Shown in pieces: positions 1 to 64,000 of a stretch of 64,000 nucleotides of DNA (the first letter of the stretch is position 1; each line of letters begins with the position of its first letter). Under the pieces are notes generated by a model. It saw only the letters and a list, made by a program, of their open reading frames with translations. It did no database searches and was not told the DNA's origin. Position numbers and translations under genes: made by a program. The stretch is from Desulfonatronum lacustre DSM 10312 (GTDB taxonomy: Bacteria; Desulfobacterota; Desulfovibrionia; Desulfovibrionales; Desulfonatronaceae): NCBI RefSeq assembly GCF_000519265.1, contig NZ_KI912608.1, forward strand, positions 1,483,582-1,547,581, read 5' to 3'.

Positions 1-22
1 TAGGCTACTCTTCTTTCGAACA

Positions 23-98
23 GGGGGCGTGGCTCAGTTGGGAGAGCGCTGCCTTCGCAAGGCAGAGGCCGGGGGTTCGAATCCCCCCGTCTCCACCA
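23..98 (+). tRNA. tRNA-Ala (anticodon CGC)
   Basis: All four arms can be folded by eye. The acceptor is GGGGGCG (23-29) with CGTCTCC (88-94), D stem GCTC/GAGC, anticodon stem CTGCC/GGCAG with loop TTCGCAA, and T stem GGGGG/CCCCC with loop TTCGAAT. The anticodon is CGC (56-58), reading GCG alanine codons. The acceptor carries the G3:U70 wobble pair that marks alanine tRNAs, and the discriminator base is A. The CCA end is encoded (96-98). Confidence 0.97.
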
Positions 99-107
99 GA
101 ACTTCAA

Positions 108-139
108 GGGGCAGAGGAGCTATCTTCTCTGCCCTTTTT
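108..139 (+). terminator. Rho-independent terminator after tRNA-Ala
   Basis: Inverted repeat GGGCAGAG (109-116) and CTCTGCCC (127-134) is followed by a run of five T residues. It begins about ten bases past the tRNA CCA end and therefore terminates the tRNA transcript. Confidence 0.85.
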
Positions 140-287
140 GATTTTCGCCGGACGCACTCAGCAGACATACTCACCAGGCACACTCATAGGACACGCTCAC
201 CCAAGCTGTTCCTAGCATTACCGTGGTTCTTGAATACCGATCCAGCGAGCCGCCCATTTCGATTTCGCGGAAAGCAGGCAAGACTCC

Positions 288-1115
288 ATGAGCTTCCAAG
301 ACGACCCCAATCCGCATCGTCGCTCCTTTCCGCGAGGACTGGTCCAGCCGAAGCAAGGCTTTCGATTTTCCATCGACGCCCTTTTGCTTGCCTGTTTCGC
401 GGCCGGTCGCCAACATCGAAAGGTCATCGACCTGGGGACCGGGTGCGGCGTGATCAGCCTGGGCCTCCTCCTTATTGATCCGAAAGAGCGTTCCCCAGGG
501 GAATCGTTTCATGTTCTCGGGGTAGACAGCAACCGAGAGATGGTCGCCGCGGCCCAAGCCAATACCGAGAAGCTCGATTTCGGGACCCGCTTCACTCCGG
601 TTATCGGCAACGTCGCGGCCATGAACGAAATTCCGGGATTCCGACCCGGCAGCTTTGACGCAGCGCTCTGCAATCCTCCATATCGGCCGGTCGGCCATGG
701 ACGCATGCCGTCCAACCCGGCAAAACAATCCGCGATGTTTGAAACCGGCACACGCATTGAGGACTTCCTTAAAGCGGCGTCACTGGCCTTGGCGACCAGG
801 GGGCGGCTCTACATGGTCCATCTGCCGGAGCATCTCCCACGGCTCCTCGGCCATCTCGCGGCCGCCAAGCTCGCACCGAAACGCCTGCGCCTGGTCCATC
901 CCCACCAAAACAAACCGGCTTCCTTGCTTTTGCTGGAAACCAGAAAAGGGGGCAACCCTGGTTTGTCCGTCGAGGCCCCCTTGATTTTGTATCACCGCGA
1001 CCGCTCTCCAGCTGGACACGTCGTCCATCGAACCACCGCCGAGGCGCTGGAGTTTTGCCCTTTCCTGGCCTCCAACAACTCACGCCCCGCATCAAAGCCG
1101 TCGGAGCGCCCGTGA
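288..1115 (+). CDS. TrmN6-like tRNA1(Val) adenine-N6-methyltransferase
   Basis: A 275-residue Rossmann-fold SAM methyltransferase. Motif I (DLGTGCGVIS) lies near residues 48-57, an acidic residue closing the second strand is in VLGVDSN (about 77-82), and the N6-adenine catalytic motif NPPY is at 129-132. The N-terminal segment QPKQGFRFSIDALLLA matches the substrate-side start typical of the YfiC/TrmN6 family, which modifies A37 of tRNA-Val. The protein is slightly longer than E. coli TrmN6, with a low-complexity tail. It reads away from the tRNA-Ala gene and converges on the CBS-domain gene, ten bases from its stop. The exact RNA target is inferred from the family only. Confidence 0.8.
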   Translation: MSFQDDPNPHRRSFPRGLVQPKQGFRFSIDALLLACFAAGRQHRKVIDLGTGCGVISLGLLLIDPKERSPGESFHVLGVDSNREMVAAAQANTEKLDFGTRFTPVIGNVAAMNEIPGFRPGSFDAALCNPPYRPVGHGRMPSNPAKQSAMFETGTRIEDFLKAASLALATRGRLYMVHLPEHLPRLLGHLAAAKLAPKRLRLVHPHQNKPASLLLLETRKGGNPGLSVEAPLILYHRDRSPAGHVVHRTTAEALEFCPFLASNNSRPASKPSERP

Positions 1116-1124
1116 TCTCCGCAT

Positions 1125-1799
1125 CTATTTTACGGGATGCAGATTTTCCCTAGCCCAGTACAACAATTCGAATTGTTTCAATTTCTCCAACAAGGCGTCC
1201 AGGACGTTCTTTTCAAGGTCTTGAATCCGGACGTACACCTGTCGATAGCCTTCTTCCTCCTGCTGACCGTAAGAGGTCAGGATGCTGATGATCCGAGCCT
1301 GTTCGTGGCGCAACGCTTCGAGCACTTCCTTGAGACTGCCCTCAGTGTTGGGCAGCTTGAACGCCAGCAGAACTCCACCGAAATGCGCTCCGGTTATGGC
1401 AATCAGCACCTTGAAGATGTCGCTCTCCGTAATGATCCCGGCAATCTTGCCCTGAGCGTCGACCACGGGTAGGCCGCCGACCCTTTTTTCCATCATGACC
1501 AGGGCCGCTCGTTCGATGGTGTCCTCCGGCAGGACGGTGAAGGGCTTTTTGGTCATGATGTCTTTGACCTTGATCTCCGAAAGGAGATAGTACAGCTCGT
1601 GGATGTCAAGGGTGGTGGCCTTGGACGGCGAGGCTTCCTTGATATCCCGGTCCGTGACGATGCCGAGCAATTTCTTGTCGGCATCCACCACGGGAAGGCG
1701 TCGGATGCGCTTTTCCTTCATGATCTTGGAAACCTTCATCATAGAGACGTCCGGTTCCACGGAAATGACCTCCCTGGTCATCCAGTCACTGATCAGCAT
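1125..1799 (-). CDS. CBS-pair protein with C-terminal ACT-like region
   Basis: A 224-residue soluble protein. Two CBS modules (about residues 7-55 and 76-130) each contain the RLPVVD/GLPVVD and GIVT/GIIT signatures of a Bateman domain, which usually binds adenine nucleotides and senses energy state. The remaining 90 residues resemble the ACT-like C-terminus of the CBS-ACT proteins common in Desulfovibrio. The start at 1799 is chosen because an AAGGAGGA ribosome-binding site sits directly upstream; a longer reading frame to 1922 has no such site and a low-complexity head. The gene is divergent from larC, about 150 bases away. Ligand and target are unknown. Confidence 0.8.
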   Translation of the reverse strand: MLISDWMTREVISVEPDVSMMKVSKIMKEKRIRRLPVVDADKKLLGIVTDRDIKEASPSKATTLDIHELYYLLSEIKVKDIMTKKPFTVLPEDTIERAALVMMEKRVGGLPVVDAQGKIAGIITESDIFKVLIAITGAHFGGVLLAFKLPNTEGSLKEVLEALRHEQARIISILTSYGQQEEEGYRQVYVRIQDLEKNVLDALLEKLKQFELLYWARENLHPVK

Positions 1800-1948
1800 G
1801 GATAGTTCCTCCTTGGAAGATGAGACATTGAGATCCGTGTCGTCGGGACGCCGTTGTTTCACGGACTGCGCGTCGCGCCCGCCACGGGCCGAAAGACCGA
1901 CATCAACCGCATGAAAAGACATACCAGTTCAGCCTTGGAAAGGAAACC

Positions 1949-3208
1949 ATGAAAGCACTGTATTTAGACTGCCCCAGCGGGATCAGCGGTGATATGCTGC
2001 TCGCCGGTTTGATTGATCTTGGATTGGGCATCACCGACCTGGAACGGATTTTTCACCAGGCCGGAATGGACGTAGACCTGCGCACGGTGCACGATGTCCG
2101 GTGCGGACTTGCCGGGAAACGATTGGAAATACGGTCGAATGCCACGCAGCCGTTGCGCCGTCTCCCGGAAATCCTGGAGCTTCTGGACGGCTTGGCCCTG
2201 CCTCCGGATGTGGGCCGACGCGCCAGGCGGGCCTTTGAGCGGCTGGCCGAAGTGGAGGCCAAGGTTCACGGCGTTGATCCGTCGGTCATCCATTTTCATG
2301 AAGTCGGCGCCGTGGATACCGTGGTCGATGTTGTCGGGACCTTCTGGGGACTGCACGAGTTGGAAATAACCACCGTTCATGCCGGACCGCTGCCCTGGTT
2401 TCGAGGCCAGGTGCGCTGCGCCCACGGCCTCTTGCCTTTGCCCGCCCCGGCGGTGGTGGAATTGCTCCACGGTAAACCCGTTTTCAGCACGGACCACACA
2501 ATGGAGTTGATCACCCCCACCGGGGCGTTGCTTGTGGACCAACTGGTGGACGAATTTCGTCCCGGGCCTCAGGGCACACTGCTGCAATGCGGCATCGGGC
2601 TCGGCACCATGGACTTGCCCGCCCAGCCCAACGCTTTGCGCTGCCTGCTCTACTCCCCTTCCCTTTCAGGCAATGGGAAAGGATTGCCGAACGCGGGATT
2701 GGAGCGCACGGAAGAGATCGTCCAGTTCTCCACGAACATCGACCATCTGACCGGAGAGGAATTGGGGGGCTGTTTCGAGGCGTTATTCCAGGCCGGTGCG
2801 CTGGATGTTCTGTTTCTTCCGGGAATGATGAAGAAAAATCGTCCAGGCGGGCAGCTTCAGGTGCTCTGCCGACCAAAACACGCCGCCGCCGTGCAGCAAG
2901 CCGTTTTTCGGCAGACACTAACCCTGGGCGTACGTCGCCAACGCCTGGAACGGGTCGTCCTGGCCCGGCGCGAGGTCGTTGCCGAGACGCCCATGGGCGC
3001 GTTGCCGGTCAAGCAAGTGGGAATGGAAGGTGAACGATACGAACGGCCGGAATTCGAAGCTCTCCAGGAACTGGCTAGGCGGACGGGACGATCCGTAGCC
3101 CAGTTGCGCTACTTGCTGGGACCGGTCAACGCCGTGGATCAACACTGCGCGGAAAAAACTCTCGCAGGGAAGGACGATCGGAACGAAGGCGAAGAACGAG
3201 GGGAGTGA
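1949..3208 (+). CDS. larC: LarC, nickel-pincer cofactor nickel insertase
   Basis: A 419-residue DUF111 protein with the family N-terminus LYLDCPSGISGDMLLAGLIDLG and the histidine-rich HFHEVGAVDT segment near residues 111-120. LarC uses CTP to insert nickel into the pyridinium bis-thiocarboxylate precursor of the NPN cofactor of lactate racemase-type enzymes. In some lactobacilli the gene is split by a programmed frameshift, but here both domains are in one uninterrupted frame. No larB, larE or larA is present in the window. An AAGG ribosome-binding site precedes the ATG. The stop codon abuts the thyX stop on the other strand with no spacer. Confidence 0.9.
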   Translation: MKALYLDCPSGISGDMLLAGLIDLGLGITDLERIFHQAGMDVDLRTVHDVRCGLAGKRLEIRSNATQPLRRLPEILELLDGLALPPDVGRRARRAFERLAEVEAKVHGVDPSVIHFHEVGAVDTVVDVVGTFWGLHELEITTVHAGPLPWFRGQVRCAHGLLPLPAPAVVELLHGKPVFSTDHTMELITPTGALLVDQLVDEFRPGPQGTLLQCGIGLGTMDLPAQPNALRCLLYSPSLSGNGKGLPNAGLERTEEIVQFSTNIDHLTGEELGGCFEALFQAGALDVLFLPGMMKKNRPGGQLQVLCRPKHAAAVQQAVFRQTLTLGVRRQRLERVVLARREVVAETPMGALPVKQVGMEGERYERPEFEALQELARRTGRSVAQLRYLLGPVNAVDQHCAEKTLAGKDDRNEGEERGE

Positions 3209-3958
3209 TTATCCGCCGGATTGAGACGGCTTCGGCTGCAACGGGTAGCGGCCGCAGGTAAAGCGCTCCCCTTCAGGACAGTATCCCAGACCGACGCAGC
3301 GTGCCCCGGCGTGCTGGAACACGACCGGCAACTGCTCTTGGCAAATGACCAGCATTTTCTTGGCCATGGCCCGAATTTCCCACTGAGCGCGCTCGCAGCA
3401 CCGCAGGGCGAAGAAGTGCAGCAGGCTGCGGCAGTTCATGGTCAGGACGATTTTGCTCTCCGCGGCCTGGGGCAGAACGAACCGGGCATCCTCGTTGGCC
3501 TTGGCCCCCTTGCGGCCATGGGCCTGGAGCAGTTCCCGCAAGCGCCCGTAGGTCTGGGCGGTCCGGGCCATGAATTCCTCGAACAATTCCCTGGCTTCCG
3601 GAATCTTGGCGATCTGGGGCGGCAGAACGTATTCGAACCCGCTCTCGTTCACGTAGCGCTGGCTTTGCTGGGAATAGGAGGCCAGCCGGTGACGCACCAG
3701 TTGGTGGGTCAAGGCCCGGGAAACCCCTTCCACGGCAAAGGTGAAGCTGACGTGCTCCACCGGGCTGTGATGGCCGGACTCCATCACGTCCGCGACGAAA
3801 CGGGCCTGCTCCGCGACATCCACCTCCCCACCCACCAGCCTCGGCCAAAGCTCACCCACATACCCAGGGCTGTAACACTGCCGAAACGCGGCGTAGATCA
3901 CGGACAACGCGTCGGGGGTCATGGACAGTAGGCGGACGTTAAGTCGGGCTTGAGACAT
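3209..3958 (-). CDS. thyX: ThyX, FAD-dependent thymidylate synthase
   Basis: A 249-residue flavin-dependent thymidylate synthase, which makes dTMP from dUMP using methylene-tetrahydrofolate, FAD and NAD(P)H. The defining ThyX signature RHR-x7-S is present at residues 89-99 (RHRLASYSQQS). The conserved MNCRSLLHFFALRCCERAQWEIR block lies near 174-196. The extra C-terminal Cys-rich tail (CVGLGYCPEGERFTCG) is seen in some anaerobes. The gene is the last of the yebC-ruvCAB-thyX run, nine bases after ruvB. It implies folate use without net oxidation to dihydrofolate, which fits an anaerobe. Confidence 0.95.
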   Translation of the reverse strand: MSQARLNVRLLSMTPDALSVIYAAFRQCYSPGYVGELWPRLVGGEVDVAEQARFVADVMESGHHSPVEHVSFTFAVEGVSRALTHQLVRHRLASYSQQSQRYVNESGFEYVLPPQIAKIPEARELFEEFMARTAQTYGRLRELLQAHGRKGAKANEDARFVLPQAAESKIVLTMNCRSLLHFFALRCCERAQWEIRAMAKKMLVICQEQLPVVFQHAGARCVGLGYCPEGERFTCGRYPLQPKPSQSGG

Positions 3959-3967
3959 GAATTTCCT

Positions 3968-4993
3968 TTATTCAAAATCCAGCGTTCCCTGCTCACGAGC
4001 GGCGAAGGCTTGAGGGACGCGTTCCTTGAGGTGGGCGAAAGCCTGGGCCGTGGCTACGCGGCCGCGGGCCGTGCGTTTGATGAACCCGCATTGGATCAGG
4101 TACGGCTCGTAGATGTCCTCGATGGTCCGGACCTCTTCGGAGCAGGCCACGGCCAGGGTCTTGACCCCCACCGGACCGCCCTGGAACTGCTTGATCAGAG
4201 CGCTGAGGATGCGCCGGTCCATCTGATCCAGGCCATGGGCGTCCACGTCCATCCGGCCCAGGGCCTCCTGGGCTAACCGGGCGTCGATTTGAATGCCGCC
4301 CTGCACCGAAGCGAAATCCCAAACCCGACGCAGCAGGCGGTTGGCGATCCGGGGCGTACCCCGGGCGCGGCGGCCGATCTCCAATGCGCCGTCGTCGGTG
4401 ATCGTCGCGGACAGCAGGGCCGCGGCCCGCCGGATGATGGTTGCCAGCTCCGCCTCGTTGTAAAAATTCAGCCGGGAAATCACGCCGAAGCGATCCCGCA
4501 GCGGAGAGGTCAGTAATCCGAGGCGGGTCGTGGCCCCGACCAGGGTGAAGGGTTCCAGATCGATCTTCACGGTACGCGCGCCCGGCCCTTGACCGATGAT
4601 CAGATCCAGCTTGAAATCCTCCATGGCCGGATAGAGAATCTCCTCCACGCTGGCCGGCATGCGGTGAATTTCATCGATGAACAGCAGATCCTGACGCCCC
4701 AGATTGGTCACGATGGCGGCCAAGTCCCCACTGCGCTCCAGAACCGGACCGGATGTGGTCACAAGATTCACCCCCAGTTCGTTGGCCATGATCTGGGCCA
4801 GGGTGGTCTTGCCAAGCCCCGGAGGACCGTAAAACAAAGTGTGGTCCAAGGCCTGTCCGCGATCCCGGGCCGCCTGCAGGAAAACCCGCAAATTAGCCCG
4901 CAGATCGTCCTGCCCAATGAAGTCATCCAGTCGCTTCGGACGGATGGTCTCTTCAACGGGCAACGTTTGGGGCAAGGCTTGAGCCTGGGTCAT
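3968..4993 (-). CDS. ruvB: RuvB, Holliday-junction branch-migration ATPase
   Basis: A 341-residue AAA+ motor with Walker [10 protein letters not shown], Walker B FIDEIHR, sensor I GATTR and the winged-helix C-terminus typical of RuvB. It drives branch migration as hexamers on either side of the RuvA tetramer. The start at 4993 (MTQAQALPQ) is preferred because the longer frame to 5044 adds a non-conserved head. RuvA lies 100 bases upstream and thyX nine bases downstream on the same strand. Confidence 0.96.
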
Positions 4994-5093
4994 AGTGCTT
5001 CTTTGCGCGTCTGCCGCGCCTCTCCATAGTCGCCCCGGAACCATTGCAAAACGGTTCGGGAGCCTTCACCGTTGTTTCGGGTTGATCTCGAAT

Positions 5094-5699
5094 TCATTTC
5101 TTGGACGCCATCCCTTTCAGCACAACCCGAATCACCTCGCCGGGAGCCAGGTCCGGTTCGTCCCGCAAGGCCGCGTCCACCAGCGGAGCGACTTCGGCTT
5201 CGCAGTAGCCAAGGTTGACCAACCCGGCCAGGATGTCGCCCCGAACCCAGGATGGGCCGGAAGCCGCTTCGGCTTGGCGCGGAGCCGCGGGCAGGATCTT
5301 CAGTTTGTCTTGCAGTTCCAGGAGAATGCGCTGAGCGGTCTTCTGGCCGATGCCCGGAACCTTGGCCAGGGAATAGCCGTCCTGCTTGGCCACGGTTTCC
5401 CGCAGGGAGGCCAGGTCGAAGTGGGAGAGGATCGCCAGAGCGGTTTTCGGACCCAGCTTGGAAATGCTCAGCATGACCTCAAAGGCGGCCCGCTCTTCCC
5501 AGGTCGCGAAGCCATACAGTTCCAGGGCGTCCTCACGGACCAGCGTGTAGACGAAATAGGCGGCCTCGTCTCCAGGGGCGGGTAGATTTTGAATCTCCCG
5601 CACCGGCAAAACCAGGGCGTATCCCACCCCTCCGGAGGTGGCCAGAATGCAGCCCTTAGGAACTTTTTGCAGAACCCGGCCTTGCAGGTATCCGATCAT
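5094..5699 (-). CDS. ruvA: RuvA, Holliday-junction binding subunit
   Basis: A 201-residue protein beginning with MIGYLQGRV, the canonical RuvA start, which fixes the start at 5699 rather than the longer frame to 5792. An OB-fold domain (about 1-62) is followed by two helix-hairpin-helix motifs (LSISKLGPKTALAIL and LAKVPGIGQKTAQRILLEL) that hold the junction DNA. A flexible linker and a C-terminal domain III (about 150-201) for RuvB contact follow. It sits between ruvC and ruvB. Confidence 0.96.
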   Translation of the reverse strand: MIGYLQGRVLQKVPKGCILATSGGVGYALVLPVREIQNLPAPGDEAAYFVYTLVREDALELYGFATWEERAAFEVMLSISKLGPKTALAILSHFDLASLRETVAKQDGYSLAKVPGIGQKTAQRILLELQDKLKILPAAPRQAEAASGPSWVRGDILAGLVNLGYCEAEVAPLVDAALRDEPDLAPGEVIRVVLKGMASKK

Positions 5700-5795
5700 G
5701 AATGCCTCGAACGGGTGAAAAGAAGAAAAAAATGACGAAGAAACCGCCGAGGGAGGCGGCAACCGCGAACTGCTCAGTAGCCGGGCAAGCATGAT

Positions 5796-5830
5796 CTGGA
5801 TGCCCGCCTTCGCGGGGATGAAGAGTATGG
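5796..5830. repeat. Short CCCGCCTTCGCGGGGATGA-type repeat between ruvC and ruvA
   Basis: The spacer between ruvC and ruvA contains TGCCCGCCTTCGCGGGGATGA, a short CCCGC/GCGGG hairpin. It resembles the widespread proteobacterial interspersed repeat of the form GGATCCCCGCCTTCGCGGGGATGACG. Only one clear copy is visible in this window, so the assignment rests on recalled similarity. Confidence 0.45.
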
Positions 5831-5833
5831 GAT

Positions 5834-6346
5834 TCAGCCATGAACTCGACTCCCGTCGGCCAGACGCAAAAAGCGCTGCTGGTTGACGTGACAGATGGCC
5901 ACGGCCAGGGCGTCGCTGGCGTCCACGGCCCAGTCCGGCTTGGACACTCCCAGAAGCCGCGCCACCATGAAGGCCACCTGGGATTTTTCCGCCCGGCCCA
6001 CGCCCACGATGCTCTTCTTGATCATGGTCGGCTCGTAACTGAACACCGGAACCCGTCCCTGGGCGCAGGCCGCGATGGCCACGCCCCTGGCCTGACCGAG
6101 CTTGAGCGCGGAAGACGGGTTGCGGGCCTGGAACACGTTCTCAATGGCGCTGTTGGCGGGCCGGTGCTGGGAGATAATCTCCACGAGTCCAAAAAAAATC
6201 TGGCCCAGGCGAACATCCATCCCAGCGTCCGCGATGGTCCGGATAGTCCCGGCGTCGACCAGGGAAAGCCGGCCGGAAACCTCGCGGATCAATCCGTACC
6301 CGGTGATCCGCGATCCGGGATCGATCCCCAGGACGATCAATCCCAT
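5834..6346 (-). CDS. ruvC: RuvC, crossover junction endonuclease
   Basis: A 170-residue RNase H-fold resolvase. The four acidic catalytic residues are visible: D9 in GIDPGS, E69 in AIENVF, and D142 and D145 in VDASDALAVAICH. It cuts Holliday junctions symmetrically after RuvAB migration. It is the gene after yebC (36-base gap) and precedes ruvA with a 134-base spacer holding a short repeat. Length and motif spacing are normal for the family. Confidence 0.96.
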   Translation of the reverse strand: MGLIVLGIDPGSRITGYGLIREVSGRLSLVDAGTIRTIADAGMDVRLGQIFFGLVEIISQHRPANSAIENVFQARNPSSALKLGQARGVAIAACAQGRVPVFSYEPTMIKKSIVGVGRAEKSQVAFMVARLLGVSKPDWAVDASDALAVAICHVNQQRFLRLADGSRVHG

Positions 6347-6382
6347 TCCTCCTGATCCGACACGGGAATCGCCCTTGGTCGG

Positions 6383-7126
6383 CTATTCATCCTGCATTAA
6401 TTCTTCCGGAAAGTCACAGTTGACGTGGACGTTCTGAACGTCGTCGTAGTCTTCCAGGAGATCCATCAGCCGGATGACCTTGCGTCCGGTCTCCACGTCC
6501 ACCGGAACCAGATTCTGCGGGACCATGGTCACTTCTTCGCTGAGCGGGGTCAGTCCGGCCGCGGCAAAAGCCTCCTGCACGGCCTGAAAATGCTCCTGAG
6601 ACGTGCTGACCTCCCAGACGTCGCCATCTTCGCGGATGTCCTCCACCCCGGCTTCCAGCCCGATCTCCAGCAGCTGTTCGTCGGTATGGTCGGCCCGGTT
6701 GAAGGTGAACAGGCCCTTCTTGTCGAACATCCAGCCCACACAGCCGGATTCGCCCAGGTTCCCGCCGTTCTTGGAAAAGATGTGCCGCACGTCCGCCACG
6801 GTCCGGTTGCGGTTGTCCGTGGCCGCGTCCACGAGAATAGCTACCCCGCCCGGCCCGTAGCCCTCGTAGGTGATCTCGTCCAGGGCCTCGCCGCCCAGTT
6901 CGCCGGTTCCTTTTTTCAAGGCCGTGTCGATCTTGTCCTTGGGCAGGTTAACGGCCTTGGCCGCGGAAATGGCCGTTCGCAACCGGGCGTTGCTGTCCGG
7001 ATCACCGCCGCCCTGCCTGGCCGCGAGCATGATTTCCTTGGTCACCTTGGTGAATACCTTGCCCCGCTTCTTGTCCTGCACGGACTTGCGGGCCTGGATG
7101 TTCTTCCACTTGCTGTGTCCTGCCAT
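6383..7126 (-). CDS. yebC: YebC/PmpR family protein (TACO1-like)
   Basis: A 247-residue protein starting MAGHSKWKNIQARKS, the invariant YebC opening, with a GAGAAGGA ribosome-binding site. This sets the start at 7126, not at the upstream frame end 7279. The GGNLGESGCVGWMFDKKG block in the middle is also diagnostic. YebC proteins were long listed as transcriptional regulators; recent work ties them to ribosome stalling relief at proline-rich stretches. The gene heads the ruvCAB run, a common arrangement in bacteria. Confidence 0.95.
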   Translation of the reverse strand: MAGHSKWKNIQARKSVQDKKRGKVFTKVTKEIMLAARQGGGDPDSNARLRTAISAAKAVNLPKDKIDTALKKGTGELGGEALDEITYEGYGPGGVAILVDAATDNRNRTVADVRHIFSKNGGNLGESGCVGWMFDKKGLFTFNRADHTDEQLLEIGLEAGVEDIREDGDVWEVSTSQEHFQAVQEAFAAAGLTPLSEEVTMVPQNLVPVDVETGRKVIRLMDLLEDYDDVQNVHVNCDFPEELMQDE

Positions 7127-7278
7127 GGAGTATCCTTCTCTAATCGATTGATTTGTGGAATGAAGTCTGCCGGGTAGCTGCCAAGCCCGCTTTGCTCTCT
7201 GCAAAACCTCTATAATTTCAAAGCTGTAGATTGCAGCATGTTCAAAGAAAACATCCAAGGGGGGCCAGCAATCATCCA

Positions 7279-7347
7279 AATCGAAATCACTATCGAAATC
7301 GGAAAGTTACCAGAAATCGATTTCAATCACGATTTCGATCACGATTC
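7279..7347. repeat. Hexamer-array inverted repeat, copy A
   Basis: Left arm 7279-7303 contains repeated ATCGAAATC units, and right arm about 7314-7347 contains the complementary GATTTCGAT units, around a short spacer. It is an imperfect hairpin in the 295-base gap between the rlmE stop and the yebC start. It belongs to the family seen at 12.34, 14.07, 17.38, 20.19, 30.30 and 36.50 kb. Confidence 0.75.
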
Positions 7348-7421
7348 AGAGCGCCCGTAGTGAAAGGACAAAAATGCCCTGGGATAGCTGCAAAAAATCT
7401 TGAGATGTCACGAAAGGCCGC

Positions 7422-8009
7422 CTACTTCTTCCCGGTGGCAATGTAGAACATTTCCTTGCTTTCCGCCCGGGAGCTTTTGGGTTTGAAGCCTTGCACCCGC
7501 GAAAAGACGGTCCGCATTTCATCCAACAATTGCTTGGCTTCCTGGGCTTCGAAGAACTTGACCACGAACGAGCCGCCCTTTATCAGGCAAGCTTTACACA
7601 GTGCAAGGGCCTGATCGGCCAGGTCCAGGGAGCGGGCCTGGTCCGCGAACTTGACGCCCGTGGTGCGGGGCGCCATGTCGCTGAGCACCACGTCGAACGG
7701 GGCCGTTTCCAGGATCAGGCGATAGCCGTCCCCGGACTCGTCGAAAACGTCGCCCTGCATGAACAGCGCCTGTTCGGGCAGGTCGATGGTCAGCGGGTTC
7801 AGGTCCAGGGCCAGCAAACGGCCCGAGGGACCGACTTTCCCGGCGGCGTACAGCGACCACGACCCCGGCGACGCGCCCAGATCCAGCACCTTTTGACCGG
7901 GACGCAACAGCTTGAACCGTTTGTCCGCTTCCTTGAGCTTGTACACCGAACGGGCCGGGTAGTTGTCCTGCTTGGCCCGTTGAAAGTAGTGATCCCGATA
8001 CGTTTTCAT
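7422..8009 (-). CDS. rlmE: RlmE, 23S rRNA U2552 2'-O-methyltransferase
   Basis: A 195-residue FtsJ-type methyltransferase. The SAM site VLDLGASPGSWS and the catalytic environment VVLSDMAP, with GGSFVVKFFE supplying the second Lys, are all present. The family uses a K-D-K-E tetrad to methylate the A-loop of 23S rRNA during late 50S assembly. The start at 8009 (MKTYRDHYF) has an AGGTGG ribosome-binding site; the frame continues upstream to 8084 without a site. It is divergent from the glycosyltransferase at 8074. Confidence 0.92.
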   Translation of the reverse strand: MKTYRDHYFQRAKQDNYPARSVYKLKEADKRFKLLRPGQKVLDLGASPGSWSLYAAGKVGPSGRLLALDLNPLTIDLPEQALFMQGDVFDESGDGYRLILETAPFDVVLSDMAPRTTGVKFADQARSLDLADQALALCKACLIKGGSFVVKFFEAQEAKQLLDEMRTVFSRVQGFKPKSSRAESKEMFYIATGKK

Positions 8010-8073
8010 CCTGCCCACCTCTGTTTCCGCCGGGCAGCCTACCCGAAACCCGCTCCGGAGCCAAGCGCCCCCA

Positions 8074-9672
8074 ATGACCGGCAAACCGACGCAAGACCGA
8101 AAGACACGCCCTCAACGCATTCAGGTCCTGGACCAGTTCGGACGCCGCAAATCCCTTCCCGGTGATCCAAAGCAGTATCGGATACTCTACGCTGGAGACG
8201 GGGCCGCAAACTCCGGCGTTCTCCTGCTGGGCATCGGGCCGGACCCGGACGTTGTCGTGGACATGCTTCGAGATCAAGGCGACGTGGCCTACCTGGAGTG
8301 CCCGGAGCTGCAACGCCAAATGCAACACCAGGCGCCCTCCGGTCACCGAGCCGCCCTACCCGCCCGGTGGCGGCCCGTCACCCTCCACGACCTGGACGAT
8401 CCGGACCTGATCTCCAGGACCATCCTGTTCTACGGGCCGGGACTGACCCTTTTCCCGGATTTCTGGTCCCCGGCCCTGGCCCGGATCGCCCTGCGACGCC
8501 TTTCGCCTCCGACCGCCCAGGACAAAAACCTCGCCTGGCTGCCCGCTTCCGAGCACAGGTTGTTGGCCCGCGAACTGACCCGGGCCTTCACCTCCCAGGG
8601 CTTGACCGTACGGTTGGTACCGGAATCCATGTCGCCTCGGGAAACGCTCGGACGACTGAAGGAGGAGCGGCCGGACCTGTTCTTCAGCGTCAATTTCCAG
8701 GGGCTGGACCCTCAGGGCCAAAACCACGCCCTGCTTCGGCACGCCGGGGTTCAGGTCTGCGTCTGGTGCGTGGACAATCCGTTTCACCTGCTGACCGGGC
8801 TGCGCTCGGCCTATTGGAAACAATGCCGGTTGTTCGTCACGGACGACTGGTTCATTCCCCGCCTGCTGGAACAAGGCGCGACCCAAGTCGCTCATTTACC
8901 TCTGGCCGCGGCCGAACATTTTCTCCATCCGGCAACACCTTCTCCTTCGAAGGAAGACTGGTCCGAACTCCACCGAAGGGTCGTGTTCGTCGGACGCTCG
9001 GCCTTTCCGGGAAAAGAGCGCTTTTTCGCCGGTTGCGCGGTTCCGGAAAATCTGGAGCCAAGGGCCGCGGCCTTTATGGCCCAGGGCGGGCGTCCGGACT
9101 TTTCCTGGTGGTGGAAACAATTGCGCTTCCCGGCCTTATGGCCGGGACAAGCGGCGCGCCAGGTGGGGTTCGCCGCCGAGGAGTTCAGCCGACGTCGCCG
9201 CGCGGCTTATCTTCAGGCAGCGGGCCGGGATGGAAATCTGACCGTATTCGGAGACGCGGGCTGGAACGACCTGCTTGAAAAGAGCGACGTCCGCCCGGAA
9301 GTGGACTACTACGGCCCCCTGGCTCAAATCTATCGCCAGGCCCGTGTCACCCTGAACCTGACCAGCCTGCTCCTGCCCCACGGCCTGACCCAGCGCAACT
9401 TCGACGTCTGGGCCGCGGGAGGCTTCCTGCTCACGGACCACACCCCCGGCTTGGCGATCTTCGACCCGGAGCTAATTCGGGAAGTCACCTTCACGACTCA
9501 AACGTCCCTGCACGATCGTATTCGTCGCTTGGACGACGATCCGCCCCTGGCCGGCCACCTCAAACACGCATGGCGCGACCACATCCTGACAAAACACCTC
9601 TACACCCAACGGATCGTCACGGTGCTGGAAGCCGCCGCAAGCCGCGAAGCTCGGGCGTTCCTCCCATCATGA
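8074..9672 (+). CDS. CgeB-like glycosyltransferase (GT-B fold)
   Basis: A 532-residue protein. The N-terminal 200 residues are variable. The middle has the FFSVNFQGLDPQG and CVWCVDNPFHLL segments seen in CgeB/DUF3880-type transferases. The C-terminus has the sugar-nucleotide-side signature NLTSLLLPHGLTQRNFDVWAAGGFLLTD of Glyco_trans_1_2 proteins. Similar proteins in sulfate reducers modify flagellin or surface glycans, but donor and acceptor are not deducible here. There is no signal peptide, so it is probably cytoplasmic. Its 3' end overlaps the convergent CNNM-type gene by six bases. Confidence 0.75.
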   Translation: MTGKPTQDRKTRPQRIQVLDQFGRRKSLPGDPKQYRILYAGDGAANSGVLLLGIGPDPDVVVDMLRDQGDVAYLECPELQRQMQHQAPSGHRAALPARWRPVTLHDLDDPDLISRTILFYGPGLTLFPDFWSPALARIALRRLSPPTAQDKNLAWLPASEHRLLARELTRAFTSQGLTVRLVPESMSPRETLGRLKEERPDLFFSVNFQGLDPQGQNHALLRHAGVQVCVWCVDNPFHLLTGLRSAYWKQCRLFVTDDWFIPRLLEQGATQVAHLPLAAAEHFLHPATPSPSKEDWSELHRRVVFVGRSAFPGKERFFAGCAVPENLEPRAAAFMAQGGRPDFSWWWKQLRFPALWPGQAARQVGFAAEEFSRRRRAAYLQAAGRDGNLTVFGDAGWNDLLEKSDVRPEVDYYGPLAQIYRQARVTLNLTSLLLPHGLTQRNFDVWAAGGFLLTDHTPGLAIFDPELIREVTFTTQTSLHDRIRRLDDDPPLAGHLKHAWRDHILTKHLYTQRIVTVLEAAASREARAFLPS

Positions 9673-10719
9673 CGCCTGGGACGTCGTCTTTTTCGCCACC
9701 AGTTGACTGCGTCGCTGCCGGGCCAGCTCGCGCATGTCCACGACCTGGTCGGTCTCGTCCACGATCTCGCTGCCCAGGATCTCCTCCAGCACATCTTCCA
9801 GGGTTACCAGTCCGACCAAGCCTCCATATTCATCCAGGACAATGAACAGGTGCATCCGAGACTCCAGAAAGCGCACCAACAGCTTGTCCAGGGTAATGGA
9901 TTCCAGAACGAACTGAACCGGCTTCATCAACCTGCCCAGCACCAGATCGTCCTGGTCATTGGCCAGGGCTTCCAGTAATTCACGCCGATACACGATTCCC
10001 ACGATATCTTCCTGGTCCTCGTCCTCGTAGACCGGAATACGACTGTGCGGCCACACGGTCTTCAACGTTCTGGCCTCGCCCACGCTCAGTTCAACCGGAA
10101 AGGAGAAAATCACCGTGCGCGGGGTCATGATATCCTTGACCATCTTGGTGTCCAGGGACAAGATGTTGCGGATGGACATCTCCTCATAATGTTTGATGAC
10201 CCCGGCCTTTCGGGTCAGGCTGATCACGGCCCGCAGGTCGTCTTCCGTGGCCTCTGGTCCGGCTTTTTTCCGCCCGATCAATCGGGTTATCCGGTCCATC
10301 AGCCAGATCACCGGGCTGAACAGCACCACCAGAAAACATAAAGGCTGGGCCAGGAAACCGGCAAGTTGCCGATTGTACATCACGCCCATGGTTTTAGGAA
10401 GGATCTCGGCGAAGACCAGGATGATCATCGTGAAGACGGCGGAAAAATAGATCAGACTCTCCGTGCCGAAGAGCGCGGCGGCGAAAGCCCCGGCCACAGC
10501 CGCCCCGGCCGTATTGGCCACGGTGTTCAGGGTCAGGATCGCGGCGATGGGCCGCTCGACATTATTCCGGAGGTCAAAGAGCAGCACGCCGCTCTTTTTT
10601 CCGCTCTTGCGCATCTGCTCCAGATGGCTCCAGGGAACGGAATAGAGCACGGCCTCGGACAACGAGCACAGCCCCGAAACCAAGGTCGCCAGACCGACCA
10701 CCAACAGCAACTCGAACAT
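9667..10719 (-). CDS. CNNM/CorC-type transporter with CBS pair
   Basis: A 350-residue membrane protein. A DUF21 domain with four likely transmembrane helices (residues 1-140) includes the segment FAEILPKTMGVMYNRQLA that marks the family. Two CBS modules follow (about 205-330), with DIMTPRTVI, SRIPVYE and the LFIVLDEYGGLVGLVTLEDVLEEILG block. The usual C-terminal CorC/HlyC domain is missing, so this is the short form. CNNM proteins export or sense Mg2+/Co2+; the older label hemolysin is misleading. The stop overlaps that of the facing glycosyltransferase gene. Confidence 0.88.
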   Translation of the reverse strand: MFELLLVVGLATLVSGLCSLSEAVLYSVPWSHLEQMRKSGKKSGVLLFDLRNNVERPIAAILTLNTVANTAGAAVAGAFAAALFGTESLIYFSAVFTMIILVFAEILPKTMGVMYNRQLAGFLAQPLCFLVVLFSPVIWLMDRITRLIGRKKAGPEATEDDLRAVISLTRKAGVIKHYEEMSIRNILSLDTKMVKDIMTPRTVIFSFPVELSVGEARTLKTVWPHSRIPVYEDEDQEDIVGIVYRRELLEALANDQDDLVLGRLMKPVQFVLESITLDKLLVRFLESRMHLFIVLDEYGGLVGLVTLEDVLEEILGSEIVDETDQVVDMRELARQRRSQLVAKKTTSQAS

Positions 10720-10853
10720 CGCGCCATCCTGACGTGAGCGAAGCGCAAAACAGCGTTTTGCGTCCCGCTCGTTGAAGATTGACGGTTGATCGTTGATGGG
10801 TGATCAACGAAACATCCGCATTCCAAATTACCAAACCCGACGCACTACAACCA

Positions 10854-11471
10854 ATGAAGCGACAATCCATGTACGAACAAATCCACAACATCCTTCTGGA
10901 CCGCGACGGCACGGTCATCGAAGAGCGCCATTATCTGGCCGCCCCGGACGGCGTCCAACTCATTCCCGGAGCCGGTCCGGCCCTGCGCGCCCTGATGGAC
11001 TCCGGACGACGCCTTTTTCTGGTCACCAACCAATCCGGCATCGGGCGGGGCTATTTTTCCCTTGCCCAATATGAAGCCGTGCAGGGGCGCTTGCTCCAAC
11101 TTCTGAGCGAAGAGGGCGTGGAACTCACGGCCACCGTGATGTGCCCCCACGGCCCGGATGACGGCTGCGTCTGCCGCAAGCCTCTGCCCGGCCTGTGGGA
11201 GGAACTGCGGGCCACGCACGGTCTCGACCCGGCCCGGACCATCATGATCGGCGACAAGGTGGCGGACATCCGCTTCGCGCGATCCGCGGGCCTGGCCGCC
11301 GCGGCCCTGGTACTCACGGGCCACGGCCGACAAACGGCGATAGACCAGGACCTGGGCCTGCCGCATCCGCTCGCAAAGGCCGTGGCCCTGCACCCGCTGA
11401 CAATCCCGGACCATCCGGACATTCTGGCACCGGACTTGGGCGCCGTGGCGGATCTGCTTCTGAAAACCTGA
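10854..11471 (+). CDS. gmhB: GmhB-type D,D-heptose 1,7-bisphosphate 7-phosphatase
   Basis: A HAD phosphatase of about 205 residues. The nucleophile motif LLDRDGTVIEE is at the N-terminus, motif II is VTNQSGIGRGYF, the family zinc loop is CPHGPDDGCVCRKP, and the acidic motif is MIGDKVADIRFA. It removes the 7-phosphate in ADP-heptose synthesis for lipopolysaccharide core. It fits with the GT9 heptosyltransferase at 23.3-24.2 kb. No clear ribosome-binding site marks the start: ATG 10854, ATG 10869 and GTG 10800 are all possible. The ATG at 10854 is a compromise. Confidence 0.85.
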   Translation: MKRQSMYEQIHNILLDRDGTVIEERHYLAAPDGVQLIPGAGPALRALMDSGRRLFLVTNQSGIGRGYFSLAQYEAVQGRLLQLLSEEGVELTATVMCPHGPDDGCVCRKPLPGLWEELRATHGLDPARTIMIGDKVADIRFARSAGLAAAALVLTGHGRQTAIDQDLGLPHPLAKAVALHPLTIPDHPDILAPDLGAVADLLLKT

Positions 11472-11490
11472 CGCTTCCTGATGCCAAGTC

Positions 11491-12285
11491 CTACAACGCC
11501 GTATCCAGCATGTCCGCGATGGCGTAGAGCTTGCCGGGCTGTTGACCGGACAACCACTTGGCGGCCCGCAGCGCGCCCTGGGCGAAGGTTTCTCGGGAAT
11601 GGGCGCGGTGGGTGATCTCGATCCGCTCCCCGGGGCCGAAAAAATAGACCGTGTGATCTCCGACCACATCCCCGCCGCGCAAGGTCTGCACGCCGATCTC
11701 CTCGGCCGGACGAGCGCCGATGATGCCCTCCCGGCAGCACTGCTTGACCGTGTCGTACTCCCAGCCTTTGGCCTCGGCCAGACACTGGGCCAATTTGACC
11801 GCGGTGCCGCTGGGCGCGTCCTTCTTGGCCTTGTGGTGAATTTCCATCAGTTCCAGGTCGTAGGCCGGACCCAGCAGGGCCACGAGCTGGGGCAGGATGC
11901 GCAACAGCACGTTCACACCCACGCTCATGTTCGGGGCCCAGAGCACCGGCGCGGCCTTGGCCGCCTCACGCAGTTCCTCGGTTTGCTCCCGGGTCATGCC
12001 CGTGGTCCCGATCACGGCCCGATGCCCGGTCTTGGCCACGGTCTTGGCCGTAACCACCGAGGCTTCCGGCGCGGTAAAGTCGATGACCACCGCGTCTCCC
12101 AGCCCGTCCAGCACCTGCTCCAGACTGTCGCCATGCACGCAACCGTGCGCTTCCAAGCCCTGCTCATGTCCCGGACGTTCCACCACTCCGGCCAGAGTCA
12201 GTTCCGAATCCTCTCGCGCCAACCGGGCCAACGTCGCGCCCATCCTGCCGTTGGCTCCCATAATAACCACGGAACATACACTCAT
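11491..12285 (-). CDS. dapB: DapB, 4-hydroxy-tetrahydrodipicolinate reductase
   Basis: A 264-residue enzyme of the lysine/diaminopimelate pathway. The nucleotide-binding GANGRMG motif lies at residues 10-16. The catalytic signature [15 protein letters not shown], containing the HH and K residues that bind the substrate carboxylates, lies near 157-171. It reduces HTPA to tetrahydrodipicolinate with NAD(P)H. It reads toward gmhB and ends 19 bases past that stop. The upstream spacer toward the GNAT gene is filled by hexamer-array copy B. Confidence 0.95.
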
Positions 12286-12305
12286 GATTGTCTCCTGTTT
12301 TGTCT

Positions 12306-12517
12306 GTTATCCCATTTCCAATTCAAAGCTTCTCTTTCGGTATCAGAATCGAGGTCCGAATCGGGGTCGGCGTCGGTATCGGTATCGGTATCGGGATCGA
12401 TACTGTTTGTTCGCCAATAATTCTCATTCGATCCCGATTCGGATACCGATACCGACCCCGATATCTGCATTCTCTCAAGTAAATAACGCATTGCCCAAGT
12501 AGAACTGGCAGTACTTA
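12306..12517. repeat. Hexamer-array inverted repeat, copy B (MITE-like)
   Basis: Left arm about 12335-12402 is built of degenerate TATCGG/GTCGG units, right arm 12429-12464 of CCGATA/CCGATC units, around a 26-base loop holding GTTTGTTCGCCAATAAT. The outer flanks, beginning GTTATCCCATTTCCAATTC and ending near AAGTAGAACTGGCAGTACT, form an imperfect terminal inverted repeat. Both flanks are also present at copy F (30.27-30.45 kb), where the loop has the opposite orientation. The element reaches into the last bases of the neighbouring GNAT gene. Confidence 0.8.
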
Positions 12518-13006
12518 TGACGGACTGCCCGGGGCGCGCAGTCGCATATGAATCAGCGCGACCCGGCTCCCACTCTTATCACGTCGTTCCTCCACGGCAT
12601 AGGGTTGGAATTCCAGCCGGGGATACAGCAACAACCCGGCAACGTTGCGGTTGAAGCACGATACCGTCACCTCGGCCGCCCTGTATTTCGTGAAAGCAAG
12701 GTCAATCATTCGCTCAACGAGGTACCGACCCACGCCCTTTCCTCGCGCCGTCGGGGAGACGATGACGTTGCCGATGGAACAGCATCCTTCCGTTTCCCAG
12801 CGATAAAAATTGGCGAACGCGACGACGTTTCCGTTATCCTCCACCACCGTGGAATCCGAGCGTTGACGGACGGCCTCCAGCAGTTGAGGCGGCGTCAACG
12901 GATACGTGGCCTTGGGATACGCGAAGAACAGCTCGTCCTCGTTGCGTGGGAATGAGCAAATGGCGTGGAGGTCGCTTTCAGCGGCGGGGCGGTGGGTCAG
13001 GATCAT
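12515..13006 (-). CDS. GNAT family N-acetyltransferase
   Basis: A 163-residue single-domain GNAT protein. The acetyl-CoA binding segment VIVSPTARGKGVGRYLVERMI (R/Q-x-x-G-x-G/A core) lies near residues 88-108, with VSCFNRNVAGLLLYPRLEF following as motif B. The N-terminus MILTHRPAAESDLHAICSF is a typical RimI-like opening. The start at 13006 is chosen because the upstream frame (to 13411) is the shadow of galE. The substrate is unknown; it may be a protein N-terminus or a small amine. Confidence 0.8.
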   Translation of the reverse strand: MILTHRPAAESDLHAICSFPRNEDELFFAYPKATYPLTPPQLLEAVRQRSDSTVVEDNGNVVAFANFYRWETEGCCSIGNVIVSPTARGKGVGRYLVERMIDLAFTKYRAAEVTVSCFNRNVAGLLLYPRLEFQPYAVEERRDKSGSRVALIHMRLRAPGSPS

Positions 13007-13058
13007 GATTCGACGGCATTCCCAAAGGAGGACGGTTCCCGGCCCGAACGGCGTGCAA

Positions 13059-14036
13059 TCATCGTGGTCCGGCGTGCCAGTCCCAGGCCGTCCGGACAAT
13101 GTCCTCCAATCGAGGAAGGCTCGGTTCCCATCCCAAAACGGCCCGGGCCTTGTCCGCCACGGCCACCAGGGCCGGAGGGTCTCCGGCCCGCCGGGGGGCG
13201 TCCAGAGTCGGCACCTCTCGTCCGCCCACTTCCCGGACCATGTCCACGACCTGACGTACACTGTGCCCCGAGCCGGTTCCCAGATTGAACGCCTCGCTGC
13301 GATCCTCGTCCAGCAGGAATCGCAACGCGGCCACATGGGCCCGAGCCAGATCGGCGACATGGATATAATCCCGAATCGCCGTCCCGTCCGGAGTCGGATA
13401 ATCCCGGCCAAAAACGGACAACGGCCCGCGCTTGCCCTGGGCCGCGAGCACGGCCAGCGGGATCAGGTGGGTCTCCGGATCGTGCTCCTCACCCAGTTCA
13501 CCGTCCGGATCGGCTCCGGCCGCGTTAAAGTAGCGCAGGGCCACGTGACGCAGACCATAGGCCGCGTCGAAGTCCCGGAGCATTTGTTCGATCATCAGCT
13601 TGCTCCAGCCATAGGGGTTGACCGGATGCTGGGGATGGGACTCGGGAATGGGAATCTCCAATGGTTCGCCGTAGGTGGCGCAGGTGCTGGAAAAGACGAT
13701 CCGCCGACAACCATGTCGGAGCATGGCCTCCAGCAAGCTGAGCGACCCGGCAACGTTGTTGCGGTAATATTTTTGGGGATCGGTCACGGACTCGCCCACA
13801 TAGGCATAGGCCGCGAAGTGGATCACCGCCTTGGGCGCATGAGTCGCGAACAACGCGTCAAGAACGGCCCCGTCCAGGATGTCCCCCTTGACCAGTTCTC
13901 CCCAGCGCACGGCCCACTCATGGCCGTAAACCAGGTTGTCCAAGGTCACCGGTCGATATCCGGCCGCGGCCAGGGCCTTGCAGGTCTGGCTGCCGATATA
14001 CCCGGCCCCGCCGGTTACCAGGATGACGTCGCTCAT
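13059..14036 (-). CDS. galE: GalE, UDP-glucose 4-epimerase
   Basis: A 325-residue extended short-chain dehydrogenase. The NAD site TGGAGYIGS is at residues 8-16, the catalytic Ser is in SSTCATYG, and the YxxxK pair is in NPYGWSKLM near residue 142. It interconverts UDP-glucose and UDP-galactose for surface glycans. The GNAT gene starts 52 bases downstream on the same strand and may be cotranscribed. The divergent upstream spacer contains hexamer-array copy C. Confidence 0.94.
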   Translation of the reverse strand: MSDVILVTGGAGYIGSQTCKALAAAGYRPVTLDNLVYGHEWAVRWGELVKGDILDGAVLDALFATHAPKAVIHFAAYAYVGESVTDPQKYYRNNVAGSLSLLEAMLRHGCRRIVFSSTCATYGEPLEIPIPESHPQHPVNPYGWSKLMIEQMLRDFDAAYGLRHVALRYFNAAGADPDGELGEEHDPETHLIPLAVLAAQGKRGPLSVFGRDYPTPDGTAIRDYIHVADLARAHVAALRFLLDEDRSEAFNLGTGSGHSVRQVVDMVREVGGREVPTLDAPRRAGDPPALVAVADKARAVLGWEPSLPRLEDIVRTAWDWHAGPR

Positions 14037-14070
14037 ATCCTCGCCCCTTTTTGACTATCGCTTGGCTGCT

Positions 14071-14121
14071 TTTTATCGAAATCGCAATCAAAACCGCATT
14101 CGATTCCGATCAATCTTCGAC
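14071..14121. repeat. Hexamer-array inverted repeat, copy C (short)
   Basis: A short, degenerate member: ATCGAAATCGCAATC faces CGATTCCGAT plus CAATCTTCGA across an 11-base spacer. It lies in the 213-base divergent gap between galE and the TPR gene at 14250. It is weaker than the other copies and is assigned by resemblance. Confidence 0.5.
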
Positions 14122-14249
14122 TCAGTGGCCATTAAGACCAAATCCACCCTGCTTTCCTTCTCCGACCGCTTGCGTCCCCCGCTGTTGCCAACTACAAAAA
14201 GAAACCCGTGCGAGGCGACACATCAACTTTTTTCCTATTTCCTTCAGCA

Positions 14250-15071
14250 ATGCAATACCATCCGACACCAGTCACCCCTCCCCCTTCTCAGGACGTCCGC
14301 ATCAAGGGGGTCTTTTCCACCACCTCCCGCATCACCGTGGGTTTTGGGCACACCAAAAAGAAAATCAGTCAAAACGTTCTGGTCTTTGCCGTTGAGGAAG
14401 AAGACGGCAATATTTCCATCCAATCCCTGAACGCCCATTTCGTTCCCACGGGAACGGCCAAGGTGATCACCCGAGAGAATCTGCTCAAAAACTACCTGCC
14501 CGAGCCGGACGTCTACCTTTCCAAGGTCTTCCCCATGATGCGCACCGTGGAAAAGTCCGTGGCCCGCGGCGAACGGCATCTGCGCAACAACGAAACCTTC
14601 AGCGCGGAAATGGAGTTCAAGACCGCCCTGCGCATCGACGAGGAAAACATCCGGGCCACCTTCGGACTCGGCCTGTCCTATCTGGCCCGAGGCGACACCC
14701 AGCGAGGGGCCATCGTGTTTCGTCGCCTGGTTCGCCTGGAGGCGGCCTTTGAACCGCGACACAAGCACATGTTCAACCAGTTCGGCATCTCCCTGCGCAA
14801 GAACAAGATGTACCCCCAGGCCCTGAAGTACTACGCCAAAGCCAGGATCATCAGCGGCGAGGACGAAAACCTGATCTTCAACATGGCTCGCACGTTTTAT
14901 GAAAAAGATCGCCCGACCTTGGCCTTAAAATTCGTCGACAAGGCTCTGGCCATGAACCCAAACCTGACCGAAGCCCGAAAATTCAAGACGTTTCTGGAAA
15001 AACGCATCGGCTCGTCCTCTCCAAAAGCTTCGAACACCCCCAAACCTACCAAAACTTACAAATTTCTATGA
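14250..15071 (+). CDS. TPR-repeat protein of unknown function
   Basis: A 273-residue soluble protein. The first 95 residues form a small domain (RIKGVFSTTSRITVGFGHTKKK) without a recognised family. Residues about 100-245 contain at least four TPR-like helical pairs (GERHLRNNETFSAEMEFKTAL; ATFGLGLSYLARGDTQRGAIVFRRL; QFGISLRKNKMYPQALKYYAKA; MARTFYEKDRPTLALKFVDKAL). The start at 14250 is the first ATG before the conserved-looking region; a frame to 14208 also exists. Its last bases overlap the next gene by four (ATGA), so the two are translationally coupled and probably act together. Confidence 0.7.
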   Translation: MQYHPTPVTPPPSQDVRIKGVFSTTSRITVGFGHTKKKISQNVLVFAVEEEDGNISIQSLNAHFVPTGTAKVITRENLLKNYLPEPDVYLSKVFPMMRTVEKSVARGERHLRNNETFSAEMEFKTALRIDEENIRATFGLGLSYLARGDTQRGAIVFRRLVRLEAAFEPRHKHMFNQFGISLRKNKMYPQALKYYAKARIISGEDENLIFNMARTFYEKDRPTLALKFVDKALAMNPNLTEARKFKTFLEKRIGSSSPKASNTPKPTKTYKFL

Positions 15072-15997
15072 CCCGAACACCGGCGGCGAACCCAAACCCC
15101 ATTTTCTTCGGCCAGTACCTGCTTCAGGCCGGGATCATCACCGAGGCCCAACTCCAAGAGGCCCTGGCTTTGCAGGAACGGCACAACCAGTTGCTTGGCG
15201 AACTGGCCCTTTCTCGGGGTTATCTGAGTGAAGATCAGATTCAGGAGACGACCAGAGAACAAAAACTCTTGGACTTGCCCTTCGGCGTGATCGCTTTGCG
15301 GAAAAATTTCCTGACCCCGAAGCAATTGGACGACCTTCTTTTTTCTCAAATCGTGGCCACCACCCATATCGGCGAAGCCCTGGTGGAACTGGGCCACCTG
15401 ACCGCTTCCGACCTGGGGCGATTGCTGAACGCATATAATCTCCATGCAGAGGACCGCCAACGCAAAATCGAGGCCGGGTTGCGCTCTCTGCCTCAATCCT
15501 CAGTGATCGTCGCTGGAATTGAGGCCCTGCACCGGACTTTTCTGCGATTCGCCCACTCCCCCACGACCATCGCGGGCCTTAACAAGCCGCCTCTCACCGA
15601 TCTCTCCTGGACGTTTCTGGTCTGGCTGGAGACCATCGACGGAACCTGGGTCGCCATGGCCACCAGCCTCAGCGAACGCAACGCCCTGAAAATCGCGGCG
15701 AAACTGGCGGTTTCCGAAGCGGATGTTCATTGTGATCTGCGCTGCCAGGGCCGAAACAGGCTCTTCTTCACCATTGTCAAACGCTACTTCGTTCACCTGC
15801 TGAACAAGCAGGGCATCCAGGTCGCCCAGGCCGGGATGCGCAAGGGCGACATCGACGCCTCCCCTCGCTTGTCCTCGACCCTCCCCCCGGAAGGCCGACA
15901 GGACGTCAGAGTCCAACTGGTCTCTCCCGTAGGCCCCATCGAAGCGCGCTTCTTCCTCTCCGGCTGGAAGCAGCCGGTTGCTGACGCAGAGCCCTGA
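15068..15997 (+). CDS. MshEN-like N-terminal domain protein, C-terminus unknown
   Basis: A 309-residue protein. The first 130 residues show the repeating pattern FGQYLLQAGIITEAQLQEAL and LGELALSRGYLSEDQIQE, typical of the N-terminal domain of GspE/PilB ATPases and MshEN c-di-GMP-binding domains. Here the domain stands without an ATPase. The C-terminal 180 residues faintly resemble CheX-like folds, but no catalytic motif is clear. It overlaps the preceding TPR gene by four bases. A role in surface attachment or c-di-GMP signalling is only an inference from the N-terminal domain. Confidence 0.55.
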   Translation: MTRTPAANPNPIFFGQYLLQAGIITEAQLQEALALQERHNQLLGELALSRGYLSEDQIQETTREQKLLDLPFGVIALRKNFLTPKQLDDLLFSQIVATTHIGEALVELGHLTASDLGRLLNAYNLHAEDRQRKIEAGLRSLPQSSVIVAGIEALHRTFLRFAHSPTTIAGLNKPPLTDLSWTFLVWLETIDGTWVAMATSLSERNALKIAAKLAVSEADVHCDLRCQGRNRLFFTIVKRYFVHLLNKQGIQVAQAGMRKGDIDASPRLSSTLPPEGRQDVRVQLVSPVGPIEARFFLSGWKQPVADAEP

Positions 15998-16955
15998 GGT
16001 CAACCGCCGAACTCCATGCGCTGCCCCCACTTCCAGCCCTCGGGCCAAAACTCGACTGACCAAGACTCGGCTTCCCGCCCGCGCTGAGTCCGGTGAAGGC
16101 GTCGTGCTGGTTTCCATCGTCATTCCGGTCTTCAACCGCTCGGAGCAGATCCTCCGGGCGGTCCGCTCCGTACTGGCCCAGCGCGGCCGTCACAGCCCCT
16201 GGAGGGGATTGGAAGTATTGGTGGTGGACGACGGGAGTACGGAAGGAATCCCGACGGCGCTGCGCGAAATCCGGGATCCGAGAGTGCGGATTCTGCGCCA
16301 CGATCAAAACCAAGGCGTTTCCGCTGCTCGCAACACGGGGCTGACGGTGGCCCAGGGCGAATACCTGGCGCTGCTGGATTCGGATGACTGGTGGTTGCCG
16401 GAAAAACTGGCGACCCACCTTGCCTACCATGAAGCCGGAGGCTGGCGCATTTCCCAGACCGACGAAATCTGGATTCGCCGAGGACGTCGGGTCAACCCCA
16501 TGGTCAAACATGCCAAACCCGAAGGCTGGTTTTTTGAAGACGCCCTGAAGCTGTGCCTGATCAGCCCGTCCTGCGTACTGTTCGACCGCCGGTTCTGGGA
16601 AGAGGTCGGGCCCTTCGACCCTGCACTCCCGGCCTGTGAGGATTACGATCTCTGGCTACGTACGCTGATCCGCCATCCCGTGGGCTTCTGCCCTGAAAAG
16701 CTGGTCCACAAGACCGGCGGCCATCCGGACCAACTCTCCAGAAAAATCATCGGCCTGGATCTCTTCCGGATCCAGGCTCTGGTCAAGCTGCTGCGAACCC
16801 AGGTCCTCTCCTCGCTGCAACGCTTGGCCACGATCCGGGAACTCCGAGCAAAGGCACGGGTCTACATCAGCGGCTGCCTCAAGCACGACAAGCCTGAGGA
16901 GGCTGAACGGATCAAGCTGTGGCTCAGCCCGTGGCTGGAATCTCCCGCTTGCTGA
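15978..16955 (+). CDS. Family 2 glycosyltransferase
   Basis: A GT-A fold transferase with the opening VSIVIPVFNRSEQILRAVRSVLAQ, a VVDDGSTEG nucleotide-binding segment and the metal-binding DSDDW motif. A later ACEDYDLWLRTL segment gives the usual ED base region. The C-terminal 90 residues are helical. The start is uncertain: the frame opens at a TTG (15978) that overlaps the preceding gene by 20 bases, and the conserved domain begins about 40 residues later, near a GTG. It probably adds a sugar to a surface polymer or protein. Donor and acceptor are unknown. Confidence 0.8.
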   Translation: MLTQSPEVNRRTPCAAPTSSPRAKTRLTKTRLPARAESGEGVVLVSIVIPVFNRSEQILRAVRSVLAQRGRHSPWRGLEVLVVDDGSTEGIPTALREIRDPRVRILRHDQNQGVSAARNTGLTVAQGEYLALLDSDDWWLPEKLATHLAYHEAGGWRISQTDEIWIRRGRRVNPMVKHAKPEGWFFEDALKLCLISPSCVLFDRRFWEEVGPFDPALPACEDYDLWLRTLIRHPVGFCPEKLVHKTGGHPDQLSRKIIGLDLFRIQALVKLLRTQVLSSLQRLATIRELRAKARVYISGCLKHDKPEEAERIKLWLSPWLESPAC

Positions 16956-17292
16956 CGCCCTCGGCCTTGATTCGCTCCAAAAGCTCTGAAAGAACGGGCT
17001 TGACGTGCTCGCGCACGTCCCCGGCCACGATAATGAACAGCAGATCGTCGCCGGGCTGGAACAGTCCGGACCTGGCCTCCACCACGATTCGAAAAATGCC
17101 CGGTTTGGCGGAAAATTCCCGGACCAGTTCCTGAATTTTTTCCTGATCCGGGGTTACTTCCAAGGCCTGGACCTGTTGCTTGTCCTTTCTGGACCAGCTA
17201 CGAACAGTACCGTTATGCACGAGCACCATGCCGACGTTGTCCACGAATCCGGGTTCCTGTTTCAATTGCCCGATGGCCTTGCTGATATCCAT
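16924..17292 (-). CDS. MoaE-like molybdopterin synthase large-subunit homologue
   Basis: A 122-residue protein. Its middle aligns by eye with MoaE: GMVLVHNGTVRSWSRKD matches the GAVVTFTGKVR strand, and FRIVVEARSGLFQPGDDLLFIIVAGD matches the GELWPGDEIVFV block. The C-terminal KREI matches the Lys-containing active-site strand. The usual His-Arg before the GELxxGD segment is replaced by Glu-Ala-Arg, so catalytic competence is uncertain. The inner ATG at 17292 is preferred over 17307 because AAGGA is spaced seven bases before it. Tungsten or molybdenum enzymes such as the AOR at 27-29 kb need this cofactor. Confidence 0.65.
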   Translation of the reverse strand: MDISKAIGQLKQEPGFVDNVGMVLVHNGTVRSWSRKDKQQVQALEVTPDQEKIQELVREFSAKPGIFRIVVEARSGLFQPGDDLLFIIVAGDVREHVKPVLSELLERIKAEGVSKREIPATG

Positions 17293-17378
17293 GCTCCCAT
17301 CCTTCATTTATGAGTTGACGACAACGGCTCCGCCCATCTGTTTTGCCTTCAAATGGCGGTATCAGGTCTTGGCTCTGG

Positions 17379-17475
17379 AATCGAAATCGGTATAGAAATC
17401 GAAATCGAAATCGAGAAGAACAAGCGCGTCATTGAATGACGGCGATACCGATTTCGATATCGATTTCGATCCCGG
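17379..17475. repeat. Hexamer-array inverted repeat, copy D
   Basis: Left arm 17379-17415 holds repeated ATCGAAATCG units, right arm 17443-17475 the complementary CGATTTCGAT units, with a 27-base loop. It lies in the 250-base divergent gap between the MoaE-like gene and the 872-residue membrane protein, leaving little room for separate promoters on each side. Confidence 0.8.
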
Positions 17476-17545
17476 GCATGCCCGGGCTGCTTCTGTCATC
17501 TGAACATAAAGCGGAATCAAAACCGCCGATTCTCCCGAGGAAGTC

Positions 17546-20164
17546 ATGTATCTGCTTTCCGATATCTTGAAAAGTCTGCCCAAAGTAACCAACCCTCGTC
17601 TGGTGCTGTCTGGGTTCGGCGTCTGGGTGCTCTGGCGTAACAAGGCCGGCAGCACCACTCACCAGACCTTGACGCGCTTCGGCGGAATCAAGATCAGCAT
17701 CGGCTCCAATCAAAGTCTGTGGTACTTTCCAAACTCCCAGGTTTTTCCGGCTCTGGCGCGAATGCTGCTCTGGACCAAGGTCCACCCCGAACCGGTACTG
17801 AGCCAGGTATTGCCGGCCAAACTGATCTTGGGAGAATCAAACAGCGAACTCTCGTTAAGCATCTCCAACCAACTCGCGGAGCAAAAAATCACTCCAGGGG
17901 AGTCCTTCGACGTCTGGGTCCATCCGGACTTGATCAGTCACGTTTCCACCTTCCCCGGTCTGGGAGTCGAACAACGCCCGCCGATGTTCGGGATGACGCC
18001 CATCAACTGGCATGCCATCAAGGTTGATCCCGGCTTTTCCTTGGACGCGGATCTTGGATGGTTTTTTTTCATCAAGCCCATGCAGGACAAGGAAAGCGAA
18101 AACTACGTTCTGCGTTGGAAAAATTTCTACATGCGCCTGAAGACCATTCTGGACCGTCTGGGCATCCGCTACATCTATCAAGACAACTTGCTCTTCTTTA
18201 AAATCGACGGGCTGAACCAACTCTCTTCCTGGATTCGAGAAATTCTGGCGACCATCGCGCATCACAAATCCGACGAACCGGACGCCTACTGGCCTTGCCT
18301 TTACTGCGCCGTTCAGTCCCAAGGCCTGAACTTCAACGACGAACTGCCGACCAAAATCCCGATCACTTGGGACCGCCTCGCCCCGGACACCCCTCATCTC
18401 CCCCTCAGCACGGGACTTCTGCTGCGCGACGAATTCGCGATTACTTTCTTGGATGCGGCGGGCGACCTGCCTCTGGATTCTCTTTGCCAACTCGGTCTTT
18501 CCGACCACGATTCCCCTGAACGACGCAGGGTGGATTTTCCGGCCTCAGCTTCCCTGTCCGCCGGAAAAAAAGCGCCCTGCTTTTATTGCGGCATGAAATC
18601 TCACGAATCGTCAAATTGCCCCAGTCGACAGATCTTCAACGCGGAACCGGGAGTCTGGGACAAAGTCGGGGTCATGGACATCAAGGAGCTGGCCAAGGCC
18701 GTCAAAACCCTAGACAAAACCGTCGGCAACGGAGAGCTTGCCGCCATGCCGGAACTGCTGCTGGCCGAGGGACCGGAACATACTTTTCTCAAAGCTGTTT
18801 TTGAAATCAATTGCCCGACTCAGCACCGGATGATGCGCATGGTTTGGCGCAGCCGCGGCAAGGAATTGCCTGACGGACTGCGCCAACTCTCCCCGCCTGA
18901 GGGCGAATACGTCTGGTCGGCCTTGGAAAACACCCGCTCACGCAACTATTCCCAAGCCGAGCGCATGATGCAGCAGGCCATCCTGCGAACGTCGAAAAAC
19001 TACCAACCTCATGTTCTGCTGGGATTCATCGCCTTGGAGACGGGAAATCCACGCCAGGCCGAGGGACATTGGAAAAATGCTCGGAACCTGTGCTATACCC
19101 CGTTGCAACAAGGGTACTTGCTGTTTCTCAAGGCACGGCTGCTCGAGATCCAAGGGACATACGACCAAGCCCATGAAACATATTCAGACTCCCTGCGCTA
19201 TTCCCCAAAATGGCTGGAGCCCCGCTATCGCCAGGCGGTTTGCCTCACGAAAAAAGGCTTCCTGGATCAAGCCTGGACAATTTTCGTCGACCTGATCATC
19301 CAGGAGCCGCACATTTTCAACCGCATTCTCTTCGACCACGAGCTTGAGCGTGGGCGCTCCTTCTTGCTTTCGGCCCTGGCCGGTCCATGGACGGCGACCA
19401 TACAAAAAGCCGAAAAAGAGCAGGACGCGCTCAAGCAACTTTGCTCGAAACTGGAGACGTGGTTCGGACCGGATAACCAGTTTCGCAAGGATACTGAGGA
19501 ACGTGCCGCGACCCTTCAGAAAAACAGCCAAGTGGAAAACTATGTGTCCTTCACCAAACTAGCCGAAGTCACCGAAAAACTGCATAAGGAAACTGACCGT
19601 GAGATCAAGGAGGCCGTAGCTTCCTTAAAAAAGGAAGCCCAGAACAATATTGAACGGGCTGGCGCCATTTTTGATGAAATCGCCTATTTCCCTTTTCCAA
19701 AACTGATCAGCAAAATCAACCGCGATTATAACCAGGCAGGCCGTATTCTTCAGCGCATTGCCAAGTCGGATCTGAGCAACGGCAGTTCCTTTCGGCAAGC
19801 CACCATGGAAATGAAAGAGGCGGGCGACATCCTGGACAGGATGGGCAAGCGCATGAGAAGTTTGGTAATCCTCAGAGAAGGGGCACTCTTTTTCTTGTTT
19901 TTAAGTAAAACGTTCCTTTGGCTGGCCATGTTCGGATTGCTGGCTTCAATCATCGCGGTTCCGGCCCTGTTGTACGCGATCCAGGAGTCCGGCTCCGTCT
20001 GGGCCACGGAGTGGATGACGACTCAACGATGGCAGGTCCAACGTACCGTAAGCATGCTCATGATTCTCATCAGCGGAGTCGTCGCCGCGCTCTGGACCAC
20101 CGCACGGTATGCCAAGACGAAACAAAAATATTTGGCAAAGGCAAGGCAGAAGCGAAAAAAATGA
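17546..20164 (+). CDS. Large zinc-knuckle/TPR protein with C-terminal membrane anchor
   Basis: An 872-residue protein not assignable to a named family. Residues 1-330 are a mixed region with no recognised domain. Residues 345-358 carry Cys-x2-Cys-x4-His-x4-Cys, the exact spacing of a CCHC zinc knuckle, within SAGKKAPCFYCGMKSHESSNCPSR. Residues about 445-600 form TPR-like helical pairs (ARLLEIQGTYDQAHETYSDSLRYSP). Residues about 610-780 are charged and coiled-coil-like (TEKLHKETDREIKEAVASLKKEAQNN). Two strongly hydrophobic helices near 790-855 precede a lysine-rich tail, so the protein is probably a membrane-tethered cytoplasmic scaffold. It stands alone between two hexamer arrays. Confidence 0.75.
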   Translation: MYLLSDILKSLPKVTNPRLVLSGFGVWVLWRNKAGSTTHQTLTRFGGIKISIGSNQSLWYFPNSQVFPALARMLLWTKVHPEPVLSQVLPAKLILGESNSELSLSISNQLAEQKITPGESFDVWVHPDLISHVSTFPGLGVEQRPPMFGMTPINWHAIKVDPGFSLDADLGWFFFIKPMQDKESENYVLRWKNFYMRLKTILDRLGIRYIYQDNLLFFKIDGLNQLSSWIREILATIAHHKSDEPDAYWPCLYCAVQSQGLNFNDELPTKIPITWDRLAPDTPHLPLSTGLLLRDEFAITFLDAAGDLPLDSLCQLGLSDHDSPERRRVDFPASASLSAGKKAPCFYCGMKSHESSNCPSRQIFNAEPGVWDKVGVMDIKELAKAVKTLDKTVGNGELAAMPELLLAEGPEHTFLKAVFEINCPTQHRMMRMVWRSRGKELPDGLRQLSPPEGEYVWSALENTRSRNYSQAERMMQQAILRTSKNYQPHVLLGFIALETGNPRQAEGHWKNARNLCYTPLQQGYLLFLKARLLEIQGTYDQAHETYSDSLRYSPKWLEPRYRQAVCLTKKGFLDQAWTIFVDLIIQEPHIFNRILFDHELERGRSFLLSALAGPWTATIQKAEKEQDALKQLCSKLETWFGPDNQFRKDTEERAATLQKNSQVENYVSFTKLAEVTEKLHKETDREIKEAVASLKKEAQNNIERAGAIFDEIAYFPFPKLISKINRDYNQAGRILQRIAKSDLSNGSSFRQATMEMKEAGDILDRMGKRMRSLVILREGALFFLFLSKTFLWLAMFGLLASIIAVPALLYAIQESGSVWATEWMTTQRWQVQRTVSMLMILISGVVAALWTTARYAKTKQKYLAKARQKRKK

Positions 20165-20190
20165 CCCCTGACCGCGGTTACCTCATCAAA

Positions 20191-20280
20191 ATCCAAATCG
20201 CGATCGAAATCGAAATCGGAATTATGCTGTGCATCACCTTGTGATTACGATGTTCGATTACGATTTCGATTTCGATTCAG
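20191..20280. repeat. Hexamer-array inverted repeat, copy E
   Basis: Left arm 20191-20222 (ATCGAAATCGAAATCGG units) and right arm about 20246-20279 (CGATTTCGATTTCGATT units) are separated by about 23 bases. It begins some 27 bases after the stop of the 872-residue gene and lies upstream of pdxJ. It could fold as a long hairpin but lacks a terminator-type T run. Confidence 0.8.
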
Positions 20281-20452
20281 TTAGCGGGTGGGGATCGAGA
20301 ACAAATCTGCCCTGAGGTTTGGTATCCTGCCACTTTACCAACCATGTCCTTTTGGACTAAATTGCAATACCCCCTGGCATATCGACAACCATGGACACGG
20401 CGTTTTTTTTCGCCCCATTTCAAAATAGCACCAGATAAGGAGACCACGATCC

Positions 20453-21178
20453 ATGCCCGTTCTCGTCGTCAACGTCGACCATGTCGCCACCCTGCGCCAA
20501 GCCCGGATGGGCCGCGAACCCGACCCGGTCACCGCCGCCCATTTGGCTGAATTGGGCGGAGCCCACGGGATCATCGTCCATCTGCGCGAGGACCGTCGGC
20601 ACATCCAGGACCGGGATCTGGCCCTGCTCAAGGAAACCGTGCAGACCAACCTGCACCTGGAAATGGCCGCCACCAAGGAAATGCATGCCATTGCCCTGGC
20701 CACTCATCCCCACATGGTCTGCCTCGTCCCGGAAAAACGGGAAGAACTGACCACAGAGGGCGGACTGAACCTGATCGGTCGAGAACAGAACCTCCGGGAC
20801 TACCTGACGGACATCCACGCCGCCGGGATTCTCTCCAGCCTGTTCATCGACGCGGACCCGGAACAGATCCAGGCCGCCAAGGCTATTGGCGCGGAGTACA
20901 TTGAAATCCATACCGGCCATTACGCGGATGCGCCGAACCGGGGACAACGCGAAGCCGAACTGACCAAAATCCTCCACGGCATCCAACTCGCCCAGGACAT
21001 CGGGCTGAAGGTCAACCTCGGCCACGGCCTGAACTACACCAATGTCCTGCCCTTTGCCCAAGCGCCCGGCATCAAGGAATACTCCATCGGTCACAGCATC
21101 ATGGCCAGGGCTATTCATGTCGGCCTGCGCCAAGCGGTTCGCGAAATGACGGACATCATCCAGACCTTTTCCGCCTGA
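20453..21178 (+). CDS. pdxJ: PdxJ, pyridoxine 5'-phosphate synthase
   Basis: A 241-residue TIM-barrel enzyme. The N-terminal [17 protein letters not shown], the [14 protein letters not shown] loop, the [12 protein letters not shown] strand and the C-terminal GHGLNYTN and [11 protein letters not shown] segments are all diagnostic. It condenses 1-deoxyxylulose 5-phosphate with 3-amino-2-oxopropyl phosphate to give pyridoxine phosphate. AAGGAG precedes the ATG. It starts a same-strand run pdxJ-acpS-trmH-tsaC with short gaps; the pdxJ-acpS pair is a common bacterial arrangement. Confidence 0.96.
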
Positions 21179-21224
21179 AAACCGGAACCATGCCGTCTTC
21201 ACAAAACAAGCCGCGGAAAGCCCC

Positions 21225-21626
21225 ATGCCCATAGTCGGCCTGGGGCTGGACGTGGTGGAACTGGACCGGATCCGAAGAATCTGGGAACGTTTCGGCGAAA
21301 CGTTTTCCCGGCGCGTGCTTACGGAAACCGAACAAACCCATCTATCAAGGGCCCATGCCGGACCACCGGTTCCCTATCTGGCGTCCCGGTTCGCGGCCAA
21401 GGAGGCCGCGGTCAAGGCCCTGGGCACCGGATTCCGTCACGGCATCACGTTCCAACAAATCGAAGTTTCCTCACGCTCTTCCGGTCAACCGGAGCTGAAA
21501 TTCTCCGGCGCGGCCCAAGACGCCGCCGCCAGGCTCGGGGCGCATCGCGTCCACCTCAGCCTGACCCACGGTCGGGACACCGCCGCGGCGGTGGTCATTC
21601 TGGAAGGCGACACGCAGCCCTGGTGA
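21225..21626 (+). CDS. acpS: AcpS, holo-acyl-carrier-protein synthase
   Basis: A 133-residue phosphopantetheinyl transferase. The magnesium/CoA-binding signature [12 protein letters not shown] is at residues 5-16, and [15 protein letters not shown], with the catalytic Glu and Lys, is near 54-68. It transfers 4'-phosphopantetheine from CoA to apo-ACP for fatty acid synthesis. It begins 46 bases after pdxJ and ends 13 bases before trmH, so it is probably in one operon. Confidence 0.95.
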
Positions 21627-21639
21627 ACTAACCACGACC

Positions 21640-22230
21640 ATGAGAACCTCCATCACTGAACAACGCGTCCACAGGATCCGGGAAGTCCTGGCCAAACGAC
21701 AGAAAGATCTGACCCTGATCCTGAACAACATTCACGACCCGCACAACGTCTCCGCCATCCTGCGCAGTTGCGACGCTTTCGGGGTGCACGGCGTGCAGTT
21801 GTACTATACCCGCGAATCTTTTCCCCTGGTGGGCAAGCGCTCCTCGGCCTCAGCCAAGAAATGGGTGGACCGGGTTCGGCACCATGACGCCGCGACCATG
21901 ATCAACGGACTCCGCGCCCAGGGCTACCAGATCATCGGCACCAACCTGACCGTTGACGCCAAACCGCTCCCGGAGTGGGACTTCACCGGCCCCACGGCCA
22001 TTCTCCTGGGCAACGAGCACCGCGGCCAGGACCCGGCCCTGGACGCCCTGATCCCGGACAACCTGTTCATCCCCATGCAGGGCATGATCCAGAGTCTGAA
22101 CGTCTCCGTGGCCGCGGCCGTGATCCTCTACGAGGCTTGGCGGCAGCGCCAAGCCCGTGGCTGTTACGACCGGCCCAGTTTTGATTCCGAGGAAATGGAG
22201 GAGTTGGTTTGCTCCTGGATGACCCGATGA
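21640..22230 (+). CDS. trmH: TrmH, tRNA Gm18 2'-O-methyltransferase (SPOUT)
   Basis: A 196-residue SPOUT methyltransferase. The three SpoU motifs are visible: NNIHDPHNVSAILRSCDAFG (N and R of motif 1), AILLGNEHRGQDP (motif 2) and IPMQGMIQSLNVSVAAAVILYE (motif 3). The N-terminal RxHRIREVLAKRQKDLTLIL helix is the tRNA-contact extension of TrmH. The stop overlaps the start of tsaC by four bases (ATGA). Confidence 0.93.
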   Translation: MRTSITEQRVHRIREVLAKRQKDLTLILNNIHDPHNVSAILRSCDAFGVHGVQLYYTRESFPLVGKRSSASAKKWVDRVRHHDAATMINGLRAQGYQIIGTNLTVDAKPLPEWDFTGPTAILLGNEHRGQDPALDALIPDNLFIPMQGMIQSLNVSVAAAVILYEAWRQRQARGCYDRPSFDSEEMEELVCSWMTR

Positions 22231-22928
22231 ACTCGAAAGTGAACGGGCAACACCGTCAGCGGGAACTCATCCTGGCGGCAAAAGCCATCACCCAAGGGGA
22301 ACTGGTCGTCTATCCCACCGAAACCCTCTACGCCCTGGGCGCGGACATTCGATCCGAGGACGCCGTCCAGCGGGTCTTCCGAGCCAAGGGTCGGCCCCAG
22401 GGCAAGCCGTTGCCCGTGCTCATCGGCGCACCGGAGCAATTGGCCATGGTCACGGACCATCGCGACGCCCTTCTTGACCGACTGATCCGCGATTTCTGGC
22501 CCGGTCCCTTGAGTATTCTTGTTCCGGCCCGGGTCGGACTGTCGCCGCTTTTGCAGGACCACAACGGCTTCATCGCCGTGCGCTGGACCTCCCACCCCAC
22601 GGCCCAGGCCCTGGCCGTCCAGAGCTCCACCCCGCTGACGGCCACCAGCGCCAACACCAGCGGCCAATCCGCGGCCTCCCGCCCGGAGCACCTGGATCCG
22701 AAACTGACAGCGACCCTCTTCCTCGAAGCATGTTCCTCGCCGTCACCACCATCAAGCCAAGACGAGTCGAATTCCATCAAAGGCATGATCCTCAAGCAAC
22801 CACCCTATCCGGCCGGAGGAGCGCCTTCCACCGTTGTCCGTATTCTGCCCGACGGACGCTTGAAGATTTTTCGCTTGGGAGCAATCAGTTTGGAGCAGCT
22901 TCAACAGGTCGGCTGGGAGGTCGGTTGA
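22227..22928 (+). CDS. tsaC: TsaC/Sua5-type L-threonylcarbamoyladenylate synthase
   Basis: A 233-residue YrdC-domain enzyme that makes threonylcarbamoyl-AMP from threonine, bicarbonate and ATP for the t6A37 tRNA modification. The YPTETLYALGADIRSEDAVQRVFRAKGRPQGKPLPVLI core has the KGR/KPL active-site residues, and TATSANTSGQ closes the site. The C-terminal region is longer than TsaC but shorter than full Sua5. The ATG at 22227 is chosen because it overlaps the trmH stop as ATGA; a TTG at 22209 is possible. Confidence 0.92.
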   Translation: MNSKVNGQHRQRELILAAKAITQGELVVYPTETLYALGADIRSEDAVQRVFRAKGRPQGKPLPVLIGAPEQLAMVTDHRDALLDRLIRDFWPGPLSILVPARVGLSPLLQDHNGFIAVRWTSHPTAQALAVQSSTPLTATSANTSGQSAASRPEHLDPKLTATLFLEACSSPSPPSSQDESNSIKGMILKQPPYPAGGAPSTVVRILPDGRLKIFRLGAISLEQLQQVGWEVG

Positions 22929-23271
22929 ATTTTTTGAACCAGAATTTACCGGAAACCGCGCCGTTCAATTCTAGGGTATAATTTTTTGTACGCCTTTGAC
23001 CAAATTTTTCGATCCGCGACCTGACTCCAAGGGGTCGAAGGGACGAAGCGTTGATCCGGGAGAAGGAGGCCAGGACAGGGTTTTCGGCTCGAAGAGCTTG
23101 TTCGCTTAACCCAAAATTGCCGAAAATATGAGTTTGGCATCCTGCTTGCTATAACTCAATCACCTTCCTCCTTTTGCAAAAGCCGGTTTTGTTTTTGGGC
23201 AGCCCACCCTGAAGCAAAACCGGTTTTTTTGTGCCCGCTATTCGGATAAAGCAAACAAACTCTTGGCCTAC
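22929..23271. other. Intergenic region between tsaC and the GT9 gene
   Basis: No convincing gene is seen; short frames on either strand have no ribosome-binding sites or known motifs. A GTTTTCGGC/GCCGAAAAT inverted repeat lies at 23080-23127, and a bidirectional-type hairpin at 23181-23230 is listed separately. Confidence 0.6.
23181..23230 (+). terminator. Hairpin terminator between convergent tsaC and GT9 genes
   Basis: The arms CCGGTTTTG (about 23183-23191) and CAAAACCGG (23215-23223) are perfectly complementary and are followed on the plus strand by seven T residues. The opposite strand has a weaker T-rich flank, so the element may serve both convergent transcripts. Confidence 0.7.
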
Positions 23272-24192
23272 TCACCGAGCCAGGAGAGCGCCCACTTCCC
23301 GGCGAACCATATTCTGGGGAATCTCTAGCATGCACCGGGGATCGGCGCAGGCTATCCGTCCGGTTCGCGTGCATGGGCGACAAGCCAAGTCCAGACCGAT
23401 GGTCCGCAATCCCACGGGGCCCCACTGCGTTTCCAGAGCCGGCCCGAACAAGGCCAGACCCGGCACGCCCAGCATGCCCGCCAGATGCACCGGCCCGCTG
23501 TCGTTGCCCACCACCAGACGTGCGCCCAAAAGCAGCTCTTGCAAGACATCCAATGAATGCGGCCAACTGACGGGATAATCCCTGATTTCCATCCCCCGAT
23601 CCCGCTCCGCCGGGCCGAGCACGAACCGAACGCTTCGGCCCTGCCCCTGGAGCCACCGGGCCAGTTCAAAAAATTGTACAAGCGGCCACTGCTTGGCCGG
23701 ATGCCCGGCTCCGGGAAAGAGCAGAATCTCGGCATCCCCCTTCCTCCCCTGTCCGCTCCCCCACGCCCCGAAAAGCCCTCGCCAACCAGCCGGCCAGTCG
23801 GGGTTCCAACCGATACCGAGTTCGCGCAGCCCCTGGGCATACGCATCCCTGGGCGACGTGGTCGGAACGCTCCCGGAACCGACAATGCCGCGCAACACAT
23901 GCAACCGGGAGTGCGCCGGAACCGGCGGGTCCGTATCCAGCACGAACCAGAAAACCCGCGCGTCCGCCAACTCCACCGGCCACGGCTCACGAAGGAACAA
24001 GGCATCCATGCCCCGTCGCATCTCCAAAGGGCAGGGCTCCACGCCCAAAGGCCGCAACCAGGGTAAACGGGTGGCGGAACCAGCCCAAAACACGGCCTGA
24101 TCCGCAAACCGTTCGCGGATGGCCAGCATGGACGGCCAAGCCATCAGGAAATCCCCCAATGCACCGCGATGAACCAGGAGAATGGAACTCAC
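23272..24192 (-). CDS. Glycosyltransferase family 9 (ADP-heptosyltransferase type)
   Basis: A 306-residue GT-B fold protein. The N-terminal SSILLVHRGALGDFLMAWPS is the usual GT9 start, ILLFPGAGHPAKQWPLVQF forms the nucleotide-sugar site, and VVGNDSGPVHLAGMLGVPGLALFGPA is the family signature. It probably adds heptose to the lipopolysaccharide core, in line with gmhB in the same window. Start: GTG at 24192, overlapping the previous stop as GTGA; an upstream frame reaches 24396 but is a shadow of the neighbour. The C-terminal Cys-rich segment CRPCTRTGRIACADPRCM is unusual but seen in sulfate-reducer homologues. Confidence 0.85.
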   Translation of the reverse strand: MSSILLVHRGALGDFLMAWPSMLAIRERFADQAVFWAGSATRLPWLRPLGVEPCPLEMRRGMDALFLREPWPVELADARVFWFVLDTDPPVPAHSRLHVLRGIVGSGSVPTTSPRDAYAQGLRELGIGWNPDWPAGWRGLFGAWGSGQGRKGDAEILLFPGAGHPAKQWPLVQFFELARWLQGQGRSVRFVLGPAERDRGMEIRDYPVSWPHSLDVLQELLLGARLVVGNDSGPVHLAGMLGVPGLALFGPALETQWGPVGLRTIGLDLACRPCTRTGRIACADPRCMLEIPQNMVRREVGALLAR

Positions 24193-24491
24193 AGCTTCTT
24201 CATTTTCTGGAACATGTTCAGAAGCCCTGGGTCCGCGTGGCAAAACCCGCAGATGGCCTCGGAGAGGGAAATATACTGGTTGTGACGCAAAAGGGCATGT
24301 AATCCTTTGGAGTCGCCATACAGGGGCTCCAGGGATTCCACCAAAGGGGCAACGGGTACGAATCGCCGCTCGCACAACCCGCAGGTCCCCAGGCAATTGA
24401 CCACGGCGGCCACGTCGAGCAGAGACTCCGGATTCTCGTCAAGGAGTTCCCGCAAGGCGTCCAGGTCGGAGGGCAGGATGAGATGCAGCAT
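24189..24491 (-). CDS. Small protein with paired Cys motifs, unknown
   Basis: A 100-residue protein. The sequence has CLGTCGLCERRF in the middle and CGFCHADPG near the C-terminus, suggesting a metal or Fe-S site with Cys ligands. The N-terminus MLHLILPSDLDALRELLDENPESLLDVAAVVNC is helical. The start at 24491 is chosen because the longer frame to 24650 runs through a strong terminator hairpin. It overlaps the GT9 start by four bases, so both are translated from one message. No family recognised. Confidence 0.6.
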   Translation of the reverse strand: MLHLILPSDLDALRELLDENPESLLDVAAVVNCLGTCGLCERRFVPVAPLVESLEPLYGDSKGLHALLRHNQYISLSEAICGFCHADPGLLNMFQKMKKL

Positions 24492-24539
24492 GGATTTCCC
24501 GTGTGGCAAAGCAAGACAGAGTGCGTACGCATCAACGCA

Positions 24540-24584
24540 GAAAACGCGGTACTTCAGCTTGTCCGGCTGAAGTACCGCGTTTTC
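24540..24584 (-). terminator. Perfect 19-bp stem terminator of the CehA/McbA-type gene
   Basis: The arms 24540-24558 and 24566-24584 are exactly complementary over 19 bases (core CGCGGTACTTCAGC) with a seven-base loop. On the minus strand the second arm ends in TTTTC. It lies 27 bases past the stop at 24611, so it ends that transcript; downstream genes need their own promoter. Confidence 0.85.
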
Positions 24585-24610
24585 ATTACACAGAGCAAGA
24601 GGTTGTCCAG

Positions 24611-26926
24611 CTACAGGACATTCACCCAAATGGGGTTGCTCATGGCCCAATTCCCTTGACCATCTTCAATGATCAAAGCGTACCAGGTATTCTTTTTCGG
24701 CGTGAGAGGCACGGAGACATATTGTTCGTCAACACCGTCATAGTTTTGCTGGAAGGCAAATCCTTCGATTTCACCGTCGTCGTTGAATCTGGCCCCTTCG
24801 GTCACGACCGTGATCGTATCAACTCCATGAACGGAGACCGTCTTGAAGTTCAGATCAAACCCACTGGCGGGAACATGGATGGTTTGGCCGAAGGCATGCT
24901 CGGGATAAACCAGCGGACCGAAGGAAACATAGGAATTGCCCTGTTTCAAAGCCTGGTAATACTTCTCCAGGGTGAAGTCGCCGTCGACCCGCGCGATGGT
25001 CCTGGCATTGCCGGACCGGTATCGCCACACGTCATGGACGTCGCTTCCACCGGCAAGATAGTATTTTTCCTGATTATTCCAAAACTCCCAGGTTCGCTGC
25101 AGAGCCTTGTGGTTATCCTTGGTGGAGATGGCGCCGTTGATTTCGATCAAATCGAAATCCGCGTCCCAGCCTCCGGGAACCATGTCGCGTTCCGCGCTGT
25201 GGAAATACCCGTACGTGATGTAGGGATGCGCGACCATCACCAAAGCGTCCAGTTCTCTGGCCCTGGCAAAAATCTCTCCCGCCGTGGCGCCGGGATCAAT
25301 GGACACGTCCCGCCCATCCAAGGGAATCGGCAAAACATTGATGTGTCCCCAGTTCGGAGAAACCTCGATCCCGGAGATGAAGGAAACGGACCTGGACTTG
25401 GCCATTTCAGCGATCTGTTCATTGTTGGCAATGGAGTCGTGATCGCTGACAAAGACGATATCCAATCCGCCGGCGAGCTGCGAGCGAACAAGATAATCCG
25501 GGGGCGTCACACCGTCCAGAATATCGGAATGGTGGTGCAAGTCCGCCGCATACCAGCCTGAACCGGGCAGGTCGATCAACTGCTCGATGGCTTGAACCAG
25601 TTCGTGACGTCCTTCGGACACAACGGACAGGTTGACCATCTCCTCTCTGGCCGTAAAATCGGCGCCACTGGAAACAGACAGGGTGTACTCGCCCTGAGCC
25701 AACTGGAAGCCGGCCATGCCCGGTTTTTCCAACTCCGTGAAAAAGGTCCTGGCCCCAACGTACTCCACGAGGATTTCCGGCCCCTCTACCACTTCGATCC
25801 GGGCGTCAACGGGTTGTTGCGTCTTCTTGTCCACAACGGAGAGGACAACCTCCCCTCCCGTACTGATGTCATTGAAATCAAGGGGGGTATTCTCCCCCGC
25901 GGAGACGCTGATTCGCTGCTTGGCGGTCAGCGAATACCCCTTGGCCACGGCATGGACGGCATATTCCCCCTCTTCCAGGGCGATCTCATAGGCGCCGTTT
26001 TCCCCGACGGTCCAGGCGAAAAGCATGTCCCGGGCCTCCGGCGTGGCCTTTTCGAATATCACGACAGGTACGTCAACGGCATTGCCCTCGGTGGATCGCA
26101 CAACGCCGGAAACCGTCCCAAAAGGCTTTTCGTTCAGCGCAAGGTTGTGGCGCATCACTTCTGCGGTGCTGCCGATATCATCAAACTGGATCCAGGCCGC
26201 CAGATCCACGGTATCCCCGGGAGCCAGAGTCTGCTTCCTGTAAAGATCGCGCCATCCGGTTCCCCAGGCAAAATCCGTGAATCCGGGGTAATGCACGGCC
26301 ATGGCGAAGTGTTCGTCATATCCGAGAACATAGTCCCCAAACCACTCTTCGGCCACCTGGTCGTAGCCTCTTTCCACCGTGCCCCAGGGACCGAACATGT
26401 ATCCGCTAAGCGTACACAAGGAGTATCCCGCCAGAAGATCTTCGTAAGTTTTCTCTCCGCGATTCGTCATCCGCGTGGAAACATCCAGGATATTGCTTCC
26501 AGATGTAACCGTATACGTCGTGATCAGTTCAATGTTCGCGTCGTAGTCCCTGGTGATCTGGATGACGACCCGGTCAGGGCTCTGCTCCACGATACGCGTC
26601 TGCTGGGATTCACTGGGCCAGGCGGACCAGCCGTGGGGCAGGAAATCGATCAATGCGGTTCGATTGTCGGTCCATTCTCCGTCCACGAAAAGAGCGGAGT
26701 CCACGATGGAGCCATGCGGAACGCCCCAGGGCGGGGTGGTTCCAACGGCAAAGGCTATTTTAAAGAACTCGTTGGAAATGGTGATGTCTTCGTCAGCCAG
26801 GGCGATGCCGTTGACGATGTCCGTCGGCCCTGTGCGCACCTGAACCCCTGGCTCGGCGGCCTGGAGGTTCAGGGAAAAAACAACACTCAACAAAAACGAC
26901 CAGAAAACGATCCTTGCATATTTCAC
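24611..26926 (-). CDS. Secreted CehA/McbA-type PHP metallohydrolase
   Basis: A 771-residue exported protein. Residues 1-23 are a signal peptide (hydrophobic run ending in LQAA). The middle (about 280-370) contains carboxypeptidase-regulatory-like beta domains (GTVSGVVRSTEGNAVDVPVVIFEKA). The C-terminal third is a PHP domain with metal ligands in WYAADLHHHSDI, FVSDHDSIAN, GIEVSPNWGHINV, MVAHPYITYG and GGSDVHDVWR. The CehA/McbA family includes carbaryl esterases, but most members have unknown natural substrates. It follows the AOR gene on the same strand 14 bases away, so it may be cotranscribed with choline-related genes. The link between its substrate and that pathway is unknown. Confidence 0.8.
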   Translation of the reverse strand: MKYARIVFWSFLLSVVFSLNLQAAEPGVQVRTGPTDIVNGIALADEDITISNEFFKIAFAVGTTPPWGVPHGSIVDSALFVDGEWTDNRTALIDFLPHGWSAWPSESQQTRIVEQSPDRVVIQITRDYDANIELITTYTVTSGSNILDVSTRMTNRGEKTYEDLLAGYSLCTLSGYMFGPWGTVERGYDQVAEEWFGDYVLGYDEHFAMAVHYPGFTDFAWGTGWRDLYRKQTLAPGDTVDLAAWIQFDDIGSTAEVMRHNLALNEKPFGTVSGVVRSTEGNAVDVPVVIFEKATPEARDMLFAWTVGENGAYEIALEEGEYAVHAVAKGYSLTAKQRISVSAGENTPLDFNDISTGGEVVLSVVDKKTQQPVDARIEVVEGPEILVEYVGARTFFTELEKPGMAGFQLAQGEYTLSVSSGADFTAREEMVNLSVVSEGRHELVQAIEQLIDLPGSGWYAADLHHHSDILDGVTPPDYLVRSQLAGGLDIVFVSDHDSIANNEQIAEMAKSRSVSFISGIEVSPNWGHINVLPIPLDGRDVSIDPGATAGEIFARARELDALVMVAHPYITYGYFHSAERDMVPGGWDADFDLIEINGAISTKDNHKALQRTWEFWNNQEKYYLAGGSDVHDVWRYRSGNARTIARVDGDFTLEKYYQALKQGNSYVSFGPLVYPEHAFGQTIHVPASGFDLNFKTVSVHGVDTITVVTEGARFNDDGEIEGFAFQQNYDGVDEQYVSVPLTPKKNTWYALIIEDGQGNWAMSNPIWVNVL

Positions 26927-26940
26927 TTAGACCTCTTTTG

Positions 26941-28827
26941 TTACGGTTTCTGAACCGCGGACACCGTCATCACGAATCGACGATCCGTCACGACACCGGT
27001 CCGCTCCAAACATTCCTCAGATGGACGACCCCGCTCGTCCCAACCTCTGACCCGGTAGTAGTCCGTCAGCAGGGTTTGCATATCCTGTTTGGTAATTCGG
27101 TGTCCCTTGTGGGGGCCGCTGGGCAGAGATTCCTCCACGAAACGTCGGGGCAGGCGCTCCTGGGACACGTCCATTCCTTCACGCAGGTTGAACAGCCGGG
27201 TGGTATTCCAGATCCGGCGGCCCAATTCGTCGAAAAAGCCCGACTCCACCTCGCGGCCCGTGGCCGCGTTCAGCAGTTCGGCATAGGTTTCCGGCGTCAC
27301 GCCCATGGCTCCGAAGTCGCATTTCACCAGACAATCCGTGCCCGCCAGGTAGTCCTGCAAGGCCACCACCAGCTCGGCCTTGCCCTCCAGGTCCAACGCC
27401 CGGACCGGCTTGCCCCGCCACTCCATGCCCGTGGCCTCGTAGCCCACGGGAAAGCCGCGCTGGTGGCAGGCTCCCCGGTCCGCGGTCATGTAGGCCAGCC
27501 CCATGCCCGGCGCACCGCGTGGCCCCCAGGCGGGCATTTCCAGGCCCTTGACGTGCTGGGCCAGACTTTCCGCCTCCGGTCCCAGGGCCGCTGCCGCGGC
27601 CTTGACGCCTCGGGACAGAAGACCTCCCAGCTTGCCCTGCCGACCGGCGATCATCCGGATCAGCCGCTCCGCCGCCGCGACGCCGCCAAACTCCAGGTCC
27701 GCGATGTCTTCGGGAGCTTCCAAGTCGGCCAGAAGCCCCTTTACCTTGGCCTCCATGGCAAAACTCACACACGCACCGGTGGAGATGGAATCCAGACCCA
27801 GCAGATCGCAAAGCTTGGTCAGATGGGCCACGGCCCGCGGGTCGCCGATGCCCAGGTTGGTGCCGAGCATGGCCGCGGACTCGTACTCCACGATGTCCGT
27901 GACCATCTGGGCGTGGGCCCCGGTCCGGACCGCGCCCATCTGGGTGCAGGCGATGGGGCACCCGAAACAGGCCGCCCGGCTCAGCCACAAGGCCCGGGAC
28001 TGGCCGCCCTCCCCCAGTTTTTTGGCCAGGGGCGACGTCCCGTCGCTGAAGTTGTTGGCCGGGATCAACCCGGCCTCGTTGGCGAATTCCACCGAGGCCG
28101 CGGTGCCGGAAGCCATCAAGGCCCGGCATTCCGCGCTGTCTTGGATCTCCTGGTTGGCCCGGTCCAGGGCGCGATCGAATCCGGCCTGGTCATGAACCCG
28201 GACCAGGCGGTCCCCCTTCAGGGCCAGGGCCTTCAGATTCTTGGACCCCATCACCGCGCCCGCCCCGCCCCGCCCGGCCTGACGGTTGAATTCGCAGCAG
28301 ATCAGGGCATAGGGAACGTGCTGCTCCCCGGCCGGCCCGATGGTCGCGATTTTGAATCCCTCGTCGCCCAGAGTTTCCTTGACCCGCTGAGTGGCGTCCA
28401 TGGTGTCCAGGCCCCAAAGCTCTCCTGCCGACCGCAACCTGGGACCGTCCCGGTCCAAGACCAGAATCACCGGTTCCGAGGCACGGCCGGTAATCACCAG
28501 CCCGTCGTATCCGGCGTACTTGATTTCCGGGCCGAACATTCCGCCGAAATAGGAGTCCAGGAACAGATTGGTCAGCGGAGACTTGGTCGCCACGCAGGCC
28601 CGCATGGCCGGGGCCGGGGTTCCGGTGAGCGGACCGGGCAGGAAGAGCAGGACATTGTCCGGCCCCAGGGGATCAGCCCGTTCCGGAACCAGGTCCAAAA
28701 GCAGCTTGGCCGCATACCCCTTGCCGCCCAGGTATCCCTCCTGGAGCCAGTCCGGAAGAAGCACATCCTGAAACGTGCCCGTGGTCAGATCCGCATGGAG
28801 CATCACGCCCCAGGCCGCACTGCTCAT
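26941..28827 (-). CDS. Aldehyde:ferredoxin oxidoreductase (tungsten AOR family)
   Basis: A 628-residue AOR-family subunit. The N-terminal domain contains TGPLTG-like FLPGPLTGTPAPAM and NRQAGRGGAGAVMGSKNLKALAL, the pterin-binding signature. The [4Fe-4S] ligands are in CFGCPIACTQ (Cys-x2-Cys-x3-Cys) and a later Cys in GTDCLVKCDF. These enzymes oxidise aldehydes to acids with ferredoxin as acceptor and use a tungsten-bis-pterin. The ATG at 28827 overlaps the stop of the ferredoxin gene by four bases, implying a two-subunit enzyme. Position near betA and a choline-binding protein suggests betaine aldehyde as a possible substrate (inference). Confidence 0.9.
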   Translation of the reverse strand: MSSAAWGVMLHADLTTGTFQDVLLPDWLQEGYLGGKGYAAKLLLDLVPERADPLGPDNVLLFLPGPLTGTPAPAMRACVATKSPLTNLFLDSYFGGMFGPEIKYAGYDGLVITGRASEPVILVLDRDGPRLRSAGELWGLDTMDATQRVKETLGDEGFKIATIGPAGEQHVPYALICCEFNRQAGRGGAGAVMGSKNLKALALKGDRLVRVHDQAGFDRALDRANQEIQDSAECRALMASGTAASVEFANEAGLIPANNFSDGTSPLAKKLGEGGQSRALWLSRAACFGCPIACTQMGAVRTGAHAQMVTDIVEYESAAMLGTNLGIGDPRAVAHLTKLCDLLGLDSISTGACVSFAMEAKVKGLLADLEAPEDIADLEFGGVAAAERLIRMIAGRQGKLGGLLSRGVKAAAAALGPEAESLAQHVKGLEMPAWGPRGAPGMGLAYMTADRGACHQRGFPVGYEATGMEWRGKPVRALDLEGKAELVVALQDYLAGTDCLVKCDFGAMGVTPETYAELLNAATGREVESGFFDELGRRIWNTTRLFNLREGMDVSQERLPRRFVEESLPSGPHKGHRITKQDMQTLLTDYYRVRGWDERGRPSEECLERTGVVTDRRFVMTVSAVQKP

Positions 28828-29285
28828 GATCGGCCCTCCCCATCGCTTGTCGGCATTTCCGACGATGCAAACAATTCCAGAGCCCCCGTGGGGCAGGCCT
28901 TCACGCAATTGGGAGTGCCGTCACACAGGTCGCACTTGAAGGCCTTGCCGCTTTCCGCATCCAGATGGATCATGCCCAAGGGGCAGTACCGACCGCACAA
29001 CCCGCAGGAAATGCACGTCTCCCGGTCAATGGCCACGACTCCGGTCTGCTCGTCCCGGGAAATAGCCTTCACCGGACAGGCCCGCAGACACATCGGATTT
29101 GCGCACTGCTCGCAGACCACCGGAATATGGGCCATATTCTCCCACATTCGCCGAATGGTCAGCATGGATCTACGCGGATTGTACCCGCCGAACACATGCA
29201 GGGAACAGGCGGCCTGACAGAGCTGGCATCCGGTGCAGGCATCGAAATGGGTCCGGATGAATATGGGGGGACGGGTCTGTTGCAT
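28824..29285 (-). CDS. Four-cluster ferredoxin subunit of the AOR
   Basis: A 153-residue iron-sulfur protein with four sets of Cys ligands: CTGCQLCQAAC, CEQCANPMCLRAC, CISCGLCGRYC and CDLCDGTPNCVKAC. This is the pattern of the electron-transfer subunits found with AORs and DMSO-reductase-type enzymes. It overlaps the AOR start by ATGA and lies six bases after the binding-protein gene stop, so it is in the same operon. It should carry electrons from the AOR to ferredoxin or another acceptor. There is no signal peptide, so it is cytoplasmic. Confidence 0.92.
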   Translation of the reverse strand: MQQTRPPIFIRTHFDACTGCQLCQAACSLHVFGGYNPRRSMLTIRRMWENMAHIPVVCEQCANPMCLRACPVKAISRDEQTGVVAIDRETCISCGLCGRYCPLGMIHLDAESGKAFKCDLCDGTPNCVKACPTGALELFASSEMPTSDGEGRS

Positions 29286-29291
29286 GGGAGG

Positions 29292-30236
29292 CTACTTTGC
29301 CATCACCGCTTCGATCACCGGCAGGGCGGGCTGGCCGTCAGCCGTGGTCACGCCGTCCATCCAGCCGCGATAGATTTCCGGGTTGGCGCGCAGCCAGGCC
29401 AGGCCGGCTTCCAGGGGTTCCATTGCGTTGTCTTCATGAAGCATGTTCATGGCCTCGTTGACCATCGCGATGGGCACCAGGTAGTTGTTCAAGAATGTGG
29501 CTACGTTGGGCTGCTCCTGGTCGAATCCGGTGCGGATGTTGATGTACACCGTGGCCGTGCCGTCGTTTTCGCCGAAGGTGGTTTCATCGCTGCCCGTGAG
29601 GTAGGACATGTCGATGATCTTGTTCATCCAGTGCGGAGACCAGCCCAGAAAAACAATCCACTGCTGGTTGCGGGCAAAATTCTGGACCTGGGTCAACATG
29701 GCCGTCTCGCTGGAGGGAATCAGTTCGAAATTCCCCAGGTTGAACATGTTTTCATTGATCATCAGCTCGATGACTTCGTTGCCGTCGTTGCCTTCCTCGA
29801 TGCCGTAGATCTTGTACTCCAGCTTTTCCCCGAACCTGGCGATGTCCGAAAAGTCGCGCAAGCCGCCCTCGTAGGCATAGGTGGGCACGGCCAGAGTGTA
29901 TTTGGCGTTCTCCATGATCACGGAAAACGACTCCACCTTGCCGCTCTCAAAATGGGGCTCGGCGATGCTCTGCATGGTGGGCATCCAGTTGCCCAGAAAG
30001 ACGTCCGCCTGGTCCGAGGCAATGGCCTGATAGGCGATGGGCACGGAAAGCAGCATGCTGGTCGCATCGTAGCCCAGCTCATTCAGAAAGTACTGCGCCA
30101 CCTCGGTCTTCACCGTGACGCAGGTCCAGGGCACGTACACGAACCGGACTTCCTTGGAAGCCAGGGCGTTGCCGGCCAGACTGATCACCACGGCCATAAC
30201 CATGGCCGCCATCATGTTGCGCATTGTCTTGTCCAT
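29292..30236 (-). CDS. ChoX/ProX-type choline or betaine binding protein
   Basis: A 314-residue periplasmic ABC-type substrate-binding protein of the OpuAC family. The signal peptide ends near ALA (residues 24-26). Mature sequence VRFVYVPWTCVTVKTEVAQYFLNELGY and DVFLGNWMPTMQS contain the aromatic residues that build the quaternary-ammonium box in ChoX/ProX. No permease or ATPase gene lies next to it, so it must use components encoded elsewhere or act as a sensor. Neighbouring betA favours choline as ligand. An AGGAGAGG ribosome-binding site precedes the start. Confidence 0.82.
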   Translation of the reverse strand: MDKTMRNMMAAMVMAVVISLAGNALASKEVRFVYVPWTCVTVKTEVAQYFLNELGYDATSMLLSVPIAYQAIASDQADVFLGNWMPTMQSIAEPHFESGKVESFSVIMENAKYTLAVPTYAYEGGLRDFSDIARFGEKLEYKIYGIEEGNDGNEVIELMINENMFNLGNFELIPSSETAMLTQVQNFARNQQWIVFLGWSPHWMNKIIDMSYLTGSDETTFGENDGTATVYINIRTGFDQEQPNVATFLNNYLVPIAMVNEAMNMLHEDNAMEPLEAGLAWLRANPEIYRGWMDGVTTADGQPALPVIEAVMAK

Positions 30237-30271
30237 CGTTCCTCTCCTTGGTTGGATGGTTTGAATATCCT

Positions 30272-30449
30272 GTTATACCATTTCTAATTCAAAGCTTCTC
30301 TTTCGGTATCGGTATCGATATCGGCATCGGGGTCACATTAGGATTATTGGCGAACAAACTGTATCGATCCCGATCCCGATACCGACGCCGACCCCGATAA
30401 CTGCATTTCCAAGCGAAGAAAGCATTGCCGAAGTAGAATTGGTATTATT
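30272..30449. repeat. Hexamer-array inverted repeat, copy F (MITE-like)
   Basis: Left arm 30301-30335 (TATCGG units), loop with ATTATTGGCGAACAAAC, right arm about 30363-30399 (CCGATC/CCGATA units). The outer sequence GTTATACCATTTCTAATTC pairs imperfectly with GAATTGGTATTATT at the other end, giving terminal inverted repeats. The same flanks enclose copy B at 12.3-12.5 kb, but there the loop lies on the opposite strand. It separates betA from the binding-protein gene and reaches the last codons of betA. Confidence 0.8.
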
Positions 30450-32100
30450 GCTTGACTGTCGGCACATGCCGATAAAAGTCCACGCTGGACGGCGGCAGGG
30501 GCGTGTTGCCCAGGATCGCGTCCGCGGCCTTTTCCGCGATCATCAGCACCGGGGCGCAGATGTTGCCGTTGGTGATTTCCGGCATCACCGAGGCGTCCAC
30601 CACGCGCAGATTCTTCAGGCCGTGGACCTTCAAATCCTTGTCCACCACGGCCATGTCGTCGTAGCCCATCTTGCAGGTGCAGCTGGGGTGATACGCGCTC
30701 TCCCCTTCCCGGGCCACGAAGTCCAGGACCTCTTCTTCCGTGGAGACGTGCTCCCCGGGGGAAAGCTCCTTGGCCTTGAACTCGGCGAAAGCCGGCTGAT
30801 TGAAGATCCGGCGGGCGCATGCAATGGCCTCGACCCACTCCTTGCGGTCCTTTTCCGTGGACAGATAGTTGAACCGGATTCGCGGCGCGGTGCTGGGGTC
30901 ATTGGACAGCAGCCGGACAGAGCCCTTGGCGTCGCTGTACATCGGGCCGACATGGAGCTGGTACCCGTGGCCCTCGCTGGGCGCGGTGCCATCGTAGCGG
31001 ATGGCGATGGGCAGAAAATGGAACTGCAAATTCGGGTACGCGACCTCGTCGTTGCTCCGGACAAAGCCCCCGGCCTCAAAATGGTTGCTGGCCCCGATGC
31101 CCGTGCGCCGAAACAGCCATTCCAGACCGATCTTGGGCATGTTCCAGGGCTTGAGTGCCGGATAGAGGCTCACCGGCCGCTTGGACGCGCACTGGATGTA
31201 GACCTCCAGGTGGTCCTGCAGATTCTCGCCCACGCCCGGCAGGTCCGCGACCACGGAAACGCCCTTGGATAAAAGGTGCTCCGAATTGCCGACCCCGGAA
31301 AGCTGAAGCAGTTGCGGCGAGTTGATCGCCCCGCCGCAGCAGATGACCTCCCCGGCGTAAACTTTGTGCAGCTTGTCGCCCTTGCGGTATTCCACGCCCA
31401 CGGCGGTGCGCCCGTCGAAAAGAATCCGGGTGGTCAGGGCCTTGCAGATCAGTTTCAGATTGGAGCGGTGCAAAGCCGGGTGCAGATATCCGCGAGCCGT
31501 GCTCCAGCGATTGCCGCGATAGGTGGTGCTTTCGAACTTGCCGAAGCCTTCCTGCTGAAAACCGTTCACGTCCGAGGTGATGGGATACCCGGCCTGCTGG
31601 ACCGCGGCGAAAAAAGCGTCGAACAGCGGGTTCTCGCATTTCGGGGTGGTCAGGTACTGCCCGCCGGTCCTGCCCTGATAAGCGTCCGCGCCCTTCAGCC
31701 GGTATTCCATCTTTTGAAAATACGGCAGGCAGTGGGCGTAGTCCCAGTTCTCCAGGCCCTTGATCGCGCCCCATTTCTCGTAGTCCATGGCGTTGCCGCG
31801 AATGTGGATCATCCCGTTGATGGAGCTGGAACCGCCCAGAACCTTGCCCCGGGGCTGGGCGATCCGGCGGTTGTGCATGTGCTGTTCCGGCTCGGACTCG
31901 TAAGCCCAGTTGTAGAAGGTGTTGGTCAGATTGAAGGACAGGGCCGAGGGCATGTGGATCCGGAAATCCATCTTGTGGTCCCAGCGGCCGGCCTCCAGGA
32001 CCAGCACCCGTCGATCAGGATCCGCGCTCAGCCGATTGGCCAGGATGCTTCCCGCGGTTCCCGCGCCGATGATAATCACGTCGTATGTTGTGTTGGACAT
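30445..32100 (-). CDS. betA: BetA-type choline dehydrogenase (GMC oxidoreductase)
   Basis: A 551-residue flavoprotein. The FAD-binding YDVIIIGAGTAGSILANRL is at residues 6-24, GMC signature 1 is KVLGGSSSINGMIHIRG and signature 2 is GAINSPQLLQLSGVG. The C-terminal catalytic region AYHPSCTCKMGYDDMAVVDKDLKVHGLKNLRVVDASVMP matches choline dehydrogenases. The enzyme oxidises choline to betaine aldehyde and passes electrons to the membrane chain. The first gene downstream of the FadR-like regulator, it shares strand with the binding protein, ferredoxin and AOR. No betB is visible. Confidence 0.9.
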   Translation of the reverse strand: MSNTTYDVIIIGAGTAGSILANRLSADPDRRVLVLEAGRWDHKMDFRIHMPSALSFNLTNTFYNWAYESEPEQHMHNRRIAQPRGKVLGGSSSINGMIHIRGNAMDYEKWGAIKGLENWDYAHCLPYFQKMEYRLKGADAYQGRTGGQYLTTPKCENPLFDAFFAAVQQAGYPITSDVNGFQQEGFGKFESTTYRGNRWSTARGYLHPALHRSNLKLICKALTTRILFDGRTAVGVEYRKGDKLHKVYAGEVICCGGAINSPQLLQLSGVGNSEHLLSKGVSVVADLPGVGENLQDHLEVYIQCASKRPVSLYPALKPWNMPKIGLEWLFRRTGIGASNHFEAGGFVRSNDEVAYPNLQFHFLPIAIRYDGTAPSEGHGYQLHVGPMYSDAKGSVRLLSNDPSTAPRIRFNYLSTEKDRKEWVEAIACARRIFNQPAFAEFKAKELSPGEHVSTEEEVLDFVAREGESAYHPSCTCKMGYDDMAVVDKDLKVHGLKNLRVVDASVMPEITNGNICAPVLMIAEKAADAILGNTPLPPSSVDFYRHVPTVKQ

Positions 32101-32135
32101 ATCTTGTTTCTCCTTGGGGTTTGAATTCAGAGTTC

Positions 32136-32909
32136 TCAGAGTTCATTGGTTCGAAGCGTTTTCTGAAACGCCTCCACCTTCCTGCGCAAAATCATATAGT
32201 GAAAGCTGATGTAGGACTTGGCTTTAATGGGGTCGTGACGGGCGATCTCCAGGGCGGTGTGCCGCCAATTGTCCACGATGCACTGCCGGTATTCCGCGTC
32301 CTCGTACAGGGCGTTGTCCATGGAACTGAAACCGATCTGAACGGCCTGCATGATCCATTCAAAAATCGGATTATCGGCCATTTTGGCAAATAACAGGTTC
32401 AGTTCCCGGTCCAGTTCGGCAAGCAGCTCCATGTTCGCCTCGTCCGCCACGCCCGCAAGGGCATCGGCCTTGTCCTGGAGCCGTTGCTTCTGCTCCACGC
32501 TGCCGCGGGCAATGGCCAGGTCCGTGATCACGGAGTCCATGCTTTCCCGAAATTCGATCAGATGCATGGGATCGGTCTGGTTCTGCTTCAGGAACAAGGC
32601 GAAGGATTCGCTGATGCTGACCACCTCGATGTTTTTGACGTACGCCCCGCCCTTGGCCCCTTTGCGGATATCGATCAATCCCTTGTGCTTGAGCACCTGC
32701 AACGCTTCGCGAATTACGCCGCGCCCGGTCTTGAACAGGACTTGCAGCTCCCGCTCGCTGGGCAGCCGCTCACCGGGCTTGACCTTGCCGCCAAGCACCG
32801 CGGCTTGAATCTGCAAAGCGATGTCCTCGCCGGCACGTCCAGCCTTGATGGGAGCCGAGCAGACTTCCTCCAGCCCTTCGGCTTTACCGGCACTAAATGG
32901 ACGGTCCAT
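32136..32909 (-). CDS. GntR/FadR-family transcriptional regulator
   Basis: A 257-residue regulator. The N-terminal winged helix-turn-helix has the FadR signature LPSERELQVLFKTGRGVIREALQVLKHKGLIDIRKGAKGGAYVK (about residues 44-87). The C-terminal all-helical FCD domain (about 105-240) binds a small ligand, often a carboxylate. An AGGAGG ribosome-binding site fixes the start at 32909 rather than 33008. It lies 35 bases before betA and probably controls the choline/AOR genes. It is divergent from the YeeE pair with a 288-base spacer between the two starts. Confidence 0.88.
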   Translation of the reverse strand: MDRPFSAGKAEGLEEVCSAPIKAGRAGEDIALQIQAAVLGGKVKPGERLPSERELQVLFKTGRGVIREALQVLKHKGLIDIRKGAKGGAYVKNIEVVSISESFALFLKQNQTDPMHLIEFRESMDSVITDLAIARGSVEQKQRLQDKADALAGVADEANMELLAELDRELNLLFAKMADNPIFEWIMQAVQIGFSSMDNALYEDAEYRQCIVDNWRHTALEIARHDPIKAKSYISFHYMILRRKVEAFQKTLRTNEL

Positions 32910-33197
32910 TAAGCTGTCCTCCTGACAAGATTTGTCGGTGTCGAAAAGGCAAAACTGAACAAAATCAAGAATAAATCTCCAAAAGGCGCCACCAAATGGC
33001 CAGACCAATCTACATGCCAGCGTATGAATGTCAACCCCAAAAGAATCCGAAAACCTCGCTTGTCCATCAGCTCACAAGAGGCCGGACCGTGATCGGACTG
33101 GACCTGATTCCGGAATGTGATAAGAACAAACCCAAAAGCATTCGGCTTTCGCGAAACGCCAAACAGCGTGCTTGGCAAACATCAAGGAGGCAGCGTC

Positions 33198-33716
33198 ATG
33201 AACAAAGGTGACGGCGGATGGAGCCCGTATTTGGCCGGAGGGCTCAGCGGCCTGGTCGGGGTGATGTCGGTCTGGCTGGCCGGACAGTTTTTCGGTGCGT
33301 CCACGTCCTTCGTGCGCACGGCGGGGATGATCGAGCAATGGTTCAGTCCGGAGCGGGTCGGCCAGCTGGAGTACTTCATCCGGGTGGTCCCGCGCATCGA
33401 CTGGCAGTGGATGTTCGTGATCGGGATCGTCCTCGGCTCCCTGGTCTCGGCCTGGACTTCAGGATCGTTCCGCTGGCAGTCCGTTCCGGACATGTGGCGG
33501 GAACGCTTCGGCCACACCCCGGTCAAGCGGGCCGTGGTCGCCTTTTCCGGCGGCGTGGTGGCCATGTTCGGGGCCAGATTGGCTGACGGCTGACCCAGCG
33601 GTCATGGGTTGAGCGGTTCGCTTCAACTGGCTGTCAGCGGTTTTGTGGCTTTGGTCTGCTTTTTTATCGGCGGGATGATCATGGCCCGCATCGTCTATGG
33701 AGGTGGCAAGTCATGA
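33198..33716 (+). CDS. YeeE/YedE transporter, first half; probable selenoprotein with in-frame UGA
   Basis: A 172-residue membrane protein if the UGA at 33591-33593 is decoded. The frame up to the UGA gives 131 residues ending GGVVAMFGARLADG. After it the frame continues PSGHGLSGSLQLAVSGFVALVCFFIGG and ends at 33716, overlapping the next start as ATGA. YeeE/YedE proteins have a conserved G-C-x-S-G-H-G motif at this place, so UGA replaces the conserved Cys. A hairpin 33608-33627 with loop GGTTC begins 15 bases after the UGA (loop at 21) and fits a bacterial SECIS. AAGGAGG precedes the ATG at 33198. The family carries thiosulfate-type sulfur and has been linked to selenium. Confidence 0.8.
33608..33627 (+). 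promoter_or_regulatory. Candidate bacterial SECIS hairpin
   Basis: The stem GTTGAGC (33608-33614) pairs with GCTTCAAC (33620-33627) with one bulged T, around the loop GGTTC (33615-33619). An outer CCAG/CTGG pair (33595-33598 with 33627-33630) could extend it but competes for C33627. The loop lies 21 bases after the UGA, within the usual 16-37 range, and starts with GG, as SelB-binding loops do. Folding was done by eye only. Confidence 0.6.
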
Positions 33717-34240
33717 ACATCCTGATCTACGGACTGATCACCGGTTTCCTGTTCGGCTTCCTGCTCCAGAAGGGCCGCGTGCTGCGCTATGACAAGCAGC
33801 TCGGCGCGCTGCGATTGATGGACATGACCATCGTCAAGTTCATGCTTTCCAGCGTGATCGTGGGCATGGTCGGGGTGTACCTGCTTCAGGATCTGGGAGT
33901 GGCCAAGCTCTCGGTCAAACCCCTGATGCTCGGACCGATCATCATCGGCGGCCTGCTTTTCGGACTGGGCTGGGGTCTGCTGGGTTACTGCCCGGGCACC
34001 TCCATGGGAGCCCTGGGCGAGGGGCGCTGGGACGCGCTGTGGGGTATTCTGGGGATGATCGTGGGCGGGGGACTCTTTGCCGAAGCCTATCCCTGGCTGC
34101 GCTCCACGGTCTATAACTGGGGCGACTACGGACGTCTGACCCTGCCGGAAATGCTCGGCGTCAATCACTGGCTGATCATTCCGGTATTCATCGTCGGCGC
34201 GATCTTGCTTTTTCGTTGGTTTGAACGCAAGGGGCTTTAG
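33713..34240 (+). CDS. YeeE/YedE transporter, second half
   Basis: A 175-residue membrane protein with about five hydrophobic segments. The GFLLQKGRVLRYDKQLGALRLMDMTIVKFMLSS opening and the FGLGWGLLGYCPGTSMGALGEG segment, with its conserved Cys, are typical of the C-terminal half of YeeE/YedE. In many bacteria the two halves are fused; here they are two overlapping genes (ATGA) and should form one transporter. The second conserved Cys is a normal Cys here, in contrast to the first half. A long imperfect hairpin without a T run follows at 34249-34292. Confidence 0.9.
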   Translation: MNILIYGLITGFLFGFLLQKGRVLRYDKQLGALRLMDMTIVKFMLSSVIVGMVGVYLLQDLGVAKLSVKPLMLGPIIIGGLLFGLGWGLLGYCPGTSMGALGEGRWDALWGILGMIVGGGLFAEAYPWLRSTVYNWGDYGRLTLPEMLGVNHWLIIPVFIVGAILLFRWFERKGL

Positions 34241-34364
34241 CCCTTTCCTTCCCTTCCGGGTGCGCCTCCCCAATTTTGCGCCCGGAAGGGAAAAGGGGTA
34301 GGCTCATGCTTCAACACGGCAGATCCCCTTCCACTCAACGTTCGCCCCATTCTTCCCAACACGC

Positions 34365-35426
34365 ATGACCCAATCCTACCACGCCCTGGCCCTCTACTCC
34401 GGAGGCCTGGACAGCATCCTGGCCATGAAGACCGTGCTCGACCAGGGACTGCGGGTCCTTGGCCTGCATTTCTGTTCCCCGTTTTTCGGCCATCCGGATA
34501 AAATCGAACATTGGCAACGCATTTATGGGCTGGAAATCCACCCCGTGGACGTGCACCAAACGTTTATCGACATTTTGCGCCAAGGCCCGCGCTTCGGCTA
34601 CGGCAAGGTGCTCAACCCCTGCGTGGACTGCAAGATCACCATGCTCTCCCATGCCAGGTCGTTGATGGACCAGTACGGCGCCCGGTTTCTGATCAGCGGC
34701 GAAGTCCTGGGCCAGCGGCCCATGTCCCAGCGCCGGGACACCTTGAACCTGATCAGCAAGCAGGCCGAGGTCCGCGACCTGTTGCTGCGTCCGCTTTGCG
34801 CCGGGCATATGCCCTCCACGCCCATGGAGGAGGAAGGCCTGGTGGACCGCACCCGGCTGCATTCCATTTCCGGCCGCGGACGCAAGGACCAGCTCCGTCT
34901 GGCCGAATCTTACGGACTGGCCGAAATCCCCACTCCGGCCGGCGGCTGCCTGCTGGCGGAACAGGAATCCGCCAAACGATTCTGGCCGGTCCTGACCCGC
35001 ATTCCCGAGCCGTCCCCGCACGACTTCGCCCTGGCCAACATGTCCCGGCAATACTGGAACGACGGACTTTGGATGATGGTCGGCCGCAACAAGTCGAATA
35101 ACGATGCCCTGGCGCGCATGGCCCAGGCCGAGGATCTGCTGTTCAAGACCGCGGACGTCCAAGGCCCCCTGGCCCTGGGCCGTCGCAAGCCGGGCATAAT
35201 CTGGACCGAGGAGGATATCCGCCGGGCCGCGACCTTCGTGGCCGGCTTCACCGCGAAAAAACGCCCCCCTGGACAAACTCCCCTGATTCGCGTCACCAGT
35301 TCCGGCCAATCCTCCACCCTGGAATGCCCCGCCGAATCCCCGTCCGAAACCGGCTGGGCGGAGTTCACCTGGGATCGGACCAAACGAGAAAAGCAGGACT
35401 GGATCGACGCCAATTCCCCGTCCTAA
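34365..35426 (+). CDS. PP-loop tRNA-thiolation-like protein with NFACT-R-like C-terminus
   Basis: A 353-residue protein. The N-terminal PP-loop ALYSGGLDSILAMK (residues 8-21) is the ATP pyrophosphatase site of ThiI/MnmA-like enzymes; NPCVDCKITML (about 83-93) supplies candidate catalytic Cys residues. The later segment WMMVGRNKSNNDALARMAQAEDLLFKTADVQGP (about 225-260) resembles the NFACT-R (DUF814) domain seen in RNA-binding proteins. Such ThiI-like fusions occur in sulfate reducers, and a tRNA is the probable substrate. It follows the YeeE pair by about 125 bases on the same strand, which suggests but does not prove a sulfur or selenium link. Confidence 0.75.
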   Translation: MTQSYHALALYSGGLDSILAMKTVLDQGLRVLGLHFCSPFFGHPDKIEHWQRIYGLEIHPVDVHQTFIDILRQGPRFGYGKVLNPCVDCKITMLSHARSLMDQYGARFLISGEVLGQRPMSQRRDTLNLISKQAEVRDLLLRPLCAGHMPSTPMEEEGLVDRTRLHSISGRGRKDQLRLAESYGLAEIPTPAGGCLLAEQESAKRFWPVLTRIPEPSPHDFALANMSRQYWNDGLWMMVGRNKSNNDALARMAQAEDLLFKTADVQGPLALGRRKPGIIWTEEDIRRAATFVAGFTAKKRPPGQTPLIRVTSSGQSSTLECPAESPSETGWAEFTWDRTKREKQDWIDANSPS

Positions 35427-35437
35427 CACGGCCATCC

Positions 35438-36415
35438 ATGGACACCCTCCTCAACATCGGCCTGATCGTGATCAGCGCCGCGCTGCTCTGGAAAGGGGCG
35501 GAGCTGATCGTGGACAGCGCCGCGGCCATTGCCCGGCGCTGGGGCATTTCCGAGCTGGTCATCGGCCTGACCATCGTCGCCGCCGGAACCTCGGCTCCGG
35601 AATTCCTGGTCACCGTGACCGCCGCGTATCAGGGCTTGCCCGCCATTGCCCTTTCCAACGTCCTGGGGTCCAACATTTTCAACCTGGGCCTGATCCTCGG
35701 CCTAGTGGCCATGATCCGCCCCATTCCAACCCACCCTACCCTGCTCTACCGGGACGGAGGCCTGTTGCTGGGCCTGACCATTGCGATCATGACCATGATT
35801 TACCTGGATATTCTGGGAAGGTGGTCGGGCATGATCCTGCTGGGCGGCCTTGTCGGCTACACAACGCTGCTCTTCGTCCGCGCACCGAAGGAGATTGCCC
35901 GGATCGCGATGGATTCCGGAACCCAGGCTGGGGAAGGAACGAGTGGAGAGAACGGCCAAGAGAAAAAGGTCGCCTGGCGAACCTACCTGCTGCTTCTGAC
36001 GGGCTTCATCGGCGTGGCCCTGGGCGGCAGGATCATGGTCCAGGCGGCCACGGAACTGGCCCTGGTCCTGGGAGTGAGTCAATGGACCATCGGCGTGACC
36101 ATCGTCGCCGCCGGAACCTCCCTGCCGGAGCTGGCCACCTGTCTGGCCGCCTCGCTCAAGGGCCGCAACGACATGATCCTGGGGAACCTGCTGGGCAGCG
36201 ACATTTTCAACTTCGCCGGAGTCCTGGGCCTGACCATGCTCCTGCGCCCCCTCCATGCCCCGGAAAACGCCCTGCTCTCCATGCTCCTGCTCAACGCCAT
36301 GATGCTCCTGGTCCTGCTCTTCATCCGCAGCAACTGGGGCATCTCCAGAACAGAGGGAGCGCTACTGATCTGCATGGCCCTGGCCCGCTGGGGCGTGGAT
36401 ATTTCAGGCGCGTGA
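35438..36415 (+). CDS. CaCA-family sodium/calcium exchanger
   Basis: A 325-residue membrane protein with ten or eleven hydrophobic segments. Both alpha repeats are present: GLTIVAAGTSAPEFLVTVTAA and later GVTIVAAGTSLPELATCLAAS, each with the ion-binding GTSxPE motif, plus SNVLGSNIFNLGLILG and GNLLGSDIFNFAGVLG. It exchanges Na+ (or H+) for Ca2+ across the inner membrane. It begins 12 bases after the PP-loop gene, so it may share its transcript. A second, different CaCA exchanger lies at 41.7-42.6 kb. Confidence 0.92.
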   Translation: MDTLLNIGLIVISAALLWKGAELIVDSAAAIARRWGISELVIGLTIVAAGTSAPEFLVTVTAAYQGLPAIALSNVLGSNIFNLGLILGLVAMIRPIPTHPTLLYRDGGLLLGLTIAIMTMIYLDILGRWSGMILLGGLVGYTTLLFVRAPKEIARIAMDSGTQAGEGTSGENGQEKKVAWRTYLLLLTGFIGVALGGRIMVQAATELALVLGVSQWTIGVTIVAAGTSLPELATCLAASLKGRNDMILGNLLGSDIFNFAGVLGLTMLLRPLHAPENALLSMLLLNAMMLLVLLFIRSNWGISRTEGALLICMALARWGVDISGA

Positions 36416-36457
36416 GCATGCGTCTTCGCGTGGTCCATCACTCGGGTCAATCTTCAA

Positions 36458-36647
36458 TTCCTGGTATCTACTCAGCACATTTTGTATCCGCCCTTGCTCC
36501 GGCAATCGGAGTCGGGGTCGCTATCGGAATCGGAATCGGAACAGAAAAAATTTTGAACGCTTCCCAGCGTTTTCGATCCCGATCCCGATACCGATCCCGA
36601 CTCCGACCCCGACAACGGCATTACTCTATGCTGAATAGTTACAATTT
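36458..36647. repeat. Hexamer-array inverted repeat, copy G
   Basis: Left arm 36503-36541 (ATCGGA/GTCGGGG units), right arm 36574-36614 (CGATCC/CCGATA units) around a 32-base AT-rich loop. The outer flanks TACTCAGCA (about 36470-36478) and TGCTGAATAGT (36629-36639) form imperfect terminal inverted repeats. The right flank runs into the 3' end of hipA, supplying its last codons. It lies between two convergent genes. Confidence 0.75.
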
Positions 36648-37969
36648 CTGTTTCGAATGAACCTGTCCCGGGCGTGCAGCAGTCCGTTGAATATTGGTTC
36701 CGCCACACTGCTCGGGAAATCGGTTGGTACTTGCCGAGCAACACTTGCAATCACGCCATCCAGTCGTTGGAGTATTTCCGAGATGATTGCTTCCATCTCA
36801 TCCGTGGGAAAGTGGCAGGTTTTAGCTGTACTGATCCAATGCCTGTTCAGAATTTTGAACCAATGATACTGGCGATTTGCTCCGCGCACAGCCATGGCCA
36901 TTTTTATTTTGCGTTCCTCCAGATTCCGTTTCGCAAGACAGGGATACGCGGAAATGATGTCGTAGAGTGGAGTGAGGTGGTAAATCCCTCCCGTCTGAAT
37001 ATAAATGCTGAAATTTTTGGCATGCCCATCGATCGCGGCCAACAACCAGAAGAGGAAATTCGCCGTGAGGAATGTTTTTCTGTCCGCAAAACTTCTGGAT
37101 GATCCGAGGAGCAGCTTCATGATGTTTTCAATACCCGGCCCGCCGTCGCTTTCGTATTTGAGAGCTGGAGCGACGCCCAGCGCCTGACACATGTCCTCCT
37201 GAGGCAACCGGACGATCCAGGACTGATCCTCTGACGCCCTCCTGTCGAACCGTTTGATGACAAGAGCGTTTACGCCCGCAAACTGCCTCATGCTTGCTTC
37301 GGCAACCGGGAGCCCGAATTCCTTGATGATTTGATGGCAAAGCCATTCATTTTCCACACTGTCGGACAAGTCGATGTTTTGATGTTCGAGGCGGCCGATC
37401 GGCAGCTTCAGGATATGGGTGGTCGGAGTTGAGCCATGGGGACGATGCCATTTTCCATCGTGATGGAGCAACGCTGTTTTATCCTGCGCTCCAGCCAGTG
37501 ATATCCGGAAATCATCCTCGCCGGAAATGCCGAGCGGCATGATCCGGCTGTTGCTGAGTATCCCGGCTATCTGATCATCGGTGACAGGAGTGGCGTCAAT
37601 GTCATGGACTGGTGGAGGGTCTCTTTCGATCGGACAGAGTTGGACCGCACCGATACAGTCACGCCCGATATGCGACAGCAGATCAAAGCTGTTGTCCGAG
37701 GGAGTCTGGAATTTCCGTTGGAGATGACGCCTGACGGCCTGGTTGTCCGGGAGGAGATTGTCATAATAATTTTCCACCACTTCCCCGGAATACGGCTCTG
37801 CTCGCAACGGCATTGAAAGCGACAGGGGCCGTGCTGAATTTTCGCGCATCCAGTGTTCATGATAGGCAAATTCGAGCTTGCCGCTCGAATGACGCCTGAG
37901 CGTCCCCACCCGGAGACCATTCATCCAGACGGAGAGTTCCCTCGAAAGCTTGCGGCGCCCCATCACCAT
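36626..37969 (-). CDS. hipA: HipA-type serine/threonine kinase toxin
   Basis: A 447-residue protein. The N-terminal couple_hipA domain (LSVWMNGLRVGTLRR) is followed by the kinase core with the SLAGAQDKTALL glycine-rich loop, LPTTHILKLPI and the catalytic LLAAIDGHAKNFSIYI (H-x-D-variant and N) and LTPLYDIISA (metal-binding D). HipA toxins phosphorylate a glutamyl-tRNA synthetase or similar target and induce dormancy. The C-terminal residues RNRNCNYSA lie in the flank of hexamer array G, so the end may differ from the ancestor. A 140-base fragment of a second hipA copy is at 46.84-46.99 kb. Confidence 0.92.
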   Translation of the reverse strand: MVMGRRKLSRELSVWMNGLRVGTLRRHSSGKLEFAYHEHWMRENSARPLSLSMPLRAEPYSGEVVENYYDNLLPDNQAVRRHLQRKFQTPSDNSFDLLSHIGRDCIGAVQLCPIERDPPPVHDIDATPVTDDQIAGILSNSRIMPLGISGEDDFRISLAGAQDKTALLHHDGKWHRPHGSTPTTHILKLPIGRLEHQNIDLSDSVENEWLCHQIIKEFGLPVAEASMRQFAGVNALVIKRFDRRASEDQSWIVRLPQEDMCQALGVAPALKYESDGGPGIENIMKLLLGSSRSFADRKTFLTANFLFWLLAAIDGHAKNFSIYIQTGGIYHLTPLYDIISAYPCLAKRNLEERKIKMAMAVRGANRQYHWFKILNRHWISTAKTCHFPTDEMEAIISEILQRLDGVIASVARQVPTDFPSSVAEPIFNGLLHARDRFIRNRNCNYSA

Positions 37970-38205
37970 GCATCCTCATCCGGCTTTGCCCTCGGCTGAA
38001 TCACCAGCTCCAGATCGAGGGCTGCAAGAAGTCGAAAAAGCGTATCCACCCTGGTCGGAATTCCTCGTTCGATGCTCGACACGGTGACTTGATTCACGCC
38101 CGCCGGTTTCCCGGCTTCAGTCTGGTTCAGCCCCTTGCCCTTGCGCAGGGCTCTGAGCGATGCTCCAAGAGACTCTGCCGAGGTGACCTTGATTCGTGTT
38201 TGCAT
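37963..38205 (-). CDS. hipB: HipB-type antitoxin, XRE helix-turn-helix
   Basis: An 80-residue DNA-binding protein. The helix-turn-helix is visible as LGASLRALRKGKGLNQTEAGKPAGVNQVTVSSIERG (about residues 13-48), and the C-terminus LFRLLAALDLELVIQPR is typical of HipB. It should bind HipA and repress the operon. The start at 38205 is the ATG just before the conserved region, since the upstream frame (to 38550) is AT-rich and lacks motifs. It overlaps hipA by seven bases, upstream as expected for the pair. Confidence 0.9.
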   Translation of the reverse strand: MQTRIKVTSAESLGASLRALRKGKGLNQTEAGKPAGVNQVTVSSIERGIPTRVDTLFRLLAALDLELVIQPRAKPDEDAW

Positions 38206-38543
38206 GGCTGTTGAATAGTGTTTCAAGTTATAAATAAAATTTATTCTTTTTTTGATATAAATATAAAATATTGTCAATGCTGTTAAGAAATGAAGTGGAG
38301 ATCCGTTGGATCCGGAGCAGGCCCGTCCCGGCGTGCACCGCCCGCGACCCGCAGCGAAGGATTTGGCACGTGGACGCCCTGAAACTGGAGGACTTGGCTC
38401 CTCCGGCAGGAAGCGTGAGGCAAAATCCAGAAAGGCGACTCCCGTGATAAGAACGGTGGCGAGCCTTAGAGCGATGATTTTTTGACTCGAGGGTGATCCC
38501 AAGGGGTGATGGCACCTCAACAAGTACGGGTGGGAAATCACGC
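38206..38543. other. Gene-free stretch upstream of hipBA
   Basis: The first 80 bases are AT-rich (TATAAATAAAATTTATTC) and probably hold the hipBA promoter with HipB operators. The rest is GC-rich with no credible frame. It ends at the first copy of the 142-base direct repeat. Confidence 0.5.
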
Positions 38544-38685
38544 CCCGCAACAGGAGAGGGTATCATTGATCAAGCAGGAGGCCGGTTGTGCGGCCTCCTG
38601 CTGTTGTTTCGACGCGTTCCGCGCGGGTTGGCTATTTGCGGAGCTGTTCAAACAGGGCCGCGGCTTCGGCAGGCGGTCTTTGCTC
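38544..38685. repeat. 142-bp direct repeat, left copy
   Basis: Identical to 42687-42828 apart from one base (GGCAGGCGG versus GGCAGGAGG). It includes the palindrome AGCAGGAGGCCG/CGGCCTCCTGCT and the last 18 codons of the DUF2087-type gene, of which this copy is a headless 3' remnant. It bounds a 4.0-kb segment; its last two bases lie inside the stop codon of the aminotransferase gene. Confidence 0.92.
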
Positions 38686-39877
38686 AACACTCAGTTGGAT
38701 CGGAAGCGGTTCGTGCTGCGTCGGCCAGGATGGCGACGGCTTTTTCCAGCGTGGTTTCGTCAGAATTGGTGAAGTTCAGACGCATGGCGTGCGCGCCTTG
38801 ATCGGGGTCGGCAAAGAAGAATTTTCCGGGGACGAACGCCACGTTTCGAGCAATGGTCTGTTCGTTGAGCTTCTCGGTATCGATCCCGCAAGGCCCTTGC
38901 AGCCAGACGAACATGCCCCCCTCGGGCCGTGTCCAGTGGTATCCGTCGGGCATGTGTCGCGAAAGGGCGGCGAGCATGGCGGTCTGTCGGGGGTGGTACA
39001 GGTCGATGATGCGCGGCAGGTGGCGCGTCATATGCCCGCCGACGATATACTCGGCGGCCAGCGCCTGACAAAACGTGCTCGTGTGCAGGTCGATTCCCTG
39101 TTTCGCCACGACCAGCCATTGTTGTATCGGCTTGGGGGCCGCGCAGTAGCCGATGCGCAAGCCGGGAGAAAAGACTTTCGAAAAGGTGCCGGCGTAGACG
39201 ACTTTCTCGGGCGCCAGGCTTTTGATCGAAGGCACGTCCGTTCCCTGGTAGCGCAGCGCGCTGTAGGGATCGTCCTCGACCAATACGACATCATATTTGC
39301 GGATCAGACGCGCGATCTCCAGGCGTCGAGCAAAAGGAAGCGTACGACCGCTCGGGTTCTGGAACGTGGGCACCAGATAGATGAACTTGATTTTGGTGCG
39401 TTGCAGTGTTTCTTCAAGCGCTTCAGGGATCAAGCCTTCATCGTCGCTTTCCATGGTCACGAACCGGGGTGCGTAGGGCCGGAAAGCCTGCAGCGCACCC
39501 AGATAGGTCGGCGATTCGACCGCTATCGCATCACCCTCCGAAATCAGGATCATCCCGATCATGTCCAGCAAGCCCTGGGAACCGCTGGTCACCAGGATGT
39601 CGTCGGCATCAGCGTCGATGTGCATTGTTTTGAGCAGGACGCTCAAGTTTTCGCGCAGCGGTCCGAAGCCCTCGGTGGTTCCGTACTGCAGGGCCGACGC
39701 GCCGTAGCGGGACAAGACCGCTTCCGTCAACCGAGGCATCAGATGGATCGGAAAACTCTCCGGAGCCGGAATGCCGCCGGCCAGGGAGATCATCCCCGGC
39801 TGGGAGACCACCTTGAGGATCTCGCGAATGGCGCTGGCGGTCATATGACGGGTACGCTCGGCAAATACTAACATCAT
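38684..39877 (-). CDS. PLP-dependent aminotransferase, fold type I
   Basis: A 397-residue aminotransferase of the LysN/2-aminoadipate type. SLAGGIPAPESFP at the N-terminus, LQYGTTEGFGPLRE, YLVPTFQNPSGRTL and the PLP-Lys in YAGTFSKVFSPGLRIGY (Lys near residue 236) are the family landmarks. Substrate specificity cannot be read from sequence. Divergent from the MocR-type regulator at 39991 with a 113-base spacer, it is the probable target of that regulator. It is on the 4.0-kb insert between 142-bp repeats, and its stop codon coincides with the repeat edge. Confidence 0.88.
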   Translation of the reverse strand: MMLVFAERTRHMTASAIREILKVVSQPGMISLAGGIPAPESFPIHLMPRLTEAVLSRYGASALQYGTTEGFGPLRENLSVLLKTMHIDADADDILVTSGSQGLLDMIGMILISEGDAIAVESPTYLGALQAFRPYAPRFVTMESDDEGLIPEALEETLQRTKIKFIYLVPTFQNPSGRTLPFARRLEIARLIRKYDVVLVEDDPYSALRYQGTDVPSIKSLAPEKVVYAGTFSKVFSPGLRIGYCAAPKPIQQWLVVAKQGIDLHTSTFCQALAAEYIVGGHMTRHLPRIIDLYHPRQTAMLAALSRHMPDGYHWTRPEGGMFVWLQGPCGIDTEKLNEQTIARNVAFVPGKFFFADPDQGAHAMRLNFTNSDETTLEKAVAILADAARTASDPTEC

Positions 39878-39990
39878 CTTTCCCTGCCTTTATTGAATAG
39901 GTTCCGGGTGTGTCGAAATATGTTGCGGAACCATAGCTTGTTCAGATAAACAGGGGCAGATACAAAAAATCATAAATAAATGCAGTACAG

Positions 39991-41457
39991 ATGGAATGGG
40001 AGCAAGCTGTGCCGGAATTTCGCTATCTGACGCTGGCAGATGAAATCGAACACAGCATCCGCTGCGGGACCTATCACGCCGGCGAACGGCTGCCCTCAAT
40101 TCGAAAGTGGCGCGCCAAAACGCAGCTGAGCATTTCCACCATCTGCCAGGCTTTGCTCGAACTGGAGCGGCGCGGCATGATCGCCTCTCGCCCCAAATCC
40201 GGGTACTTCATCCGACCGCTACGCGAGCAGATCCTGCCGCCGCCGCAGACACGCCAGACGGAAACCAAACCCGGCAGCGTGACCATCAACAATTTGGCGT
40301 TCGCCATCCTGGAAGCGATGGGCGATCCGGAGATCCTGCAACTGGGGGGATCGGTGATGTCGCCCGAGCTGATGCCGGGCAAAGCCCTGGCCCGATGCGT
40401 GAAATCCGTCTCCCAGGACCGTTTGGCAGGTTTGATCGCGGTCTACGAACACCCCATGGGGCACCTGGGATTGAGGCGATGCCTGGCGCAATGCTATACG
40501 GCCCTGGTCAACGGTATTCAGGCCGAAGACATCCTGATCACCAACGGGTGTTTCGAAGCAGTGGCCACCTGCCTGCGGGCGGTGGCCGAAAAAGGGGACG
40601 TCATCGTCGTTGAATCGCCGACATTCCCCTGGTACCTGCAACTGATCGAGGATTTGGGCATGCTGGCCCTGGAGATTCCTACGGATCCCACCGATGGAAT
40701 TGATCTTTCGGCCCTGAAATCGGCGCTGGACCACAACTCCGTAAAAGCCGCCGTCTTCAACAGCAATTTCCAGAATCCACTGGGGTTCGTGCCGCCGGAC
40801 GACAAAAAACGCGCGCTGGTGCGTCTGTTCAACGAGCGGCAAATCCCCATTATCGAGGATGACATTTACGGGGAACTCTACTTTGGCCGGTCGCGACCGT
40901 CGACCTTGAAGTCCTTCGACACCAGGGGACTGGTGCTCTACTGCAGCTCGTTCTCCAAGACTCTGGCCCCGGGCCTACGCGTGGGCTGGTGCATGCCGGG
41001 CCGATTTCTGGAAAAAGTGCGGCGTCTGAAACTGTACCTTTCCATCTCGTCGCCGACCCTCACCCAGGAAGCGGTCTACCGCTATCTGAGTCAAGACGTC
41101 TTTGAACGACATCTGCGCAAGCTGCGGACCAAGCTGCAGCGCCAGATGGCCGACATGACTCTCGCCGTGGCGCGCCATTTCCCAAAGGGAACCCGCATCT
41201 CCGCGCCGCAAGGGGGCCTGACCATCTGGGTGCAGCTCGACAGAAGGGTCGACAGCCTCGAACTCTTCCGCCGGGCGTTGAAAACCGGCATCGCCGTTCT
41301 GCCCGGCATCATCTGCGCCAACACCGATGCCTACCGCCACTGCATCCGCATCAGTTGCGGACTGCCTTTCGATGAATATCTCGACAACGGCGTGCGCAAC
41401 CTGGGAACGATCATCGCGGAAACCATCAGCGTGAAGCCCGCATCCGTCGGTTCATGA
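39991..41457 (+). CDS. MocR/PdxR-family regulator (GntR HTH fused to aminotransferase domain)
   Basis: A 488-residue fusion. The N-terminal GntR winged helix (residues about 8-75) has LADEIEHSIRCGTYHAGERLPSIRKWRAKTQLSISTICQALLELERRGMI. The C-terminal 370 residues form an aminotransferase-like domain with FNSNFQNPLGFVPP and the PLP-Lys in YCSSFSKTLAPGLRVGW. MocR proteins use PLP as a sensor and regulate vitamin B6 or amino acid genes, commonly the divergent neighbour, here the aminotransferase. Gene and partner travel together on the insert. Confidence 0.9.
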   Translation: MEWEQAVPEFRYLTLADEIEHSIRCGTYHAGERLPSIRKWRAKTQLSISTICQALLELERRGMIASRPKSGYFIRPLREQILPPPQTRQTETKPGSVTINNLAFAILEAMGDPEILQLGGSVMSPELMPGKALARCVKSVSQDRLAGLIAVYEHPMGHLGLRRCLAQCYTALVNGIQAEDILITNGCFEAVATCLRAVAEKGDVIVVESPTFPWYLQLIEDLGMLALEIPTDPTDGIDLSALKSALDHNSVKAAVFNSNFQNPLGFVPPDDKKRALVRLFNERQIPIIEDDIYGELYFGRSRPSTLKSFDTRGLVLYCSSFSKTLAPGLRVGWCMPGRFLEKVRRLKLYLSISSPTLTQEAVYRYLSQDVFERHLRKLRTKLQRQMADMTLAVARHFPKGTRISAPQGGLTIWVQLDRRVDSLELFRRALKTGIAVLPGIICANTDAYRHCIRISCGLPFDEYLDNGVRNLGTIIAETISVKPASVGS

Positions 41458-41660
41458 CAACCAGCAATAAGGCTGAAAAGACCTGTGGCCGAAAGCCTCG
41501 GAGCAGATGCATCCGATTTCCTGGTCAAACCCTTTGATGGGAAGGCTCTCAGCTTCGATCAAGCAAAACTCGCGAAATCGGTATTTGGATCTCAACCGCG
41601 ACAACTTCGTATCCGGATTTCGGACGCCGGTTCGGTCCCCAAAACAAGAATCGAACCGCA

Positions 41661-42641
41661 CTATGCCTGCTGGCTGAAAATCGTATTCACCAGGTAGGCC
41701 GTATAGCCCACGTAACAGGCCAGCAGCACCGCGCCTTCGATGCGGTTTATACGACCCTGCCCCCGCCGCCGGAACCCGTAGCCGATAACGAACAGCGACA
41801 GGGTCAGCGCGGCCATGACCAGCATGTCCCGATTGAAGACTTCCGGACCCACCGCCAGCGGATGAATCGCGCCGGCGATCCCCACCACGGCCAGGGTGTT
41901 GAACAGGTTGGACCCCAGGATGTTGCCGAGAGCGATATCATGTTCGCCCTTCCCGGCTGCAATGAGTGACGAAGCCAGTTCCGGCAGCGAGGTGCCCACC
42001 GCGACGATGGTCAGGCCGATGATCAGGTCGCTGACTCCGAATCCATGAGCGATCTCCACCGCGCCCCAGACCAGGACGCGGGAGCTGACAATCAGCAGCA
42101 CCAGCCCGACAACAAGCCGGAAGACGGCCCGGCGGAGTGGCATGGCGCTGACTTCAAGCTCCTGCTCCATCTCACTTCCCAACGAATCCTCTTTTTTTCG
42201 CAGCCCCTGCCAAATCGTCCAGGTCATCAGCCCACCGAATACCGCAAGCAGCACAACCGCATCGAACCGGGTGATCTCTCCATCCCAAATCTGCCATGCG
42301 GCCAGGGCGGTCACGATGGTGAGAGTGGGCAGTTGCTTGCGCAAGACCTGCGAATGGACGGCAATGGGGCTGATGAGAGCCGTGAGCCCCAGAATCAGAG
42401 CGATATTGGTGATATTCGAGCCATAGGCATTGCCAAGCGCAATCCCCGGGTTGCCCTGCGAGGCAGCCAGTGCCGAAACCACCATCTCCGGCGCGGAGGT
42501 GCCGAAACCGACGATCACCATGCCGATCAACAGCGGCGGCATGCCGAAATGGCGGGCGGTGGAGGCCGAGCCCTCCACAAAACGGTTGGCGCTCCAAAGC
42601 AGAAGCGCCAAGCCGGAAACTACAGCGAGTATGGCTGGCAT
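41661..42641 (-). CDS. CaCA-family calcium/cation exchanger, second copy
   Basis: A 326-residue membrane protein with two alpha repeats, VIVGFGTSAPEMVVSALAAS and LTIVAVGTSLPELASSLIAAG, plus NAYGSNITNIALILG and GNILGSNLFNTLAVVG. It is clearly distinct from the exchanger at 35.4-36.4 kb. The start at 42641 (MPAILAVVSGLALLL) is preferred because the longer frame to 42794 runs through the direct repeat. A GGAGGG sequence lies 13 bases before it. It is on the 4.0-kb insert and converges with the MocR gene; the intervening 200 bases show no gene. Confidence 0.88.
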   Translation of the reverse strand: MPAILAVVSGLALLLWSANRFVEGSASTARHFGMPPLLIGMVIVGFGTSAPEMVVSALAASQGNPGIALGNAYGSNITNIALILGLTALISPIAVHSQVLRKQLPTLTIVTALAAWQIWDGEITRFDAVVLLAVFGGLMTWTIWQGLRKKEDSLGSEMEQELEVSAMPLRRAVFRLVVGLVLLIVSSRVLVWGAVEIAHGFGVSDLIIGLTIVAVGTSLPELASSLIAAGKGEHDIALGNILGSNLFNTLAVVGIAGAIHPLAVGPEVFNRDMLVMAALTLSLFVIGYGFRRRGQGRINRIEGAVLLACYVGYTAYLVNTIFSQQA

Positions 42642-42686
42642 CAACGAACCAAGCCCTCCGGTTCCTTTCAATGTCGAATCCAGGGG

Positions 42687-42828
42687 CCCGCAACAGGAGA
42701 GGGTATCATTGATCAAGCAGGAGGCCGGTTGTGCGGCCTCCTGCTGTTGTTTCGACGCGTTCCGCGCGGGTTGGCTATTTGCGGAGCTGTTCAAACAGGG
42801 CCGCGGCTTCGGCAGGAGGTCTTTGCTC
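42687..42828. repeat. 142-bp direct repeat, right copy
   Basis: Second copy of the repeat at 38544-38685. Here it is in its native context: it comprises the 3' end of the DUF2087-type gene (stop at 42775) and the following hairpin AGCAGGAGGCCG/CGGCCTCCTGCT at 42717-42746, which probably acts as that gene's terminator. Confidence 0.92.
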
Positions 42829-43308
42829 GATCCGTGTATACACCCGGCCGTCCGGGGTGCGGGTCACCAACCTCCGATCCACGAGTTCGCGCCTGAGCAG
42901 GGCGTGGTCGCCGAAGCAGTGGCGCTCCTGCAGCCAGTCGCTGATCTCCCGCTCGGTCATGGAGGTCCTGGCCGGAAAGCGCGACCAGAGCGCCCACAGG
43001 CAGAACATGCGAAGGGTGAACTTCTTGGGCCAGCGGACGAGGCGCCCGTTGTCGTCGAACAGGCGCACCAGTTGCTTGACGAGCCGGTAGTCGACCTCGG
43101 CCTGGACAGGAGGAAAGGTTTGCAGGCTCGTGCCGGCCTCGTGCCGGGCCTTGAAGTGCTGGAAGTTGCGAAAGCCCCCAGCCCTGGCGAGCAGGTTCAG
43201 CATCTCCACGTGGCTCGGAGAACGTTCCAAACCGTCCAGGGACTTGCGCACAGAGCGGGCGAACGCACCAATGTCGTTCACCCCGAAAGGCAATGGATTT
43301 TTTGACAT
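42775..43308 (-). CDS. DUF2087-domain protein
   Basis: A 177-residue protein. Residues 1-75 are helical, with MLNLLARAGGFRNFQHFKA. The C-terminal 90 residues fit DUF2087: GRLVRWPKKFTLRMFCLWALWSRFPARTSMTEREISDWLQERHCFGDHALLRRELVDRRLVTRTPDGRVYTRIE, a winged-helix-like module often seen in regulators. The role is unknown. Its last 18 codons lie in the 142-bp repeat that is duplicated 4.1 kb to the left, so it marks the original locus before the insertion. Confidence 0.75.
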   Translation of the reverse strand: MSKNPLPFGVNDIGAFARSVRKSLDGLERSPSHVEMLNLLARAGGFRNFQHFKARHEAGTSLQTFPPVQAEVDYRLVKQLVRLFDDNGRLVRWPKKFTLRMFCLWALWSRFPARTSMTEREISDWLQERHCFGDHALLRRELVDRRLVTRTPDGRVYTRIEQRPPAEAAALFEQLRK

Positions 43309-43850
43309 GACATCCTCGCTGACGCGCCTTGCTCAACGTCTTGAGTGCCGGTGGTCGCCGACTTCCGACTCGGCGCGCTGCATAGGTGTCGAGTTTTTGG
43401 AAGGATGGATGGCGGGTTTAGCTCCCCAAAAGGGGCGGCGACGCCTGGGTGAACCGCCGACCAGTGGGGAGAAGTACACCCATCCACCATGCCACGCAAG
43501 AGCAGGGCCGAACAGGCAATCATATGGGACGATGCCGCCGACGAAGCTCTTGATATGTACTTCAAACGTCGCAACTCCTGATAGACGAACGTTTCCAGAA
43601 TCCTCCCGAACAGTGAACGGTCCGCCCACAGCGCATCCCCGCTCAAACCCAGCAGTGCGCAGGACAGGCCCAACTTGTCGTCTGATTGTCGATATCCTCA
43701 TTGGTGGCTATGAATGGGCAACGAAGGGGAGTGTGACCTTACTGCAGAGCCTTTCTCATCATCGAGTTCGAATCAAGTTGACATGGATATGACTCAGAGT
43801 ACATCAAGCCGAAAAGGGATTGATCCTCACATGCGACAAACACGAGGAAT
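43309..43850. other. Degenerate region with gene fragments
   Basis: No intact gene. On the minus strand at 43560-43676 a DUF4143 fragment is recognisable (listed separately). A 30-codon plus-strand frame at 43489-43581 begins MPRKSRAEQAIIW; it has no known match and may be the head of a lost gene. Confidence 0.55.
43560..43676 (-). pseudogene. Fragment of a DUF4143-type ATPase C-terminal domain
   Basis: The translation GLSCALLGLSGDALWADRSLFGRILETFVYQELRRL matches the DUF4143 signature (DtGLa..LLG...L....fG.llE.fVy.EL) of AAA ATPases like the intact one at 45.7-46.8 kb. Neither the preceding ATPase part nor the following nuclease-like part continues in frame, so it is a remnant of a different copy. 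Confidence 0.7.
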
Positions 43851-44075
43851 ATGACAAAAGCAGAGAGACCGAACGGGTCAGAGAAAAAAATCATCATTAT
43901 CGCAGGCCCCAATGGAGCGGGAAAGGGTGGCCACAATATTCCGGAAGCTATAATCCGTCGTCGTTATGAAGCAGGCTGGCGGTATTTTCGCGATTTATAC
44001 CGTGACCGCGTAGACTTCTGGCAGTTTTTTGATCATTCCAGAGATGTGCCGGTCTTGTTGGAGGAAAAAATATGA
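43851..44075 (+). pseudogene. Zeta-toxin gene with central deletion
   Basis: A 74-residue frame beginning with the Walker A strand KKIIIIAGPNGAGKG and continuing directly into GGHNIPEAIIRRRYEAGWRYFRDLY, the C-terminal block of zeta toxins (UNAG kinases), which are normally about 190-200 residues. About 110-120 residues between the P-loop and this block are missing, with the frame preserved. The normal Thr after the P-loop Lys is also lost. GAGGAAT precedes the ATG, so it may still be translated, but kinase activity is unlikely. Confidence 0.8.
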
Positions 44076-44245
44076 CGGAGCAACAAGCCCCTCGGGACCA
44101 GGATATGCTGCATACGGCTGCAGCACTGAAACGGGCTGCGAAAAAAGCTCGTGAACTGGCGCTGCGGACACAAACCCCTTTGGTTGTCTATCGTGACGGC
44201 AAGGTGGAAAAACAGATGATTGTTCGGGAGGAGCCGCCATCATGA
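44072..44245 (+). CDS. Small protein linked to the zeta-toxin gene
   Basis: A 57-residue frame starting inside the zeta stop (ATGA) with GGAGG ahead of it. The middle AAALKRAAKKARELALRTQTPLVVYRDGKVEKQ is helical then beta and resembles small proteins found next to chromosomal zeta-type toxins, possibly antitoxins. No named family is certain. It survives intact beside the deleted toxin. Confidence 0.6.
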   Translation: MTEQQAPRDQDMLHTAAALKRAAKKARELALRTQTPLVVYRDGKVEKQMIVREEPPS

Positions 44246-44384
44246 GAAGGCAATCGGGGGATTGGTCAGGTCTGAAGTTCCTTTGACACCGGCAGGAGAG
44301 GCAATAGGGGACATCCTTGGTAAGAAAGTCAAGGGGGAAGACGGAGTTTCCCCGATCATCCCGGGTTGAGTAAACCGCGTGGTA
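44246..44384. other. Short gene-free stretch
   Basis: Nothing recognisable between the small zeta-linked gene and the toxin-antitoxin remnant. Confidence 0.5.
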
Positions 44385-44632
44385 GGGGTCAGGTCTTGTA
44401 ATTTAATATTTTGACAACACGAGGCGCGTTGGTGCGCTTGTCGGCAGGCAAGTCGCGGCGGGCGGGACGGCGAGGGCGCTGCGCCGTATCGTCGGGCAAA
44501 CGGCTCGTCAATGTCCTCCTCATGGCCATTCCTCCAAACATTACGCAGGCGTCAGGATGCGCAGCGAGCCGGGGTGCAACTCGCCACAGCCAACAATCCC
44601 GCGCATTATGCGTAACCGCCTCAACGGACTGC
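44385..44632 (-). pseudogene. Deleted copy of the PIN/RHH toxin-antitoxin locus
   Basis: It aligns base by base with 46984-47415. Both begin GGGGTCAGGTCTTG, share the GACAACACGAGGCGCGTTGGTG stretch, and both contain the antitoxin start CATGGCCATTCCTCCAAACA. In this copy about 190 bases covering most of the antitoxin are missing between GCGAG and GGCGCTGCGCC, and only the 3' end of the PIN toxin remains. Substitutions are scattered throughout. Confidence 0.85.
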
Positions 44633-44635
44633 TAA
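44621..44635 (+). repeat. 15-mer TCAACGGACTGCTAA, copy 1
   Basis: The exact 15-mer recurs at 48675-48689 in the same orientation and at 46816-46830 inverted. Read on the minus strand it supplies the TAG stop of the hsdR remnant. Confidence 0.8.
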
Positions 44636-45325
44636 CGTCCATAGCCCGCCCCCGTTACGGATTGATCGGCCTGTTGTTGATATGTCACGCCGAAGATGGT
44701 GTCGCCCAGCCATTTCTTGAACGACGGGTTGTCGCTGAACTGTTTGAACAGTTCGGTGTGGTCGGACAAGAGGTCGATCATGACGCGTTGCAGCGCGGCG
44801 TCGTGTTCGATCCGGGCGGTCTTCTTGTCGTTGTTCTTCATGGCGTTCTGGTAGGCCGAATCCGCGGCTACCTTGGCCGGGATCTCCTCGGCGATGACCT
44901 TGCGGATCTTGTCGCCGTCCTTCCAATCGATATTGCCGAACTGGTCGTTGAACGTCTTGATGATGTTGCTCAGTTGGTCCAGCACCGGTTCCGGCTTGCG
45001 GCTTGAGCAGCAGGTCGGCCTTGAGCTGCTGCTGCCTGGCGCGGTTTTTCAGGTCGCGCAGCGTAAATGGCGAGACGTTGTAAAAGGCCTCGCCGGAAGC
45101 CTGGCAAAGCGCGGCGTGTTGGTTGGCGATTCCGGCTCCGTCGAGCTGTTTCTTCATGCCGAGGACTTTTTCCTTGCTCGGCTCCAAAAGCGCGTCGAGA
45201 CGGCGGATGACCGTCATCGGCAGGATCACGTCACGGTACTTGCCGCGCACATAGACATCGCGCAACACGTCGTCGGCGATGCCCCAGATAAAATTCACGA
45301 TGCTGTTATGGATCACATGGTTCAT
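44632..45325 (-). pseudogene. Type I restriction remnant: hsdM head joined to hsdR tail
   Basis: From 45325 the translation MNHVIHNSIVNFIWGIADDVLRDVYVRGKYRDVILPMTVIRRLDALLEPSKEKVL is the N-terminal domain of HsdM methyltransferases, continuing to LKNRARQQQLKADLLLKPQ. Near 45,000 it stops matching, and in another frame LDQLSNIIKTFNDQFGNIDWKDGDKIRKVIAEEIPAKVAADSAYQNAMKNNDKKTARIEHDAALQRVMIDLLSDHTELFKQFSDNPSFKKWLG appears, the C-terminus of HsdR. Everything between (most of hsdM, all hsdS, most of hsdR, several kilobases in an intact locus) is gone. Stop at 44632-44634 lies in the 15-mer repeat. Confidence 0.88.
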
Positions 45326-45679
45326 GGCCCGTCGTTGCTCCTTCGGGTTTTTTGAACAGCCTGCAGAATCTGGCTTTTCAACACACTGTCATGCTCCACG
45401 GACGCTTTGCTTGTTGCCACGTTCGCCAGAGGCGAAACGGGAGAGACTGGACGAATCTCTCCCAGGCTAAAAATTTTCTCATTTACAAAGGGATTACGCA
45501 CGAAGTCAAACGATTTTGCCGATTTGAGCCAAATATACTCGAAACCACTCGACAAACCAGAAGAACTAAGCGACAGGTTCGATATGGTTGACAGGACGCG
45601 ATACGGCGCTCCTGGATTCCCCATTTGACTTTTTCATTGAAAAATCATACTTGCACTATGAAATTTCAAGGATAACTAG
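45326..45679. other. Intergenic region between hsd remnant and ATPase
   Basis: No gene is assigned. A 100-codon minus-strand frame (45322-45624) lacks recognisable motifs and a ribosome-binding site. The region probably holds promoters for the ATPase and formerly for hsdM. Confidence 0.5.
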
Positions 45680-46819
45680 ATGATCCAGCGAACCACTGAT
45701 TCCCAGCGACTGGAACAGATGATGGCGTTGTTTCCTGTCTCCGCCATTCTCGGGGCCCGCCAATGCGGCAAAACGACGCTGGCGAGGACCTTCGCTTCCG
45801 ACCACTTCTTTGATCTCGAGAATCCCCGCCATCTTGCGCGCCTCGAGACACCGCAACTCACGCTTGAAGGGTTGAAGGGGCTGATCGTGATCGACGAAAT
45901 CCAACGTCGGCCGAATCTATTCCCTCTGCTCCGCGTCCTTGTCGATTACCAAACCGATCAGCGATACCTGATCCTGGGCAGCGCATCACGTGATCTGATG
46001 CAGCAGAGCAGTGAAAGCCTTGCGGGCCGGATCGGGTACTATCATCTTGGGGGATTCCAACTTCAGGATGTTGATGACATGGAAACCCTTTGGCTGCGAG
46101 GAGGATACCCTCGGGCCTTTCTCGCTCCGGGTGACCATGAGGCCTTCCTCTGGATCGAACACTATGTCTCCACCTTTCTGGAGCGCGACATCCCGCAACT
46201 GGGCATCTCCATCCCCGCACCGACATTGCGCCGTTTCTGGACCATGATCAGCCACTACCACGGCCAGGAACTCAATTACTCCGAACTGGCCCGGTCCTTC
46301 GGCATTTCCGATATGACCGTGCGCAAGTATCTGGAGATTCTTGCCGGAACGTTCATGGTCCGTCTTCTTGCACCATGGAGCGAGAACCTTTCCAAACGCC
46401 TTGTGAAACGACCAAAGATCTACCTGCGGGATTCGGGACTGTTCCATGGCTTCATGACGATTTTCTCCCATGAACAGTTGCACACGCACCCAAAGCTAGG
46501 CGCTTCCTGGGAAGGATTCGCCCTTGAAAACATTGCTTTCGCCCTGAACAAGCGGAACGAGGAGCTTTTCTTCTACCGCACCCACGGGGGAACCGAACTC
46601 GATCTCTTCTGGCAGCATGGAGGGCGGAACTGGGGGATTGAGTTCAAGTATGCGGATGCTCCTGGAAGGACCAAAAGCCTGACCACCGCTATGAAGGACC
46701 TGAACTTGTCTCATGCCTGGATTATCTACCCGGGGAGAGAATCCTATTCCCTGGCCAAGGACATCACCGTGTGCTCCTTCAAGGACATCCCGGTTCCCTG
46801 GAAGTATCCGGATCTTTAG
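45680..46819 (+). CDS. AAA ATPase with DUF4143 domain
   Basis: A 379-residue protein. Walker A ILGARQCGKTTLAR is at residues 23-36, Walker B LIVIDEIQRRPNLFPLLRVLVD near 73-94, and sensor YLILGSASRDLMQ follows. The C-terminal half has YSELARSFGISDMTVRKYLEIL (winged helix) and the DUF4143 nuclease-like core KIYLRDSGLFHGF, LGASWEGFALENI, HGGTELDLFW and GIEFKYADAP. Such proteins are common in accessory regions and of unknown function. It is complete. The stop TAG at 46817-46819 is formed within the inverted copy of the 15-mer repeat. Confidence 0.9.
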   Translation: MIQRTTDSQRLEQMMALFPVSAILGARQCGKTTLARTFASDHFFDLENPRHLARLETPQLTLEGLKGLIVIDEIQRRPNLFPLLRVLVDYQTDQRYLILGSASRDLMQQSSESLAGRIGYYHLGGFQLQDVDDMETLWLRGGYPRAFLAPGDHEAFLWIEHYVSTFLERDIPQLGISIPAPTLRRFWTMISHYHGQELNYSELARSFGISDMTVRKYLEILAGTFMVRLLAPWSENLSKRLVKRPKIYLRDSGLFHGFMTIFSHEQLHTHPKLGASWEGFALENIAFALNKRNEELFFYRTHGGTELDLFWQHGGRNWGIEFKYADAPGRTKSLTTAMKDLNLSHAWIIYPGRESYSLAKDITVCSFKDIPVPWKYPDL

Positions 46820-46830
46820 CAGTCCGTTGA
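46816..46830 (-). repeat. 15-mer TCAACGGACTGCTAA, inverted copy 2
   Basis: Inverted relative to copies at 44621 and 48675. Copies 1 and 2 bracket the hsd remnant and the ATPase gene, a 2.2-kb segment, and each provides the stop codon of the gene ending there. Confidence 0.8.
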
Positions 46831-46842
46831 AAGGGTGAGCAT

Positions 46843-46986
46843 TCCCGGCTATCTGATCATCGGTGATGGGAGTGGCGTCAATGTCATGGACTGTGGGGGA
46901 GGGTCTCTTTCGATCGGACAGAGTTGGACCGCACCGACACAGTCACGCCCGATATGCGACAGCAGATCAAAGCTGTTGTCCGAGGG
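46843..46986 (-). pseudogene. Internal fragment of a second hipA copy
   Basis: About 142 bases are nearly identical to hipA interior 37561-37702 (both contain CTATCTGATCATCGGTGA and GTCACGCCCGATATGCGACA), with a handful of substitutions and small indels, including one G-run change that would shift the frame. It has neither the beginning nor the end of hipA and joins directly to the toxin-antitoxin repeat at 46984. Confidence 0.9.
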
Positions 46987-47078
46987 GTCAGGTCTTGCAT
47001 TTTATATTTGACAACACGAGGCGCGTTGGTGCTTGTCGGCAGGCAAGTCGCGGCGGGCGGGACAGCGAGGCAGGCGCG

Positions 47079-47312
47079 CTATGCACCTGCCTGATTATCC
47101 TCGGCGTCCAGCCGCTCCAGAATCTCCAGCGCCCGGTTCACATCACCCGTCGCCGCCAAGGCCCGAAAATGGTTTTCCGTATCCCAGGCCGCCAGCGCAT
47201 GCGCGCTCAACTCCTCAATCAGCTTGTTCGTGCTCAAGCCACGGCTCTTGGCAAGCGCCTTCAGGCGCTGCGCCGTATCGTCGGGCAAACGGATCGTCAA
47301 TGTACTGCTCAT
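47079..47312 (-). CDS. RHH-type antitoxin of a PIN toxin pair
   Basis: A 77-residue protein. The ribbon-helix-helix opening MSSTLTIRLPDDTAQRLKALAKSRGLSTNKLIEELSAHAL is typical. The ATG at 47312 is preferred: GGAGG lies seven bases upstream, and the start overlaps the PIN stop as ATGA. The antitoxin is downstream of the toxin, the reverse of most pairs but usual for the PIN/COG1569 group. A deleted relative sits at 44.4-44.6 kb. Confidence 0.85.
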   Translation of the reverse strand: MSSTLTIRLPDDTAQRLKALAKSRGLSTNKLIEELSAHALAAWDTENHFRALAATGDVNRALEILERLDAEDNQAGA

Positions 47313-47728
47313 GGCCATTCCTCCAAACATTGCGCGGGCGTCAGGATGCGCAGCGAGCCGAGGCGCAACTCGCCACAGCCAACATCCCGCACATTATGCG
47401 TAACAATCGCCTCGGCATTAGCCGCCAAGGCCAACTCGATCAGGTGATTGTCGGCCTCGTCCGGCAAGCTTGGCCGCCAGCCGTAATAAATTGTGACCCA
47501 ACGGCCGCGTTGCGCCAGAGCCGCCAAAACCCCAAGACGCTCCGTCGCCGAAGTTGCGTCGCCCCACACCGGGCGATCCAGCAAAACGCGATACTCAAGC
47601 CACAGCGCGTTGCCGAACAAAGGCTCATAACGCCCCGTCAACGCACGTCGCAACACCTCACGCGAAGCGCCCCGTGCCGAACGCAAACCCGCCACGAAAA
47701 CATTCGTGTCAATCACCATGGGAATCAT
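47309..47728 (-). CDS. PIN-domain toxin (COG1569-like)
   Basis: A 139-residue PIN-fold RNase. The first acidic residue is in MVIDTNVFVAGLRS, the second in LWLEYRVLL, and the third pair in LPDEADNHLIELALAANAEAIVTHN. The metal-binding acidic triad suggests an active ribonuclease. It precedes the RHH antitoxin and overlaps it by four bases. It is in the toxin-rich island. Confidence 0.87.
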   Translation of the reverse strand: MIPMVIDTNVFVAGLRSARGASREVLRRALTGRYEPLFGNALWLEYRVLLDRPVWGDATSATERLGVLAALAQRGRWVTIYYGWRPSLPDEADNHLIELALAANAEAIVTHNVRDVGCGELRLGSLRILTPAQCLEEWP

Positions 47729-48043
47729 GGTGACAGCATAATGCCATCAACTTGTATTGCAAGGAGATCGAGGAAGTTGTCACTGCCAACAAATTTTGCG
47801 CAACCAAAGTTGTCGAAGCGAATTGGTGTTTTGACAAGACATTGAAATTATATTGTTTCTATTATGGCATAAAATGTGCTAGATATGCTTTTAAAGCAAT
47901 CACAAGTAAACGAATAAGGGGGGAAGTTCTGAGAAAAAATGTAGAACGAAGGTGGTGAGTTGTTGAGAACTTTTTTATTTCGGATTTTTTGGAATACTCA
48001 AATAGTGTACGAAAAATCTATTAACCAATAAAAGGGAATTATT
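47729..48043. other. AT-rich intergenic region
   Basis: No gene supported. It is much lower in GC than the surroundings and probably holds the promoter of the DUF1566 gene; base composition changes sharply from here to about 48,660. Confidence 0.5.
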
Positions 48044-48475
48044 ATGAAAACAATGTCCAGGAATATCTTTGGAACAGCGGCAGTGGCGCTCATTTTCTGT
48101 CTGGCAATGCTGTTTATCTCTTCCACATCTTTTGCCGAGCAGTGCGTGGACAACGGAGATGGAACCGTGACGGACAACAATATAGGGCTTATGTGGCAAC
48201 AAGGTCTATCTGCTGGTGAATGGACTCGTGCAATGCATACTGCTGATATTAAAATTGGTGGTCATTCTGACTGGCGACTACCAAGCAAAGGAGAATTAAT
48301 CAATCTTTACAATTCAGCTTGTAAATCTATGATGGTTGTAAGAAATGAAGGTTATTGGTCATCTGCGCCATATAAAAATGCTTCTGCATGGGTCATTGAT
48401 TTCAGCAATGGCAGCATGCGCTATGAAATGGCTTATAAATATCATTTTATACGATATGTTCGTAATGCACGCTAA
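48044..48475 (+). CDS. Exported DUF1566 (Lcl-domain) protein
   Basis: A 143-residue protein. Residues 1-31 are a signal peptide (hydrophobic core AAVALIFCLAMLFIS, cleavage after SFA). The mature part has CVDNGDGTVTDNNIGLMWQQ, GGHSDWRLPSKGELINLYN and WSSAPYKNASAWVIDFSNG, the repeat signatures of DUF1566/Lcl proteins such as surface C-type-lectin-like adhesins. GC content is clearly lower than the surrounding genes, suggesting recent transfer. AAGGGAATT precedes the start. A strong terminator follows at 48565. Confidence 0.8.
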   Translation: MKTMSRNIFGTAAVALIFCLAMLFISSTSFAEQCVDNGDGTVTDNNIGLMWQQGLSAGEWTRAMHTADIKIGGHSDWRLPSKGELINLYNSACKSMMVVRNEGYWSSAPYKNASAWVIDFSNGSMRYEMAYKYHFIRYVRNAR

Positions 48476-48564
48476 CTCATCAAATATTAATATGCTCAAC
48501 ATGCGCATATTTTCACGAAGACAACTGATACTCATGTAAAAATAAAAAACACACAATTCTTCAT

Positions 48565-48598
48565 AAAAAAGCCTGTCGAATAACAGACAGGCTTTTTT
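48565..48598 (+). terminator. Rho-independent terminator after the DUF1566 gene
   Basis: Arms AAAAAAGCCTGTC (48565-48577) and GACAGGCTTTTTT (48586-48598) are perfectly complementary with an eight-base loop and a T run, so it works in both directions. Confidence 0.9.
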
Positions 48599-48674
48599 GT
48601 AATCCAAATTTCAACAAACGCAGGAACAGAAATTTTGTATTTGAACTTTTGCAGCGACGCAGCACTTGGGATTA

Positions 48675-48689
48675 TCAACGGACTGCTAA
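48675..48689 (+). repeat. 15-mer TCAACGGACTGCTAA, copy 3
   Basis: Exact copy of the 15-mer at 44621 and, inverted, at 46816. It lies in the gap between the DUF1566 gene and the tmRNA terminator. Confidence 0.8.
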
Positions 48690-48712
48690 CCAGCTGGTAA
48701 TTTCACGGAAAA

Positions 48713-48755
48713 AAGAAAACCCATCCCCCCGCATGACGCGGAGTGATGGGTTGGC
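48713..48755 (-). terminator. Terminator of the tmRNA gene
   Basis: On the minus strand AACCCATC-x-CTCCGC pairs with GCGG-x-GG-GATGGGTT and is followed by TTCTTTTTT. It begins about 12 bases past the tmRNA CCA end. Confidence 0.85.
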
Positions 48756-48766
48756 TTTTGGTGAGA

Positions 48767-49125
48767 TGGTGGAGGCGGGGGGAATCGAACCCCCGTCCGA
48801 GAACGGTCCGCCAGCGACGTCTACAGGCTTAGGACAGGTTTAAGTTCTCGCCTTGGGGAGTGCCCCTGTCCGGGCGGCCCCGCGGCCAGTTCGTCTGTGT
48901 CTCGCTTTGACTCCCGACGAACAAAGGAATCAACGCCAGCCTGAAGTGTCGTCGCTTCTATCGGCTTACCAGGCGATGGGCCGGAGAAACGCTGGCTGTC
49001 TTAAGCAGCCAGGGCGTATTCGTGATCGTTGGCAGTTGAATGCCTGCTGCGTGTTTTACGAGGCCTCGCAGCACCTCGGCCTGCAGCCGTGGTTTCATCA
49101 TCCCCGTCGAAACCAGGGCGCCCCC
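48767..49125 (-). ncRNA. ssrA: tmRNA (SsrA)
   Basis: A 359-base transfer-messenger RNA. The 5' end GGGGGCG (from 49125) pairs with CGCCTCC near the 3' end, the T arm GGGGGTTCGATTCCCCC is intact, and the CCA is encoded at 48767-48769. The CTGGTTTCGACGGGG segment after the 5' acceptor strand is the hallmark of tmRNA. The tag reading frame (49033 down to 49001) encodes ANDHEYALAA followed by TAA, ending in the ALAA degradation signal recognised by ClpXP. tmRNA genes are common integration sites; the toxin-rich island ends just beyond its 3' end. Confidence 0.97.
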
Positions 49126-49327
49126 GAAAGGGAAACAATACTATAGTGATCGCCGTGGATTTAGCAAGGGGAAGAATGGAGACTCGAAAACCACGCCGTG
49201 ATGATCCACCAGGCGCAGCCTTGCGCAATCCGTGATTCGGGCCTAATTACACGTTCATGCGGCTCTAACGAGTTTTTCAAGCCAAAGACCGCACTCCTCA
49301 GCCCACAACCTCTTTACGTCGCATCCA

Positions 49328-51586
49328 ATGGCCAAACCATCGTTCTTACCAAGGGATATTCTAACTGACCTGGGATCGCCCAAGGCCCTGGCCGGCATCA
49401 GCATCGGGCTGGTCATCAGCCTGATGGCGATCGTGATCCAAATTTCCTTGGCCGCGATGATCTTTTCCGGCCCATTGGAATCCCACGCCCAGCGCGGCAT
49501 GGGGTTGACTCTGGCCGGGGGCGCGGTGCTGCTCGCGGTAACGGCCCTGTTCAGCGGTTTTCGTCCCAACGTCAACCTGCCGCAAGATGCTCCGGTGGCC
49601 ATATTTACCGGAGCGGCGGCGGGGATCGCCGCCACCTTGGGCGCGGGACACACGGAAGAGGCCTTCATCACCGTGGTGGCGGCCCTGATGCTTTCCACCC
49701 TGGCCACGGCCGCCTTTTTCTTCCTGGCCGCGAAAAAAAGGCTGGCCGACTACGTTCGGTTCATCCCTTACCCGGTGGTGGCCGGCTTTCTCGCCGGGAC
49801 CGGATGGCTGCTGACCAAGGGCAGCCTGGAGGTGATGACCGGAATCTCCCTGTCGTGGAACGCCCTGCCGTCCTTGTTGTCCCGAGATATCCTCCCGTTT
49901 TGGACGCCTGGGGTCGTCTACGCCGGGCTGCTGTTTTTTGGCCTGCGCCGCTGGTCTCACTTCCTGATCCTCCCCGGTTCCATGGTCGTCGCCTTGGTTC
50001 TCTACCATGCGGCCCTCCCGCTCCTCGGCCTGGACATGGCCCAAGCCCGGGAACTCGGACTGTTGTTCGCGTCCTTCTCCTCGACCAATATCTGGCCTCC
50101 ATTCGCCCCGATGGATCTGCAACATGTCCAGTGGGCCGCGCTTGTCCGAGAAATTCCCACCTTGGCCGTCATCCCGTTCATCGCCCTACTCGGTCTGTTG
50201 TTGAACACCGGAGGCATCGAGTTGGCCGCCCGTCGCGATCTGGACCTGAACCGGGAGCTGCTGGTCAGCAGCGGGGGCAACGCCCTGGCCGCCCTGACGG
50301 GATCCCATGCCGGGTACAGCGCGTTAAGCCTGTCCATGCTCGGTTTCAAAACCGGCGCGGATACACGCATCGTCGGACTGACCGCAGCGCTGGTCCTGAC
50401 CGGGACGCTGCTCTTCGGCGGGCAGGTCCTGACCATTTTTCCCAAGGCCCTTCTGGGCGGCTTCCTGCTTCTGATCGGGTTGTTCTTCATATCCGACTGG
50501 ATCGTGGATACCCGAAAGCGGATGCCTCGGGCGGACTACGCCGTGGTGCTCGCCGTCTTCGCGTCCATCGGCGTTTTCGGCTACCTCCATGGCGTCTTGC
50601 TGGGCCTTTTGGCCACGGTGGCCCTGTTCACGGCAAAAATCAGCCGCATCCCGGCCATCACGGCCGACTCCACGGTCGCCCGGAGCCGCAGCCGCAAGTC
50701 CCGGCCGATTCCTCACCAGCACCTGTTGAGCGTTCATGGGCACGGCGCCCGCCTGTTCAAACTCAACGGCTTTCTCTTTTTCGGCTCGGTGAACTCCTTG
50801 ACCACGTCCGTCATGCAAGCATTGCACGATGACGCCACGCACTCCATTCTCGTTGATTTCCGGGATGTTTCCGGGTTCGACGTCTCCGCTGTCAACAATT
50901 TCGTCCGCTTGGCTCAACGAATGTCCTCCCGGAACGTCGCCTTCCTTCTCGCCGCCCCGCCGGACCTGTTCACGGACCTGCTCAGGCAAATCGGCGGGGA
51001 GGAACTGACCCGGTCATACAGAATCTTTCCCGACGCCAACGCGGCGTTGGAATGGTGCGAGGACGACATCATCCACTCCGCTCACGCCGCCATGACCGAA
51101 CAATCGGATCAGGCCAAGCGCGACCGGGACGAACTCTTCGACACCGTGGCGGACGATCTGTTGTCTGAATTGGACCGTCAGGAACGAATCGAAAACCTGC
51201 TCGACACGATCGGCCCATACCTCGAATCTCGAAACTTCGCGCCGGGCCAAACGCTCCTCAACCAAGGCGATCTTGGTCCGGGAATGATGTTCGTGCGCCA
51301 AGGCGCGGTCCTGGAGCGAATTACGGACGCTTCGGGAAGCAGCAGCACGTTGCGGACTCTGGGACCGGGCACCTTTTTCAGCGAACCCGCCGCCTACGGC
51401 CCCTGGCGTTCTCCCCACGGCTACCAAGCCGAGTCCGCCGCACAAATCGCTCTGCTTACCCCGAAGGCGTTTCTGGAACTGGAAACAATCGCTCCCGAAG
51501 CGGCCCGGACAATCCATCGCCTGGTGGTCGCCGCTCTGGTCGCCACCCTCGGCACGGATATCCGGCCCCAGGAGTGGAAGCCCTGA
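49328..51586 (+). CDS. SulP/SLC26 anion transporter with STAS and cNMP-type domains
   Basis: A 752-residue protein. Residues 15-450 carry about ten to twelve hydrophobic helices with the SLC26-type segments FRPNVNLPQDAPVAIFTGAAAG and GGNALAALTGSHAGYSALSLSMLGFKTGADTRI. A STAS domain follows (about 470-575, VDFRDVSGFDVSAVNNFVRL). The C-terminal 130 residues (LESRNFAPGQTLLNQGDLGPGMMFVRQGAVLERI, LGPGTFFSEPAAYGPW) form a cyclic-nucleotide-binding-like beta roll. This extra domain suggests gating by a ligand. The substrate is probably sulfate, bicarbonate or another anion. It ends just before the DUF2156 gene, which is followed by a Crp/Fnr regulator. Confidence 0.87.
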   Translation: MAKPSFLPRDILTDLGSPKALAGISIGLVISLMAIVIQISLAAMIFSGPLESHAQRGMGLTLAGGAVLLAVTALFSGFRPNVNLPQDAPVAIFTGAAAGIAATLGAGHTEEAFITVVAALMLSTLATAAFFFLAAKKRLADYVRFIPYPVVAGFLAGTGWLLTKGSLEVMTGISLSWNALPSLLSRDILPFWTPGVVYAGLLFFGLRRWSHFLILPGSMVVALVLYHAALPLLGLDMAQARELGLLFASFSSTNIWPPFAPMDLQHVQWAALVREIPTLAVIPFIALLGLLLNTGGIELAARRDLDLNRELLVSSGGNALAALTGSHAGYSALSLSMLGFKTGADTRIVGLTAALVLTGTLLFGGQVLTIFPKALLGGFLLLIGLFFISDWIVDTRKRMPRADYAVVLAVFASIGVFGYLHGVLLGLLATVALFTAKISRIPAITADSTVARSRSRKSRPIPHQHLLSVHGHGARLFKLNGFLFFGSVNSLTTSVMQALHDDATHSILVDFRDVSGFDVSAVNNFVRLAQRMSSRNVAFLLAAPPDLFTDLLRQIGGEELTRSYRIFPDANAALEWCEDDIIHSAHAAMTEQSDQAKRDRDELFDTVADDLLSELDRQERIENLLDTIGPYLESRNFAPGQTLLNQGDLGPGMMFVRQGAVLERITDASGSSSTLRTLGPGTFFSEPAAYGPWRSPHGYQAESAAQIALLTPKAFLELETIAPEAARTIHRLVVAALVATLGTDIRPQEWKP

Positions 51587-51696
51587 CACGCAAAATCGCA
51601 ACGCGCCCAACTTCGACGTTATCCCGCTCTTTCAGCCGACCGCTCCAAACCATAACCGCCAACGTGCTCATGACGAAACACAAACCCGAGTCCACC

Positions 51697-52593
51697 ATGC
51701 CGCTTGAATTTCAGCAGATCACATTGCAAGCCCAGGAGCGCTACCTGGCTCTCCTGGACCGCTGTCCGCAAAAAACGTCGGACCTCAGTTTTGCCAATAT
51801 TTTCGGATGGGCCGAGGAATACGGCCTGGAATGGTGGTTTGACGAGAATCTCGTCTGGCTGCGCCAACAAAACCCGGAGCCGTTGCTCTGGGCCCCCGTG
51901 GGACCCTGGAACGACGTGGACTGGGCCGCCCTCTGGCCGCGTCTGGCCAACGCCTCGTTTCATCGCGTTCCCGAGGAACTGACGGAAATATGGCGCAAGA
52001 CGTTCGATGAAAAGATGATTTCGAGCGAGGCACGAGGGCAGTGGGACTATGTCTATTCCATCCCGGAACTGATTGAGCTCAAGGGCAATCGCTTTCACAA
52101 GAAAAAAAATCTGCTCCACCAGTTTCAGCGCAACTACCGAGCCGTCTACCATCCCCTGGACATGGACTGCGTGGAACGGGTGCTGGAGATGCAGTCCAAC
52201 TGGTGCACCTGGAAGGAATGCGTCGACTCCGACGCTTTGGAAGCCGAAAACACGGCCATCGAGCGCGTGCTCAAGGAGTGGGACCGGATTCCGGGACTAA
52301 TGGGCGGGGCTTTGGAGGTGGAAGGCGAGATCGTCGCGTATACCGTGGCCGAAGCGTTGACCGCCGACACCGTGGTCATTCACTTCGAAAAGGGCAATAC
52401 GAGGTTCAAGGGCGTCTACCAGGCCATCAACAACCTGTTCCTGGCCGACGCGGCGAGCGGATTCGAATACGTCAACCGCGAGCAGGACCTGGACGACGAG
52501 GGCCTGCGCAAAGCCAAACTCTCCTACAATCCGATCCGCTTTCTGAAAAAATACGGAGTCCGCTTCGTCGGCGCGGAACAGTCGGCTTCATGA
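51697..52593 (+). CDS. DUF2156-type acyltransferase-like protein
   Basis: A 298-residue protein of the DUF2156 (phosphatidylglycerol lysyltransferase-like GNAT) type without a membrane domain. The landmarks are LSFANIFGWAEEYGLEWWF, YVYSIPELIELKGNRFHKKKNLLHQFQRNY, GALEVEGEIVAYTVAEALTADTVVIHFEKGN, FKGVYQAINNLFLA and FEYVNREQDLDDEGLRKAKLSYNP. Members probably transfer an aminoacyl group to an acceptor; the substrate is unknown. No ribosome-binding site favours one start; ATG 51670 is an alternative. Its stop overlaps a possible start of the Crp/Fnr gene as ATGA. Confidence 0.8.
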   Translation: MPLEFQQITLQAQERYLALLDRCPQKTSDLSFANIFGWAEEYGLEWWFDENLVWLRQQNPEPLLWAPVGPWNDVDWAALWPRLANASFHRVPEELTEIWRKTFDEKMISSEARGQWDYVYSIPELIELKGNRFHKKKNLLHQFQRNYRAVYHPLDMDCVERVLEMQSNWCTWKECVDSDALEAENTAIERVLKEWDRIPGLMGGALEVEGEIVAYTVAEALTADTVVIHFEKGNTRFKGVYQAINNLFLADAASGFEYVNREQDLDDEGLRKAKLSYNPIRFLKKYGVRFVGAEQSAS

Positions 52594-52613
52594 ACATCAA
52601 GGGGATAAGCGCC

Positions 52614-53291
52614 ATGCCTGACGACACCACCTCATTGCTCAGCCAAAGCCCGGTTTTCCAAGGACTTCCCGAGAGCCAGATTCAGGCTTTGGCCAGAATT
52701 GCCGAGCCCATAACCTATCGTCCCGGTGATCTGATCTTTTCGGAAGGCGATGACGCCGCGGGCTTTTTTCTCGTCGTTTCCGGACAGGTGAAGATCTATA
52801 AAATGTCCTTCGAGGGCAAGGAGCAGGTGCTCCACTTTGTCGGACCGGGTGAAATTTTTGCCGAAGTGCCGGTCTATTCCGGCGGCGCCTACCCGGCCAA
52901 CGCGGACGCTCTGCGGGAAACCCGCACGCTTTTTTTCCCGAGGCGGGCCATCCGCCGCCTCCTGGCCAACGACCCGAACCTGGCCATGATCATGCTGGCC
53001 GATCTGTCCAGGCGGCTGCGACAGTTGACCAAGCTGGTGGAAAGTTTGTCCCTCAAGGAAAGTCCCGCCAGACTGGCCGCCTACCTGCTGCATGCCGGCG
53101 AGGAACTGACGCACGCGGACCAGGTGGAGTTGGACGTGACCAAAGGCCAGTTGGCCACCCTGCTGGGCACCACTCCGGAAACCCTCTCCCGGACCCTCAA
53201 AAAAATGTCGGAAACCGGATTGATCGCGGTTCAGGGCCGGACCATCAAGCTGTTGAATAAAACAGGTCTGGAGCAGATGGCCACAAGTTGA
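52614..53291 (+). CDS. Crp/Fnr-family transcriptional regulator
   Basis: A 225-residue regulator. The cyclic-nucleotide-type beta roll (residues about 20-120) has YRPGDLIFSEGDDAAGFFLVVSGQVKIYKMSFEGKEQVLHFVGPGEIFAE. The C-terminal winged helix (about 145-215) has VTKGQLATLLGTTPETLSRTLKKMSETGLIAVQGRTIKLLN. There are no Fnr-type N-terminal Cys ligands, so it does not sense oxygen by an iron-sulfur cluster. ATG 52614 has AAGGGG ahead; ATG 52590 overlaps the previous stop and is also possible. It may control the SulP/DUF2156 genes upstream. Confidence 0.9.
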   Translation: MPDDTTSLLSQSPVFQGLPESQIQALARIAEPITYRPGDLIFSEGDDAAGFFLVVSGQVKIYKMSFEGKEQVLHFVGPGEIFAEVPVYSGGAYPANADALRETRTLFFPRRAIRRLLANDPNLAMIMLADLSRRLRQLTKLVESLSLKESPARLAAYLLHAGEELTHADQVELDVTKGQLATLLGTTPETLSRTLKKMSETGLIAVQGRTIKLLNKTGLEQMATS

Positions 53292-53306
53292 TCGCGACCG
53301 TCTTTC

Positions 53307-53861
53307 TCACTCAAGTCCCCAAGCGATTCTGAAGCGCCGTTCCAGCCCACGCAGATAGTCGCCCGCAGCGTCGCTGTCCGCCGCCGGGGTCCAAGGCGCG
53401 AAATCCTTGTCCGTCACCGGAGAATAAGGTCCGGGTTTGACCTCATACAGCACGGTGTCCGGTTCCAGGGCCAGGATGGTGTGCCAGACGCCGGGCCGGA
53501 CGTCGGCTATCAGATCCCCCCGCTCCTGATCCAACAGAATATACTCCTCCGATATATCCGCTCCGTGTTCCGCGAACAGCACGATGCCCGCCACACCTTG
53601 CAGAATCACGAACCCTTCGGACTTGGGCGGATCGAGATGGCGGTGGGGTCTGGCGTAGGTTCCGGGTTGCAAGGCATTGAGCATCCGGTGCAGAGGATCG
53701 GCATCGCCCGCATGCAGGACATGGATTTCGCGCAGACGGGCGCTTTGGGCCGCGTCTTCGGCCTTTTGCTCCAGGATGTGCCGCCCGATGGCTTGAAAGC
53801 GATCATGCCCGGAGATCGTGGCCAGGGACGACAGGCGGGCTAGGGCAACCCGGGTGGTCAT
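53307..53861 (-). CDS. WbuC-type cupin metalloprotein
   Basis: A 184-residue cupin. The metal-binding motifs are visible: TYARPHRHLDPPKSEGFVILQGVAGIVLF (two His and a Glu) and VRPGVWHTILAL (third His). The N-terminal part VLHAGDADPLHRMLNALQPGTY matches WbuC, found with O-antigen loci. The function is unknown, possibly in polysaccharide synthesis. It starts as ATGA over the stop of the U32 peptidase gene, so the two are translationally coupled. Confidence 0.78.
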   Translation of the reverse strand: MTTRVALARLSSLATISGHDRFQAIGRHILEQKAEDAAQSARLREIHVLHAGDADPLHRMLNALQPGTYARPHRHLDPPKSEGFVILQGVAGIVLFAEHGADISEEYILLDQERGDLIADVRPGVWHTILALEPDTVLYEVKPGPYSPVTDKDFAPWTPAADSDAAGDYLRGLERRFRIAWGLE

Positions 53862-55150
53862 CGCGGCTGCTTCCTGGTCCGATCTTGGATTTGGCGCAGA
53901 AAGATATCCGAACCGCATTCCGGATGCTCACAGCACAGCACCACCCGTTGCCCGGGATGCGCCAAGCACATCGCGTCTCCCCGCTCATTCTCCAGACCGT
54001 ACTCTCCGGGCCGCAGCACCGGCCGACGCAAGCCAGGCAGGACCAATTCCACGGGGCCGGTCGCTTCCCAACGATCCAGAACCTGCGTCGTCCAGCGTCC
54101 GGGTCCATCCTGCCGTAGCAAATGTCCGACCATGGTCATGTCGCCGCCGCACTCCCAACGCTTGGCCGTCATGGCCGGAGCGCCGGGCAGGAAAAAGCCC
54201 GAATCCATGGGCCGGTGCAACGCGGCCCCGAGTTCTCGCAGGTAACGGTCCGGGCTATAACTCCCTCGGCCCAAATCCTCCAAAGCCGTACGGTACACGT
54301 CGCAGGTCAGCGCAACATACGCCGCGGAACGCATCCGGCCCTCGATCTTCAGGGCATTGACGCCGTTGCGTTGGAGCCAGGGCAAATATTTGACCAGACA
54401 CAGATCACGGGGGCTGAAAAAAGCCGTGAAGTCCTCCCCCTCCAGCACTTCCCACAAGACATCTCCGGGCCGAAGCTGCTCTTCCACGGTCAAAGCCAGT
54501 GCGCGCGGCCTGTAAGCGAAACGGCAGGGCTGGGTGCAGCCGCCCTTGTTCGCCGAACGGGCGTTCAGGTGGGCGCTGAGGGAGCAGCGTCCGGACAGGG
54601 CCAGACACATGGCTCCGTGCACGAACATTTCCAGCTCCATGCCCGGTGCTCTCTCGGACACGGCCCGCCGTACACCGCGAATATCCTTCAGGGTCAGCTC
54701 CCTAGCCAGATTGACGCGCTTGGCCCCCAAATCCCGCCAGAACCCTACAGCCGCACTGTTGCCGGTATTGGCCTGGGTGCTGACGTGCAGGGGCATGTCC
54801 GGCAAAAACTTCCGGGCCAGGGCGAAAACCCCGGGGTCGGCCACGATCAGTCCGTCAACGCGGCTGTCGTGGGGCATACAGCCAAGCATTTCCAGAGTGT
54901 TCCGGACCGAATCCAGGTCGGCCTCCAGAGGAAAAGCGTTCAGACAATAATAAACCCGAACGTCTGCGATCCGGGCAAGTTCCACTGCCTGGGCCAAGAC
55001 CTCTTGGCCAAAGCCTCCGGCACCGGCCCGGAGGTTCAGGGTCGGACCGCCCAGGTAAACGGCGTCCGCGCCGTAACGCAGCGCGACCTTTAGCTTGGAG
55101 AGGTTCCCCGCGGGGGCCAACAGTTCCGGACGGAACGGGGATGATGACAT
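53858..55150 (-). CDS. Peptidase U32-family protein (RlhA/TrhP type)
   Basis: A 430-residue protein. ELLAPAGNLSKLKVALRYGADAVYLGG at the N-terminus and MELEMFVHGAMCLALSGRCSLSAHLNARSANKGGCTQPCRFAY in the middle are the U32 signatures, the four Cys of which hold an iron-sulfur cluster. Relatives hydroxylate tRNA or 23S rRNA uridine/cytidine (TrhP, RlhA) using prephenate-dependent chemistry rather than acting as peptidases. The C-terminus has an extra beta domain. It is coupled to the WbuC gene. Confidence 0.88.
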   Translation of the reverse strand: MSSSPFRPELLAPAGNLSKLKVALRYGADAVYLGGPTLNLRAGAGGFGQEVLAQAVELARIADVRVYYCLNAFPLEADLDSVRNTLEMLGCMPHDSRVDGLIVADPGVFALARKFLPDMPLHVSTQANTGNSAAVGFWRDLGAKRVNLARELTLKDIRGVRRAVSERAPGMELEMFVHGAMCLALSGRCSLSAHLNARSANKGGCTQPCRFAYRPRALALTVEEQLRPGDVLWEVLEGEDFTAFFSPRDLCLVKYLPWLQRNGVNALKIEGRMRSAAYVALTCDVYRTALEDLGRGSYSPDRYLRELGAALHRPMDSGFFLPGAPAMTAKRWECGGDMTMVGHLLRQDGPGRWTTQVLDRWEATGPVELVLPGLRRPVLRPGEYGLENERGDAMCLAHPGQRVVLCCEHPECGSDIFLRQIQDRTRKQPR

Positions 55151-55265
55151 GGATGCAAGGAGGAAGGATTGTCAGGAAGCCGCAAGAACAATGTACCGGA
55201 AAAAGTTTCCGTGCCCAAATGCAGACGGGGTGATGACCGGACAGAGGACGGGAACTGAACGACCG

Positions 55266-56126
55266 CTAAACGGGCAGACCCAGCTTGACTCGGTGTTCCT
55301 TCATGGTCGCCAGCAGGGAAGCGGGGACACACAACTCGCCGAAACCAGTGCCCAGCCGAACATTCGGCTTGACCGCGCCGTGGAAGTCGGAACCGCCGGT
55401 GACCAGAAAGTCCATGTCCCGCGCAATATCGAGATAAAGCCGTGTCTGGTCCGGCCGATGCAGCGTATAGATGGCCTCAATGCCGTCCAGTCCAAATTCC
55501 TTGAGCTGCTTCAACACGCCGCGCAGATCCGCCCCCTTCAGCCCGAGCAGGAACGGATGGGCCAGCACCACGGTCGCGCCCACGGATTTCAAGAGTTCGA
55601 TGGCCCGGCGGGGACCAAGTTTTTCCTTGGGAACGTAGGCTTTGCCCTCGGAACCGAGGTAGTCCTTGAAGGCGTCGCTCAGCTCTCGAACGTAGCCTTT
55701 GGCATGCATAACCTGGGCAATGTGCGGACGGCCCACGGCATCCCCACCGGATACGGCCAGAACGTCGTCGTAGGAAATATCCATGCCCAGGGCCTTAAGC
55801 TTGGCCATGATCAGATGGTTGCGCTCATGCCGACGGTCCCGCAAAAAGCGCAACGTCTCGCTCAGCTTGCTGGGTCCGACGGGGATCCAGTAGCCCAGGA
55901 TATGCATGTTGCCGTTCTGGGAAACCACGCTCAACTCGCACCCGGGAATAAATTCCACTCCCACGGCTTCGGCCGCAGCGGCGGCCTCCTTGAGACCGCC
56001 GGTGGTGTCGTGGTCGGTCAGGGCAATGGCTTCCAGATCAGCGTTCTTTGCCGCCTGAATCAATTCCGTGGGCGACAGGGTGCCGTCCGAGGCCGTTGAA
56101 TGAGTATGCAGGTCGATTCCGGGCAT
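55266..56126 (-). CDS. PHP-domain phosphoesterase (RNase AM/YciV type)
   Basis: A 286-residue metallo-phosphoesterase. The metal ligands are in IDLHTHSTASDGTLSP, LTDHDTTGG, FIPGCELSV, VVLAHPF and GGSDFHG. The inserted helical domain (residues about 95-160) is as in YciV/RNase AM, a 5'-3' exoribonuclease and 3',5'-nucleoside bisphosphatase. Length and motif spacing are normal. It stands 115 bases downstream of flaG's transcript end on the same strand and 115 bases before the U32 gene. Confidence 0.85.
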   Translation of the reverse strand: MPGIDLHTHSTASDGTLSPTELIQAAKNADLEAIALTDHDTTGGLKEAAAAAEAVGVEFIPGCELSVVSQNGNMHILGYWIPVGPSKLSETLRFLRDRRHERNHLIMAKLKALGMDISYDDVLAVSGGDAVGRPHIAQVMHAKGYVRELSDAFKDYLGSEGKAYVPKEKLGPRRAIELLKSVGATVVLAHPFLLGLKGADLRGVLKQLKEFGLDGIEAIYTLHRPDQTRLYLDIARDMDFLVTGGSDFHGAVKPNVRLGTGFGELCVPASLLATMKEHRVKLGLPV

Positions 56127-56246
56127 GGATTTTTCCTTATCCTATTCCCGGAGTCCCTACAAGGAAGAACCGTCCAGTCCGAAAGGTCGAAGCAACACGA
56201 AATCGACGTTCGAGCCTTCACCGGCACCAAGTTTCAAATGGACGCC

Positions 56247-56624
56247 CTAAAGCGATCTGTCCACGATCAAGCCGGCCATTTCCTCAATGGACTCGGCCAG
56301 CCGAATGATTTCATCCGGAGGAAAACGCCGCAGGACTTCCTTGGTTTTCGGATCAAACACCTCCACCTGAAGCCGCTCGCTCTTGTCCGCGACCTTCAGG
56401 CGAACATTCAGTCCGGTTCCCTTCAGATGCTCTTCAGCCACATCCATGGCCTCCATCAAGGCGCTTCTTCCTTTCCGGCGAGCATCATCGCCCTTCTGCT
56501 CATCGCGACCCTTGTCATGGTTGAGTGCGCCGAGCTTGTCGCTTTCAGGCACGTTCAACACATGTGCAACGCCAAGGTCGCCCGGCACATATGACCGAGT
56601 CTCAAGAGTATTATCCACACGCAT
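56247..56624 (-). CDS. flaG: FlaG-family flagellar protein
   Basis: A 125-residue protein with the FlaG domain at the C-terminus: LNVRLKVADKSERLQVEVFDPKTKEVLRRFPPDEIIRLAESIEEMAGLIVD. The N-terminal half is charged and probably disordered. FlaG proteins influence filament length and are often linked to flagellin genes, here fliC, which is divergent 473 bases away. Confidence 0.85.
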   Translation of the reverse strand: MRVDNTLETRSYVPGDLGVAHVLNVPESDKLGALNHDKGRDEQKGDDARRKGRSALMEAMDVAEEHLKGTGLNVRLKVADKSERLQVEVFDPKTKEVLRRFPPDEIIRLAESIEEMAGLIVDRSL

Positions 56625-57037
56625 GGCTGTATCCTCACATTATATCCTCAAAGGTCGGAAAGAGGCTGTCCAGTCAACCGGGGCGCCAAAAACACCATCT
56701 TCCCTTTACCTTTCTTATCGGCCATTGCTCGAAAATCTTTAGCGGGCTCTCGACAAGCCTCAAAAGCGACATGGGATCAAACGAGTTCTTCCCGGCATGC
56801 AAGATTTTCAGCCTATTGTCATGACAATGACACGGGAAGACCCCTAGGAAGTGATAACCGCCAGAAGCACAAAAAAACAACCTAACAATCTAAAATAAAA
56901 CAGTAAAAATTACCACTCCCACCTTTATCATCAGCGCTGGCAAGAAAAACAAACCGTTAGCGCAAACATGTCGCAAGAAGAGCTCTTAGCTCGCAACATA
57001 AAAATATAACACTCAGAAAAAAAACAACTAAACATAG
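56625..57037. other. Intergenic region upstream of flagellin
   Basis: AT-rich and without a credible gene. It probably carries the flaG promoter at one end and binding sites for an activator of the sigma-54 promoter at the other; no particular operator could be recognised. Confidence 0.5.
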
Positions 57038-57054
57038 TTGGCACTCCCCTTGCT
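57038..57054 (+). promoter_or_regulatory. Sigma-54 promoter of flagellin
   Basis: TTGGCACTCCCCTTGCT matches the TTGGCACG-N4-TTGCT consensus, with GG at 57040-57041 and GC at 57052-57053 in the required spacing. The expected start is about 12 bases further on and the flagellin ATG is 44 bases downstream. Confidence 0.9.
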
Positions 57055-57097
57055 AAAAGCTAGACATCACGATGTCACCCTTTTAGGAGGTTCAGCT

Positions 57098-58045
57098 ATG
57101 TCCCTGACAATCAACAACAATTTAATGGCACAGAACGCCGCCAGGAATCTGTCCGCAGCCTACGGCAGACTCGGGACGTCCACGGAGCGGCTTTCTTCGG
57201 GATTGCGCATCAACAGCGCCGCGGACGACGCCGCCGGGCTGGCCATCCGTGAACTGATGCGAGCGGAGATTTCCTCCATGCGCCAAGGCATTCGCAACGC
57301 CAACGACGCCATTTCCATGATCCAGACCGCGGACGGCGCCCTGGCCGTCATCGACGAGAAGCTGATCAGGATGAAGGAACTGGCCACCCAGGCGGCCACC
57401 GGCACCTACAACTCCGACCAGCGCCTGATTATCGACTCGGAATATCAGGCCATGGCCTCGGAAATCACCCGAATCGCCAATGCAACGAAGTTCAATGGCA
57501 TTTACCTGCTGAACGGCAATCTTTCCACAGGCTCTGGAAACCCAGCGGACTGGGGCGGAGATCATAACGGTGCCGGCCTTATCTCCAGTGGTCCTTTGAA
57601 AATTCACTTCGGGCCATCCAACAACAGCGCCGAGGACTACTACTACATTGCCATCGGTAACTCCACGGCATCCGCTCTCGGGGTCGGCAATGCGGCAAAC
57701 CGAAACTATCGAAGCGCTTCCACCCTTGAAGGAAGGGCAGGTTTTTCCATCTCCACCCAAGAGGGAGCTCAGCTCGCCCTCGACGCCCTGGAAAACGCCA
57801 TCCTTTCCAAGGACAATATTCGCGCCAGTCTTGGTGCCTTGCAGAATCGCCTGGCCAACACCATCACCAACCTGTCCATCCAGGCCGAAAACCTGCAGGC
57901 CGCGGAGTCTCGGATTTCCGACGCGGACGTGGCCTTGGAAATGACCGAATTCGTCCGCAACCAGATCATCACCCAGGCGGCGGTGGCCATGCTGGCTCAG
58001 GCCAACTCCCTGCCTCGAATGGCCATGCAGCTCATCAGCGGCTAA
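57098..58045 (+). CDS. fliC: Flagellin
   Basis: A 315-residue filament subunit. The conserved N-terminal D0/D1 region (MSLTINNNLMAQNAARNLSAAYGRLGTSTERLSSGLRINSAADDAAGLAI) and C-terminal D1/D0 region (AESRISDADVALEMTEFVRNQIITQAAVAMLAQANSLPRMAMQLI) are complete. The variable middle is short (about 115 residues). The start at 57098 follows AGGAGGT; a frame reaching 57038 contains the promoter. Flagellins of this kind may be glycosylated, and CgeB-like and GT2 transferases occur in the window. Confidence 0.97.
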   Translation: MSLTINNNLMAQNAARNLSAAYGRLGTSTERLSSGLRINSAADDAAGLAIRELMRAEISSMRQGIRNANDAISMIQTADGALAVIDEKLIRMKELATQAATGTYNSDQRLIIDSEYQAMASEITRIANATKFNGIYLLNGNLSTGSGNPADWGGDHNGAGLISSGPLKIHFGPSNNSAEDYYYIAIGNSTASALGVGNAANRNYRSASTLEGRAGFSISTQEGAQLALDALENAILSKDNIRASLGALQNRLANTITNLSIQAENLQAAESRISDADVALEMTEFVRNQIITQAAVAMLAQANSLPRMAMQLISG

Positions 58046-58106
58046 CCTCGAGCAACCGCTTGAGCCGCATCGGCGAATTGGAATCCCTTGACATCGCTGA
58101 CCTCCT

Positions 58107-58149
58107 GAAAAACTTCAGCCCCCGAGACGTGCGTCTCGGGGGCTGAAGT
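58107..58149 (-). terminator. Terminator between fliC and rnc
   Basis: Arms ACTTCAGCCCCCGAGACG (58112-58129) and its exact complement (58132-58149) make an 18-base stem with a two-base loop. On the minus strand five T residues follow, so it ends the rnc transcript; it can also slow fliC transcripts. Confidence 0.85.
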
Positions 58150-58154
58150 GAGGC

Positions 58155-58856
58155 TCATGACACGGGGTCACCTTGTTTGAGGAATACCATGGCTTGGCGG
58201 GCGGCATTCTGCTCGGCCTTTTTGACGCTGCTGCCCGAATCCCGAAACTCCTCGCCAGTGGGCAATTTAAGCAGGATATGAAACGTTCGCTCGTGCTCCG
58301 GCCCTGAACTTCCCTCCAAAACATATACCGGACGGTCCCGGCAATGTTGCTGGGTCAACTCTTGGAGCTTCGTCTTGTGATCCTTTTCCACGGGCAATTC
58401 CATCTGCCTGGGCCACAGTCCGACGAACCGCTCCAGAGCCCACTGCTTGGCCACCGCATATCCCCCATCCAGAAAAATCGCTCCAAGAAGCGCCTCAAAG
58501 GCGTCGCTGAGCAGCGATTGACGCTGTCGCCCTCCCTGGTTCTCTTCACCATGCCCCAGCAAAAGGACTCGGTCGATCTTCAGCTTCCGGCTCAACCCCG
58601 CTAAAACACCTTCATTCACCAGCATGGCCCGGAACGTAGTCAACTGGCCCTCGTTGGCCTCCGGATAGCGAACATACAATTCCTCGGTAATGCTCAGCTC
58701 CAGAACCGCGTCCCCCAGAAATTCCAGACGCTCGTTGCTCTGGCCTCTTCCGGGCGACTCGTTTGCATAAGAACTGTGCGTCAGGGCCTCGTTCAATAAT
58801 TTGACATCACCAAACGCATACCGAATACGCGCCTGCACCTGCTCAATGTCATCCAT
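58155..58856 (-). CDS. rnc: Ribonuclease III
   Basis: A 233-residue double-strand RNase. The signature NERLEFLGDAVLELSI (catalytic Glu and Asp) is near residues 40-55, DAFEALLGAIFLDGG with the second acidic pair near 120-135, and the C-terminal dsRNA-binding domain KTKLQELTQQHCRDRPVYVLEGSSGPEHERTFHILLK to SSVKKAEQNAARQAMVFL. It processes rRNA precursors. The ATG at 58856 has GAGAGG five bases upstream; a GTG at 58862 is an alternative. Confidence 0.96.
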   Translation of the reverse strand: MDDIEQVQARIRYAFGDVKLLNEALTHSSYANESPGRGQSNERLEFLGDAVLELSITEELYVRYPEANEGQLTTFRAMLVNEGVLAGLSRKLKIDRVLLLGHGEENQGGRQRQSLLSDAFEALLGAIFLDGGYAVAKQWALERFVGLWPRQMELPVEKDHKTKLQELTQQHCRDRPVYVLEGSSGPEHERTFHILLKLPTGEEFRDSGSSVKKAEQNAARQAMVFLKQGDPVS

Positions 58857-59330
<474 letters not shown>

Positions 59331-60395
59331 ATGGTCGGTATTTATGTGGGCTCGACGTCAGGCTATTCAGGAAAAAACCTGATAGCCATGGGGCTTGGTC
59401 TCAAATTTCAAAAAGACGGCCTGAACGTCGGCTACATCAAGCCTGTGGGCGCCGTACCCGTGGAAAAAGACGGCAAAATGGGAGACGAAGACGCGTTCTT
59501 TGTTCAGGACGTGCTGGGACTGAAGGAAGACCCCGAAGTCGTCACCCCCGTACTGGTCACCGAGGAGTTCAAGACCAAGGCCTTCGGCGGCCTGACCCAC
59601 GACCTGATGGGCGACATCAAACGCAGCTACGAAGCCGTCAGCAAGGGCAAGGACGTAACCATCGTCGCCGGCTCCGGGAGCATGTATTCCGGCAAATACT
59701 GCAACGTGGACGCCGTGGAAGTCGTACGCACCCTGGGCATCAAATCCATCGTCATCGACCGCTGCTCCAAGGAACTGAACTACGACTACCTGGTGGTGCT
59801 CAAGGACGCCCTGGGCGATCAATTTATCGGAACGATTCTCAACGACATTCCCGCGGACTACATGGACGAGGTCAAAAACCGGCTGACGCCTTTCCTGGAA
59901 CGCAGCGGAGTGAAGGTCCTCGGCATTTTGCCCCGGGATCCGCTGCTCGGCGCGGTCCAGGTGGGCGAACTGGCCCAACGGCTCGGTGGACGAGTGGTCA
60001 CGGCCAAGGACAAGGCCGACCGCGTCGTGGAGAATTTCCTGATCGGCAGTATGCAGGTCGAAAACTTCATGACCCACTTCCGCAAGAACAAAAACACCGC
60101 CATCATCATGGGCGGCGACCGCTCCGACGTTCAGTTGGTGGCCCTGGAAGGGGAATGCCCGTGTCTGATCCTGACCGGGAACATCTATCCCAACGATATC
60201 ATCCTGACCCGGGCCGAGGTCAAGGGAATCCCGATCATCATCGTCCGCGACGACACCTTCACCATGTCCAAGAAGATGGACGCCATTCTCTCCCGCCTGA
60301 AACTGCGCGACTTGGTCAAAATCCAGCAAGGCGCCCAGGTGGTCAGCAACAACGTGGACATCCCCTACATCAAGGAACAACTCGGATTGAAATAG
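59331..60395 (+). CDS. BioD-like/DRTGG-domain protein (phosphotransacetylase N-terminal type)
   Basis: A 354-residue protein. The N-terminal domain is P-loop-like (GIYVGSTSGYSGKNLIAMGLGLKFQKDGLNVGYIKPVG), as in the BioD-like domain of long phosphotransacetylases, with the acidic GDEDAFFVQDVLGL. The C-terminal third is a DRTGG domain (GGRVVTAKDKADRVVENFLIGSMQVENFMTHF). The catalytic Pta domain itself is absent, so this is a stand-alone sensory or regulatory part. Related proteins occur in sulfate reducers near pta-ackA. AAGGAGG is placed properly before 59331. A terminator follows at 60416. Confidence 0.82.
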   Translation: MVGIYVGSTSGYSGKNLIAMGLGLKFQKDGLNVGYIKPVGAVPVEKDGKMGDEDAFFVQDVLGLKEDPEVVTPVLVTEEFKTKAFGGLTHDLMGDIKRSYEAVSKGKDVTIVAGSGSMYSGKYCNVDAVEVVRTLGIKSIVIDRCSKELNYDYLVVLKDALGDQFIGTILNDIPADYMDEVKNRLTPFLERSGVKVLGILPRDPLLGAVQVGELAQRLGGRVVTAKDKADRVVENFLIGSMQVENFMTHFRKNKNTAIIMGGDRSDVQLVALEGECPCLILTGNIYPNDIILTRAEVKGIPIIIVRDDTFTMSKKMDAILSRLKLRDLVKIQQGAQVVSNNVDIPYIKEQLGLK

Positions 60396-60415
60396 TTTTC
60401 CGAACCGAATCACGC

Positions 60416-60448
60416 AAAAAAGGCGTCCCGAACCGGGACGCCTTTTTT
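60416..60448. terminator. Bidirectional terminator between the DRTGG gene and rnhA
   Basis: Arms AAAAAAGGCGTCCCG (60416-60430) and CGGGACGCCTTTTTT (60434-60448) enclose a three-base loop, with T runs in both directions. It serves two convergent genes. Confidence 0.93.
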
Positions 60449-60467
60449 GTTGCCCAGCGCCGCGACG

Positions 60468-60941
60468 CTATCGTACGTACCCGGCGTCCTTGGACAGATT
60501 TTTCCCTTGCGCGGCGGCACTGGCCAGTCTATCGCAACACTCGTTTTCCGGGTTTCCAGAATGGCCGCGAACCCAGTGAAAACTTACGTCATGCGTCTGA
60601 AGCAAGGCATCCATACGCAGCCAAAGGTCCTGGTTCTTGACCGCCTTCTTGTCCGCGGTCCGCCAGCCGTTGCGTTTCCACTTGGCCAACCACCCTTTTT
60701 CAACGGCGTCATGAATGTATTTGGAATCCGTATAGAGTTCCACCACCGACCGGTCCCGCAGAAGGCTCAAGGCCTCAATCACGGCCAGCATCTCCATCCG
60801 GTTGTTGGTGGTCAATCCGTAGCCGCCCGACAACTCCCGGCGTTCCCGGTCAGCGAGCACCACCGCGCCCCATCCTCCCGGTCCGGGATTTCCCAGGCAC
60901 GCGCCGTCGGTATATATTCTCGTCACTTTATCCTCACTCAT
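60468..60941 (-). CDS. rnhA: Ribonuclease HI
   Basis: A 157-residue enzyme that degrades RNA in RNA-DNA hybrids. The catalytic acidic residues are in RIYTDGACLGNPGPGGWG (D12), NNRMEMLAVIEAL (E), LYTDSKYI (D) and NECCDRLA (D); HWVRGHSGNPENE carries the His loop. The basic protrusion GWLAKWKRNGWRTADKKAVKNQDLW is also present. The start overlaps the previous gene by eight bases. Confidence 0.96.
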   Translation of the reverse strand: MSEDKVTRIYTDGACLGNPGPGGWGAVVLADRERRELSGGYGLTTNNRMEMLAVIEALSLLRDRSVVELYTDSKYIHDAVEKGWLAKWKRNGWRTADKKAVKNQDLWLRMDALLQTHDVSFHWVRGHSGNPENECCDRLASAAAQGKNLSKDAGYVR

Positions 60942-61518
60942 TGAAGGGTCCTTCGTCGCGCACGACGCCCCGGTACGAACCGCTCCCCTGAGGGCGATCG
61001 TCCGCGCCGTGATGATATTCGCCCAATTCGTCCTCCGGGCTGTTCAGGGCGTTCCAAATCAAGCTCAGCGCCTCTCCCAGCCCGCGTTGCCAATTGCCGC
61101 TCGCCCAGTATGGGACGAAATGCTCCTCGCGCAAGTACCTGGTAAACCCCTGCCCCAGAGCTCGTTCCACAATGGGCGGCAAGACCACCTGAAAGGTCTC
61201 GCCTTCGGGATCAAGGCCGATATGGATGGTCTTGGCGTCCACCGACGGCGGCGTCAACCCGTCCGCGGACACCACCAGCCGCAAGTCCAGCCCGAATGAC
61301 GATTTCAGGGCCCGAGACAAATCGCGAACGGATTGTTTTTGCGCATCGGTCAGCATGCCGCCGTGATCCACGACCACTTGATGTGCATCCAGCATCTCAA
61401 TGGTGCGCTGGTTGTGGTTCCAGAACAGCCAGATCACGCCCATGAACACGAAGATCATGCCTAAAGCCCGCAACAGCCCCTCCCAGGGCGCGGCATTTCG
61501 TTTTACTCCGAACGGCAT
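60934..61518 (-). CDS. Membrane-anchored TPM-like domain protein
   Basis: A 194-residue protein. One transmembrane helix (LRALGMIFVFMGVIWLFW, about residues 16-33) precedes a soluble domain similar to TPM/YgcG: MLTDAQKQSVRDLSRALKSSFGLDLRLVVS, KTIHIGLDPEGETFQVVLPPIVERALGQGFTRYL and LGEALSLIWNAL. Function unknown; other TPM proteins act in photosystem repair or membrane quality control. It overlaps rnhA and is 66 bases after the phosphomannomutase gene, so it is probably in one operon. Confidence 0.68.
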   Translation of the reverse strand: MPFGVKRNAAPWEGLLRALGMIFVFMGVIWLFWNHNQRTIEMLDAHQVVVDHGGMLTDAQKQSVRDLSRALKSSFGLDLRLVVSADGLTPPSVDAKTIHIGLDPEGETFQVVLPPIVERALGQGFTRYLREEHFVPYWASGNWQRGLGEALSLIWNALNSPEDELGEYHHGADDRPQGSGSYRGVVRDEGPFNE

Positions 61519-61584
61519 CTCAGGACCTCGCGGCTGAAATCTTGAAGTTCAAGAAGCAGTGAACCCAAGCGGCTCACGCTGGCC

Positions 61585-62955
61585 TCACCCGCCCAACTCG
61601 GCGATCCATCGCTCCAGGGGCTCTTCCACCAGAGCGCGGATTTCCTTCAAGCGAGCCTCGGATTCAGCCTCGAAACGCAAGACCAGGATGGGTTGGGTGT
61701 TGGAAGCGCGCAGCAGCCCCCAACCGTCGGGAAATACGATGCGCGCGCCGTCCACGTCCACCACGTCGAAACGATCCCGGAAAAAGGCCTGGGCCCGCTC
61801 CACGATTTGAAACTTGATTTCTTCGGGACAATCCATGCGGATTTCAGGAGTGGAGAAGATGGGCGGCCATTCATCGAGATAGGTGCTCAGCGGCTTGGCC
61901 GGATTTTGGCCGATGATCTCCACCAGACGCATCGCGGCGTACAACGCGTCGTCGAACCCGTAATATCTGTCCGCGAAAAACATATGCCCGCTCATCTCTC
62001 CGGCCAGAGCCGCCCCGGTTTCCTGCATCTTGGCTTTGATCAGAGAATGGCCGGTCTGTCCCATAATCGGCTTGCCGCCGTGATCGGCGATGTCCTGAAA
62101 CATCAGGTGCGAGCATTTTACCTCGCCGATCACGGTAGCCCCGGGCCGATCCTGGAGCACGTGACGGGCAAAGACGGCCAGGAGACGGTCGCCGTAAATC
62201 ATCCGGCCCTGTTCGTCCAAGGCCCCGATCCGGTCCGCGTCACCGTCCAGCCCGATGCCCGCCTGGGCCCCGACTTCCAGAACCTTGGCCCTGAGATCAT
62301 CGTTGTTTTCGTCACGGGTCGGGTCCGGATGATGATTCGGAAAATTCCCGTCCGGCTCGCAGTACAATTCCACCACGTCCGCGCCGATCCGGCGCAGCAG
62401 TTCGGCGCAAATCTCCCCACCGGCCCCGTTGCCTCCGTCCACGACGACCCGGACCGGGGCTGGGAGTTGGACCTGGGCGGAAAGTTCCTCCAGGTACGCC
62501 GGAACCACATCATGCTCGGAAGCGATCCCCTGCCCGGAACTGAACTCGCCGCGAGCCATGATTTCATAAACTTCCCGGACATCCTCGGAATGAATCGTTC
62601 CCGCTCCGGACCAGACTTTGAACCCGTTGAATTCAGGCGGATTATGGCTGGCCGTGATCATCACCCCTGCCTGGCGGTTGAACTTCTTTACCGCGTAGTA
62701 AAACAGCGGCGTGGGAACCATGTTGATAAACAGCACGTCCACGCCCGTAGACAGGAGTCCTTTAATCATCGCGGTTTGATAACCGGGAGAGCTGTGTCGG
62801 CAATCGTGACCGACAACGGCCTGATGCTGGCCTCTCCTGAGGAAAAACGTCCCGCACGCCTTTCCCAACACTTCCACCCACGCCTCGTCGAAATCACGAT
62901 CCACGACACCACGGATGTCGTAGGCTCGAAATATTTCCCGTTTGATCAGCATCAC
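61585..62955 (-). CDS. Phosphomannomutase/phosphoglucomutase (AlgC type)
   Basis: A 456-residue alpha-D-phosphohexomutase. The phosphoserine loop is in GVMITASHNPPEFNGFKV (about residues 96-113), the magnesium loop is LDGDADRIGALDE (about 234-246), the sugar-binding loop is GEMSGHMFF and the phosphate-binding loop is LLRASNTQPILVLRFE. The last has Gln after Thr, as in bacterial PMM/PGM. It interconverts mannose or glucose 1- and 6-phosphates for surface polysaccharides. The gene is divergent from hflK. Confidence 0.94.
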   Translation of the reverse strand: MMLIKREIFRAYDIRGVVDRDFDEAWVEVLGKACGTFFLRRGQHQAVVGHDCRHSSPGYQTAMIKGLLSTGVDVLFINMVPTPLFYYAVKKFNRQAGVMITASHNPPEFNGFKVWSGAGTIHSEDVREVYEIMARGEFSSGQGIASEHDVVPAYLEELSAQVQLPAPVRVVVDGGNGAGGEICAELLRRIGADVVELYCEPDGNFPNHHPDPTRDENNDDLRAKVLEVGAQAGIGLDGDADRIGALDEQGRMIYGDRLLAVFARHVLQDRPGATVIGEVKCSHLMFQDIADHGGKPIMGQTGHSLIKAKMQETGAALAGEMSGHMFFADRYYGFDDALYAAMRLVEIIGQNPAKPLSTYLDEWPPIFSTPEIRMDCPEEIKFQIVERAQAFFRDRFDVVDVDGARIVFPDGWGLLRASNTQPILVLRFEAESEARLKEIRALVEEPLERWIAELGG

Positions 62956-63129
62956 CTCAGCTCCTCGGAAAAGTTCAATGGTTCACGGTTCAACGGATTA
63001 CTGCCGGAGCAAATGACCTTTAGGCGGATTTTCGCTTCAAGCCAAGTCCGGACAGCCTGAGCCTTTGACCACTTGGTCCTCAAAAACCTCGCCTTGACCT
63101 CAAATCAGGGTTGCTTTAGGTTGACAACC

Positions 63130-64000
63130 ATGAACTGGGACTGGGACAAACTCCAAGACAAACGGAAAAGGAACGGGCCTCCCGGGGCCCCGGATCTCGC
63201 GCAACTCAACGAGCAGTTGAACAAGCTGAAGAACATCAAGCTGCCCGGTGGCGGCAAGATCGTCGTGTTAGTGCTTCTTCTGCTGTGGCTTGCCTCGGGG
63301 ATCTACATCGTCAATCCCGACGAAGTGGGTGTCGTCCAACGATTCGGTGCCTATAACCGCATAACCGATCCAGGGCCGCACTTCCGCATCCCCTTCCCCT
63401 TCGAGTCCGTGCAGACTCCCAAGGTGACGCAGGTCCGGCGCTTTGAAATCGGCTACCGCACCATTCAGGCTCCTTCGGCAATGGGCGGGGAGCCTCAGTA
63501 CCGGATCGTCCCGGAAGAGTCGCACATGCTCACCGGTGATGAAAACATCGTGGACGTTCAATTCATCGTCCAATATCAACTCAATGATCCGGTCAAATTC
63601 CTGTTCAATATCCAAATGCCCGACGCATCGGTGAAAAGCGCCGCGGAGGCGGCCATGCGCGAGGTCATCGGCTACAATAAGCTGGATGCTGCCCTGACTG
63701 ACGGCAAACCGGCCATTCAGGACGAAACTCGGGCTTTGATGCAAAATATCATGGACCGCTACGAGTCCGGAATCCAGATATTAGCCGTCCAGCTCCAGGA
63801 CGTCCAACCGCCGGAACCGGTCATCGATTCCTTCCGCGACGTTGTCCGCGCCAGGGAAGACGCCGTCCGCATCCAGAACCAGGCCGAAGCCTACCGCAAC
63901 GACATCGTCCCTCGTGCCCGAGGTGAAGCCGCCGTGATCATCAACCAGGCTGAAGCCCACAAGGAAGCCGTGGTTCGACGGGCGGAAGGTGAGGCCCAAC
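63130..64000 (+). CDS. hflK: HflK, membrane protease modulator (5' part)
   Basis: An open frame running off the window end; 290 codons are visible. The N-terminus MNWDWDKLQDKRKRNGPPGAPDLAQLNEQLNKLK is followed by one transmembrane helix (IVVLVLLLLWLASGIYIV, about 48-65) and the SPFH/Band 7 domain (NPDEVGVVQRFGAYNRITDPGPHFRIPFPFE). A coiled stretch rich in AEA then begins (NQAEAYRNDIVPRARGEAAVIINQAEAH). HflK with HflC forms a cage around the FtsH protease in the inner membrane. hflC should follow outside the window. The frame has no stop within the window. Confidence 0.94.
   Translation, partial: MNWDWDKLQDKRKRNGPPGAPDLAQLNEQLNKLKNIKLPGGGKIVVLVLLLLWLASGIYIVNPDEVGVVQRFGAYNRITDPGPHFRIPFPFESVQTPKVTQVRRFEIGYRTIQAPSAMGGEPQYRIVPEESHMLTGDENIVDVQFIVQYQLNDPVKFLFNIQMPDASVKSAAEAAMREVIGYNKLDAALTDGKPAIQDETRALMQNIMDRYESGIQILAVQLQDVQPPEPVIDSFRDVVRAREDAVRIQNQAEAYRNDIVPRARGEAAVIINQAEAHKEAVVRRAEGEAQ

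Follow-up and report, generated by a model that had tools for sequence, protein, structure and literature searches.

Gene organization of the locus

The window, by which we mean the whole 64-kb stretch of DNA analysed here, comes from the genome of Desulfonatronum lacustre DSM 10312, which is assembled as a single contig of 3.76 Mb. Two overlapping genes lie on its forward strand at 33198-33716 and 33713-34240. The first begins with ATG 33198-33200 and is preceded, 7 bases upstream, by AAGGAGG (33184-33190), a putative ribosome-binding site by its consensus. The reading frame of this gene is interrupted only once, by an in-frame TGA at 33591-33593 (codon 132 counting Met, 131 in the P0002 numbering). 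Past this codon the frame reads PSGHGLSGSLQLAVSGFVALVCFFIGGMIMARIVYGGGKS to the TGA at 33714-33716, giving a product of 172 aa including residue 132. This terminal stop overlaps the ATG at 33713 of the second gene, which encodes 175 aa. The product of reading through the in-frame TGA matched PF04143 over residues 5-160, a match that spans the TGA (E=2.3e-21), and the second gene product matched the same family (E=7.2e-15). Scores of 77.1 bits for the first gene and 55.8 bits for the second exceeded the PF04143 gathering cut-off of 27 bits. The gene pair very probably encodes a split YeeE/YedE-type membrane transporter. The preliminary description of this DNA had placed an in-frame UGA within a YeeE/YedE gene whose frame resumes without a shift and ends in an ATGA overlap with the second half, and this layout proved exact. 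It had also called the first gene the first YeeE half, which is correct by gene order, whereas at the protein level its counterpart is the C-terminal half of YeeE in its single-chain form.

A scan of a species-level genome collection identified 80 homologous loci with 62-98% identity, and the closest relatives as judged by this locus were Desulfonatronum bins. Among plasmid records only distant relatives were found, at less than 60% identity. The second half was found immediately 3' of the first in 79 of the 80 loci, and the remaining locus was cut by a contig end. Besides the second half no conserved neighbours were found across the homologous loci, and gene neighbourhood was therefore rejected as a guide to the substrate.

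Downstream of the pair, a very stable hairpin on the forward strand at 34240-34300 (-39.2 kcal/mol, z = -4.8) separates the transporter genes from a gene with ThiI-like and NFACT-R_2 domains at 34365-35426. The hairpin is possibly a transcript end, although it has no U run and the terminator scan made no call there. The ThiI-like gene was considered as part of the system and rejected, as it adjoins the pair only in a near-identical locus (L017). The host genome carries a second split YeeE pair of the Cys type (L101, G000:C1:1203909-1204391; 39% identity), which adjoins a double rhodanese protein.

The in-frame UGA alternates only with cysteine codons

To evaluate the in-frame TGA we compared the site across the 80 homologues. 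The codon was TGA in 59, TGC in 14 and TGT in 7, with no other codon seen, and all 80 sequences aligned through it in a single frame. No further in-frame stop was present in the Sec half of any of them. The TGA form was found in homologues from several phyla and was the majority form among near relatives (59/80). It was also present in an independent bin (L017) that is 98% identical to the D. lacustre sequence. The relatives thus do not all carry true stops, and the UGA/UGC alternation that the preliminary description had proposed looking for was evident (59 TGA vs 21 TGC or TGT). A tree was built from both halves after removing the Sec/Cys column, and it implied at least 11 switches between Sec and Cys, 5 of which were forced by well-supported (starred) branches. 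The protein-coding frame was under constraint beyond the TGA, with dN well below dS 3' of the codon and also 3' of the hairpin described below, as can be seen in L018 (dN 0.14 vs dS 0.82) and L032 (dN 0.09 vs dS 0.78).

A stem-loop behind the UGA is conserved in TGA genes

A SECIS-like stem-loop lies within the coding region at 33607-33628 on the forward strand. The stem pairs GGUUGAGC with GCU(U)CAACU, with one bulged base, and encloses the loop GGUUC at 33615-33619, which corresponds to bases 25-29 counting from the T of the TGA. This structure was present as previously described, and both its place immediately after the UGA and the G at the first loop positions match the bacterial SECIS pattern. 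In TGA genes the stem was paired in 96% of cells, and this fell to 16-47% when the partner strand was slid. Compensatory changes were seen in TGA genes at two pairs, GC/AU (8 cells) and CG/UA (18 cells). In Cys genes, pairing of the stem was 70%, not clearly above shuffles, and the loop was unconserved. Searching Rfam at gathering cut-offs returned no SECIS family match. The fold energy of the D. lacustre sequence taken by itself was no more stable than shuffles (z = -0.12), and single-sequence fold energy was dropped as evidence for a SECIS element in favor of covariation and codon constraint.

The codons of the loop region showed a pronounced difference between the two forms of the gene. In TGA genes Ser138 was encoded by AGC in 100%, Gly139 by GGT in 95% and Ser140 by TCG in 100% of sequences, whereas in Cys genes AGC was used in 81%, the commonest Gly codon was GGC at 43%, and TCG was used in 33%. 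Synonymous codons frozen in the TGA genes only are a constraint on the RNA that is distinct from the constraint on the protein. We consider this codon contrast stronger evidence than the covariation, because the covariation is limited to two base pairs and most stem positions are invariant.

The genome encodes the selenocysteine machinery

The preliminary description had proposed a search for selA, selB, selC and selD, the set of genes expected in a bacterium that makes selenoproteins, and all four were found. The genome carries tRNA-Sec (selC) together with SelB (366 bits), SelA (611 bits) and SelD (333 bits). The host selD (L098, G000:C1:15288-16199) likewise contains an in-frame TGA, close to the N-terminal end of its product (...SAAGUASKISPGD...), and is itself a selenoprotein gene, with the TGA at what is presumably the N-terminal place where SelD selenoproteins have Sec. 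Among the homologue genomes, selA was found in 27 of the 29 TGA genomes tested, once as a fragment, as compared to 12 of 21 genomes with the Cys form (Fisher p = 0.004). Many of the genomes compared are metagenome bins of incomplete sequence, and the machinery is also frequent in Cys genomes. No real selA match was found in the TGA genomes L069 and L082, both of which are metagenome bins that may be incomplete. This distribution supports Sec decoding but falls short of proof. Taken with the codon alternation, UGA 33591-33593 almost certainly encodes selenocysteine, a reading that is as firm as sequence comparison allows.

The two genes resemble the split PmpA/PmpB transporters and are remote homologues of TsuA

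Homology of the pair to the thiosulfate transporter TsuA was remote, at about 30 bits. The Sec half aligned with residues 236-328 of Spirochaeta thermophila TsuA (StTsuA; 6LEO/6LEP), and this alignment placed Sec132, within the motif DGUPSGHG, on Cys293. The N-terminal half aligned with residues 4-176 of 6LEO, and its Cys93, within YCPGTSMG, matched Cys91 of StTsuA. In StTsuA, Cys293 is described as the first cysteine along the path and Cys91 as the second (PMC11073785), and both are described as indispensable (PMC11582611). The proposal that the UGA stands on the conserved YeeE cysteine therefore agrees with both the alignment to Cys293 and the codon alternation. Cys93 was kept in all 77 loci covering the position and was never encoded by TGA. 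All relatives had L, I or V where StTsuA has its third cysteine, Cys22.

The homology to StTsuA/YeeE (6LEO, 8J4C, 8K1R; PMC11073785) extends over both halves and the Cys293 and Cys91 positions are kept, but StTsuA is a single chain of nine helices with a third cysteine (Cys22) and a partner, YeeD (TsuB). The Desulfonatronum pair is split, has the reverse gene order and has no adjoining TsuB gene. Assignment to the TsuA thiosulfate transporter equivalog was rejected, as the two proteins scored 48.5 and 52.5 bits against an NCBIfam cut-off of 400 and lack Cys22. The selenium-associated transporters YedE/FdhT (NF033796) and TIGR04112 belong to the same superfamily, and membership in seleno_YedE was likewise rejected with scores far below the curated cut-offs (26.7 of 200 bits for TIGR04112 and 34.4 of 350 bits for NF033796).

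The pair has the same layout as PmpA and PmpB, which are separate C- and N-terminal halves carrying these two cysteines and for which a heterodimer has been proposed (PMC11582611). As in that system, two genes encode the transporter, a PmpA-like C-terminal half with the Cys293 position and a PmpB-like N-terminal half with the Cys91 position and no Cys22. The halves are about 130 aa in PmpA/PmpB as compared to 172 and 175 aa here, and here Sec replaces the PmpA cysteine. With two genes, the C- and N-terminal halves, and Cys or Sec at positions 293 and 91, the pair is of the PmpA/PmpB type. An AlphaFold model of the Sec half (28 sequences) was of low confidence (mean pLDDT 57.1, pTM 0.35) and no conclusions were based on it.

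Other features of the window

Several further features were recorded elsewhere in the window. Degenerate 6-base repeats of the TCGGTA/CGATCC type occur at 30303-30398 and 36504-36612, with similar hexamer arrays at 12337-12399, 17379-17474 and 20185-20277. These arrays lie mostly in facing pairs that fold into very long hairpins (for 36500-36616, -62.5 kcal/mol and z = -8.7), and they look like a dispersed repeat family of the genome. At 58976-59060 the 7-base unit CTGACTC is repeated 12 times in tandem without a mismatch, an array that is likely to vary in copy number; it is flanked by ORFs at 58155-58862 (minus strand, RNase III-like by eye) and 59205-60395 (plus strand, phosphotransacetylase-like by eye). 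On the minus strand, a gene for a HipA-like kinase and the HTH gene upstream of it (36626-38550) make up a HipBA-type toxin-antitoxin pair, and a COG3860 cis-regulatory RNA motif lies at 43410-43463 (Rfam match of 64.9 bits).

Discussion

The genes at 33198-33716 and 33713-34240 very probably encode the two halves of a YeeE/YedE membrane transporter of the split PmpA/PmpB type, in which the UGA at 33591 would be decoded as Sec by SelB and tRNA-Sec under the direction of the hairpin just 3'. Sec132 would then replace the first pore-lining cysteine of TsuA (Cys293), and the partner half would supply the second (Cys93, equivalent to Cys91) with the third (Cys22) missing. The Sec coding and the family are established by computation. 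We infer from there that the halves pair as a heterodimer, which may serve for the uptake of thiosulfate, polysulfide or other sulfane sulfur. A selenolate carries no proton at neutral pH and is highly polarisable, and that of Sec132 may make the first contact with the sulfane sulfur, a chemical role suggested by general Sec chemistry. Because no neighbour but the second half is conserved, the assignment of a substrate rests on the remote homology to TsuA. From this homology the substrate is rather likely to be a sulfur species, and uptake of one of the sulfane-sulfur compounds named above appears the likeliest role. The sulfur-related proteins beside some relatives and the double rhodanese beside the Cys-type pair of the host genome give this reading a sulfur context. 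Taken as a whole, this account of the two genes is highly plausible.

The Sec residue could instead be redox-active, with the pair reducing or relaying sulfane sulfur together with the nearby Cys154 of the Sec half and not passing whole thiosulfate ions. Of the 80 relatives, 70 have Cys154, which StTsuA lacks, and some neighbours are disulfide-reductase-like and rhodanese proteins: flavin disulfide reductases adjoin 7 homologous loci, and at one of the loci (L071) the neighbouring disulfide-reductase-type flavoprotein is fused to rhodanese. Cys154 is not invariant, however, and the Sec132-Cys154 distance is not derivable from the low-confidence model, so we regard a redox relay as possible but doubtful. 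A bolder form of the import reading, which seems to us rather unlikely, goes beyond a Cys transporter with an improved nucleophile: the Sec form would be a distinct and widespread class of sulfane-sulfur importers, holding the cargo at the outer gate in a covalent Se-S adduct.

Alternatively, the transporter could move selenium, as has been supposed for YedE/FdhT, with its Sec sensing or binding the element. YedE is listed as a possible Se-related transporter (PMC9312934). Relatives of YedE are tied to selenium metabolism and TIGR04112 gave a weak match to the second half. This match was far under the cut-off (27 vs 200 bits), the recurrent neighbours included no recognisable selD-like or yedF-like family, and Cys forms of the transporter exist in genomes without detected selA, making a selenium transporter improbable here.

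That TGA 33591-33593 is a true stop, marking a pseudogene, a sequencing error or two short proteins, is how standard gene finders would treat the gene and is compatible with its unexceptional single-sequence fold energy, but we give this very little credence given the same TGA in 59 homologues of several phyla including the independent L017, purifying selection on the frame 3' of it, alternation with Cys only and an RNA-level constraint confined to TGA genes. Readthrough of UGA is known in bacteria, and insertion of Trp or Arg by a near-cognate tRNA or an altered code is nonetheless scarcely credible here, as the same gene also ends in TGA, relatives have Cys but never Trp or Arg at the site, and the genome has all components of the Sec machinery together with another in-frame TGA, in selD.

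The preliminary description had presented this gene as a new type of selenoprotein for which no published description was known, and this is not upheld. Two reviews (PMC9312934, 2022; PMC13188914, 2026) already list a YeeE/YedE family selenoprotein with PF04143 and the example WP_012471001.1, and the 2026 table gives its motif as GUxSG. The protein described here shares PF04143, a single Sec and this motif, as GUPSG, with the catalogued YeeE/YedE thiosulfate transporter family selenoprotein, and it belongs to this already known kind. The catalogued protein occupies one table line in the reviews, and orthology with WP_012471001.1 is by family and motif only. Of the primary sources behind the table, PMC2398784 and PMC5029168 make no mention of YeeE in their main text. 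Several points appear to be additions: that the Sec form is split, that its Sec is equivalent to Cys293, that the SECIS stem covaries, and that Sec is in the majority in several phyla. None of them was found in the accessible texts, but the primary supplements may describe them.

Genes such as 33198-33716 are truncated by ordinary gene finders. Selenoproteins whose function is known are mostly redox enzymes, and it is unusual for Sec to occupy the place of a pore cysteine in a membrane transporter. As the family is already catalogued, the value of the finding lies in its details. Natural Sec and Cys versions of the same transporter allow comparison, and the Sec form could reveal if covalent binding of sulfur is part of how YeeE-type importers work.
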